DNA from: an uncultured Verrucomicrobiota bacterium
Lineage (GTDB): Bacteria > Verrucomicrobiota > Verrucomicrobiia > Limisphaerales > UBA9464
Length of the DNA: 36,903 bases
Reading direction: 5' to 3'
Assembly: GCA_903842505.1 (NCBI GenBank)
Contig: CAIMMI010000033.1
Coordinates: forward strand, 1-36,903
Below are positions 1 to 36,903 of the stretch, one piece after another. The translations under genes were made by a program, and so were the position numbers. The notes beneath the pieces were generated by a model, which had not been told where the DNA came from, did no database searches, and was given only the letters and a program-made list of their open reading frames with translations. How positions within the stretch are numbered: the stretch's first letter is position 1; each line of letters begins with the position of its first letter.

Positions 1-39
1 CTCGACTTCACCGACGCGCATTTCAAGCAGGCGAAGTAG
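1..39 (+). CDS. C-terminal tail of a forward gene cut by the window edge
   Basis: From base 1 the forward frame reads LDFTDAHFKQAK and stops at TAG (37-39). A repeat locus of the kind found in the intergenic gaps of this window begins within a few bases of the stop, which fits a true gene end. Only 12 residues are visible, so no family can be named. It could also be a chance open frame. Confidence 0.4.
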   Translation, partial: LDFTDAHFKQAK

Positions 40-153
40 CCGTCAGGGAGTTCCCGGTTCCCAGTTTCCAGATGCCAGAGGTCAGATCAGGAGACGACGT
101 CAGCTGGTCTGGGAACTGGAGCCTGGGAACAGGGAACTCCCTTCCGCCCCTCC
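40..153. repeat. Intergenic module B inverted pair
   Basis: The gap holds a direct copy of module B (46-80, GGGAGTTCCCGGTTCCCAG...) and an inverted copy (about 109-141, ...GGGAACAGGGAACTCCC). The two arms can fold into an imperfect hairpin. It sits between the end of a forward gene and the end of mnmA (convergent), so it could act as a bidirectional terminator, but there is no T-tract. Confidence 0.7.
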
Positions 154-1236
154 TCACCGCGAGATCCAGCCACCGCCCAGGACCCGATCGCCCTCGTAGA
201 ACACACACGCCTGACCCGGGGTCACGGCCCGGGCCGGGGCATCGAGCCGGACTTCAGCCCGCCCGCCTTCTCCGACCAGCACCGTGGCCGGCGCGCCCGG
301 ATGGCTGTAGCGGACCTTGGCCGAGCACCGGAACTCAGCCGGCGGAACATCCCAGGCGGTCCAACTGGTTGAACTGACGGTGAAGCGGTCCCGATCGAGC
401 GCGGACTCATCGCCGACGATCACGCGGTTCCGCTCGGGATCGAGCCCGATCACATACAAGGGCCGACCCGCAGCCACGCCCAGACCGCGACGTTGGCCGA
501 CGGTAAAGAACTCGATCCCGTGGTGCTGCCCGAGGACCTTGCCGTCCGGATCCACGATGTCGCCGGCGTGTCGTTCGACCATCTTCGACTGTTCGAGGAA
601 GCGACCGTAGTCATTGTCCGGCACGAAGCAGATTTCCATGCTCTCCTCCTTGTCGGCGGTCCGCAGGCCGCAGTGCCGGGCCACGTCGCGGGTGTCTGAC
701 TTTGTCTTCTCGCCGAGGGGAAAGATCGCGCGGCTCAACTGGTCCTGTCGAAGGCTGAACAGGAAGTAGCTCTGGTCCTTCTTGGGGTCCTTGCCCTTCA
801 GCAAGTGAACCCGGCCCGTGGCCTCGTCCTTCTCCAACCGTGCGAAGTGTCCGGTCGCGATGTACCTTGCCCCGAGCTGATCCGCCCGGCGCAGCAGGCT
901 CCCGAACTTCAGGTGCTGGTTGCACATGACACACGGATTTGGAGTCCGCCCGGCCTTGTACTCATCCGCGAAGTACTGGATGACCCGCTGCTGGAATTCG
1001 GCGGCCTCGTCCACGAGGTAGAACGGCACCCCCAGCTTCGAGCACACGCCCCGCGCGTCCATCACGGCCTGGGGTCCACAGCACTTGTCCTCGGCCCGCG
1101 ACGCACAATCCTGCGGCCACAGCTTCAACGTCACCCCGATGACGTCAAAGCCCTGCGACTGCAACAGGGCAGCGGTGGCGGACGAATCCACTCCACCACT
1201 CATCCCCACCACCACCCGCTCTTTTTGTTCGGTCAC
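154..1236 (-). CDS. mnmA: tRNA-specific 2-thiouridylase MnmA
   Basis: MnmA thiolates U34 of tRNAs for Lys, Glu and Gln in the cytoplasm, using ATP and sulfur relayed from a cysteine desulfurase. With the GTG start at 1236 the protein is 360 residues, typical for the family. The PP-loop SGGVDSS is at residues 13-19, the first catalytic Cys at C102 (NPCVMCN) and the persulfide Cys at C203 (MEICFV), matching the E. coli spacing. An ATG at 1371 would add 45 residues, but part of that extension is translated intergenic repeat (module B at 1272-1293), so I reject it. The start codon itself is inferred from family alignment; TTG immediately upstream is an alternative. The ribosome-binding site is weak. 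Confidence 0.95.
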   Translation of the reverse strand: MTEQKERVVVGMSGGVDSSATAALLQSQGFDVIGVTLKLWPQDCASRAEDKCCGPQAVMDARGVCSKLGVPFYLVDEAAEFQQRVIQYFADEYKAGRTPNPCVMCNQHLKFGSLLRRADQLGARYIATGHFARLEKDEATGRVHLLKGKDPKKDQSYFLFSLRQDQLSRAIFPLGEKTKSDTRDVARHCGLRTADKEESMEICFVPDNDYGRFLEQSKMVERHAGDIVDPDGKVLGQHHGIEFFTVGQRRGLGVAAGRPLYVIGLDPERNRVIVGDESALDRDRFTVSSTSWTAWDVPPAEFRCSAKVRYSHPGAPATVLVGEGGRAEVRLDAPARAVTPGQACVFYEGDRVLGGGWISR

Positions 1237-1387
1237 CAAAGCGTGGACATCCTGCCAGTGCAGTCCGGGCCGTTGCCAGTTCCCAGTTGCCAAGTGCTGG
1301 TCGACGGCGGTCGGCGAGGTTGACCTCAGGAAGCCAACCCCTGAACCGGGGCGCCTGCGTGAAACCGGCAACTGGCAACTCCCTCGC
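1237..1387. repeat. Intergenic module B pair between mnmA and the cytochrome dehydrogenase
   Basis: A direct module B copy (1272-1293, GTTGCCAGTTCCCAGTTGCC) faces an inverted copy (about 1361-1383, ...GGCAACTGGCAACTCCC). The arms are complementary over much of their length, so a hairpin is possible. The gap lies between two minus-strand genes in the same direction, downstream of the dehydrogenase and upstream of mnmA. Confidence 0.7.
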
Positions 1388-4300
1388 TCACTTCGCGAGA
1401 TAAGCCAGCAAGTCCGCCAGTTGCCCGGGGTCCAACCCCTCTTCCAATCCCTCCGGCATCAGCGACCGACCTGAGTTCTCGAGACGGGTCAACCGCTCCC
1501 GGACGACAACCACTTCCTGCCCGCCCGCCTGACGGAACACCAGGTTGGGTCCATCGTCCCGCACCAGGATCCCGCTGACTTCCTCCCCATCCTTCAACAC
1601 CGCCCGCCAGGCCATGAAGTTCGGCGCGACTTCCCGGTTTGGATCCAGGATCGACATCATCAGCTTCTCCGGACCGTTCGAAGCCACGGACGCCAGGTCC
1701 GGCCCCAGCACGTTGCCCACGCCCTTCAACCGATGGCACGCCGCGCAACGCTGTTCGAACACCGGCCCGCCCCGCGCGGGGTCACCCGGTTTCGACAAGG
1801 CTGGAAGGTACCGGTCCAACACGGCCCGGCGATCCGCCGCTGGCTCTCCCAACCAACGTTTCACGCCCGCCTTCAACTCGGGATCCGCCGCCCGACGCAA
1901 CGAGGCAATCGCATCGGCGTCCAGGTCGGTCACGCGGATCGATGCCTGATCCAACGCCTGCAAGATCGCCGTGCGTCCCTCAGGCCGCCGCAAGAGCAGT
2001 CCCACCAACCGTGCCCGCAGCGTCGCCGACACCCCTGCAAACCGTCCCGAGATCGCCGTCGCCCATGCCGTCCCGCGGAACCGCGACAATCCTTCAACCG
2101 CCACCGACAGGACGTCATCCGGCTCCGATCCCAGTCGCCTCACCAGCACCGGGATCGCCTCTGCCTCGGGCGCCAGCGCCATCAACCGCACCGCCGCCAC
2201 CCGCGCCGCCGGGTCGTCCGGATTCAGATCCACAAAAGCGACGTCCGAATTCCCGACCGTCCGCACCCGCGATGCCGTCCGGTCATCCGCCAGGCGCAAC
2301 GCCTCTTCCCACATCGGAGCGAGACGATGCTCCGTGTCGATCAACCGGAGGGACTTGCCCGCCTCCGCCAGGCCCAGCCCCAGGCTTGCCGCCGTCGACA
2401 ACCGCAGCGACCTCGGCTTCAAGCCGGCCAAATCTCCCAGCACCCCCTGAAGCTCCCCGACTGCATGACGCTTGCCCAATCGCCGTGCCAATCCCGGCAA
2501 CACCGCCGGCGCCTCCGTCCGCACCGATTCCCACAACGCCAATTCCCTGCCTCCCGCCGAGGCCAACGCAATCGAACGGACCAGGTCCGGCCCCGCCGCC
2601 ACCAGCGCCGCCAAGACCGCCGGACGTTCGTTCGCGTCCACCTTCGTCACCTGCCGCGACACCGCCAACCGCACCCGAGCCGAAGGATCCGACGCCAACC
2701 GTCGCCAAGGAATCGATCCAACCCCATCCGCCTGCGACGCCATTTCCACCGTCGCCGCCCGCACCGCCTCGTCCGGATCCGCCAACCCCATCGCAACCGA
2801 CCGGGCATCCAATCCCGAAGCCGCCGCCAGCGCGCGCAACAGGTGGAGTCGCCCGAAGGCCGACCGCGCCCCGATCACGCCAACACGCATCAATCCGATC
2901 GCCGCCGGATCCTGGCGCTGGTGCAGCAACCGCGACGCCGTATCCCGGTGCCACCCGTTCGGATGGTCCAACAGGGAAACCAACCCCGCCGTATCGGCCT
3001 TGGCCAAGTCCCGGACACGTCGCGTCCGGGCAACCACGTCCAACCCGGCCGGAGCCAACCGCCACAGCCGTCCCCGGTCGTGACCTGAGTTCAGATCGAG
3101 GTGCTTCTTCAGGCCTTCCGGCAGCGACCACGGGTGCTCGATCGTCTCCCGATACATGTCGATCACCCACAGGCAACCGTCCGGCGCATTCACGAACTGG
3201 ACCGGACGGAACCAGTTGTCCGTCGACGCGAGGAACTCGTTCGTCGACTCCCCCGCCACCTGCCCGCCCACCAACTGGATCCCATCCCCGCCCAGGCGAA
3301 GCCGCTTCCGGTGAATCAGATTCGAGCCGCAGTCCGCGATGAACGCGTCCCCGGCCACGTCCGCCGGATACGCATCACCCCGGTGGATCGTCACACCTGT
3401 CGCACCGGTGAAATAGCCCGAAGGCCGCCCACCCCCCTCGATCATCCCCTCCACCAACCCCGACACGCGCCAGCGCGTGCGCAACACCCGCCACGGTTCG
3501 TCCGGTGACCGGCGATACACCGGCGCCGCCGGGCCATCGGCCGCGATGCTCGCCCGGTTCGCCGGCAACGACTGGCCCGCTTCCACCGGAATGCCCGCAT
3601 CATCAAAAAGGATCTGCTGCAGGTGATCGGAATTGCTGCACACGAACTTCCGGCCCGTGCTGTCGAAGCTCATCCCGTGCTGCCCGCCGCCCGGCTCCGC
3701 CCCCATCTCCAACGTCCGCGGATCAAAGGCAAAATCCCGGCCTCGCAACGCCAGCGCCTCAGGCAATACGGCTACGCCAATCCCCGCCTTCGCCCGCCAC
3801 GCCCGAACAAACGCCGAGTCCACCAACCGGACCCGTCCACCCGCCATGCTGGTCGCCCCGTGGATCCGCTGGTCCATGCCCCAGTGGAAGGAGTTCAACA
3901 TCGCCTGCACGTTCAGCTTCTTCGGATCCAGCGGCTGTCCGTCCGACCCAAACCCCGTGAAGATCCGCTCCCGAACCTCCGCCCGACCGTCGCCGTCCGC
4001 GTCCTTGAAATACCAGATGTCCGGCGTCGCCCCGACGAACACGCCGCCGTCCCAACACGTCACCGCCGTCGGCCACGGCAACCCTTCGGCCAGGATCGAC
4101 TCCGCATCGAGGTCTCCGTCGAGATCCATGTCCACCAGCTTCCGGATCCGACCCAGGTGCTCTTCGCGCCGCTCCGAGTAGTCCCGCATCTCGACCAGGA
4201 ACACCGCCCCGTGTTCGTCGATATCGAGCGCCACCGGGCTCATCACCAGCGGCTCTGCCGCCACCAACTGCGCCTCGAACCCGGGCTTCACCGCGAACGT

Positions 4301-4450
4301 CCGGGCCGCCGCCCTCGCCTCCGTCGCCGGGACCCGCGGCATCTGCGACGCATCCACCTGCGGCTCGGCGGCGTCCCCTCCCATTGGAAGGCACGCCAGC
4401 AGCCACGGAACGGAGCAGCGCACCAGGCCTCGGATCAATGCGGTCGGCAT
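1388..4450 (-). CDS. PVC-type dehydrogenase with HEAT repeats and C-terminal cytochrome domain (copy 1)
   Basis: This 1020-residue secreted protein has three parts. Residues about 30-430 form the Pirellula/Verrucomicrobium-type membrane-bound dehydrogenase-like domain, a beta-propeller with Asp-rich loops such as DMDLDGDLDAES and DADGDGRAEV. Residues about 450-860 are HEAT-like helical repeats. The C-terminus is the matching haem-binding domain with CAACH at 902-906 and a downstream Met-rich stretch (SLMPEG). These proteins are thought to oxidise organic substrates outside the cytoplasm and pass electrons to haem c; the substrate is unknown. I chose ATG 4450 because it gives a plausible Sec signal (MPTALIRGLVRCSVPWLLAC, then cleavage near GGDAAEP). 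A TTG at 4495 would add 15 residues. Two paralogues lie at 6196-8895 and 16166-19075. Confidence 0.9.
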   Translation of the reverse strand: MPTALIRGLVRCSVPWLLACLPMGGDAAEPQVDASQMPRVPATEARAAARTFAVKPGFEAQLVAAEPLVMSPVALDIDEHGAVFLVEMRDYSERREEHLGRIRKLVDMDLDGDLDAESILAEGLPWPTAVTCWDGGVFVGATPDIWYFKDADGDGRAEVRERIFTGFGSDGQPLDPKKLNVQAMLNSFHWGMDQRIHGATSMAGGRVRLVDSAFVRAWRAKAGIGVAVLPEALALRGRDFAFDPRTLEMGAEPGGGQHGMSFDSTGRKFVCSNSDHLQQILFDDAGIPVEAGQSLPANRASIAADGPAAPVYRRSPDEPWRVLRTRWRVSGLVEGMIEGGGRPSGYFTGATGVTIHRGDAYPADVAGDAFIADCGSNLIHRKRLRLGGDGIQLVGGQVAGESTNEFLASTDNWFRPVQFVNAPDGCLWVIDMYRETIEHPWSLPEGLKKHLDLNSGHDRGRLWRLAPAGLDVVARTRRVRDLAKADTAGLVSLLDHPNGWHRDTASRLLHQRQDPAAIGLMRVGVIGARSAFGRLHLLRALAAASGLDARSVAMGLADPDEAVRAATVEMASQADGVGSIPWRRLASDPSARVRLAVSRQVTKVDANERPAVLAALVAAGPDLVRSIALASAGGRELALWESVRTEAPAVLPGLARRLGKRHAVGELQGVLGDLAGLKPRSLRLSTAASLGLGLAEAGKSLRLIDTEHRLAPMWEEALRLADDRTASRVRTVGNSDVAFVDLNPDDPAARVAAVRLMALAPEAEAIPVLVRRLGSEPDDVLSVAVEGLSRFRGTAWATAISGRFAGVSATLRARLVGLLLRRPEGRTAILQALDQASIRVTDLDADAIASLRRAADPELKAGVKRWLGEPAADRRAVLDRYLPALSKPGDPARGGPVFEQRCAACHRLKGVGNVLGPDLASVASNGPEKLMMSILDPNREVAPNFMAWRAVLKDGEEVSGILVRDDGPNLVFRQAGGQEVVVVRERLTRLENSGRSLMPEGLEEGLDPGQLADLLAYLAK

Positions 4451-4759
4451 GCCCCGATTGCACCACGTTCCCCACCCGCTTGTCTTGGAATTCAAGATTC
4501 CCGGATTGGGGGAGAGGCGAGGCCACGAGGCGGGACCAAAGGGAGTTCCCAGTCACCCGTTTCCAGATTCCAGAACTGGGATCTGGGATCTGAAGACTGG
4601 GAACTTCACGACCACCAGCCTCCTGACGGCTGCCGTAGCCGCCGAGGTCACGAGGCGGAGCCAATGGGAGTTCCCGCTTCAAACTTGAATCTTCAATCTT
4701 CCAACTTTCCTCCAGCCCTCTCCTTGATCTCCACGCCACGTGGCGAGACCCTCGCCGGC
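4451..4759. repeat. Mosaic repeat locus with modules A, B and C
   Basis: Between the divergent starts at 4450 and 4760 lie a truncated module A (4518-4533, CGAGGCCACGAGGCGG), a direct module B (4541-4573) facing an inverted copy (4574-4606), a full module A (4635-4658, GTAGCCGCCGAGGTCACGAG...) and a module C fragment (about 4676-4700, TTCAAACTTGAATCTTCAATC). Both module A copies are followed by a similar linker (AAAGGGAGTTCCC and AATGGGAGTTCCC), so the modules recur in a preferred order. Promoters for both flanking genes must lie in or beside this DNA; none was recognised by eye. Confidence 0.8.
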
Positions 4760-6199
4760 ATGAACCCCGTCCTCCTCCGACGACGCCCGTTCCTCCGGAT
4801 GGCCGCCTTTGCTGGCGTTGCTTCCGCACTCATCGCCCGAGCCGACGACCGCCCCACGGAACTCTCCATCGAAGGCTACCCCGGATCCGTCAGCTATCCC
4901 CAGGGTTCAGAACTCGATCTCCACATCTCCTCCAGCCTGCGCCGGTTTACCGTCGAGATCTTCCGGGTCGGGGCAAAGCGGGAGTCGGTCTGGAGCGGCA
5001 CCTCGGATGCCGGTGCGCTGCATCCGATCCCGGAAGACGCCTCCTCCCGCGGTTGCAACTGGCCCGTCACCCTCCGCGTCCCGATCGCCGCCACCTGGCG
5101 CCCCGGCTACTACCACGTGACGCTCCGGGTCGAGGATCGCGGCGGCAAGTTCACCCGACGCAACCGGCGCACCTCCGAGTCCTCCTGTTACTTCATCGTC
5201 CGTTCGAACCAACCCGGCCGGGATTCGAAGATCCTGCTCCAACTCTCCACCCACACCTACAACGCCTACAACAACTGGGGCGGGTTCAGCCTTTACGCGT
5301 ACCACGGCCAGGGCGGCAACCAGGGTCACCGCGTCTCCTACCTCCGCCCACCGGAATCCATATTCCCGAGCTGGGAACAGCCCTTCGTCGAGTGGGCCGA
5401 GTCCAACGGCTACACGTTCGACTACGCCGCCAACGGAGACCTCGAATCGCATCCCGAAATCCTCTCCGCCTATAAGCTGGTCCTGAGCATCGGCCATGAC
5501 GAGTACTGGTCCGGGCCCATGCGCGACCACCTGGAGAAGTTCATATCCGATGGCGGCAACGTCGCCTTCTTCAGCGGCAACACCTGCTGCTGGCAGGTCC
5601 GCGCCGAAGACAATGGAACCGCCCTCACCTGCTGGAAGCAGAACGTCCAGCAGGACCCCGTCTTCGTCGCACGCCAGAGCCAGTCCACCCTGTCGAGCCT
5701 CTGGAGCCATCACCTCGTCCAGCGTCCCGAGAACCGCCTCACCGGCGTCGGCTTCCTCTGGGGCGGTTACCACAAGAGTCACGGCCAACTGATGGACGCT
5801 CCCGGTTCCTACAACGTCCATCGCCCCAACCACTGGGTCTTCGAAGGAACCCAGCTCAAGGCCGGCGACGCCTTCGGCGCCAAGGATACCATCGTCGGAT
5901 ACGAATGCGACGGCTGCGAACTCACCTGGCAGGAGGGCATTCCCTCGCCCACCTACCGCGACGGCACGCCCGCCAGTTTCGAGATCCTCGCTTCTGCCCC
6001 CGCCCAGTGGCACCCCGATGACTGCGAGTGGTACGAACGCTGGGAACCCGGCCGAAAGGGCAACGCCGTCCTCGGCGTCTACACCCGCGGCGGCACGGTC
6101 TTCACTTGCGGTTCGACCGACTGGTCCCATGGCCTCCGCGGACGCGATCCCGCCGTCGAACGGATCACCCGCAACATCCTCGACCGCCTCGGCAAATGA
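4760..6199 (+). CDS. Exported N,N-dimethylformamidase beta-subunit-like protein
   Basis: This 479-residue protein resembles the large-subunit C-terminal domain of N,N-dimethylformamidase (PF20254 type). That domain binds mononuclear iron in the characterised amidohydrolase, but most relatives have no known substrate. The N-terminus MNPVLLRRRPFLRMAAFAGV carries arginines followed by a hydrophobic stretch ending ALIARA-DD, suggesting a Tat or Sec signal. Conserved-looking blocks are THTYNAYNNWGG (about residue 164), SIGHDEYWS (about 243) and VGYECDGCE (about 380). Tyr and Glu residues in these blocks could supply the iron ligands (inference). An open frame extends upstream to 3623, but it runs antisense through the dehydrogenase gene and the repeats, so ATG 4760 is preferred. 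Its stop overlaps the next start (ATGA), indicating translational coupling. Confidence 0.8.
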   Translation: MNPVLLRRRPFLRMAAFAGVASALIARADDRPTELSIEGYPGSVSYPQGSELDLHISSSLRRFTVEIFRVGAKRESVWSGTSDAGALHPIPEDASSRGCNWPVTLRVPIAATWRPGYYHVTLRVEDRGGKFTRRNRRTSESSCYFIVRSNQPGRDSKILLQLSTHTYNAYNNWGGFSLYAYHGQGGNQGHRVSYLRPPESIFPSWEQPFVEWAESNGYTFDYAANGDLESHPEILSAYKLVLSIGHDEYWSGPMRDHLEKFISDGGNVAFFSGNTCCWQVRAEDNGTALTCWKQNVQQDPVFVARQSQSTLSSLWSHHLVQRPENRLTGVGFLWGGYHKSHGQLMDAPGSYNVHRPNHWVFEGTQLKAGDAFGAKDTIVGYECDGCELTWQEGIPSPTYRDGTPASFEILASAPAQWHPDDCEWYERWEPGRKGNAVLGVYTRGGTVFTCGSTDWSHGLRGRDPAVERITRNILDRLGK

Positions 6200-8895
6200 A
6201 CCTCCGCATTCCCCAGCAACTCATCCTGGCCACGGTCGCCTGCGCCCTGCTCGCACAGCAACCTACGCCTGCCCCCGTCGACTTCGACCACGACGGCACC
6301 CCGGAATCCCTCGTCCATGAACCGGGCAAATCCACCCTCCGCAAGCCAGACGGTTCCGCCGCCGACTTCCAATTCCCCGAAGGCATCCACGCCCTCGACG
6401 CCCAGGGCCGCGACAACGGTCTCCGCTTCGTCGACCTCAACGGAGATGGCTTCGTCGATCTTCTCCAGTCCAATCCCTCCGGGTACGCCATCCACCTCTG
6501 GAACCGCACCGTCCAACCCCTCCTCGGCTGGACCAAGGGCTGGTCCCAGTTCGTCCGCGCCGGCCAACGCACCGGCGCTCCCGACGAACCCACGTCCCTC
6601 GTCGGATCCCAGATCCGCCTCATCGATGGCCAGATCGTGATCGACCAGAGTGGTCAGACCACCCGCCTCAACGCCCGCGAACTGATCGCCGTCCGGATGC
6701 CGCCGCCGAAGTCCCCAGACGAAGCCCTCGCCTCCATGCGCCTTCGCGACGGCTTCCAGATCGAACTCGTCGCCGCAGAACCCATCGTCATCGATCCCGT
6801 CTACCTCGACTGGGACACCCAGGGCCGCCTTTGGGTCGTCGAGATGCGCGATTACCCGCTTGGCATCGACGGCCAGGGCAAGCCCGGCGGACAGGTGAAG
6901 ATCCTGCACGACGACGACGGTGACGGCCGCATGGACCGCGCCATTCCCTTCCTCACGGACATTCCCTTTCCTTCGAGCGTCCTCCCCTACGGCAAGGGCG
7001 CGCTCATCGCCGCGGCTCCGGATCTGTTCTACGCCGAGGACACCGACGGCGACGGTCGTGCCGACGTCCGGAAGGTCCTGTTCACCGGCTTCAACCCTGG
7101 CAACCAGCAGCACCGCTTCAACGGCTTCGAATGGGGCCTCGACGGCTGGCTCTACCTTGCCAACGGCGACAGCGGCGGCACCGTGAAGTCCATCGCCACC
7201 GGAAAATCCCTCTCCATCAGCGGGCGCGACCTTCGCCTGCGTCCCGACACCGGCGAACTGGAAACCGTCTCCGCACAAACGCAGTTTGGACGTCGCCGGG
7301 ACGACTGGGGAAACTGGTTCGGAAACAACAACCCCACCTGGCTCTGGCACGTCACGCTTCCCGAACATTACCTCCGCCGAAACCCAGCCGTCGCCGTGAA
7401 GCGCGTTACCCGGACGCTCGCCAACGACGACGACTCCACCCGCACTTTCCCCGCGTCCGCTCCGATGACGCGGCCCAACCAACCCTGGTCGCTCAACCAC
7501 GTCACCAGCGGTTGCTCTCCTTCGCCCTACCGCGACGACCTCTTCGGCCCGGACTTCGCCACCTCGGTCTTCATCAGCGAACCCGTCCACAACGTCGTCC
7601 ACCGCGAAGTCCTCACCCCGCACCACTCTGGCCTCCAAAGCCACCGGGCCCCCGACGAAAAGAAGTCCGAGTTCCTCGCGAGCACCGACCACTGGTTTCG
7701 CCCCACCACCCTGAAGACCGGACCCGACGGTGCGCTGTACGTGACCGACATGTACCGGTTCATCCTCGAACATCCGGAGTGGATCTCCGCCGAAATGCAG
7801 GCGCGCGTGAACCTCCGCGCCGGCGAAGACCGAGGTCGGATCTATCGCATCGCTCCCAAGGGTTCGACCCGGCGACCCATCCCGAACCTCGCCCGCCTCG
7901 ACACCACCGGCCTCGTCGCCGCCATGGATTCCCCCAACGGCTGGCAACGCGATCGCGTCATGGGTCTGCTCGCCACGCGGCGCGATCCCGCCGCCAACAC
8001 TCCACTCCGAGCACTCCTCCAACCCAGCCTTCGTCCGCAGGTCCGCGTCCAGGCGCTCGCCACCCTCGGCCTGCTGGGTGCGCTCGACGTTCCCACGCTC
8101 GCCGCCTCGCTCAGCGACCCACACCCCGCCGTCCGCCGTCAGGCCCTCCTCCAATCCGAACGCCTCGCCCCGGGAACGAGGGACACCTTCGACTCGGTCG
8201 CCGCTCTTGCGACCGATCCGGATCCCGCCGTCCGACTCCAGGCCGCCTTCTCCCTCGGCCCATGGCCCGCTGCGTGGGCCGAACCCGTCCTCCGCGAACT
8301 CGCGTCCCGGGATGCCGCGGACGAATCGATCCGCATCGCCGTCCAGACTTCGCTGACCCCGGACAGCCCGCTCTTCCGGGAACTCAAGGCCGGTCAAGCT
8401 CCCGCCCGCGCCGCCACCCCACCCACCCTCAAGCCCAGTTCGACCGACCGCGCCCAGGTCATCACCCACTTCGCCACCACCGCCTCCCTCAAGGGAAACC
8501 CCGGCAAAGGTCACACTCACTTCACCGCCCTTTGCTCCGGATGCCACCGCCTCCGCGGCGAGGGCAACGAAGTCGGGCCCGACCTCAACATGGTCGCCAC
8601 CAAACCCGTCGACTGGATGCTCCATGCCATCCTGGATCCCAGCCAGGCCATCGAGGCCCGCTACCGCGCCTGGACCCTCCAGATCGACGGAGGCGAACCG
8701 CTCTCGGGAATCATCGCCGCCGAGACCGCCAATAACCTCGTCCTCCGCTATGCCGGCAATTCCGAGGTTCCTGTGCTCCGCTCGCAGATCCGAAGCATGA
8801 CACCCATGAAGGAATCCCTCATGCCCGCCGGATTCGAATCCGCCCTTCAACCCCAGGACATGGCCGACCTCCTCACCTGGATCCGCGGCGAATGA
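6196..8895 (+). CDS. PVC-type dehydrogenase with FG-GAP-like N-terminus and cytochrome domain (copy 2)
   Basis: This 899-residue exported protein starts at the ATGA overlap with the upstream gene. After a signal peptide (MNLRIPQQLILATVACALLA) come FG-GAP/VCBS-like calcium-binding loops (DFDHDGTPES, DLNGDGFVD; residues about 32-90). The dehydrogenase-like propeller follows (about 175-560, loops DDDGDGRMD and DTDGDGRAD), then HEAT-like repeats (about 570-740). The C-terminal haem domain has CSGCH at 780-784, followed by SLMPAG. It probably oxidises an organic substrate in the periplasm, with haem c as electron acceptor; the substrate is unknown. The stop overlaps the next ATG by four bases, so it is the middle gene of a coupled trio. 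The N-terminal repeat block distinguishes it from the copies at 1388 and 16166. Confidence 0.9.
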   Translation: MNLRIPQQLILATVACALLAQQPTPAPVDFDHDGTPESLVHEPGKSTLRKPDGSAADFQFPEGIHALDAQGRDNGLRFVDLNGDGFVDLLQSNPSGYAIHLWNRTVQPLLGWTKGWSQFVRAGQRTGAPDEPTSLVGSQIRLIDGQIVIDQSGQTTRLNARELIAVRMPPPKSPDEALASMRLRDGFQIELVAAEPIVIDPVYLDWDTQGRLWVVEMRDYPLGIDGQGKPGGQVKILHDDDGDGRMDRAIPFLTDIPFPSSVLPYGKGALIAAAPDLFYAEDTDGDGRADVRKVLFTGFNPGNQQHRFNGFEWGLDGWLYLANGDSGGTVKSIATGKSLSISGRDLRLRPDTGELETVSAQTQFGRRRDDWGNWFGNNNPTWLWHVTLPEHYLRRNPAVAVKRVTRTLANDDDSTRTFPASAPMTRPNQPWSLNHVTSGCSPSPYRDDLFGPDFATSVFISEPVHNVVHREVLTPHHSGLQSHRAPDEKKSEFLASTDHWFRPTTLKTGPDGALYVTDMYRFILEHPEWISAEMQARVNLRAGEDRGRIYRIAPKGSTRRPIPNLARLDTTGLVAAMDSPNGWQRDRVMGLLATRRDPAANTPLRALLQPSLRPQVRVQALATLGLLGALDVPTLAASLSDPHPAVRRQALLQSERLAPGTRDTFDSVAALATDPDPAVRLQAAFSLGPWPAAWAEPVLRELASRDAADESIRIAVQTSLTPDSPLFRELKAGQAPARAATPPTLKPSSTDRAQVITHFATTASLKGNPGKGHTHFTALCSGCHRLRGEGNEVGPDLNMVATKPVDWMLHAILDPSQAIEARYRAWTLQIDGGEPLSGIIAAETANNLVLRYAGNSEVPVLRSQIRSMTPMKESLMPAGFESALQPQDMADLLTWIRGE

Positions 8896-10982
8896 ACCAG
8901 GAACCGTCCCGCGACTACCAACGCGCCCTGTTCGGCGCCGCCGCCGCCCTCGTCGGCGTCGTGGCCATCTACATCAGCTTCGTCCTGGGTCTGGTCGCGT
9001 TCATCGCCTGGCACACCTGGGCGCACCCGCACTGGATGCAGCGGGGCTTCGCCGGGAGTCTCCTCTACGTCATCCCCAGCCTCATGGGGGCACTCATCAC
9101 GCTCTTCCTCATCAAACCGATCTTCGCCCAGCAGATCCCTCCACCTCCCTCCCGCCCCATCAGCCACGAGGAACACCCCCGCCTCTTCCAGTTCATCGGC
9201 GCCATCTGCCGCGAGGTCGGTTCCCAACCTCCCTCCCGCGTCGAAATTGACTGCGCGATCAATGCCTCCGTCCGGTTCCGCGAGGGCTGGGCCAGCCTGA
9301 ACGACGGAGACCTCACCCTCACCATCGGACTCCCCCTCGTCGCCGGCCTGCCCGCCACCCACCTCGGCGGCGTGATCGCCCATGAGTTCGGCCATTTCCG
9401 TCAGGACGCCGGCCTCCGCCTCACCTTTGTCGTCCGCAGCCTCAGTGCCTGGCTCTGGCGCGTCGTCCACGAACGCGACCTCCTCGACGAATATCTCAAC
9501 GCCAGCTCCGAGGAAGCCTCGGCCATCGTCGCGCTCCCCCTCTACCTCGCCCGATTCGGCATCGACCTCTCCCGCCGCTTCCTCCACCTGCTCCTGCTCG
9601 CCGGCCATGCCGCCTGCTGCCGACTCCTCCGCCAGATGGAATTCGACGCCGACCAACACGCGATCCGCGTCGCCGGTTCCACCGCATTCTGCGAAACCTC
9701 TTCCCGCATCCGCCTCCTCAACGCCGCCTGGGGCGGATCCCAACAACTCCTCGCCCGTGCCTGGCGCGAACGCCGCCTCCCCGACGACCTCCCCGCCTAC
9801 ATCCGTCACCTTGCCGACTCGCTCCCCGAATCCACCTGCAAGGCCGTCGAGGAGACCGCCTCCGCCGCCCGGACCGGAACCTTCGACACCCACCCCTCCG
9901 ACTCCGAACGGGAGGCTGCCGCCAGCGCCGCCAATCTTCCCGGCAAGATCGACCTCGACGAACCGGCCTCAGAACTCTTCACCGACTTCCCCGCCCTCTG
10001 CCGAGAGATCAGCCGCGAACATTATACCGGCATCCTCGGCTTCGAACCCGAGGCCAGCCGGATGGAGACCACCGAGTCCGCCTCCGCCGCCATCGAAAAT
10101 GAACTCGCCGGCCAACGCGTCGCGACCTTCTACGCCCCCGGCTCCGGCCCCTACCAACTCACCGCCGGGTGGTCCGAGTTCGACCCCGACGTGCCCGTCG
10201 CCCTCGCCGAACTCCACGCCACCCTCGCCTCCTGCCGCGTTTCACTCGACGCCGAGGCCGCCTCCGTCGAACCCGTCCTTCAGGCCTGGCAGAAGTCCCA
10301 CCTCACCCAACGCCGCATCCAGGTCGCACGCGCCTTGTCCGCCGCCGCCATCCGCTGGGACCCCAACGAACTTTCCCTCCCCTCCACCCAACTCGAAACC
10401 CTCGCCACCCTCGACGAGCGCAGCCGCGAGGAAAGCGAGTCCGCCGAGGCCACCCTCCGTCCGCTCGCCGCAACCGTCGCCCAACGCCTCCATGCCGCCC
10501 TGCTGCTCTGGTGGCACGACCCGGCCGTCACCCGCGATTGCCCCGAATTGCCCGCCGTCCAGGAGGAGATCCGCTCCCTGGAACCCATCCTCCGCACCAT
10601 CCCTTCCATAGCCCCCAACCTGCATTCCCTCGAAGGCCTCCACGATTCCCTCCACGCCGTCCTCAGCTCCGCCGCCCGATGCCGTGATCAGGAAACCGGC
10701 CGACTCGAACTCCACAACCTCGCCGCCCAGGTCCGCGCCCAACTCCGGATCGTCCTCCCCCGCCTCGCCGGCATCCGACATCCCTACCTCACCCAATCCG
10801 GCCCGCCCGTCACCGTCCGCGAAGTCGCCCTCCGGGAATCCTCCGAGAACGACGGCCTCCACGGCGCCTACTCCGAAGCCGGGGCCGTCCGCCGCATCGT
10901 CCCCGACCTCCACACCCGCGCCCTCGCCCGCCTCACCGCCCTCGCCTACGAGGCCGAACGCCGCGCCCACGTCGGCGGCTGA
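8892..10982 (+). CDS. Membrane-anchored M48-family zinc metalloprotease
   Basis: The first 78 residues of this 696-residue protein contain two hydrophobic segments (about 12-40 and 55-78). The catalytic motif HEFGH lies at 164-168 and the third zinc ligand is probably E250 in QMEFDADQHA, the M48 arrangement. A further hydrophobic stretch lies around 231-243. The remaining 400 residues are mostly charged and helical (for example EERSREESESAEATLR-like runs) and match no family I recognise. M48 proteases such as HtpX act in membrane protein quality control; Oma1- and Ste24-like relatives are regulatory or processing enzymes. The ATGA overlap with the cytochrome dehydrogenase gene suggests joint expression. 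A role in maturing or surveying the exported proteins of this operon is inference. Confidence 0.85.
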   Translation: MNQEPSRDYQRALFGAAAALVGVVAIYISFVLGLVAFIAWHTWAHPHWMQRGFAGSLLYVIPSLMGALITLFLIKPIFAQQIPPPPSRPISHEEHPRLFQFIGAICREVGSQPPSRVEIDCAINASVRFREGWASLNDGDLTLTIGLPLVAGLPATHLGGVIAHEFGHFRQDAGLRLTFVVRSLSAWLWRVVHERDLLDEYLNASSEEASAIVALPLYLARFGIDLSRRFLHLLLLAGHAACCRLLRQMEFDADQHAIRVAGSTAFCETSSRIRLLNAAWGGSQQLLARAWRERRLPDDLPAYIRHLADSLPESTCKAVEETASAARTGTFDTHPSDSEREAAASAANLPGKIDLDEPASELFTDFPALCREISREHYTGILGFEPEASRMETTESASAAIENELAGQRVATFYAPGSGPYQLTAGWSEFDPDVPVALAELHATLASCRVSLDAEAASVEPVLQAWQKSHLTQRRIQVARALSAAAIRWDPNELSLPSTQLETLATLDERSREESESAEATLRPLAATVAQRLHAALLLWWHDPAVTRDCPELPAVQEEIRSLEPILRTIPSIAPNLHSLEGLHDSLHAVLSSAARCRDQETGRLELHNLAAQVRAQLRIVLPRLAGIRHPYLTQSGPPVTVREVALRESSENDGLHGAYSEAGAVRRIVPDLHTRALARLTALAYEAERRAHVGG

Positions 10983-11019
10983 CCCTACCGCTTGTAGTCC
11001 GGGGGCTGTTCCAGATTCT

Positions 11020-11038
11020 GTTACGCCTCCGGCGTAAC
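11020..11038. terminator. Hairpin downstream of the three-gene operon
   Basis: A perfect 8-bp inverted repeat, GTTACGCC / GGCGTAAC, with a three-base loop (TCC) lies 38 bases after the stop of the metalloprotease gene. No T-tract follows, so it may be a structured 3' end or a repeat rather than a classical intrinsic terminator. The rest of the 10983-11189 gap shows nothing recognisable. Confidence 0.45.
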
Positions 11039-11189
11039 CCAAACGTACGGTCACCGACTTCCAGCCTCACCCCACAAGAGGCAACCCAATCGTAACCGGA
11101 TCGCCACCCACTCCGACTCCGACCCTGTCATCGTCAGCAAAACACAGAACGAAGCCACCCAGATGCGGTCCGAGCATCGGAGTGTGACC

Positions 11190-11924
11190 ATGCTGACATC
11201 CATTTCCACCGAACCCCGATCCGACCGACCGGATTCACAAGACGCCCCGTTGCTGCCCGACCTCGTGGTGATCGATCTGCTCGGAGCCCTCATCCTCGAA
11301 CGTCCACGAGCCGCTGCCTGCCTCGCAACCGCACTCGATGATGCAGACCTGCATGCCGAGCCAGAGGACATCGCCGAGCTTGTTTCAGGCCCTATCCGCC
11401 CAGGTCTCAACCTGTGGATAAGCCGCCGACTCCGACTCGCGCCGGACGTCATCCGCCCGCTGGTCGCCGCCATTGCCACCAACTTTCAGGATCGGTTCCT
11501 TGAAAGCCTGGAACTCCATCCAACGCTCCAGATCCGGGCCGGCACCAGCACCCTGCTCGCCGAACTGACCGCCGAGGGAATCCACATCGGCGTCGACTCG
11601 GAACTCGACGGCGTACTCGCCGCTGCCCTGATCCGCCGGGCGGGCTGGGCAGGAACCGGACTGATTGAAGCCGTCGTGGGACCCGACGAAGTCCTGGTCC
11701 CCCGTCCTGGCCCTGCCCAGATCGAGGAGATCCGCAGGCGCTGCGGACTGGGCGCCAACGCCCGCATCACGAAAGTGGTAGCCACCGCTGCCGATGCTCA
11801 GGCCGCATACCTTGCCGGATGCGACCCGATCTACTCGATCACCCCCGACCTCGTGGTGGGGCTCGAACCCGTCAGTGACCTGGGCGAACTGACCGAGCGG
11901 ATCCTGCAGCGGGAACTCGTTTGA
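11190..11924 (+). CDS. Degenerate phosphonatase-like HAD-superfamily protein
   Basis: This 244-residue protein follows the layout of phosphonatase-like HAD hydrolases: LVVIDLLGALI near the N-terminus (motif I), a helical cap, GIHIGVDSELD (motif II region), GW-x-GTGLIEAVVGPDEV, RPGPAQIEEI (motif III region) and VVATAADAQAAYLAG (motif IV region). Several catalytic positions look altered. The DxAGT of motif I reads DLLGA, the TG of motif II is missing, and the GDTxxD of motif IV reads ATAAD. The fold is probably kept, but phosphatase or C-P hydrolase activity is doubtful; a binding or regulatory role is possible. I chose ATG 11190 because GGAG lies seven bases upstream; ATG 11163 would add nine residues. 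It is convergent with the response regulator. Confidence 0.65.
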   Translation: MLTSISTEPRSDRPDSQDAPLLPDLVVIDLLGALILERPRAAACLATALDDADLHAEPEDIAELVSGPIRPGLNLWISRRLRLAPDVIRPLVAAIATNFQDRFLESLELHPTLQIRAGTSTLLAELTAEGIHIGVDSELDGVLAAALIRRAGWAGTGLIEAVVGPDEVLVPRPGPAQIEEIRRRCGLGANARITKVVATAADAQAAYLAGCDPIYSITPDLVVGLEPVSDLGELTERILQRELV

Positions 11925-11934
11925 ACCGACGGAA

Positions 11935-11963
11935 GTCCGCGCCCGGCTTCCGCCGTCGCGGAC
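11935..11963. terminator. Inverted repeat between convergent genes
   Basis: GTCCGCG (11935-11941) and CGCGGAC (11957-11963) are perfect complements around a 15-base loop, in the 49-base gap between the HAD-like gene and the response regulator, which converge here. A competing stem, CGGAAG/CTTCCG, overlaps it. There is no T-tract on either side, so a bidirectional terminator is only suggested. Confidence 0.35.
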
Positions 11964-11973
11964 ACCGATCCGA

Positions 11974-12660
11974 CTACGGCGACGCGAAGCGGTAACCCAC
12001 GCCCCGGACGGTCTCGACCAGGTCTGCTGCCGCTCCCAGCTTCTCCCGCAATCGACGGACGTGGGTGTCCACCGTCCGCACGTCGACCTCGTCCCGCTCC
12101 CCATGCGTCCAGACCTCCTGCAACAGGTGGTCGCGGGTCTGAACCCGGCCCCGGCGCCGCGCCAACACCGTCAGCAATCGAAACTCCGTGGCCGTGATGT
12201 CGACACCCTTGCCACGGACGAGGACCCGGTGGCCGGGCACATCGATGGTCAATTCCCCAAAGGAAAGGAGATCCCCTTCGACGGGCGGGGGCTGTTGACG
12301 TTCGAGGCTGCGCCGAACCCGCAGCACCAACTCGCGGGGACTGAAAGGCTTGATGATGTAGTCATCCGCGCCCAACTCGAAGCCGAGCACCCGGTCCATC
12401 TCCGACCCTCGGGCGGAAACCATGATCACCGGGATCCGTTCCGTGATCGGGTCGCGACGAAGCCGCTTGCAGACCTCGAGCCCGTCCAGATCGGGCAACA
12501 TGAGGTCGAGAAGCACCAGATCCGGCCCCTCCGTCCGCGCGATCTGCAAAGCCTCGCGGGCTGTGCCGGCACCCACCGCTTCCATCCCGGAAGCCCGCAA
12601 TTGCTGCATCAGCATTTGCAGGATATCGGGCTCGTCATCGACCACGAGGACCTTTGCCAT
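11974..12660 (-). CDS. OmpR/PhoB-family response regulator
   Basis: This 228-residue DNA-binding response regulator has a receiver domain at residues 1-120: acidic pair DDE at 8-10, phosphoacceptor Asp in [11 protein letters not shown], Thr/Ser switch in IMVSARG and Lys in IIKPFSP. A winged-helix output domain spans about 133-228 ([37 protein letters not shown]). It resembles PhoB-type regulators, but no histidine kinase is adjacent, so its signal is unknown. The start [12 protein letters not shown] at 12660 is preferred over an in-frame codon 14 residues upstream because the receiver begins immediately. It is divergent from the pseudopilin gene. Confidence 0.93.
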
Positions 12661-12875
12661 GGCCGCCAACCCTGCTGCGGCCTCGGGTCCCAGACATGTC
12701 ATTTGGGTTACATAACCGTGACTTGCTCACCGGCCTGCACCCAGCACACCTGACGCTGCCCCGGGAACGGGGTGGAGCGAGACTCCGTCGATCCGTTCAA
12801 TGGGCAGATCGTGAGGTGCGCCCAGACACAGCCACCACGCTTGAAGCCTCCCCGACATCTGGGGCAACGTGGGGA
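12661..12875. repeat. Divergent intergenic region with module D and a small palindrome
   Basis: One direct, slightly diverged module D copy lies at 12769-12798 (GGGGTGGAGCGAGACTCCGT...). Nearer the regulator start is a perfect palindrome, GGTTACATAACC (12706-12717), 46 bases from the regulator ATG and unusually AT-rich for this DNA. It could be an operator or part of a promoter. The GGGGA directly before the pseudopilin ATG may serve as its ribosome-binding site. Confidence 0.55.
12706..12717. promoter_or_regulatory. Candidate operator palindrome upstream of the response regulator
   Basis: GGTTA-CA-TAACC is a perfect inverted repeat just upstream of the response regulator start. Its position suits autoregulation or another transcription factor. 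There is only one copy, whereas OmpR/PhoB-type regulators usually bind direct repeats, so the link to this regulator is weak. Confidence 0.25.
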
Positions 12876-13619
12876 ATGCTCCACCCGCGTCGTGCCGCCG
12901 CACCGCCGATCCTCCGAGCGTTCACCCTGATCGAACTGCTCGTTGTCGTCGCGATCATCGCCATCCTGGCCGGCATGCTCCTGCCGGCCCTGTCCCGTGC
13001 GAAATCGAAGGCCATGGCCGTCAAATGCATCTCGAACCAGAAGCAGGTCGGGCTGGCCTTCCAGATGTATGCGGACGACAACCGCGATTCCTATCCACTC
13101 TGCCGCGACTGGGCGTCGTCGGGCGGCAAGGACGGTCGATACGACCTCTTCGTCGCCATGACGAACCGACCGCTCTACCGCTACCAGGGCAGCCCCGAGA
13201 TCTTCCGTTGCCCGTCGGACAAGGGCGACATCTTCTCGGACAAGGTCCGCAACGTGAAGACAACGAACTGCTATGTGCAGTTCGGGAACAGCTACCTGAT
13301 GGAATGGGCCGTGGACTTCGCACGGACCAAGCGGATCACCGGCGACATTGCGGCCAGCGCGACCAGCTACAACGGAAACTCCATGAAGAGCTCCGAGATC
13401 GCCCTGAGCCCCGTCAACAAGATCATCCAGGGCGACTGGATCTGGCACCCGAACCGCGGTTGGTCCGAGAACAAGAGCCTTTGGCACAATTACAAGGGCA
13501 AGAGCCTCGCGAACGTGCTCTTCGGCGACCTTCACGTCGAAGGATACCGCTTTCCCACCCGCCCCGACTCAGACCCCTTCTGGAGCGCCCCACCCAACCT
13601 CACCAACGCCTGGTGGTGA
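12876..13619 (+). CDS. Type II secretion pseudopilin-like protein (prepilin N-terminus, H-X9-DG-like end)
   Basis: This 247-residue protein has a class III prepilin leader, [20 protein letters not shown], with Glu at +5 and a hydrophobic helix, followed by a soluble domain. The C-terminal [18 protein letters not shown] matches the end block seen in the many PVC prepilin-like proteins of the H-X9-DG class, with the DG variant reading GDLHVEG. The cleavage site has Ala rather than the usual Gly at -1. PVC genomes carry many such proteins, thought to be exported through a type II or type IV pilus-like system; none of that machinery is in this window. The start at 12876 has a GGGGA just upstream and gives a 15-residue leader. 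Confidence 0.85.
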
Positions 13620-13856
13620 GGGGGAAAGTTTGAAGGGTTCAGTTTCATGGTTTTCGGCCTCTTGGCCAAGCGGGCAGTTCCCGATTGCCAGATTCCGAGT
13701 TCCCATTTGTAGGCAGGGTGCCCTCACCCGGCGTGGATCGTGAACCGCCGCGTGGGGGCTTCTCCGGAGGTAACGAGGCGGGTCGAAAGGCCGCCCTGCC
13801 CCGCCTTCCCAAAAACAGGGATGGCAGACCCCAACCCGGGACCGCACACTCCCGGC
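13620..13856. repeat. Mosaic repeat locus with degenerate modules C, B and A
   Basis: A diverged module C (13621-13650, GTTTGAAGGGTTCAGTTTCA), module B (13671-13707, CAGTTCCCGATTGCCAG...) and a truncated module A (13768-13781, GAGGTAACGAGGCG) fill the gap before the Gfo/Idh gene. A short GGCC-TCTT-GGCC stem lies at about 13656-13667. An in-frame ATG at 13740 lies inside this repeat DNA and is not used as the start of the next gene. Confidence 0.65.
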
Positions 13857-15167
13857 ATGTCCCACTCCGCTCTTCCGCGTCGCGCCTTCCTGCGTCAGAC
13901 CCTGACGGCTGCCATCGCATTCCCCATGGTCTCGCGCCTTCGGGTCCTGGGTGCGAATAACCGACTCAACATCGCCTCCATTGGCGTGGGCGGAAAGGGT
14001 TGGACCGACATCAACAAGGTTGCCGGCGAAAACATTGTCGGCATCTGCGATGTCGACAGTGGCCGTCTTGGTCAGGCCGCCGCCAAGTTCACCTCGGCCA
14101 GGAAATCCGCCGATTGGCGTTCCCTCTACGACAGCCTGGGAAGCGGCTTCGACGCCGTGACGGTCTCCACGCCGGACCACATGCACTTCCCCCCGGCGAT
14201 GGCGGCCATCCGGTTGGGCAAACACGTCTACTGTCAGAAGCCTCTGACCCACACCGTCTGGGAAGCCCGTCAACTGACCGAGGCCGCCCGCAAGGCGAAG
14301 GTCGCCACCCAGATGGGCAATCAGGGCATGGGCCACGGCCCGCTTCGACGCGAGGCGGAGCTCGTCCGGGCCGGAGCCCTCGGGACCGTCCGCGAAGCCC
14401 ACATCTGGACGGATCGCCCCGGCAACTTCTGGAAACAGGGTCTCCAACGTCCCGCCCCCGGCGGCAATCCTCCGCCGTCGCTTTCCTGGGACCTGTGGCT
14501 CGGCGTTGCGCCGCAGCGTCCCTACGCCCCGGGTTACCACCCGTTCGCCTGGCGCGGATTCTGGGACTTTGGCACCGGCGCACTCGGGGATATGGGCTGC
14601 CACCTCTTCAACATCCTCGCCCTCGCCTTCGAGATCCGCGATCCCCTCTCCGTCGAGGCTGAATCCGAGGGCAACACCGTCGAGTCCGCGCCGCTCTGGT
14701 CGAAGGTGACCTACCAATTCCCCAAGAAAGGGCGCCAACCGGCCATTAAGGTCGTCTGGCACGACGGCGGCCGGAAGCCGGATGCAGGCCTCTTCGGGGG
14801 CGCGAATCTCGGCGGCAACGGCGTGATCCTCATCGGAAGCAAGGACACGCTCCTCACCTCGTACGAAGGTGGAGGAAAGCTCCTCAGCGGCGCGCCGATG
14901 GACGCCATCAAGGCGAAGCAGATCTTCGCCCGGCACGCGGACTGGGAACAGGGCCACTACGACGAGTGGATCGCCGCCTGCAAGGGCGGCCCGAAGGCCC
15001 CGTCCAACTTCGAGATCGCCGGCCCGGTCACCGAGGCTGTCCTGCTCGGCAACGTCGCCATCCGCTCCGGCCGGAAACTCCAGTGGAACGCCGGGAAACT
15101 CACCACGGGCGACGCCGTGGCGGATGCCTTGCTCAGCAAGGGCTACCCGGCCGGTTGGCGGATCTGA
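13857..15167 (+). CDS. Tat-exported Gfo/Idh/MocA-family oxidoreductase (copy 1)
   Basis: This 436-residue protein has a twin-arginine signal (SALPRRAFLRQTLTAAIAF), then an NAD(P)-binding Rossmann fold with GVGGKG at 43-48 and a C-terminal Gfo/Idh/MocA domain. The family's usual EKP lysine motif reads QKP here (127-129); this variant is shared with the paralogue at 22790. These enzymes oxidise or reduce sugars, inositols or related polyols; a Tat signal means it is folded with its cofactor before export. The substrate is unknown. ATG 13857 places the RR motif eight residues in; ATG 13821 or 13740 would put repeat-derived sequence in front. It converges on the peroxiredoxin gene. Confidence 0.9.
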   Translation: MSHSALPRRAFLRQTLTAAIAFPMVSRLRVLGANNRLNIASIGVGGKGWTDINKVAGENIVGICDVDSGRLGQAAAKFTSARKSADWRSLYDSLGSGFDAVTVSTPDHMHFPPAMAAIRLGKHVYCQKPLTHTVWEARQLTEAARKAKVATQMGNQGMGHGPLRREAELVRAGALGTVREAHIWTDRPGNFWKQGLQRPAPGGNPPPSLSWDLWLGVAPQRPYAPGYHPFAWRGFWDFGTGALGDMGCHLFNILALAFEIRDPLSVEAESEGNTVESAPLWSKVTYQFPKKGRQPAIKVVWHDGGRKPDAGLFGGANLGGNGVILIGSKDTLLTSYEGGGKLLSGAPMDAIKAKQIFARHADWEQGHYDEWIAACKGGPKAPSNFEIAGPVTEAVLLGNVAIRSGRKLQWNAGKLTTGDAVADALLSKGYPAGWRI

Positions 15168-15174
15168 CCGCGGT

Positions 15175-15218
15175 AAAAACGGAACCGCCGCCCCGGAACG
15201 GATCCGGGACGGCGGTTC
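15175..15218 (-). terminator. Intrinsic terminator of the peroxiredoxin gene
   Basis: A 15-bp stem with one mismatch (15182-15196 with 15204-15218, arms GAACCGCCGCCCCGG and CCGGGACGGCGGTTC) has a seven-base loop. Read on the minus strand it is followed by TTTTT (15179-15175), the classical arrangement. It lies 16 bases past the peroxiredoxin stop. The hairpin alone may also stop transcripts of the convergent Gfo/Idh gene. Confidence 0.85.
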
Positions 15219-15233
15219 GCATCGGCAGTCCGA

Positions 15234-15929
15234 TTACCTGTTCTTCTTCTTCGGGTCCTTGGCGGGCGCGGCCGGCTTGGTGGCCGGTGCAGGAGCAGCA
15301 ACCTTCGGGGCAGGACCCGCGGTTTCCTGGAGCGCCTCGTAGACCTTGCCGACCATGTCCTTGCCCGGGGTTAGGGTCTTGCCACCCGGCTTCCACTTCG
15401 CGGGGCAAGCCTCGGAGGGGTGCTTGGCGAGATAGACGTTCGCCTCGGTCTTGCGCAGCAGTTCGTCGGCATTGCGGCCAACGTTGTAGAAGTTGACCTC
15501 GCTGGAAACCAGCAGGCCCGCCGGGTTGATGATGAACGTCCCGCGCAGGGCGAGACCGGAACCTTCGTCATAGACGCCGAACAACTTCGAGACCTTGCCC
15601 GTGGGATCGGCCGCGAGGGTGTATTTCACGCCGGCCAGCAACTTCTCGGTACCGAGCCAGGCCAGATGGGAGAACTTGGTGTCCGTGGACACACCGACCA
15701 CTTCGGCACCCAGACCGGCCAGTGCGGCATGCTTCTCCGCCAGGTCCGCCAGCTCCGTCGGGCACACAAAGGTGAAGTCTGCCGGATAGAACACCAGGAT
15801 CGTCCAGCGCCCCGAGGCCTGGGCCCCAGCCAGCGAGAACTTGCCGAAATCCCCGACAGCCGGGTCGTAGGTTTCCATCTCCAACGCGGGCACCGTCTGC
15901 CCGACACGCACGATCGTCACATCACTCAT
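15234..15929 (-). CDS. 2-Cys peroxiredoxin of the AhpC/Prx1 type with a C-terminal Ala/Pro/Lys tail
   Basis: Reduces hydrogen peroxide and organic hydroperoxides in the cytoplasm. The 231-residue protein has the peroxidatic Cys at C56 (FTFVCPTE) and the resolving Cys at C175 (EACPAKW), with the typical FYPADFTFVCP block. Residues about 203-231 (AGPAPKVAAPAPATKPAAPA, then KDPKKKNR) form a low-complexity tail that ordinary AhpC proteins lack. A clear ribosome-binding site, AAGGA, lies eight bases before the ATG, in contrast to most genes here, and together with the strong terminator suggests high expression. No AhpF-like reductase or OxyR-like regulator is adjacent. Confidence 0.95.
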   Translation of the reverse strand: MSDVTIVRVGQTVPALEMETYDPAVGDFGKFSLAGAQASGRWTILVFYPADFTFVCPTELADLAEKHAALAGLGAEVVGVSTDTKFSHLAWLGTEKLLAGVKYTLAADPTGKVSKLFGVYDEGSGLALRGTFIINPAGLLVSSEVNFYNVGRNADELLRKTEANVYLAKHPSEACPAKWKPGGKTLTPGKDMVGKVYEALQETAGPAPKVAAPAPATKPAAPAKDPKKKNR

Positions 15930-16165
15930 GATTCAGGTCCTTGTTGTTCTTCTCGAAGAAAGAATTGTCACCCCTGAAGTAGCAGCTTCCTGAAATCCCG
16001 CAAACGGGGAGACTCCCCAAGCGCAGGTTTCCGCTCACTTCCACCGCATCGTCACCAAACCTTCGGGCGGTACGGCTGCCGACGTCCTGGAGGGCCATTC
16101 CTCCACCCGGCCTCCCGGTCCTTCCACTGGCACCTCTCCGGTCGCGAGGGTACAAACGCACTGAC
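15930..16165. promoter_or_regulatory. Divergent promoter region of peroxiredoxin and cytochrome dehydrogenase 3
   Basis: This 236-base gap lacks the mosaic modules. It has two perfect inverted repeats: TTCTTC-TC-GAAGAA (15947-15960), 18 bases upstream of the peroxiredoxin ATG, and GGGGAG-A-CTCCCC (16006-16018). Either could be an operator; the first would lie in the 5' leader or core promoter of the peroxiredoxin gene. No convincing -35/-10 pair was identified by eye. Confidence 0.35.
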
Positions 16166-19075
16166 ATGCGCCGTCTCCCTGTCCTCGCCGGCTTCCTGCT
16201 GACCACGCTCTCCGTCGTGCTCCAGGCCGCTGCTCCAGCCCCTCACTGGATCTGGGGAACGAACGCCGCCCCCAACGAACTCCGCTTCTTCCGTCGCGTC
16301 CTCGAACTCCCCACCCGACCGCGCAAGGCGACCCTCACCATTGCCTGCGATGACCAAGCCGTCATCAGCGTCAACGACCAGGCCGCCGGTCGAACCGAGG
16401 ACTGGAAGTCCCCCACCACGGTCAACCTCACCCGATTCCTCACGCCCGGCCCCAACACCATCAGCATCCTCGCCCGCAATCAGGCCGATGCCGCCGGCCT
16501 TCTCGCCCGCCTGGAACTCACCCTCGGCGACGGTGCCGTCCACGTGCTGGTGACCGACAATGCCTGGGAGACGTCCACCGACGGTGCCTCCGACTGGGCC
16601 CCCGCCCACGACCTCGGCGCGCACGGCATCCAACCCTGGGGCACGGTCCTCAAGTCTCCCCAGGCCACACCCGCCGAATCGCTCCGGACGCTCCCCGGCT
16701 TCCAGGTCGAACTCATCCGCAGCGCGGACGTCGGCGAAGGTTCGTGGGTCAGCATGAGCTTCGATCCGAAAGGCCGGCTCTGGATTTCGCCCCAGGGAAC
16801 CGAACCCCTCCTGCGCGCCACGCTCACCAACGGCCAGGTTTCCGTCCTTCAGCCCGTCCCCACCCCGGCCCGCGCCGCCATGGGCCTGCTCTGGGCCTTC
16901 GACAGCCTCTACGTCAACGGCCGGGGCACCAATGGCCTCGCCCTCTACCGTCTCCAGGACGCCAACGGCGACGACACCTTCGACCGCTGCGACGTCCTCC
17001 AGTCCTGGAAAGGCGACGGCGGCGAACACGGCCCCCACGGCATCGCCTCCGACGGCACCCACCTCTTCGTCATCAACGGCAATTTCGTCACTGTCCCCAC
17101 CAACACCGCCCCCACATCCCCGGTCCGCAGCTCCGCCGATGACGTCGTCCTGCCCCGCATGGAAGACGGCAACGGCTCCGCCAACGGCAGGAAACCGCCC
17201 GGCGGCTACATCGTGCGCATGAAGCCCGACGGCTCCGGGACCGAACTGTTCTCCGCCGGCCAGCGCAACGCCTACGATCTCGCCTTCAACGAGGACGGCG
17301 AACTCTTCACCTTCGACAGCGACATGGAGGGTGACTGGGGCCTGCCCTGGTACCGCCCGAACCGGATCCTCCATTGCTTCGCCGGCGCCGATCACGGCTT
17401 CCGCGAAGGCTCCGCCAAGTGGCCTGCCTACTACGCCGATTCGATGGGCTCGGTCGTCGATGCCGGACTCGGTTCACCCACCGGTCTTGCGTTCGGATCC
17501 GGCACGCGGTTCCCGACTCCCTACCAAAAGGCACTCTTCGCCATGGACTGGAGTTTCGGCCGGATCCTGGCCTTCCACCTCCAACCCGACGGAGCCACCT
17601 ACACCGCCTCGATGGAACCGTTCATCCAGGGCCGCCCCCTCAATGTCACCGACCTCGCCGTCGGACCCGATGGCGCCCTCTACTTCATCACCGGCGGTCG
17701 CGGCATCCAGTCCGGCCTCTACCGCGTGACTTGGACGGGACAAGCAACTTCCCCCGCGGCCCCATCAGCGACTCCATCACCCGCCCGACAACTCCGCACC
17801 CAACTCACCGATCTCGCACGGACCGAATCCCCAGACGCCCTGGAAAAGACCTGGCCGCACCTCGGATCGCCGGATCCCGCCATCCGTTACGCCGCCCGCC
17901 TCGCCCTCGAACGTCAATCGGTCGCAACCTGGAAATCTCGCGCCCTCGCGGAATCCAACGCTCCCGCCGGACTGACGGCCCTGCTCGCCCTCGCCCGATA
18001 CGGATCGACCGCCGACCAACCCGCCCTCCTGAAGGCCCTCGCCCGCTGGCCGCTCGATTCCCTCAACGAAGAACTCTTCCTCCTCAAGCTCCGCACCATC
18101 GAGGTCAGCGTCGCCCGCCACGGCCTTCCCGATGAAGCCCTCCAGAAGCTCGCCGTCGACAAGCTCGGCCGCCAGTTCCCCGGACGCTCGTGGCCCATCA
18201 ACCGCGAACTCTCCCAACTCCTCGTCGCCTTCGGCGCACCCGAGGTCGTCGCCAAGGCCCTCGACCTCCGCGACAACGCACCCACCCAACAGGAAGCCCT
18301 GCATTACCAATCGATCCTCCGGCTCGCGCGTAACGGCTGGAGCACCGAACTCCGCCAACGCTACTTCGCCTGGTTCCATCGCCGTCCAAGACCCACCCAT
18401 CCCACCGCCTACACGGGCTGGTTCCATCAGGTCGGACTCGAACCTTCCAACGGCGCCAGCTTCGATGGCTTCCTGCGCACGATCCGTCAGCAGGCGGTCG
18501 CCTCGCTCGCCGATTCGGAGAAAGGCGAACTGGCCGGCTGGATCACCGGCACCGCCGTCACCAACACACCGCCCGCCGCCGTCGCTCCCAAGCGCAAGCC
18601 CCGTGCCCACGTCCAATCCTGGAAGATGACCGACCTGCAGGACCGCCTCGCCACCTCCACGGGCAACTCCGCGAAGGGAGGCGCCATCTACGAGGAAGCC
18701 CAGTGCTCCGCATGCCATCGACTGGGCAGCGAAGGCGGCGCCGTCGGACCCAACCTCACCGGCGCCGGCGCCCGATACAGCCCCGTCGATCTCCTCCGTA
18801 GCCTCATCGAACCCTCCGCCGTCGTCAGCGAACAGTTCCAGGCTACCGTCCTCACCCTGAAGAACGGCGAAACGGTCGCCGGCCGCATCACCGGCGAATC
18901 CGCCACCGTCGTCTCCGTCCTCGTCGACCCCATCAACGGCCGATCCCACGACTTCCCCAAGGCCAACATCCAGTCCCGTTCGCCCTCCTCCGTTTCGCCC
19001 ATGCCCGAAGGCCTCCTCGACACCTTCACCGCCGACGAAATCCTCGACCTCCTCGCCTTCCTCACCCGCCCCTGA
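16166..19075 (+). CDS. PVC-type dehydrogenase with N-terminal beta-sandwich and cytochrome domain (copy 3)
   Basis: This 969-residue secreted protein has a Sec signal (MRRLPVLAGFLLTTLSVVLQ, AAA at the cleavage region). Residues about 25-160 look like a galactose-binding or rhamnosidase-N-like beta-sandwich (FFRRVLELPTRPRKATLTIA, VNLTRFLTPGPNTISILARN). The dehydrogenase-like propeller follows (about 175-520), then HEAT-like repeats (about 545-780) and a haem-binding domain with CSACH at 847-851 and VSPMPEG near the end. The sandwich may bind a carbohydrate and direct the enzyme to it (inference). It is transcribed away from the peroxiredoxin gene and no downstream gene is coupled. Substrate and electron partner are unknown. 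Confidence 0.9.
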   Translation: MRRLPVLAGFLLTTLSVVLQAAAPAPHWIWGTNAAPNELRFFRRVLELPTRPRKATLTIACDDQAVISVNDQAAGRTEDWKSPTTVNLTRFLTPGPNTISILARNQADAAGLLARLELTLGDGAVHVLVTDNAWETSTDGASDWAPAHDLGAHGIQPWGTVLKSPQATPAESLRTLPGFQVELIRSADVGEGSWVSMSFDPKGRLWISPQGTEPLLRATLTNGQVSVLQPVPTPARAAMGLLWAFDSLYVNGRGTNGLALYRLQDANGDDTFDRCDVLQSWKGDGGEHGPHGIASDGTHLFVINGNFVTVPTNTAPTSPVRSSADDVVLPRMEDGNGSANGRKPPGGYIVRMKPDGSGTELFSAGQRNAYDLAFNEDGELFTFDSDMEGDWGLPWYRPNRILHCFAGADHGFREGSAKWPAYYADSMGSVVDAGLGSPTGLAFGSGTRFPTPYQKALFAMDWSFGRILAFHLQPDGATYTASMEPFIQGRPLNVTDLAVGPDGALYFITGGRGIQSGLYRVTWTGQATSPAAPSATPSPARQLRTQLTDLARTESPDALEKTWPHLGSPDPAIRYAARLALERQSVATWKSRALAESNAPAGLTALLALARYGSTADQPALLKALARWPLDSLNEELFLLKLRTIEVSVARHGLPDEALQKLAVDKLGRQFPGRSWPINRELSQLLVAFGAPEVVAKALDLRDNAPTQQEALHYQSILRLARNGWSTELRQRYFAWFHRRPRPTHPTAYTGWFHQVGLEPSNGASFDGFLRTIRQQAVASLADSEKGELAGWITGTAVTNTPPAAVAPKRKPRAHVQSWKMTDLQDRLATSTGNSAKGGAIYEEAQCSACHRLGSEGGAVGPNLTGAGARYSPVDLLRSLIEPSAVVSEQFQATVLTLKNGETVAGRITGESATVVSVLVDPINGRSHDFPKANIQSRSPSSVSPMPEGLLDTFTADEILDLLAFLTRP

Positions 19076-19379
19076 ACCAGGTAGCCGCCGAGGTCACGAG
19101 GCGGTCCTCCGTAGCAGACGAGGTAACGAGGCTGGATCCTTCCCTCCGCCTCCTCACGTCGTCGGCTACCCGGCGAGCTGTAGCAGCCGAGGTCACGAGG
19201 CGGGGCCGAAGGGAGTTCCCAGTCGCCAGTTCCCAGTTGCCAGAACCGCCTCCTCACGTCGTCGGCTACCCTGCGAGCTGTAGCAGCCGAGGTCGCGAGG
19301 CAGGGCCGAAGGGAAAGCTCGAAGATTTCAGTTTCAAGTTTGAAGCCAGAAGGCTCGGCCCGGCTTGAAACTTGAATCT
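19076..19379. repeat. Module A hairpin array with modules B and C
   Basis: The densest mosaic locus. Module A occurs directly at 19081-19104, 19111-19133, 19180-19203 and 19280-19303, and inverted at 19146-19169 and 19246-19269. Each inverted copy and the following direct copy form a 24-bp stem with 19 matches and a 10-base loop. The pair is duplicated with a 100-base period: 19146-19222 and 19246-19322 differ at three of 77 positions. Module B (19211-19245) separates the units. A module C pair follows: direct 19322-19351 and inverted 19360-19384, the latter just entering the end of the next gene. The locus lies between convergent genes. Confidence 0.85.
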
Positions 19380-21536
19380 TCAAACTTGCGACTCTTTCCC
19401 CACCCCCCACACCCCCAACCATCCTCGCGCCGTCGCCGGATCATTCAGGCACACCGCTCCCGATACGCATCGCGGCACCGGTTCACCTTCCCGCTTCAAC
19501 GGCTGTTCCGCCCGTAGCGCTTCCGCAAACGCCTTGAAGTCCGCATACCCGGCCGCGCGCACCTCCTTCAACGTCCACAGCCGGAATCGCCCGACCCGAC
19601 CCGGCGCAACAAACCGCATCAGACCCAGCGTCAGCCGACCCATCGTGTGGCGCGGGTTGATCTCCACCACCGGCTTGAGCCGCGCCACCCCGCTGGCATC
19701 CCGGTAGACCAGCGCATCGATCCCCAGCGGCCCTTCGTGCCCGAGCCGGCGAAGCTCCGGCTCCAACCGCTCCGCAATCGAACGGAACAACCCATGCACG
19801 CGCCCCGCCAGATCCTCCGGGACCTCCCCTCCACCGAGCGCCCGCACCACCGCCGCCGGCGGACGCCGTTCCATGCGCGGCTCCGCCCAGTTCGACTGAA
19901 ACTGCCCTCGCAGGTCGTTCACCAAGCCGGTGTACCCGACAATCCGCAGGCCCGACCGATCCCTCTCCATCTGCACCGAGAAATCCGCCATTCGCTCCAG
20001 CCACGGCTCCACCACCAACCTCCGCCCGGACGCCAACTGACCCTCCATCCACCGGATCTGTGCCGGCAATACCTCGGGCTCCCAAAGCCGGATCATCCCG
20101 CCTCCCGCGATTCCCAGATCCGCCTTCACCACGACCCGATGATGCCCGCCTTCGCGGATCCTGCGCACCCTGTCCAACGCCTCCGACAATTCCCCGACCT
20201 CAACCCCACAGACTTCCGGCCCGCACAACCACGACGAGGGCTCGACCTCGCCCAGCCATCGCCTCAGGAATTCCACCGACCAAGGCTTGCCGTACAACGC
20301 CTCGCGACCCGATCCAAACCCGCGCAGTTCCGGTCTTCGTGAAGGCGTGACGCGATCCAGCATCGGCCCCAGCAACGCCACGGAATCCGGAGCCCACGCC
20401 CAGGGACTCAGGCCGCCCAACGCCCTTCCCTCGATCACGCTGCCAGCCTGGATCCGTCCCTCCGCCAACTCCTCGAACTCGGGAACCGGAAACCCGGCCC
20501 GGACCAACTCCGTCAGGAACGGCGTCGACGGACGACGCGGCACCAGCACCACATCATCCCGCACGGCGAGATACGTCGGAAGCACGGCCAGGTCCTCCAT
20601 CAGGATCCGCTGCGATTCCGTCGGTTGAAACCCTTCACCCAGCGCCAACCCCGCTTCGGCCAGGGGATTGAACCAATGCACCGTCGGCGCCCGTCCACGC
20701 GAGCGGCCGTAAACTCCCAACTCGGAAATGAATCGGTCATCCAGACCCGCGCTCCGGCGTCCCTCGATGTTCAATGCCCCGCCCTTGGCACGGCTGGGCG
20801 ACAAGGGAAACTTCAGCTGACGCTCGTACGCCTCCCAATCGTCCAGCGTCGGATCCTTCCACTTCCGGAACCACTTCAACCCATACGCCACGTGCCCGAT
20901 CTCGTCGTGATGGATCCGGTCCAGCAACGCCGCCGTCTCCGAATCACCGGCCGCAGCGAAGGCCCGGCCGTACTCGCGCGAAAAATCCAGATTGGCCTGC
21001 TCGAAGGTCAACGGCAGCCCCGACACATAATCCAGCGGCGATGTCATTCCCGACAGCAACCGCCACAGGTGCCCGCTCACCGGCAATTCCCCGAACTCGA
21101 CTCCGCAGGCCCGCATCCGTCCCGTGTACCAGCGCGTGTGTTCCTGCTCGTCCCGCAGCGTCTTCAGCACCCCGCGCCGGAACAAAGCCGGCGCCTCCGG
21201 AAACCGCAGCAGCACCAGCGCCATCAACTCCACCGCCAGCAATTCGTGGTTGGCAAAGAAGTGCAGCACCCGACCCCGTTCGTCCCCGCGATCGAGATGC
21301 CGCGTCCCGGGAAACCCTCCGGCCCCATCCCCCGCCCCACCCACCACCGACTTGAAGCACAGCTCCGTCGGACGCCCAGGCATCGCCGGCGCCGCCATCG
21401 ATGCTCCCGGGCGCTCGTCCGTGAGTTCGCCCGGATCCGCCAGCTTCTCGGCCAGCGTCCGACCAAACAACACCTGTTCCGCAAATTCCCGGATCTCCAC
21501 GACCCGCGTGTTATCGGGAATCCGGGACCACTTCAT
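19380..21536 (-). CDS. Fusion of DUF455 ferritin-like domain and ATP-grasp-like domain
   Basis: This 718-residue protein has two enzyme-like halves. Residues about 60-230 match the DUF455 ferritin-like family, related to di-iron proteins such as MiaE: NHELLAVELMAL (E98, E103), LRDEQEHTRWY (E130, E132, H133) and IHHDEIGHVAYG (E212, H215) offer carboxylate and His ligands. Residues about 285-650 look like a pre-ATP-grasp region and an ATP-grasp fold: VVVKADLGIAGGG (K471, glycine loop 475-480), VVEPWLE (E510) and VVEINPRHTMG (E625, N627). ATP-grasp enzymes join a carboxylate to an amine or similar group; the ferritin-like half could add an oxidation. The substrate is unknown. ATG 21536 has GGGAGGAA about nine bases upstream; a GTG at 21563 lies next to repeat DNA. 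It is downstream of a GT9 enzyme in the same direction. Confidence 0.8.
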   Translation of the reverse strand: MKWSRIPDNTRVVEIREFAEQVLFGRTLAEKLADPGELTDERPGASMAAPAMPGRPTELCFKSVVGGAGDGAGGFPGTRHLDRGDERGRVLHFFANHELLAVELMALVLLRFPEAPALFRRGVLKTLRDEQEHTRWYTGRMRACGVEFGELPVSGHLWRLLSGMTSPLDYVSGLPLTFEQANLDFSREYGRAFAAAGDSETAALLDRIHHDEIGHVAYGLKWFRKWKDPTLDDWEAYERQLKFPLSPSRAKGGALNIEGRRSAGLDDRFISELGVYGRSRGRAPTVHWFNPLAEAGLALGEGFQPTESQRILMEDLAVLPTYLAVRDDVVLVPRRPSTPFLTELVRAGFPVPEFEELAEGRIQAGSVIEGRALGGLSPWAWAPDSVALLGPMLDRVTPSRRPELRGFGSGREALYGKPWSVEFLRRWLGEVEPSSWLCGPEVCGVEVGELSEALDRVRRIREGGHHRVVVKADLGIAGGGMIRLWEPEVLPAQIRWMEGQLASGRRLVVEPWLERMADFSVQMERDRSGLRIVGYTGLVNDLRGQFQSNWAEPRMERRPPAAVVRALGGGEVPEDLAGRVHGLFRSIAERLEPELRRLGHEGPLGIDALVYRDASGVARLKPVVEINPRHTMGRLTLGLMRFVAPGRVGRFRLWTLKEVRAAGYADFKAFAEALRAEQPLKREGEPVPRCVSGAVCLNDPATARGWLGVWGVGKESQV

Positions 21537-21653
21537 CCACTGAATTCCTCCCACGTGACGCACGAGGTCACGAGGCTGGGGCCAAGGGAGTTCCCAGTTG
21601 CCAGTTGCCAGGCCCCAAAACCGCAGCCGCGTACCCCAGGCGCTCGTGCCCCC
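21537..21653. repeat. Modules A and B within a same-strand gene pair
   Basis: A truncated module A (about 21554-21579, ...CACGAGGTCACGAGGCTGG) is followed by the usual linker and module B (21587-21612, GAGTTCCCAGTTGCCAGTTG). The locus lies between the GT9 gene and the DUF455/ATP-grasp gene, both on the minus strand, so it would be transcribed if they form one operon. The Shine-Dalgarno of the fusion gene lies at its left edge. Confidence 0.75.
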
Positions 21654-22766
21654 TCACCCCAGCATCCACCGCAACTCCGACAACACCCGCTCCGGGGCAA
21701 TCCCCGCGAGACACCGATGATCCGCTGGGCAATTCCGAAGGAAACACGGCCCACAAGGTACCGGTTCCCGCACGAACCGATGGCGCGAATCCCCCGGTAG
21801 TCCAGGACCGGTCAGCTCCGGCGAAGTACTTCCGAACGGCACCAGCACCCGCGCGCCCGCCGCTGCCGCGAGGTGCATGGGTCCCGTGTCATTGGTTACC
21901 ACGACCTCACACAGACCGAGCGCCGCCGCCAACTGCGCCAACGACGTCTTCCCCGCCAGCAACCGCACGTGCGTCGCACCCGCCGGCACCAGCGACTGCG
22001 CCAACTCAACATCCGACGGCCCTCCGAACACCGCCACCCCCAACTCCGGATCCAACACCAACTCGCCCACCAACCATCGGAAGGCCTCCGACGGCCAACG
22101 CTTGGCAGGACCATATTCCGCACCGGCATTGATCCCCACCCATCGACGCGACGCTTCGAGGCCGAACCGCTCGCGCACCTCGGTCGTCACCGCAGCATCG
22201 ATCCGCACCACCGGCGCCAGCGGTTCCGGGTTGCCACCCAGCGGTCGCAGCAATCGCAGGTACTGATGAACATGGTGCGCGGCAGGCCCCGGCAAGGGCT
22301 GCCCCCAATGCATCGGACTGTCGCCCCTCGCCAGCACCGCCCGGATCGCTTCGGCGCTCCGCCGAACCATCGGCACCGCTCCGGCATGCGCCTCGACCAC
22401 ATCCGTCAGCATCCAGTTCCGCCAAGGCCACCGGCCACCGACCCGGCGCGGAACCCGACCCAGGAACAGTTCCATCGCCGAGCGCGGGGAATTCGGGAAC
22501 ACCACCCCCAGGTCGAACCGACCGGCCCGCACCCGACGCGACACCGACCACGCGCCCTCGCCATTCGCGATCGTCAGGACTTCGTCGACTCCCGGGTGCC
22601 CCACCCACAACCCTGACAGCTTCGCCTGCGTGAGCAGGGTGATCGACGCCTCCGGGAAACGCTCCCGAAGCCGCATCACCGCCGGAGTCGACATCACCGC
22701 GTCGCCCAGCCAATTCACCGCCCGGACGATAATCCGTCGGGGGAACCTGGGATCAGGTTTTGCCAT
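21654..22766 (-). CDS. Glycosyltransferase family 9 (heptosyltransferase-like)
   Basis: This 370-residue GT-B glycosyltransferase is of the ADP-heptose:LPS heptosyltransferase type. The N-terminal RAVNWLGDAVMSTPAV (residues about 14-29) and the C-terminal VVVTNDTGPMHLAAAAGARV are the family signatures. The CGPCFLRNCPADHRCLAGI stretch near the end is the Cys-rich block typical of WaaF-like members. It acts at the inner face of the cytoplasmic membrane, adding a heptose or similar sugar to lipid A core or another glycolipid. The ATG at 22766 is 23 bases after the stop of the upstream Gfo/Idh gene, so the two are probably co-transcribed. A TTG at 22802 overlapping that gene is less likely. Which core residue it adds cannot be told. 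Confidence 0.9.
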   Translation of the reverse strand: MAKPDPRFPRRIIVRAVNWLGDAVMSTPAVMRLRERFPEASITLLTQAKLSGLWVGHPGVDEVLTIANGEGAWSVSRRVRAGRFDLGVVFPNSPRSAMELFLGRVPRRVGGRWPWRNWMLTDVVEAHAGAVPMVRRSAEAIRAVLARGDSPMHWGQPLPGPAAHHVHQYLRLLRPLGGNPEPLAPVVRIDAAVTTEVRERFGLEASRRWVGINAGAEYGPAKRWPSEAFRWLVGELVLDPELGVAVFGGPSDVELAQSLVPAGATHVRLLAGKTSLAQLAAALGLCEVVVTNDTGPMHLAAAAGARVLVPFGSTSPELTGPGLPGDSRHRFVREPVPCGPCFLRNCPADHRCLAGIAPERVLSELRWMLG

Positions 22767-22789
22767 GGATCCGCTGGGAACCCCGTCGC

Positions 22790-24145
22790 TCAGGCCGTCC
22801 AACCCTTGCGGTATTCACGACGCAGCAATTGCGTCGCTTCCTTCGCACCTGTGGTGAAGCGGAACTTCGGCCCGTCCCAGACCAACGGCACCCGCGCATG
22901 GATCGCGACGTTGCCCAGCAGGATCGTCTCGGTCAGGAGCGATGCGTAATCAAAGCTCGAGAACGGCTTCGGTCCGCCGCGGATCCCCGCCGCCCACTCG
23001 TCCTTCATGCCCTGGTCGCCCCGACCGTTCCGCGCCAGTGTCGGCGCTGGCCCCTCGAACCCGACGAATTGCTTTTCCGGAAGCAGCTTCCAGTCGGACC
23101 CATAATCACTCGGCGAATACAGCACGCCCTTCTCGCCCACGATCAGGCATCCACTGCTGGCCGGCGTCTCGCCGTGGAAGTAGTCCATCGGGGGAAGGTT
23201 CTTCGTCCCGTCCGGGCGCTTGCCCTCATACCAGTGGAACGTCAGCGGCCCGCGCTTGCCGCGCGCCGGGAAATCATAGTGGACCGTCGCCCACGCCGTG
23301 TGCGTCTCGCGGTTCGGCACTTCGCTCTCCGCACGGATCGACGTCGGATGATCCAACTCCAGCGCCATGAACGCCAGGTTGGCCGTGTGGCAACCCATGT
23401 CCCCCAGCGCCCCCGTCCCGAAATCCAGCCAACCGCGCCACTTGAACGGATGATAGGCCGGATGGTACGCACGCGTCGGAGCCGTCCCGAGGAACGCTTC
23501 CCAGTCCACCTCGGCCGGCACCGCCGGCGTATCCTGCGGACGCGCCACCACCCCGGGCGACTGCGGCCACTGCGGCCGGTTCGTCCAGACGTGCACCGAC
23601 TTCACCGCCCCCAGCGCCCCGGCCCGGATCCACTCAACACCCTTCCGCAAGCCATTCTCGGCCGTGCCCTGATTGCCCATCTGGGTCACGACCTTGTGCT
23701 TTCGCGCCAGGTCGCGGAGCCACCGGGCCTCCCACACGTCATGCGTCAACGGCTTCTGCACATACACGTGCATGCCCCGCTCCATCGCCAACGCCGCCGC
23801 CAGCGCATGGTTATGGTCCGGCGTGCTGATCGTCACCGCGTCGATCTTCCCGTCCATCGCATCAAACATCCGACGGAAATCCCGGAACTTCTGGGCCTCG
23901 GGCCACTTCGCCGCCTTCGGCGCCATCATCCGATCGTCGCAGTCGCACAACGCCACGACCTCGCCCAGGTTCGCCGCCTGATCGATGTCACTCGATCCCT
24001 TCCCGCCCACGCCAACCCCGGCCACCCGCAAGCGCGAGTTTGCTCCAATCGCCCGGGCGGGCAGCAACGTGAAGGCAAAGGCGGAGGCGGCCGCGGATCC
24101 GAGGAACAACCGCCGGGAATAAGTCCGTGAAAAAGTGGGGCGCAT
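22790..24145 (-). CDS. Tat-exported Gfo/Idh/MocA-family oxidoreductase (copy 2)
   Basis: This 451-residue paralogue of the protein at 13857 has a twin-arginine signal (YSRRLFLGSAAASAFAFTLL), a Rossmann motif GVGVGGKG (43-50), the QKP variant of the family lysine motif (130-132) and the block FGTGALGDMGCHTANLAF, also present in copy 1. The substrate is unknown; polyols or sugars are usual. Start choice is uncertain: ATG 24145 puts the RR at 11-12, and ATG 24157 or 24172 would add four or nine residues. The long open frame further upstream runs through repeat modules and is rejected. It is the first gene of a minus-strand run with the GT9 and DUF455/ATP-grasp genes. Confidence 0.9.
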   Translation of the reverse strand: MRPTFSRTYSRRLFLGSAAASAFAFTLLPARAIGANSRLRVAGVGVGGKGSSDIDQAANLGEVVALCDCDDRMMAPKAAKWPEAQKFRDFRRMFDAMDGKIDAVTISTPDHNHALAAALAMERGMHVYVQKPLTHDVWEARWLRDLARKHKVVTQMGNQGTAENGLRKGVEWIRAGALGAVKSVHVWTNRPQWPQSPGVVARPQDTPAVPAEVDWEAFLGTAPTRAYHPAYHPFKWRGWLDFGTGALGDMGCHTANLAFMALELDHPTSIRAESEVPNRETHTAWATVHYDFPARGKRGPLTFHWYEGKRPDGTKNLPPMDYFHGETPASSGCLIVGEKGVLYSPSDYGSDWKLLPEKQFVGFEGPAPTLARNGRGDQGMKDEWAAGIRGGPKPFSSFDYASLLTETILLGNVAIHARVPLVWDGPKFRFTTGAKEATQLLRREYRKGWTA

Positions 24146-24591
24146 GTGTGGATCCATCCTGCGCAGAAACATCTCCCCTGACCAGTTCCCAGATGCCGCA
24201 TTCCTTGCCTCCACCGGTGGGAGTGGTTCAGGGGTGGGGCGAGACTCCGTCGAGCCGTTCCAGAGCTTGGAGTTTTCAGTTTCAAGTTTGAAGCGGGAGC
24301 CGGCCTTGAAACTTGAATCTTGAAACTCGGGACTCCCTCCCGGCTCGTGAGGACACTCTCCCCACCGGAGTGCATGGCTCCGCCCGCTTGAAACCCAGAC
24401 CAGAACCCCGGCGCCGACCTCGCCGAGGCCAAGCAGAAGATCGAATCCTGCGCCGCCGCGTCGCCGCTGGAAAACGCCCCATCCGCGTCGCCGATGCAAA
24501 ACCTCCCATTGACTCAGAGGCAATCCGATGGCAGTGGGCCGGGGTCCGCAGCGCCCCACGGCGCCGGGCAATGCGTCCATTGATTGTCACC
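24146..24591. repeat. Mosaic repeat locus B-D-C-C'-D' and leader of ppc
   Basis: Module B (24180-24200), direct D (24231-24260), direct C (about 24263-24293), inverted C (about 24303-24329) and inverted D (24341-24366) form a nested inverted arrangement: D-C on one arm and C'-D' on the other. The next 225 bases to the ppc start show no repeat and no recognisable promoter. The gap separates divergent genes and must hold both promoters. Confidence 0.8.
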
Positions 24592-27366
24592 ATGAATCCC
24601 GTTTCACCTTTGACCACACCTGACTACGTCGAGCTCGGATTCCAGCAGATCGACCGGGACATCCGGTGGCTGGCGGACTGCCTGGCGGAGGTGTTGAACG
24701 GCCTCGGTGAAACGGAACTCGCGACCTGGATCCCGTGGCGGGAATCCGACGGCCTCGCCAGCCTTTCGGACAAGACTCCTCCCGCCCGACTCGGGCTGGG
24801 CCTGGCCGTCGCATTCCAGCTTCTCAATACCGTTGAGGAACACGCCGCGGAATCCATGCGGCACCTGCGTGAGACCGCGGAAGGCCCCGAGGCCGAGCGC
24901 GGCCTGTGGGCCGACCAACTCGCCGGCCTTCTGACGTCCGGTGCCACGGCGGATTCCATCGCGACCGTCCTCCGCGACGTGGAGGTCGAACCCGTCTTCA
25001 CCGCCCATCCCACCGAGGCCAAGCGCTCGTCCGTCCTGGAGCAGCATCGCGCGTTGATGCAACTGCTCCAGACTTCGGGAACCAGCTCGAATCGCGGTGC
25101 AGCACGCGGCGAACTCACCGCCCTGCTCGAACGACTCTGGCGCACCGGGGAGATCCTCCTCCAGAAGCCAACCGTCGCGGATGAACGCCGCAATGTCCTC
25201 AACTACCTCCGCGACGTCCTGCCCAGCGTCATCCCCGAACTCGACCGACGCCTGCGCGTTGCCTGGGCTCGCGCCGGACTGGATCCAACTTCCCTGCCCA
25301 CCGACGCCAGCAGTGCCCGACTGCGCTTCGGGACATGGGTCGGCGGCGACCGGGACGGGCATCCCGGTGTCACCGCGGAAGTCACGGCAGAGACCCTGGA
25401 ACGTCTCCGCGCCAACGCCCTCGTCGTCCTCCATCGCCAACTCGGCAGCCTCGCCGAACGCCTCCCCCTCTCCGAATGGATCCAACCCGCGCCGCCCAGC
25501 CTCGTGGAACTCCGGGACCGCGCCGTCGCCGCCCTCGGCGATGAAGCACGCCTGATCCTCCAGATGCATCCCGGCGAACCCTGGCGTCAGACCGCGGAAC
25601 TCCTCGCCGCACGGCTGCCCGTGGAACTCAACCCAGGCCAACTCGCCCAGGTCCGCAATGCCCCAGGCCGGTACCGTCGTCCTGCCGAACTCGACGAAGA
25701 CCTCCAGACGCTCCACCGCTCGCTCTGCGAAGCCGGCGCCGCTCGACTCGCCCACCACGACGTCAACCCGGTCCGACGCATCCTGGGCACCTTCGGATTC
25801 CACCTCGCCGTCCTCGACGTCCGCCAGAACTCCGCCTTCCACGACCGAGCCGTCCGACAACTGCTTTCTGCAGCCGGCGTGGACGCCTCGCAATGGGAAG
25901 ACTGGACCGAGACCGAACGTCTCCGTCTCCTCGAACGCGAGATCCGTTCCCCCCGCCCATTCCTTCATCCTTCCGCCTCGGCCGGCCCCGAAGCAGACGC
26001 CGTCCTCTCGACCTACCGCGTCCTCGCGGCCCACCTCGAATCGGATGGGGCCGACGGCCTCGGCGCCCTGATCGTGAGCATGACCCGGCGCGTGTCCGAC
26101 CTGCTGACCGTCTACGTCCTCGCCCGCGAAGCCGGACTTCTCCGCATGTTCCCGGAAGGCATGGTTTGCCTGCTGCCCGTCGTGCCCCTGCTGGAAACCG
26201 TGGAAGACCTCGAACGCGGACCGGATCTGCTCCGCGCCTTCCTCGAATTCCCCGTGACCCGGGCCAGCCTCGAATTCCATGCCCGCCGCGCCGGTCGCAC
26301 CGGTCGCCCCCGCCAGCAGGTGATGGTGGGTTACTCGGACTCCAACAAGGACGCGGGAATCCTCGCCAGCCAGTGGGCCCTGCAACGGGGTCAGTCCCGT
26401 CTCGCCGAAGTGGGCGCGCAGGCCGGGGTCCACATCCAGTTCTTCCATGGTCGCGGCGGAACCATCAGCCGGGGCGCCGGTCCCACGCACCGCTTCCTGG
26501 AGGCGCTGCCGCCCGGGTCACTCGATGGCTCGATCCGCCTCACGGAACAGGGCGAAACCATCGCCCAGAAGTACGGCAATCCCGGCACCGCCCGATACAA
26601 CCTCGAACTCCTCCTCGCCGGCGTCGCCGCGACCTCGTGGCGCCACCAACGCACCGAACCGTTCCCACCCGCCCTTGTCCCGATCCTCGAACGCCTCGCC
26701 TCGGATTCCCGACGCGAGTACCGCTCTCTCCTCGAGACCGACAACTTCCTCACCTTCCACCGCCAGGCCACGCCCCTCGACGCCCTCGAAAACACCCGGA
26801 TCGGGTCGCGTCCCTCGCGCCGTACCGGGCAGGCCAGCCTCGCCGATCTTCGTGCCATCCCGTGGGTGTTCTCATGGACCCAGGCGCGGTTTTACCTGAC
26901 GGGATGGTACGGAGCCGGCACTGCCCTCGACGCGCTGTCGGACGCCGACGTCGCCTGTCTCCACGCGCATCTCAAGACCTGTCCGTTCCTCCACTACCTC
27001 GTCACCAACGTCGAAACATCCCTCGCCAGCAGCGACCTGGACGTCATGCGCGAGTACACCTCGCTCGTCGAAGACCCGGCCCTGCGCGAGCGCGTCTGGG
27101 AAAGACTGGAAGCCGAGTGGCACCGGACCCGCGCCAACCTGCTGCGGATCCGCGGAACCGGGTTCGAAGGCCGGCGCCCACGCCTCGGCCGCACGCTCGC
27201 CCTGCGCGCTGAACCCCTCCGCATCCTCCACGCCCAGCAGATTTCCCTGCTCCGACGCTGGCGCGGCGCCCTGAAGGCCGGCGACGAATCCACCGCCAAC
27301 ACGGTGATGCCCGAACTCCTCCTGACCATCAACGCCATCGCCAGCGGCCTTCGCACCACGGGCTGA
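24592..27366 (+). CDS. ppc: Phosphoenolpyruvate carboxylase
   Basis: Carboxylates phosphoenolpyruvate with bicarbonate to give oxaloacetate, refilling the TCA cycle; cytoplasmic. The 924 residues are within the family range. Landmarks are VFTAHPTEAKRSS with catalytic H139, GTWVGGDRDGHP (about 249), VMVGYSDSNKDAG (about 580), the catalytic loop FHGRGGTISRGAGP (about 617), LTEQGETIAQKYG (about 650) and the conserved C-terminal GLRTTG. ATG 24592 starts MNPVSPL; ATG 24571 seven codons upstream is an alternative, and neither has a clear ribosome-binding site. An open frame to 24313 passes through repeats. Only 11 bases separate its stop from that of the convergent hydrolase gene. Confidence 0.97.
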   Translation: MNPVSPLTTPDYVELGFQQIDRDIRWLADCLAEVLNGLGETELATWIPWRESDGLASLSDKTPPARLGLGLAVAFQLLNTVEEHAAESMRHLRETAEGPEAERGLWADQLAGLLTSGATADSIATVLRDVEVEPVFTAHPTEAKRSSVLEQHRALMQLLQTSGTSSNRGAARGELTALLERLWRTGEILLQKPTVADERRNVLNYLRDVLPSVIPELDRRLRVAWARAGLDPTSLPTDASSARLRFGTWVGGDRDGHPGVTAEVTAETLERLRANALVVLHRQLGSLAERLPLSEWIQPAPPSLVELRDRAVAALGDEARLILQMHPGEPWRQTAELLAARLPVELNPGQLAQVRNAPGRYRRPAELDEDLQTLHRSLCEAGAARLAHHDVNPVRRILGTFGFHLAVLDVRQNSAFHDRAVRQLLSAAGVDASQWEDWTETERLRLLEREIRSPRPFLHPSASAGPEADAVLSTYRVLAAHLESDGADGLGALIVSMTRRVSDLLTVYVLAREAGLLRMFPEGMVCLLPVVPLLETVEDLERGPDLLRAFLEFPVTRASLEFHARRAGRTGRPRQQVMVGYSDSNKDAGILASQWALQRGQSRLAEVGAQAGVHIQFFHGRGGTISRGAGPTHRFLEALPPGSLDGSIRLTEQGETIAQKYGNPGTARYNLELLLAGVAATSWRHQRTEPFPPALVPILERLASDSRREYRSLLETDNFLTFHRQATPLDALENTRIGSRPSRRTGQASLADLRAIPWVFSWTQARFYLTGWYGAGTALDALSDADVACLHAHLKTCPFLHYLVTNVETSLASSDLDVMREYTSLVEDPALRERVWERLEAEWHRTRANLLRIRGTGFEGRRPRLGRTLALRAEPLRILHAQQISLLRRWRGALKAGDESTANTVMPELLLTINAIASGLRTTG

Positions 27367-27377
27367 GCCAACCGTTC

Positions 27378-28787
27378 CTACCGCCCCAGCGCCCGGCTCC
27401 CAGGAGCCGGGTACTTGCGGGCGACATCATCCAGCACCAGCACCCAGTCGAGGTCTTCGCCCGGGTTCGGCGGCGTGAACATGCGCTCGCCCTCGGCCTT
27501 GAACACGCCTATCTCCGTCGCCTTCCCCGTCCGCGGATCAAACCACCACGCCCTCACCTTCTCGCCCCGGATGACTCCCAGCTTCGCAGTGAAACGACGC
27601 CCACACGGCGCATAGATCATCGCGTAGGTCCCTTCCGAATCCTTGGTCGCCACAAACCGGTACCGTCCCGCGCCCGGCACGGACGTCTCCACCGCCTCCG
27701 GCACGATCCCTTCCGGAGCCGGCACCCGGGTGAGAAATGGCCGCGACTCCATCAAGGCCCGACCGTGCTGCATCTGGGCCGCCCCAGGCTGCAGGATCGC
27801 CTCCGTCCACGGCATCAGGGGATTGTTCACCGGCTTCTTTGCCGATGACCACATCTGCCAGACGGAATGATGCCCGTACGTGTGCCCGAACGCCCCCTCG
27901 AATAGGTCCCAGTACAAGGGCCGGCGAACGTCCGACGCCGTCGAATGCCCGAACTTTTTCGCATCAAATGAAACCGGGTGATCCTCGTAGATCGGCTCGC
28001 CATCGAGCACGGGCTTCACCGGCGTGCGATCGTAGTCGACGCGGGTCTGGTCATAGCGTCCGGTGAACTCCGCGGCGTGGCCGTTCTGCCGCATGTTGAA
28101 GTCGAGCCAGTCCTCGCCGTGGAAGTGCTGGCTGGAACTGGCGCCGCCCGTCGGATGCCACGTGATCAGGTGGGCACCGCCATCTCCGCGCCGCAACCCA
28201 CGCGCCATCGCCCGCGTGATCTCCCTGTGGGAATTCGTCTCGGCTGGCCGGTCACCACCCAGGATCCAGATGAGGCCCGCGTCCTTGTACCGCCGACCAA
28301 GCCACTCGCCGTACTGCTCGGCATTCGCCACCGTGAAGATCTCCGGACCCGCGCCCCACTTCTTGTTCCACTTGTCGCCCCAGGTCGGCAGGAAGCCAAT
28401 GTACAGGCCCAGCTCGTTCGCCTTCTTCACGATGGCGTCGACGTGCGCAAAGTACTTCTCGCTGGGCTTCGTCGGGTCGTTGCCTTCCAGAGGCCGATCC
28501 CCATTCGCGTTGGGATCGTTGAGCCCGTCGAGTTCAGCCAGTGCCACCGCCTGGATCACCGTGAACCGCCGCTCAGCCCGATTCTTCAGGTAGGCTTCCG
28601 CGTCCCGACGGTCGAGTCGGTGAAACAGTTCCCACGCCGTGTCCCCCAGCCAGAAGAACGGCTTGCCGTCCTCCGTCACCAGGAAGCGCTTGTTCTCGCT
28701 CACCTTCAACCGCGGTAACGGCGCCGCCTGCATCACCGCCACCAGACTGCAGAACAACCAGCCAAGGATCCAGGATCGCATGTTCAT
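27378..28787 (-). CDS. Secreted DUF4038 / GH140-like glycoside hydrolase
   Basis: This 469-residue exported protein (signal [19 protein letters not shown], cleavage after AA) has a DUF4038-type TIM barrel: [15 protein letters not shown] near the start, [12 protein letters not shown] and [12 protein letters not shown] holding the likely acidic pair (Asp in GGD, Glu in DGEP), and [13 protein letters not shown]. The C-terminal 90 residues fit the small beta domain often annotated as putative collagen-binding ([13 protein letters not shown]). GH140 members cleave apiose from rhamnogalacturonan II; other DUF4038 members have different or unknown substrates. ATG 28787 or 28781 gives a good signal peptide; the frame further upstream is rejected. 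Confidence 0.85.
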
Positions 28788-29308
28788 CCATCGCCCCGAC
28801 CGCACCGGGCCCCATGCCCGCCGCGCCTCCGGGTTCGTCCAAACATCAAAACCGCTTTCTCCATTCCCGGCGAGGTTCCATTGCAGCCACCCACGTGACA
28901 TTCCTCCGGTGGGGCGAGTGTCCTCACGAGCCGCTCAGGAGTCCCAAGTTTCAACCTGAAACCGGCAGTTCATTGAACCGCAGAGGTCGCCGATTGCGCA
29001 GAGGGAGGGGCTGCACCACCCAATCCATGCTGGGTTTGGGCGTCCCCTCGAAGGTGCGCGGGCGTTTCACTTCAAGGCCCTGTCTATCTGCGTCATCGGC
29101 GAGGGTATGAGGTTTCAACTGCTGTTTCCTGGTTCAAGCCCGGCGGCCGCTCCAAACCTGAAACTGAAAACTTCAAACTCCGGAACGGCTCGACAGAGTC
29201 TAGCCCCACCCGGTTCCGGCTGTGCCAGGATGCACCCCAGCCAACGTCCGGAGGCGGTTCAAACTCCACTTCAATCCTGGGTCTTGAAACTTCAACCTCC
29301 TCCCCAGC
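28788..29308. repeat. Repeat-rich gap with modules D, C and an AGAGG-type repeat
   Basis: Direct D (28908-28933, GGTGGGGCGAGTGTCCTCAC...), module C fragments (about 28942-28963, 29155-29179 and 29281-29297) and inverted D (29183-29211) are present. A different repeat, rich in CGCAGAGG, lies at 28975-29006, and TCTATCTGCGTCATCGGCG at about 29083-29101 looks like its usual companion. No gene or promoter was recognised; the divergent start of the hydrolase lies at the left edge. Confidence 0.7.
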
Positions 29309-29812
29309 ATGCCGCCCACCGACGTCATCATCCGTACGGTCCAACCCCGCGACGCGACCGGTGTCGCCGACTGCGTCGACGCCGTTGCCCGGGAACGCCT
29401 CTGGCTCACAGCAACCGAAGGCTTCGGCATCCGGGCCACCGACGATTTCATCCGCGCCAACCTCGCCATCGGCAACCCCCACTTCGTCGCCGCCCTCTCC
29501 AACGGCGCGATCATCGGTTGGTGCGACATCATCGCCCCTCGGCCCTGGCCGGAATTCCGGCACGTCGGCCAGCTGGGCATGGGCGTGATCGCCGGTTGGC
29601 GCGGACTGGGCGTGGGCCGGGCCCTGATGGCCACCGCCCTCACCGCCTGCCCGGCCCGGGGTTTCAGCCGGATCGAACTCGAGGTCTACGCCCACAACAC
29701 CCGCGCCATCGACCTCTACACCTCCATGGGCTTCGTCGAGGAAGGCCGCAAGCGCGGTGCCCGTATCCTGGACGGTAATCCCCAGGACCTCGTCCTCATG
29801 GCGCGGACCTGA
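29309..29812 (+). CDS. GNAT-family N-acetyltransferase
   Basis: This 167-residue acyl-CoA-dependent acetyltransferase has the acetyl-CoA pyrophosphate loop in GVIAGWRGLGVGRALM (residues about 91-106) and the C-terminal block EVYAHNTRAIDLYTSMGFVE, typical of GNAT enzymes that modify small amines, antibiotics or protein N-termini. The substrate is unknown. There is no good ribosome-binding site before ATG 29309. It is flanked on both sides by repeat loci and appears to be a single-gene unit. Confidence 0.88.
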   Translation: MPPTDVIIRTVQPRDATGVADCVDAVARERLWLTATEGFGIRATDDFIRANLAIGNPHFVAALSNGAIIGWCDIIAPRPWPEFRHVGQLGMGVIAGWRGLGVGRALMATALTACPARGFSRIELEVYAHNTRAIDLYTSMGFVEEGRKRGARILDGNPQDLVLMART

Positions 29813-30001
29813 AAGTTCCCGGTCCCCACTGGCCAGAACTTGCACCCGACCGGCCTTGAAACTTGGAACTCTTGAACGGCTCGTGAGGACACTCGCCCCA
29901 CCCGTGAATGGCGTCGAGGGGTGGGGCGAGACTCCGTCGAGTCGTTCCAGAGCTTGAAGTTTTCAGTTTCAAGTGGTGAAGCACAGGAAACTGGAAACTG
30001 G
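29813..30001. repeat. Mosaic repeat locus B-C-D'-D-C-B'
   Basis: In order: diverged B (29813-29840), inverted C (about 29853-29876), inverted D with the GAGTGTCC core (29877-29903), a 14-base spacer, direct D with the GAGACTCC core (29918-29948), direct C (about 29949-29973) and inverted B (about 29985-30001). It is thus a near-mirror arrangement around the spacer, with the two D core variants back to back. It lies between convergent genes. Confidence 0.8.
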
Positions 30002-30172
30002 CTACTTCCCCTTCAACAACCCCGTCACCACGACCCAGATCAGCAATCCCACGTTGACCAGCACCAGGAACCCGATCGCCCGGAACAACCACCGGCGCGC
30101 ACGCCTCGACTCGGGCGTGTCCGGAACCGGCTCAAACGGCTCCTCCGGTTCCGGCGTCGGGTTCGAGTCCAT
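30002..30172 (-). CDS. Small single-span membrane protein coupled to hisC
   Basis: This 56-residue protein has an acidic, proline-rich N-terminus (PTPEPEEPFEPVPDTP), a basic turn (RRARRW) and one hydrophobic helix at about 31-51, ending KGK. By the positive-inside rule the basic turn is cytoplasmic, so the C-terminus would be outside. Its ATG overlaps the hisC stop in TGATG, implying translational coupling. A longer in-frame start at 30265 lies wholly inside hisC and gives an implausible N-terminus. The function is unknown and no family is recognised. Confidence 0.6.
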   Translation of the reverse strand: MDSNPTPEPEEPFEPVPDTPESRRARRWLFRAIGFLVLVNVGLLIWVVVTGLLKGK

Positions 30173-31293
30173 CACTTCACGGTCAGGCTCCGACCCAGCG
30201 CACGGGCGAGGGTCTCCAGGCTCCGCTGGTTCTCCGCTTCCGTCCCAACCGAGATCCGAAGCCACTCGCCCAGGCCATACCCGCCCGTCGGACGCGTGAT
30301 CACGCCTTCCTTCTGCATCGACGCGAACACCTGCTGGCCGTTCCCCACCTTCACGAGGACGAAGTTCGCCTGCGTCGGCACATAGGAAAGCCCCAACTGC
30401 CGGAAACCCACCTGCAACTGGGCCAAGCCCGCTCGGTTCACCATCCGGGTCTTCGCCAGGTGCTCGGTGTCCTCCAACGCCGCCAACGCACCCGCCTGCG
30501 CAATCGAATTGATGTTGAAGGGCTCCCGGGTCTTCTCGATCGCCGCAATCACGTCGGGCGCTCCGATCCCGTATCCGAGCCGGAGTCCCGCCAGACCGAA
30601 GATCTTCGAGAAGGTCCGGACCAGAAGGACATTGGGCTGGACGCCCGATCGCACCAGCGACAGGCAGTCCACGGGATCCTCGAGGAACTCGATGTACGCC
30701 TCGTCCAGGACCAGCAGCACGTGCGGCGGAACCCCGGCCAGCAGGATGCTGATCTCCTCGCGCGTCGCGAGGTTGCCCGTCGGATTGTTCGGGTTCGCCA
30801 GGAACAGCACCCGCGTCGCCGGCGTGATCGCCTGCAGCATCGCCGGGATGTCCGCGCCCAGATCCTCCCGCGCCGGCACCGTCACCAACTTCGCCCCAAA
30901 CAGCGCCGTCACGATCGGATAGACGGCAAAGCAGTACTGCGACACCACGACCTCGGCCCCCGGCTCCAGAAAGGCATGCCCGATCATCTCCAGGACTTCG
31001 TTCGATCCGTTGCCCAGCAGCAACTGATCCGGCTCCACCGTCAGCTTCGACGCCAGCGCCCGCTTCAGGTGATACGAACTGCCGTCCGGATACAGGTGCA
31101 ACTGGTCGAGGACGCCGCGCATCGCCGCCACCGCCTTGGGCGACGGCCCCAGCGGGTTCTCGTTCGATGCGACCTTGAGGATCGTCGACGGATCGAGCCC
31201 GTGCTCGCGCGCGACCTCTTCAATCGGGCGACCCGGCACGTACACCGGCAACGTCGCCAACTGCGGAACGAACTTCACTGCGGCTTTCGGCAT
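30172..31293 (-). CDS. hisC: Histidinol-phosphate aminotransferase HisC
   Basis: PLP enzyme converting imidazole-acetol phosphate and glutamate to histidinol phosphate in histidine synthesis; cytoplasmic. The 373-residue protein has ASNENPLGPSPKA, the PNNPTGN loop, LVLDEAYIEF and the PLP lysine in RTFSKIFGLAGLRLGYG, all typical of class I/II aminotransferases of the HisC group. Aromatic-acid or cobyric-acid-type relatives cannot be excluded, since no other his gene is present. ATG 31293 has GGGGGGA about 12 bases upstream; the 96-residue extension in the open frame upstream is repeat-derived and rejected. The small membrane protein at 30002 follows in the same transcript. Confidence 0.88.
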   Translation of the reverse strand: MPKAAVKFVPQLATLPVYVPGRPIEEVAREHGLDPSTILKVASNENPLGPSPKAVAAMRGVLDQLHLYPDGSSYHLKRALASKLTVEPDQLLLGNGSNEVLEMIGHAFLEPGAEVVVSQYCFAVYPIVTALFGAKLVTVPAREDLGADIPAMLQAITPATRVLFLANPNNPTGNLATREEISILLAGVPPHVLLVLDEAYIEFLEDPVDCLSLVRSGVQPNVLLVRTFSKIFGLAGLRLGYGIGAPDVIAAIEKTREPFNINSIAQAGALAALEDTEHLAKTRMVNRAGLAQLQVGFRQLGLSYVPTQANFVLVKVGNGQQVFASMQKEGVITRPTGGYGLGEWLRISVGTEAENQRSLETLARALGRSLTVK

Positions 31294-31631
31294 GACGGAG
31301 AACAATCCCCCCGGAGCCGTCCCCGTTGAAAGTTCGTTTTTCGATCCCGCGCCTCCCTCGTACCCGTACTCAGCCCGAAGGGCGGTACTCGTACTCGACC
31401 GAAACCCCGCATCACCTCCGACACTCCAAACCCTCGGCCCGAGTACGAGTAGGAGTACGAGTTCAACCGTCCCCCTCTGCGCCCCTGCGCCTCTGCGGGA
31501 ACCGCCCCTCTCCCATTCCCCCCGCCCCCTCTCCGCCTCTGAGGGAAACCTCCTCCCCTGCGGGACACCCCGCCCCTCCAAAAAACTGCGAACTTGAAAC
31601 TTCCGACCGAAACCTTGGAAGTTCCCGAATC
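31294..31631. repeat. Gap with GTACGA-type and CAGAGG-type repeats and a module C trace
   Basis: TACTCGTACTCG (31386-31397) and CGAGTACGAGTA (31440-31451) are perfect complements; the second extends to 31461 as a tandem GAGTACGAG run, and a third related copy lies at 31360-31371. An inverted relative of the CGCAGAGG repeat of the 29.0-kb locus lies at 31473-31500. Module C traces occur just before the cyclophilin start (about 31593-31625). The gap separates divergent genes. Confidence 0.7.
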
Positions 31632-32312
31632 ATGAAGCGCATCCTTCTGGGGCTCCTGAGCGCCCTCGCACTCGCATCCATCGGATTTGCTGCCGACGAC
31701 GCCAAACCGGCCGCGGCAGCCCCGGACAAGAAGTCGGAGCCGGCTACGTTCGCCGATCCTTCGAAGCTCACCGAGAAGGCGCCGGAGTCCTTCAAGGCGA
31801 AGTTCACCACGACGAAGGGTGCCTTCACCATCGAGGTGACCCGCTCGCTCTCGCCGAACGGAGCCGACCGCTTCTACAATCTCGTCAAGTCCGGCTACTT
31901 CCAGGACGTCGCGTTCTTCCGCGTGATCCCCGGCTTCATGGGCCAGTTCGGAATCCATGGTGACCCGAAGGTCTCCGCCGCCTGGCGCGGTGCCCGCATC
32001 CAGGATGATCCGGTGAAGGCCAGCAACAAGCGCGGCTATCTCTCGTTCGCCATGGCCGGCCCCAACACCCGCACCACCCAGTTCTTCATCAACCTCGTCG
32101 ACAACACGAACCTCGACAGCATGGGCTTCAGCCCGTTCGGCAAGGTCGTCGAAGGTCAGGACGTCGTGGACAAGATCAACGGCGAGTACGGCGAAGGCGC
32201 CCCCCGCGGCCGCGGCCCGAATCAGGCGATCATCCAGGAAAAGGGCAACGAGTACCTCAAGGCCTCCTACCCCAACCTCGACTACATCAAGTCCGCCGCA
32301 CTCGTGCCCTGA
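31632..32312 (+). CDS. Exported cyclophilin-type peptidyl-prolyl isomerase
   Basis: This 226-residue PPIase has a signal peptide (MKRILLGLLSALALASIGFA, then ADD). After an Ala/Lys-rich linker the cyclophilin domain spans about 55-200, with FFRVIPGFMGQFG (catalytic Arg and Gln region) and TTQFFINLVDNTNLD. The usual FHR reads FFR. It assists folding of exported proteins in the periplasm, which fits the many large secreted proteins here. A second cyclophilin without a signal follows 42 bases downstream, so the pair is probably one transcript serving two compartments. Confidence 0.92.
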   Translation: MKRILLGLLSALALASIGFAADDAKPAAAAPDKKSEPATFADPSKLTEKAPESFKAKFTTTKGAFTIEVTRSLSPNGADRFYNLVKSGYFQDVAFFRVIPGFMGQFGIHGDPKVSAAWRGARIQDDPVKASNKRGYLSFAMAGPNTRTTQFFINLVDNTNLDSMGFSPFGKVVEGQDVVDKINGEYGEGAPRGRGPNQAIIQEKGNEYLKASYPNLDYIKSAALVP

Positions 32313-32354
32313 AGCACCCACATTCCGGATCCGATCCTTGTCTCCCACATTTTC

Positions 32355-32891
32355 ATGAGCACACCCAATCCCGCAGTCGACGAAGTGGCCGTCATCACCA
32401 CGAACCACGGCCAGATGGTCGTCGAGTTCTGGTCAGACGTCGCACCCAATACCGTCGAGAACTTCAAGAAGCTGGCCCGCGAAGGCTTCTACAACGGCAC
32501 CGCCTTCCACCGCGTGATCCGCGGATTCATGATCCAGGGCGGCGATCCCCTGACCAAGGACAGCAGCAACGAAAGCCGCTGGGGCACCGGTGATCCCGGA
32601 TACAAGATCAAGGCCGAGTTCAACGAGCGGAAGCACGTGAAGGGCGTCCTCTCCATGGCCCGCGCCCAGAGCCCCGACAGCGCCGGCTGCCAGTTCTTCG
32701 TCTGCCACGGCGACGCGGCCTTCCTCGATCGCCAGTACACCGCCTTCGGCAAACTCGCCAAGGGCGAGGATACCCTCGAGAAGATCGCTTCCACCCCGTG
32801 CCGCGCCGCCGGCGAACGCTCCCCGAGCCGCCCGGTCCAACGCGTCCACGTCGAGAGCATCACGATCGTCCCCCGCAGTTCGATCGCCTGA
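32355..32891 (+). CDS. Cytoplasmic cyclophilin-type peptidyl-prolyl isomerase
   Basis: This 178-residue PPIase has no signal peptide. The FHRVIRGFMIQGGDP block holds the catalytic Arg and Gln, and GCQFFVCHGDAAFLDRQYTAFG is the second family block. It accelerates prolyl isomerisation of cytoplasmic proteins. It lies directly after the exported cyclophilin, and its stop TGA shares a base with the next ATG (TGATG), so three genes are likely expressed together. Confidence 0.93.
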   Translation: MSTPNPAVDEVAVITTNHGQMVVEFWSDVAPNTVENFKKLAREGFYNGTAFHRVIRGFMIQGGDPLTKDSSNESRWGTGDPGYKIKAEFNERKHVKGVLSMARAQSPDSAGCQFFVCHGDAAFLDRQYTAFGKLAKGEDTLEKIASTPCRAAGERSPSRPVQRVHVESITIVPRSSIA

Positions 32892-33169
32892 TGCCCCAGG
32901 ATCCCGACGCGCCGGAGTCCCGGTCTGACCCAGGCTCCGGCGCGCCTTCCTCGGGATCCCTTCCCGTCTCCGGGATCGCCCAGACCCTCGTCGCCCTGGG
33001 ATGCCCACCTTCGAAGTCCGACGAGATGGCGCAGCAACTCAACCGCCGCGCCGCCCAGTTATCCACGGAACGGGGCTGGACGCACGATACCGCCCTGGCG
33101 CATCTCCTGCGTCTCATGGCCGGTGGTTGGGCTGCACAGGCCCGCGGGTCCCAGGTTCCCCCGCCCTGA
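32891..33169 (+). CDS. Small hypothetical protein coupled to the cyclophilin gene
   Basis: This 92-residue protein starts in the TGATG overlap with the cyclophilin stop. The first 25 residues are Pro/Ser/Gly-rich and look disordered; residues about 28-85 are predicted helical (DEMAQQLNRRAAQLSTERGW, ALAHLLRLMAGGWAAQA). It has no signal peptide, membrane span or recognised family. The tight coupling is the main reason to believe it is real. An in-frame start at 32798 would lie inside the cyclophilin gene. Confidence 0.6.
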   Translation: MPQDPDAPESRSDPGSGAPSSGSLPVSGIAQTLVALGCPPSKSDEMAQQLNRRAAQLSTERGWTHDTALAHLLRLMAGGWAAQARGSQVPPP

Positions 33170-33171
33170 CT

Positions 33172-33184
33172 GCCCGCTGCGGGC
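33172..33184 (+). terminator. Weak hairpin after the cyclophilin operon
   Basis: GCCCGC-T-GCGGGC lies three bases after the stop of the small hypothetical gene; the usable stem is GCCC/GGGC with a five-base loop. There is no T-tract. It may mark the end of the transcript or be chance. Confidence 0.3.
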
Positions 33185-33254
33185 CTCGCGGAAAATCCTG
33201 AAAATCCCCCGGTAACCTTTCGGGTTTCACGGCGTAGCAAGCCAGTGACAACCC

Positions 33255-33695
33255 ATGAACAACTCACTGTTCAAACTGATCGGTGCGGCCGCTTGTGCCG
33301 CGATCCTCATCACCTCAACCCTCTGCGCCGCGGACTCCGCGCCCTCCCCGGGCACCACGCAGTCGCCGAAGAAGAGTTCCTCCCACTCCTACCCGTTCCG
33401 CGGGACCGTGGACTCGGTCGACTCCTCGGCGAAGACCATCACGCTCGACGGCAAGAAGTCGGAACGCGTCCTCCACGTCACGGACGACTCCCTCCTCGAG
33501 AAGGACGGCAAGCCCGCCAAGCTCGACGAGATCGCCTCGGGCGACTACGCGAAGGGGCTTCTCAGCAAGCGGGACGGTTCCCGCGAGATCCTCGTGAAGG
33601 CCACCTTCGGGCCCAAGCCGGACAAGAAGGGCGACAAGAAGGCCGCCGCGAAGTCCACGGCACCGACAACCCCAGCCCAGACCGCGTCGAACTGA
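33255..33695 (+). CDS. Small exported beta-domain protein with a basic tail
   Basis: This 146-residue exported protein has a signal peptide (KLIGAAACAAILITSTLCAA). Residues about 46-115 form a compact beta-rich domain (YPFRGTVDSVDSSAKTITLD, ASGDYAKGLLSKRDGSREIL) resembling small OB-like or DUF5666-type periplasmic domains. The last 28 residues are Lys/Ala/Thr-rich (PDKKGDKKAAAKSTAPTTPA). No catalytic motif is visible and the function is unknown. It starts 85 bases after the preceding gene and may have its own promoter. Confidence 0.75.
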   Translation: MNNSLFKLIGAAACAAILITSTLCAADSAPSPGTTQSPKKSSSHSYPFRGTVDSVDSSAKTITLDGKKSERVLHVTDDSLLEKDGKPAKLDEIASGDYAKGLLSKRDGSREILVKATFGPKPDKKGDKKAAAKSTAPTTPAQTASN

Positions 33696-33969
33696 TCCTC
33701 GGACTGGCACTCACCTCTTCCCCTGACAGCCCCCTAACCCCGAACCCAAACCAACCAAACCCAAACCGCCCGATCACGAGGGTTTCAGGAACGTGAATCG
33801 GGCAAGCAACCGCCGCTCCGGGGTCTTCCTCTTTGGCCCCGGAGCGGCCAGCACTTCAGGGATTTTTTCTCCGGTGGGGTGAGTGTCCTCACGAGCCGTG
33901 CACGAAACCCGAGTTTCAGGGTTCAAGTGTCGGACTGGCATCTGGGGACTGGCATCTGGCAACTCCCCC
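33696..33969. repeat. Terminator hairpin plus modules D, C and B
   Basis: After the terminator hairpin described separately come a direct module D (33873-33898, GGTGGGGTGAGTGTCCTCAC...), a diverged C (about 33906-33927) and inverted B (about 33932-33966, ...GGACTGGCATCTGG). The locus lies between convergent genes. Confidence 0.7.
33812..33868 (+). terminator. Hairpin with downstream T-tract
   Basis: A perfect 12-bp stem, GCCGCTCCGGGG (33812-33823) with CCCCGGAGCGGC (33837-33848), has a 13-base loop and is followed 14 bases later by TTTTTT (33863-33868). It lies 117 bases after the stop of the small exported protein gene. The T-tract is farther away than in an ideal intrinsic terminator, but the stem is strong and could also stop the convergent TPR gene. 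Confidence 0.55.
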
Positions 33970-34917
33970 CTACCGCTTCCTCGGCTTGAACCCCTTTGGC
34001 ATCGCCGGATTCCCATCGTCCTCCGACTCCTGGGCGAGGTTTTCGGCGGCCATCTCTCCCGCGGGCAGGTCCACCGGATCCGGCAAACCCAGGCGCTGAC
34101 GGGCCTTCTTCGCTGCTGCCGTGTCCGGATAGTCCCGGACGATGCGGTCGAGCGTGGCCAACGCCTTGTCTGACTGATTGAGCCGACCCGAGTAGATGTT
34201 CGCCAGGTGGATCGCCGTCCAACCCCACTTCTCCCGCGGCAACCGCTTGGTCAGGACCTCCTCCAGTTCCAGCGCTGCCGCCAGGTAGTTGGCCAGATCC
34301 TTCTCGTAAATCTCGGCGATTCGAATCGCTGCATGTTGCTGGGACGGATTCCGCTTCAGGAAATCCCGCAACAGGTTGATCGCGTCCAGATGGTTTCCCT
34401 TGGCCCATTCCGCCTCGGCCGAGTCGTACTCGGGATCATTCTGGATCGGGCTCACATCCACGCCGAGGGCCTGCGTAGACCTCGATGCCACCCATTGGGT
34501 CACGTCCCAGCCCAGCAGGATTGCCAGGACCAACATGGATCCCACGAAGCCTGCCAGGTGGAGCCCGGACTTGCTTGAAGCCTTCGGGGCCACCTTCGAC
34601 GGTGACGTAGAAGCCACCGAGGTCGTCCCGCCCGAAGCCACGGTACCCGGGATGGCCGTGGCGGCGTTCGTCGAGGTTGGGTCCGAATGGGTGCCCGGGG
34701 TGGCGGGGGCGTTTGTGGCCGTGACCGCCACCGCATTGGTGCCGGCATCCAACGGAACGTCATTTGTGGCGACTTCCGCATCCCGCGGGCCATCCGCCTG
34801 ATCGAAGCGGCGCGCCCCGATGTCAGCACGGGAGTACTCGCCGCGGAAACGTTGGAAGCAGAACACTGCCAACCCGAGGAACATCACGTAGAGCAGGGCT
34901 TTGCCCACCGTCTTCAT
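33970..34917 (-). CDS. Membrane-anchored TPR protein
   Basis: This 315-residue protein has one hydrophobic segment at about 6-22 and a second at about 119-138, joined by a Thr/Ala/Ser-rich linker. The C-terminal half (about 163-275) consists of TPR-like helical repeats (EYDSAEAEWAKGNHLDAINL, SDKALATLDRIVRDYPDTAA). TPR domains mediate protein contacts, and such proteins often act in envelope assembly. The start MKTVGKALLYVMFLGL at 34917 has AAGGAT nine bases upstream; the longer open frame to 34995 is rejected. It is divergent from the DUF1501 gene, and its end faces the terminator hairpin at 33812. Confidence 0.75.
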   Translation of the reverse strand: MKTVGKALLYVMFLGLAVFCFQRFRGEYSRADIGARRFDQADGPRDAEVATNDVPLDAGTNAVAVTATNAPATPGTHSDPTSTNAATAIPGTVASGGTTSVASTSPSKVAPKASSKSGLHLAGFVGSMLVLAILLGWDVTQWVASRSTQALGVDVSPIQNDPEYDSAEAEWAKGNHLDAINLLRDFLKRNPSQQHAAIRIAEIYEKDLANYLAAALELEEVLTKRLPREKWGWTAIHLANIYSGRLNQSDKALATLDRIVRDYPDTAAAKKARQRLGLPDPVDLPAGEMAAENLAQESEDDGNPAMPKGFKPRKR

Positions 34918-35062
34918 TGAGGGACCATCCTTACGCAATGCCGCCACCCCGGGCAAACGCTTTGACCCATTCATCCAAAGATCTCCCGAAGCCAATCCCG
35001 GCCTTGACCGAATGCGGAAGCCGCGGGACTTTCACTCAAGACTCCACACCTATCGGGAACGC
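34918..35062. promoter_or_regulatory. Divergent intergenic region of the TPR and DUF1501 genes
   Basis: These 145 bases separate two divergent starts and lack the mosaic modules. AAGGAT at the left edge is the probable ribosome-binding site of the TPR gene and GGGAAC at the right edge may serve the DUF1501 gene. No promoter or operator was recognised. Confidence 0.3.
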
Positions 35063-36427
35063 ATGCTCACGATCCTAGGTCCACGCCCGGCTGATTCCGG
35101 CTTCTGCGACGGTGTTTCGCGGCGCAACTTCCTGCGCATCGGCTCGCTTGGGTTGGGCGGATTGAGCCTTCCCGGGCTTCTCAAAGCCGAGACCGAGTCC
35201 GGCCTCCGCCCCAGCAACCGCCAGCACAAGGCGATCATCATGATCTTCCTTCCCGGCGGTCCCTCCCATCAGGACATGTTCGACCTGAAGGAGGACGCTC
35301 CGTCCGAGATCCGCGGTGAGTTCCGCCCCATTTCCACCAACGTTCCAGGCATCCGCATCTGCGAACACCTCCCCCTCCTCGCAAAACAGGCCCACCGATA
35401 CAGCCTCATCCGGTCGATCGTCGGTGCCGAAGATCGCCACGACGCCGTCACCTGCCACACGGGCCGTCACCCACGCAACCAACCGCCCGGCGGATGGCCG
35501 GCCTTCGGTTCGTGCGTGGGCAAGATCCTCGGACCGGGCGATGCCGCGATGCCCGCCTTCCTGGGCCTGGCACCCAAGATGGGTCACGTACCCTGGGCGG
35601 ACAACGGCCGGGCGGGATTCCTGGGCGCAGCCTACGCCCCGTTCGAGATCAACAAGGGCGGTGGTCAGGAGGACATGGTCCTCAACGGAGTGACCCTCGA
35701 TCGCCTCGCCGATCGCCGCGGACTGCTCTCCGCCCTCGATGGTTTCCGCCGGACCGTCGACCAGTCCGGCGCCATGGACGGACTCGATGCCTACAACCAG
35801 CAGGCCTTCGGAATCCTGACCTCCAGCCGTCTCGTCGAGGCACTCGATCTCAAGAAAGAGGATCCCAAGCTGGTGGAGCGCTACGGCAAGGGCGATCCCC
35901 GGAACCGCGATGACGGCGGGCCGAAGCTGATGGAGCATTTCCTCATGGCCCGGCGGCTCGTCGAGGCCGGCGCCCGGTGCGTGACCCTCGCCTTCAGCCG
36001 ATGGGACCATCACGGCGACAACTTCGGCGCACTCCGCCAGGACCTCCCTCTGCTCGACCGCGGCCTTTCGGCCCTGCTCGAAGACCTGCATCAGCGCGGA
36101 CTCGAGGAGGACGTATCGGTCGTGGTCTGGGGAGAATTCGGCCGGACCCCCACGATCAACAAGGACGGCGGACGCGATCACTGGCCCCGGGTCACCTGCG
36201 CCCTGCTCGCCGGCGGCGGACTCCGTCACGGTCAGGTGATCGGTTCAACGGACCGCCTCGGCGGTGAGGCCGCCAGCCGGCCGGTTCAGTTCGGCGAGAT
36301 CCACGCCACGCTCTATCAGGCGCTGGGAATCGACGTGAACAAGGTCACGCTCCCGGATCTCACCGGCCGACCGCAGTTCCTCGTCGACAATGGGATCCAA
36401 CCCATGCGCGAACTCGGGGGCACCTGA
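35063..36427 (+). CDS. Tat-exported DUF1501 protein
   Basis: This 454-residue member of the DUF1501 family, abundant in Planctomycetota and Verrucomicrobiota, is related to the alkaline phosphatase/sulfatase fold and of unproven function. A twin-arginine signal, CDGVSRRNFLRIGSLGLGGL, begins about residue 17. Family blocks include FLPGGPSHQDMFDLK, GRHPRNQPPGG, FSRWDHHGDNF and VVWGEFGRTPTINKDGGRDH; His and Asp residues in these could bind metal. DUF1501 genes are often paired with a DUF1549/DUF1553 cytochrome gene, but none is next to it here. ATG 35063 is chosen because it places the RR about 20 residues in; starts at 35012 or 34901 are possible but less likely. Confidence 0.9.
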   Translation: MLTILGPRPADSGFCDGVSRRNFLRIGSLGLGGLSLPGLLKAETESGLRPSNRQHKAIIMIFLPGGPSHQDMFDLKEDAPSEIRGEFRPISTNVPGIRICEHLPLLAKQAHRYSLIRSIVGAEDRHDAVTCHTGRHPRNQPPGGWPAFGSCVGKILGPGDAAMPAFLGLAPKMGHVPWADNGRAGFLGAAYAPFEINKGGGQEDMVLNGVTLDRLADRRGLLSALDGFRRTVDQSGAMDGLDAYNQQAFGILTSSRLVEALDLKKEDPKLVERYGKGDPRNRDDGGPKLMEHFLMARRLVEAGARCVTLAFSRWDHHGDNFGALRQDLPLLDRGLSALLEDLHQRGLEEDVSVVVWGEFGRTPTINKDGGRDHWPRVTCALLAGGGLRHGQVIGSTDRLGGEAASRPVQFGEIHATLYQALGIDVNKVTLPDLTGRPQFLVDNGIQPMRELGGT

Positions 36428-36584
36428 GGGGCAAGTCCCAAGGTTCAAGTTTTCAGTTTCAAGCCCGGCCGGTGGGGCCAGTGTTCCCCTCAACACATCC
36501 ACTCGGGTGGGGCGAGTGTCCCCACGAGCCGATCCTCATCGCCCTCCCCCGTATTCGATTCTCCCCCTCTTGCGGACACCCCTC
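36428..36584. repeat. Modules C and D after the DUF1501 gene
   Basis: Direct C (about 36440-36463, TTCAAGTTTTCAGTTTCAAG), a diverged D (about 36470-36490) and a good direct D (36505-36531, GGGTGGGGCGAGTGTCCCCA...) follow the DUF1501 stop and precede the large nested inverted repeat. No gene was seen. Confidence 0.7.
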
Positions 36585-36800
36585 AGCCCCAACGGGGCGT
36601 CCTACGACAGCCCGGGGCACCGCCCCGGGGAACCCGCCCCAGAAAGAAAATCAGCCTCAAGCCCTGAAAGGGCGCACCAGCCTGTCAGCACGATCTCTCT
36701 CCACCTCCAGCCCTGAAACGCCCTTTCAGGGCTCATTTCTCCTGTGGGCGGCAAACCCGGGGCGATGCCCCGGGCTGTCTTCGCCCGCCCCGTTGGGGCT
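36585..36800. repeat. Nested 216-bp inverted repeat of three mirrored modules
   Basis: Three modules on the left recur in reverse order and inverted on the right. Outer: AGCCCCAACGGGGCG (36585-36599) and its exact complement (36786-36800). Middle: 36606-36629 (GACAGCCCGGGGCACCGCCC...) and 36756-36779, one mismatch in 24. Inner: AGCCCTGAAAGGGCG (36660-36674) and its exact complement (36719-36733). Each module is itself palindromic, and the inner right copy is part of a perfect 10-bp hairpin (36709-36718 with 36724-36733). It resembles REP/BIME-type or MITE-like elements; no open reading frame or transposase lies within it. Confidence 0.9.
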
Positions 36801-36903
36801 CGCCTCCGATCGGGTCCGTCCGCTCCGGATCGCATCCGACAAATCCGCTCCATCCCGACCCGAGCCGGTGCTGCGACGGCTCGACGGAGTCTCGCCCCAC
36901 CCC
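36801..36903. repeat. Inverted module D at the right edge
   Basis: An inverted module D copy (36877-36903, CGGCTCGACGGAGTCTCGCC...) with the GAGACTCC core reaches the window edge. The preceding 75 bases show no recognisable feature. Confidence 0.6.

Follow-up and report, generated by a model that had tools for sequence, protein, structure and literature searches.

What reaction could be served by a protein in which a ferritin-like di-iron domain and an ATP-grasp-type module share one chain? The question is raised by a gene on the 36,903-nucleotide stretch of Verrucomicrobiota DNA analysed here (the window), for which the first-pass annotation had proposed a DUF455 ferritin-like domain joined to an ATP-grasp-like second half. 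The answer developed here, with roughly even chances of being right, is a ligase of the amino-acid or peptide type working together with a di-iron oxidase, with two active sites in one chain.

19380..21536, minus strand: gene of the fused protein (open reading frame, homology and ribosome-binding site)

The open frame extends over positions 19380-21563 of the minus strand and could be translated into 718 amino acids from ATG 21536 or into 706 amino acids from GTG 21500. Judged from the sequence, both starts are possible, since a good ribosome-binding site (gggagg) lies in the window upstream of ATG 21536 only, and ATG occupies the GTG-equivalent position in two related loci (L021 and L023). 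Homology with most relatives starts at residue 13 of the longer form, which is the residue of GTG 21500. Residue numbers given here belong to the 706-residue form; those of the first-pass annotation were counted on the 718-residue form and are higher by 12. Compared with its two nearest relatives (L021 and L022), the gene has a dS of about 1.0 and a dN of 0.19-0.20, and is clearly under purifying selection; against the same relatives the N-terminal domain (dN about 0.10) is more constrained than the C-terminal module (dN about 0.26). The open frame is real, and the strong ribosome-binding site originally read corresponds to the gggagg preceding ATG 21536.

The N-terminal half contains the following features:

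20727..21314, minus strand: match to DUF455 (PF04305), residues 63-258 (Pfam; E = 3.2e-48 in the genome scan)

20859..21287, minus strand: ferritin-like four-helix bundle, residues 72-214, with six predicted iron ligands (predicted fold and conservation)

On the protein of the window DUF455 is recognized with E = 1.9e-47 (162.4 bits, gathering score 34.3), in agreement with the first assignment of this half. Modelled alone, the domain reaches a mean pLDDT of 90.4 (58-row alignment). The best Foldseek hit of this model has an E of only 0.027; among the 50 rows listed, VIA-align Z runs from 14.3 to 16.0, mostly with some 140 residues aligned, and the top solved folds among these rows are bacterioferritins, Dps proteins, rubrerythrin and similar proteins. 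Since a VIA-align Z under about 13 may reflect merely a common arrangement in helical bundles, the ferritin-like match of the model is regarded as moderately strong. Profile comparison of the domain returns weak matches to R2, R2lox, bacterioferritin, aldehyde decarbonylase and toluene monooxygenase (E from 0.006 to 0.6), mixed with others that look like chance. A heme-oxygenase-like (HDO) fold was also considered; the VIA-align rows shown for the domain are ferritin-like, though a family outside those rows may match as well, and the ligand set found consists of two His and four Glu (HDO proteins have a 3-His/3-carboxylate site).

The predicted iron ligands are E86, E118-x-x-H121, E167 and E200-x-x-H203. 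Their order, E-ExxH-E-ExxH, is that of bacterioferritin. Loss of these ligands in homologues was looked for, and all six are unchanged in the 112 rows with the domain among 113 distinct sequences (74 rows of alignment A2, 37 other distinct matches from L002-L160 and the genes of L174 and L179; matches whose locus was not fetched fall outside this count). By its predicted bundle and this ligand set the domain would belong to the ferritin-like di-iron superfamily. Five of the ligands listed at first (E98, E130, H133, E212 and H215 in 718-form numbering) belong to the set, whereas its sixth member, E179 (E167 here), was missing from that list, and two listed residues do not fit. E132 (E120 here) is variable, being Glu in 65 of 111 sequences. 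E103 (E91 here) is invariant in the fusion; among ten DUF455 proteins lacking the module its position holds Asp in seven and Asn in one, while E86 is Glu in all ten. This variation led to its rejection, and E91 is probably not an iron ligand. An Asp at this position could still bind metal in some DUF455 proteins.

The C-terminal half could be described by the following features:

19383..20684, minus strand: ATP-grasp module including the pre-ATP-grasp part, residues 273-706, beginning with an xFNPxxE motif (AlphaFold model and fold matches)

20286-20288, minus strand: K405, predicted partner lysine of K459 (113/113 rows)

20124..20126, minus strand: K459, predicted ATP-binding lysine (113/113 rows)

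20097..20114, minus strand: small-residue loop over ATP, residues 463-468, GIAGGG here and GxAGxN in most sequences (alignment)

20007..20009, minus strand: E498 in VVEPWLER, predicted hinge residue of the adenine pocket (112/112 rows with a letter)

19716-19718, minus strand: D595, the other predicted Mg ligand (109/109 rows reaching the region)

19650..19664, minus strand: E613-I-N615-P-R617, predicted Mg ligands and catalytic Arg (109/109 rows reaching the region)

The roles of K405, K459, E498, D595, E613, N615 and R617 are our assignments by analogy with ATP-grasp enzymes. All seven residues are invariant wherever a row has letters; the rows lacking letters at the Mg and catalytic positions (L085, L089, L097 and L100) stop at contig ends. 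The ATP-grasp set read at first (K471, E510, E625 and N627 in 718-form numbering) holds in full, except for its GIAGGG loop, of which only A-G is near-invariant (107/111 each). K417, D607 and R629 of the same numbering are invariant too and did not appear in it.

Pfam and NCBIfam give no ATP-grasp match on the protein of the window at E up to 1, and neither PreAtp-grasp (PF18604) nor LdmS (NF047900, cut-off 475 bits) matches it at that level; one relative matches PF18604 with E = 0.043 (14.8 bits, below the gathering score of 27.5). The fold became apparent from the predicted structure, in which the proposed ATP-grasp character of the second half is confirmed. The full-length AlphaFold model has a mean pLDDT of 93.4 and a pTM of 0.91 (74-row alignment). 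Foldseek with the C-terminal module reaches E = 6.4e-14, and all 50 rows shown are entries containing ATP-grasp. The VIA-align top seven are 3wvr ('ATP grasp protein', Z 28.6, 369 residues aligned), 3wvq, 8ynd ('ATP-grasp peptide ligase', Z 26.9), 8ynq, BesA (8yi6, Z 24.4) and SAOUHSC_02373 (7r8p, Z 23.7, and 7r8q), with Z from 28.6 to 23.6 for the group; PurK and other purine-pathway enzymes rank below it (Z of 19.4 or less). Profile search also reaches 7r8p by sequence (E = 0.0007). These proteins share with the protein of the window the fold over residues 270-706 and the ATP and Mg residues; they are only 14-17% identical to it, and here the module is fused to a DUF455 domain. The entries 3wvr/3wvq correspond to the pheganomycin peptide ligase, and SAOUHSC_02373 to LdmS, linked to Asp-Met ligation. 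With the fold, the Lys pair, the hinge Glu, the Mg ligands and the catalytic Arg all present, the module belongs to the ATP-grasp superfamily: by its predicted residues the C-terminal half is a complete ATP-grasp enzyme, and in the model it is nearest in fold to a group including peptide and amino-acid ligases.

Between the halves lies a short strictly conserved stretch:

20685..20711, minus strand: junction, residues 264-272, with S267-x-G269-R270-x-P272 (invariant in 112/112 rows with the DUF455 half)

In the lone proteins compared, SxGRxP is missing wherever either half stands alone, because lone DUF455 proteins end at about this point (four alphaproteobacterial proteins) and lone C-terminal modules begin at the following xFNP. 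Residues 261-270 have a mean pLDDT of 85 in the full model and 48 in the lone N-terminal domain, of which they are also the chain end; the low value may partly be a chain-end effect. R622, which adjoins the catalytic RxTMG, does not vary among the fused proteins (109/109) and is kept in the genome G463, which has the module without DUF455; its position is occupied by M, H, V or G in six lone modules from Bacteroidales and Streptomyces. From the invariant junction, ordered in the full model, and from the conservation of R622 we infer that the two halves would be held in a fixed arrangement and would serve a fusion-specific substrate.

Matches to the protein were found in 25 of 39 near genomes, including 22 of 24 from the window's own family. 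In the named collection 80 loci (the best 80 of 347 relatives, and so biased to close ones) all reach both halves; 76 extend to the end of the query and four run off contig ends. The phylum-wide sample of 288 genomes contains 22 with a match, 14 with both halves (the window's own genome included) and 8 with weak DUF455 only; the fusion is absent from most, 266 having no match at all. In the class sample the C-terminal module occurs in 43 of 286 genomes and DUF455 above cut-off in 56, strongly in 42 (E of 1e-43 or better) and weakly in 14 (E of 1e-14 and worse). In all 42 genomes with a strong DUF455 the module shares its frame: no more than about 35 bases separate each strong match from the module, and the frame lengths listed for the two agree. 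The exception on the side of the module is G463 (locus L147), where a 518-residue C-terminal module protein is found and DUF455 has no match anywhere in the genome. The same architecture occurs in another class of the phylum at 27-34% identity (L112-L114). In the gene tree a locus whose title names Latescibacterota (L099) falls with two rows from Verrucomicrobiota (support 88, long branch); its placement outside the phylum may be due to transfer or mis-binning.

Both halves have relatives standing alone. The C-terminal module was found by itself in Parabacteroides, Bacteroides, Phocaeicola and Prevotella (five records of the plasmid collection; the gene is called 'hypothetical protein' in all three that are annotated). 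These Bacteroidales proteins (e.g., L127, WP_122246558.1) begin with an FNPxHD-type motif, and five such proteins keep the ATP and Mg residues except that K405 is replaced by R; they differ from the fused protein in lacking the DUF455 half and R622. The Parabacteroides relative has a match to LdmS (NF047900) below cut-off (E = 8e-8, 31.4 bits against 475). The same collection contains a more distant relative of the module from Streptomyces, in a gene cluster that also has radical SAM, carrier and condensation genes. DUF455 genes standing alone were seen in 15 records of the plasmid collection, from Alphaproteobacteria, Neisseria and Geobacillus; those of Sinorhizobium, Sphingomonas, Azospirillum and Thioclava consist of 274-286 amino acids, without SxGRxP and without the ATP-grasp module. 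All ten DUF455 proteins lacking the module have the same domain with the same six ligands as the protein of the window. No ATP-grasp gene is annotated within 4-5 kb of lone DUF455 in the four alphaproteobacterial records (whose PLSDB tables are incomplete) or within 3 kb in Geobacillus, the Neisseria record carries no annotation at that place, and lone C-terminal modules have no annotated DUF455 partner alongside in the annotated stretches read.

A conserved operon was sought among 81 loci and rejected, as no neighbour cluster exceeds 11 of them. This number is approximate: frames were selected by their length, real genes can be crowded out by antisense frames, and the flanks vary (at least 3 kb upstream in 65/81 loci, at least 1.5 kb upstream in 74/81, at least 3 kb downstream in 60/81). 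When eleven stretches of 19 kb from other families were compared, a given neighbour recurred in three at most, always in genomes of one family. Frequent neighbours, identified by eye, are a DEAD helicase, ABC-F, RF3, ClpSA, prepilin-like and secreted proteins. With no neighbour widely shared, and no hint of a substrate or a redox partner in the neighbourhood, the fused gene seems to serve a function of its own and not to be part of a pathway. A link to ribonucleotide reductase was discarded, two subunit genes (by eye) lying just upstream in L071 and L094 only. An apparent tandem duplication in L075 and L078, obtained by single-linkage clustering, is an artefact of a long antisense frame that enters the gene in L079. 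Neither PADLOC nor PHROGs gave a match at E up to 0.1 that would indicate a defence or phage origin.

The following reaction sequence could be performed by such a protein. In the C-terminal module a carboxylic acid of small size, an amino acid or short peptide being the likeliest, would be converted by ATP into its acyl phosphate, and attack of an amine on this intermediate could form a peptide-like amide bond; quite probably, ATP-dependent amide formation is what this module does. The DUF455 domain would hold two irons in its ferritin-like bundle and use O2 to hydroxylate, desaturate or N-oxygenate either the ligated product or a building block of it; that the di-iron site carries out O2 chemistry is somewhat favoured. 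The short conserved junction would hold both sites in a fixed arrangement, and a single line of substrates common to the two sites is about as likely as not. The original suggestion that the protein joins and oxidises a substrate can thus be kept as a reasonable inference. Some observations speak against this reading. Iron-storage and peroxide-reducing proteins, the top fold matches, have the same ligand set, so that the residues themselves do not imply oxidation of a substrate. Among the neighbours in the 81 loci and in the eleven stretches from other families, none provides a pathway or an electron donor. In addition, the ligase half can exist unaided, since G463 (L147) and the Bacteroidales keep the module without DUF455.

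Alternatively, the ligase could be the enzyme proper and the di-iron domain a redox, iron or peroxide-reactive regulatory switch instead of an oxygenase. Bacterioferritins, Dps and rubrerythrin as best solved folds, a peroxiredoxin gene adjoining lone DUF455 in two alphaproteobacterial records (L130 and L161) and the solitary ligase-like modules of the Bacteroidales and G463 agree with such a switch, whereas the preservation of six ligands in every row with the domain and the weak profile similarity to R2, R2lox, aldehyde decarbonylase and toluene monooxygenase disagree with it, and it is considered unlikely. Less likely again is the modification of a macromolecule, in which the ATP-grasp half would attach an amino acid to RNA or to a protein, for hydroxylation by the DUF455 half, as RimK-like and MiaE-like enzymes do separately. 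A stand-alone modifier predicts the lack of pathway neighbours and the housekeeping-like character of some of them (DEAD helicase, ABC-F, RF3 and ClpSA), and a lone DUF455 protein has a weak match to MiaE (PF06175; E = 0.0036, 17.6 bits, below the cut-off of 27); but the protein of the window has neither a MiaE nor a RimK match in Pfam or NCBIfam at E up to 1, and amino acids or short peptides are the substrates of the ATP-grasp enzymes nearest to it among solved structures.

Two unrelated activities encoded together, with no common substrate, would be conceivable from the occurrence of each half alone elsewhere; the invariant fusion-specific junction and the linkage in all 42 genomes of the class sample make this improbable. 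The envelope or nucleotide role proposed at the outset, with the neighbouring GT9 glycosyltransferase as a working partner, was suggested by a GT9 gene that does lie upstream of the fused gene on the same strand (Glyco_transf_9, E = 1.9e-33). This suggestion falls because only 2 of 81 loci have a GT9 relative (blastp E up to 1e-8) close by, those of the window and of the close relative L022, where it is more than 1 kb away; the partnership is nearly refuted by these neighbour counts and has very little probability left.

The ligase coupled to a di-iron oxidase has parallels among systems of separate proteins. According to PMC13185094, the tripeptide of mangotoxin is made by two ATP-grasp ligases (MboC and MboD) and oxidised by the di-iron oxidase MboA, and 1447 such oxidase sequences lie near ATP-grasp ligases. 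Predicted operons combining a di-iron oxygenase-cupin protein with ATP-grasp ligases are described in PMC2922099. Both systems show the same pairing of di-iron oxidase and ATP-grasp ligase as the fused protein; they differ from it in using separate proteins in clusters or operons, where here there is one polypeptide and no conserved cluster, and the mangotoxin oxidase is heme-oxygenase-like, unlike the ferritin-like domain of the window. For DUF455, the database paper PMC12828279 gives predicted pathway labels (electron transport and Fe-S biogenesis) and a cysteine site, and another paper deals with assigning its fold. In the open-licence papers searched, we found no experimental function of DUF455 and no description of an enzyme with DUF455 and ATP-grasp in one chain, in line with the first-pass statement that no characterised enzyme with this pairing was known. 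Both domains are known; their union in a single chain appears to be undescribed.

A fuller form of the coupled reading could be proposed, in which one polypeptide would act as ligase and oxygenase, building and oxidising an amide in the same molecule with channelling, and would be widely kept in environmental Verrucomicrobiota outside any gene cluster for the sake of an undescribed metabolite or modification; this form is tentative and falls short of being probable. The comparison also reveals an unannotated ligase-like family in Bacteroidales. Because DUF455 is tied here to a module with peptide-ligase relatives, one idea for its substrate is an amino-acid amide or a building block of it. If the two sites share a substrate, the fused protein would be a compact one-gene version of the chemistry of multi-gene natural-product pathways.

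In the fusion-gene tree, loci from genomes that bear the title Akkermansia muciniphila, Klebsiella pneumoniae or Proteobacteria cluster with other Verrucomicrobiota rows (Limisphaerales-titled), and the public titles of several genomes (loci L021, L027, L036, L037, L042 and others) look wrong.

Long antisense or spurious open frames are present in the GC-rich genomes considered here:
L079, 5502-8000
L106, 1648-4533
window, 20625-21800, plus strand
The frame in L079 continues in frame into the fusion gene, giving the false appearance of a 1530-aa fusion.

Directly upstream of the fusion gene, two loci carry a pair of genes, which were read by eye as putative ribonucleotide reductase beta and alpha. 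A glycoside hydrolase is encoded in the window itself:
L071, 3095-7769, putative ribonucleotide reductase beta/alpha
L094, from 3095, putative ribonucleotide reductase beta/alpha
window, 27378-28901, minus strand, apiosidase-like glycoside hydrolase, C-terminal domain of collagen-binding type (E = 1.2e-118)

Verrucomicrobiota also contain a second DUF455-like family (L115-L124), which is distant and whose proteins are about 425-590 aa long, with examples at:
L117, 289-2061
L123, 673-2037
The N-terminal half of this family differs. The six iron ligands (E86, E118, H121, E167, E200 and H203 in the window protein) are present in all four members checked, and in the two members scanned the Pfam cut-off was reached for DUF455 only.

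The DUF455 half is missing from a 518-aa ligase-like protein of one genome of the class sample (G463; L147, 1300-2856), which could reflect either true domain loss or an assembly fault. Bacteroidales possess an unannotated ATP-grasp family, which starts N-terminally with an FNPxHD-type motif and keeps most of the ATP and Mg residues:
L127, 5992-7200
L128, 5998-7113
L166, 3986-5191
L165 and L167, near 4001
Neither of the two members scanned fitted any Pfam model, and one of them matched the LdmS ligase model below the cut-off.

A gene cluster on a Streptomyces plasmid (L129, 4116-11296) encodes a radical SAM protein, an acyl carrier protein, a condensation domain and a Gfo/Idh oxidoreductase, along with a protein that resembles PreAtp-grasp at a level below the cut-off (E = 8e-4). 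The product of this cluster is possibly an undescribed compound of peptide type.
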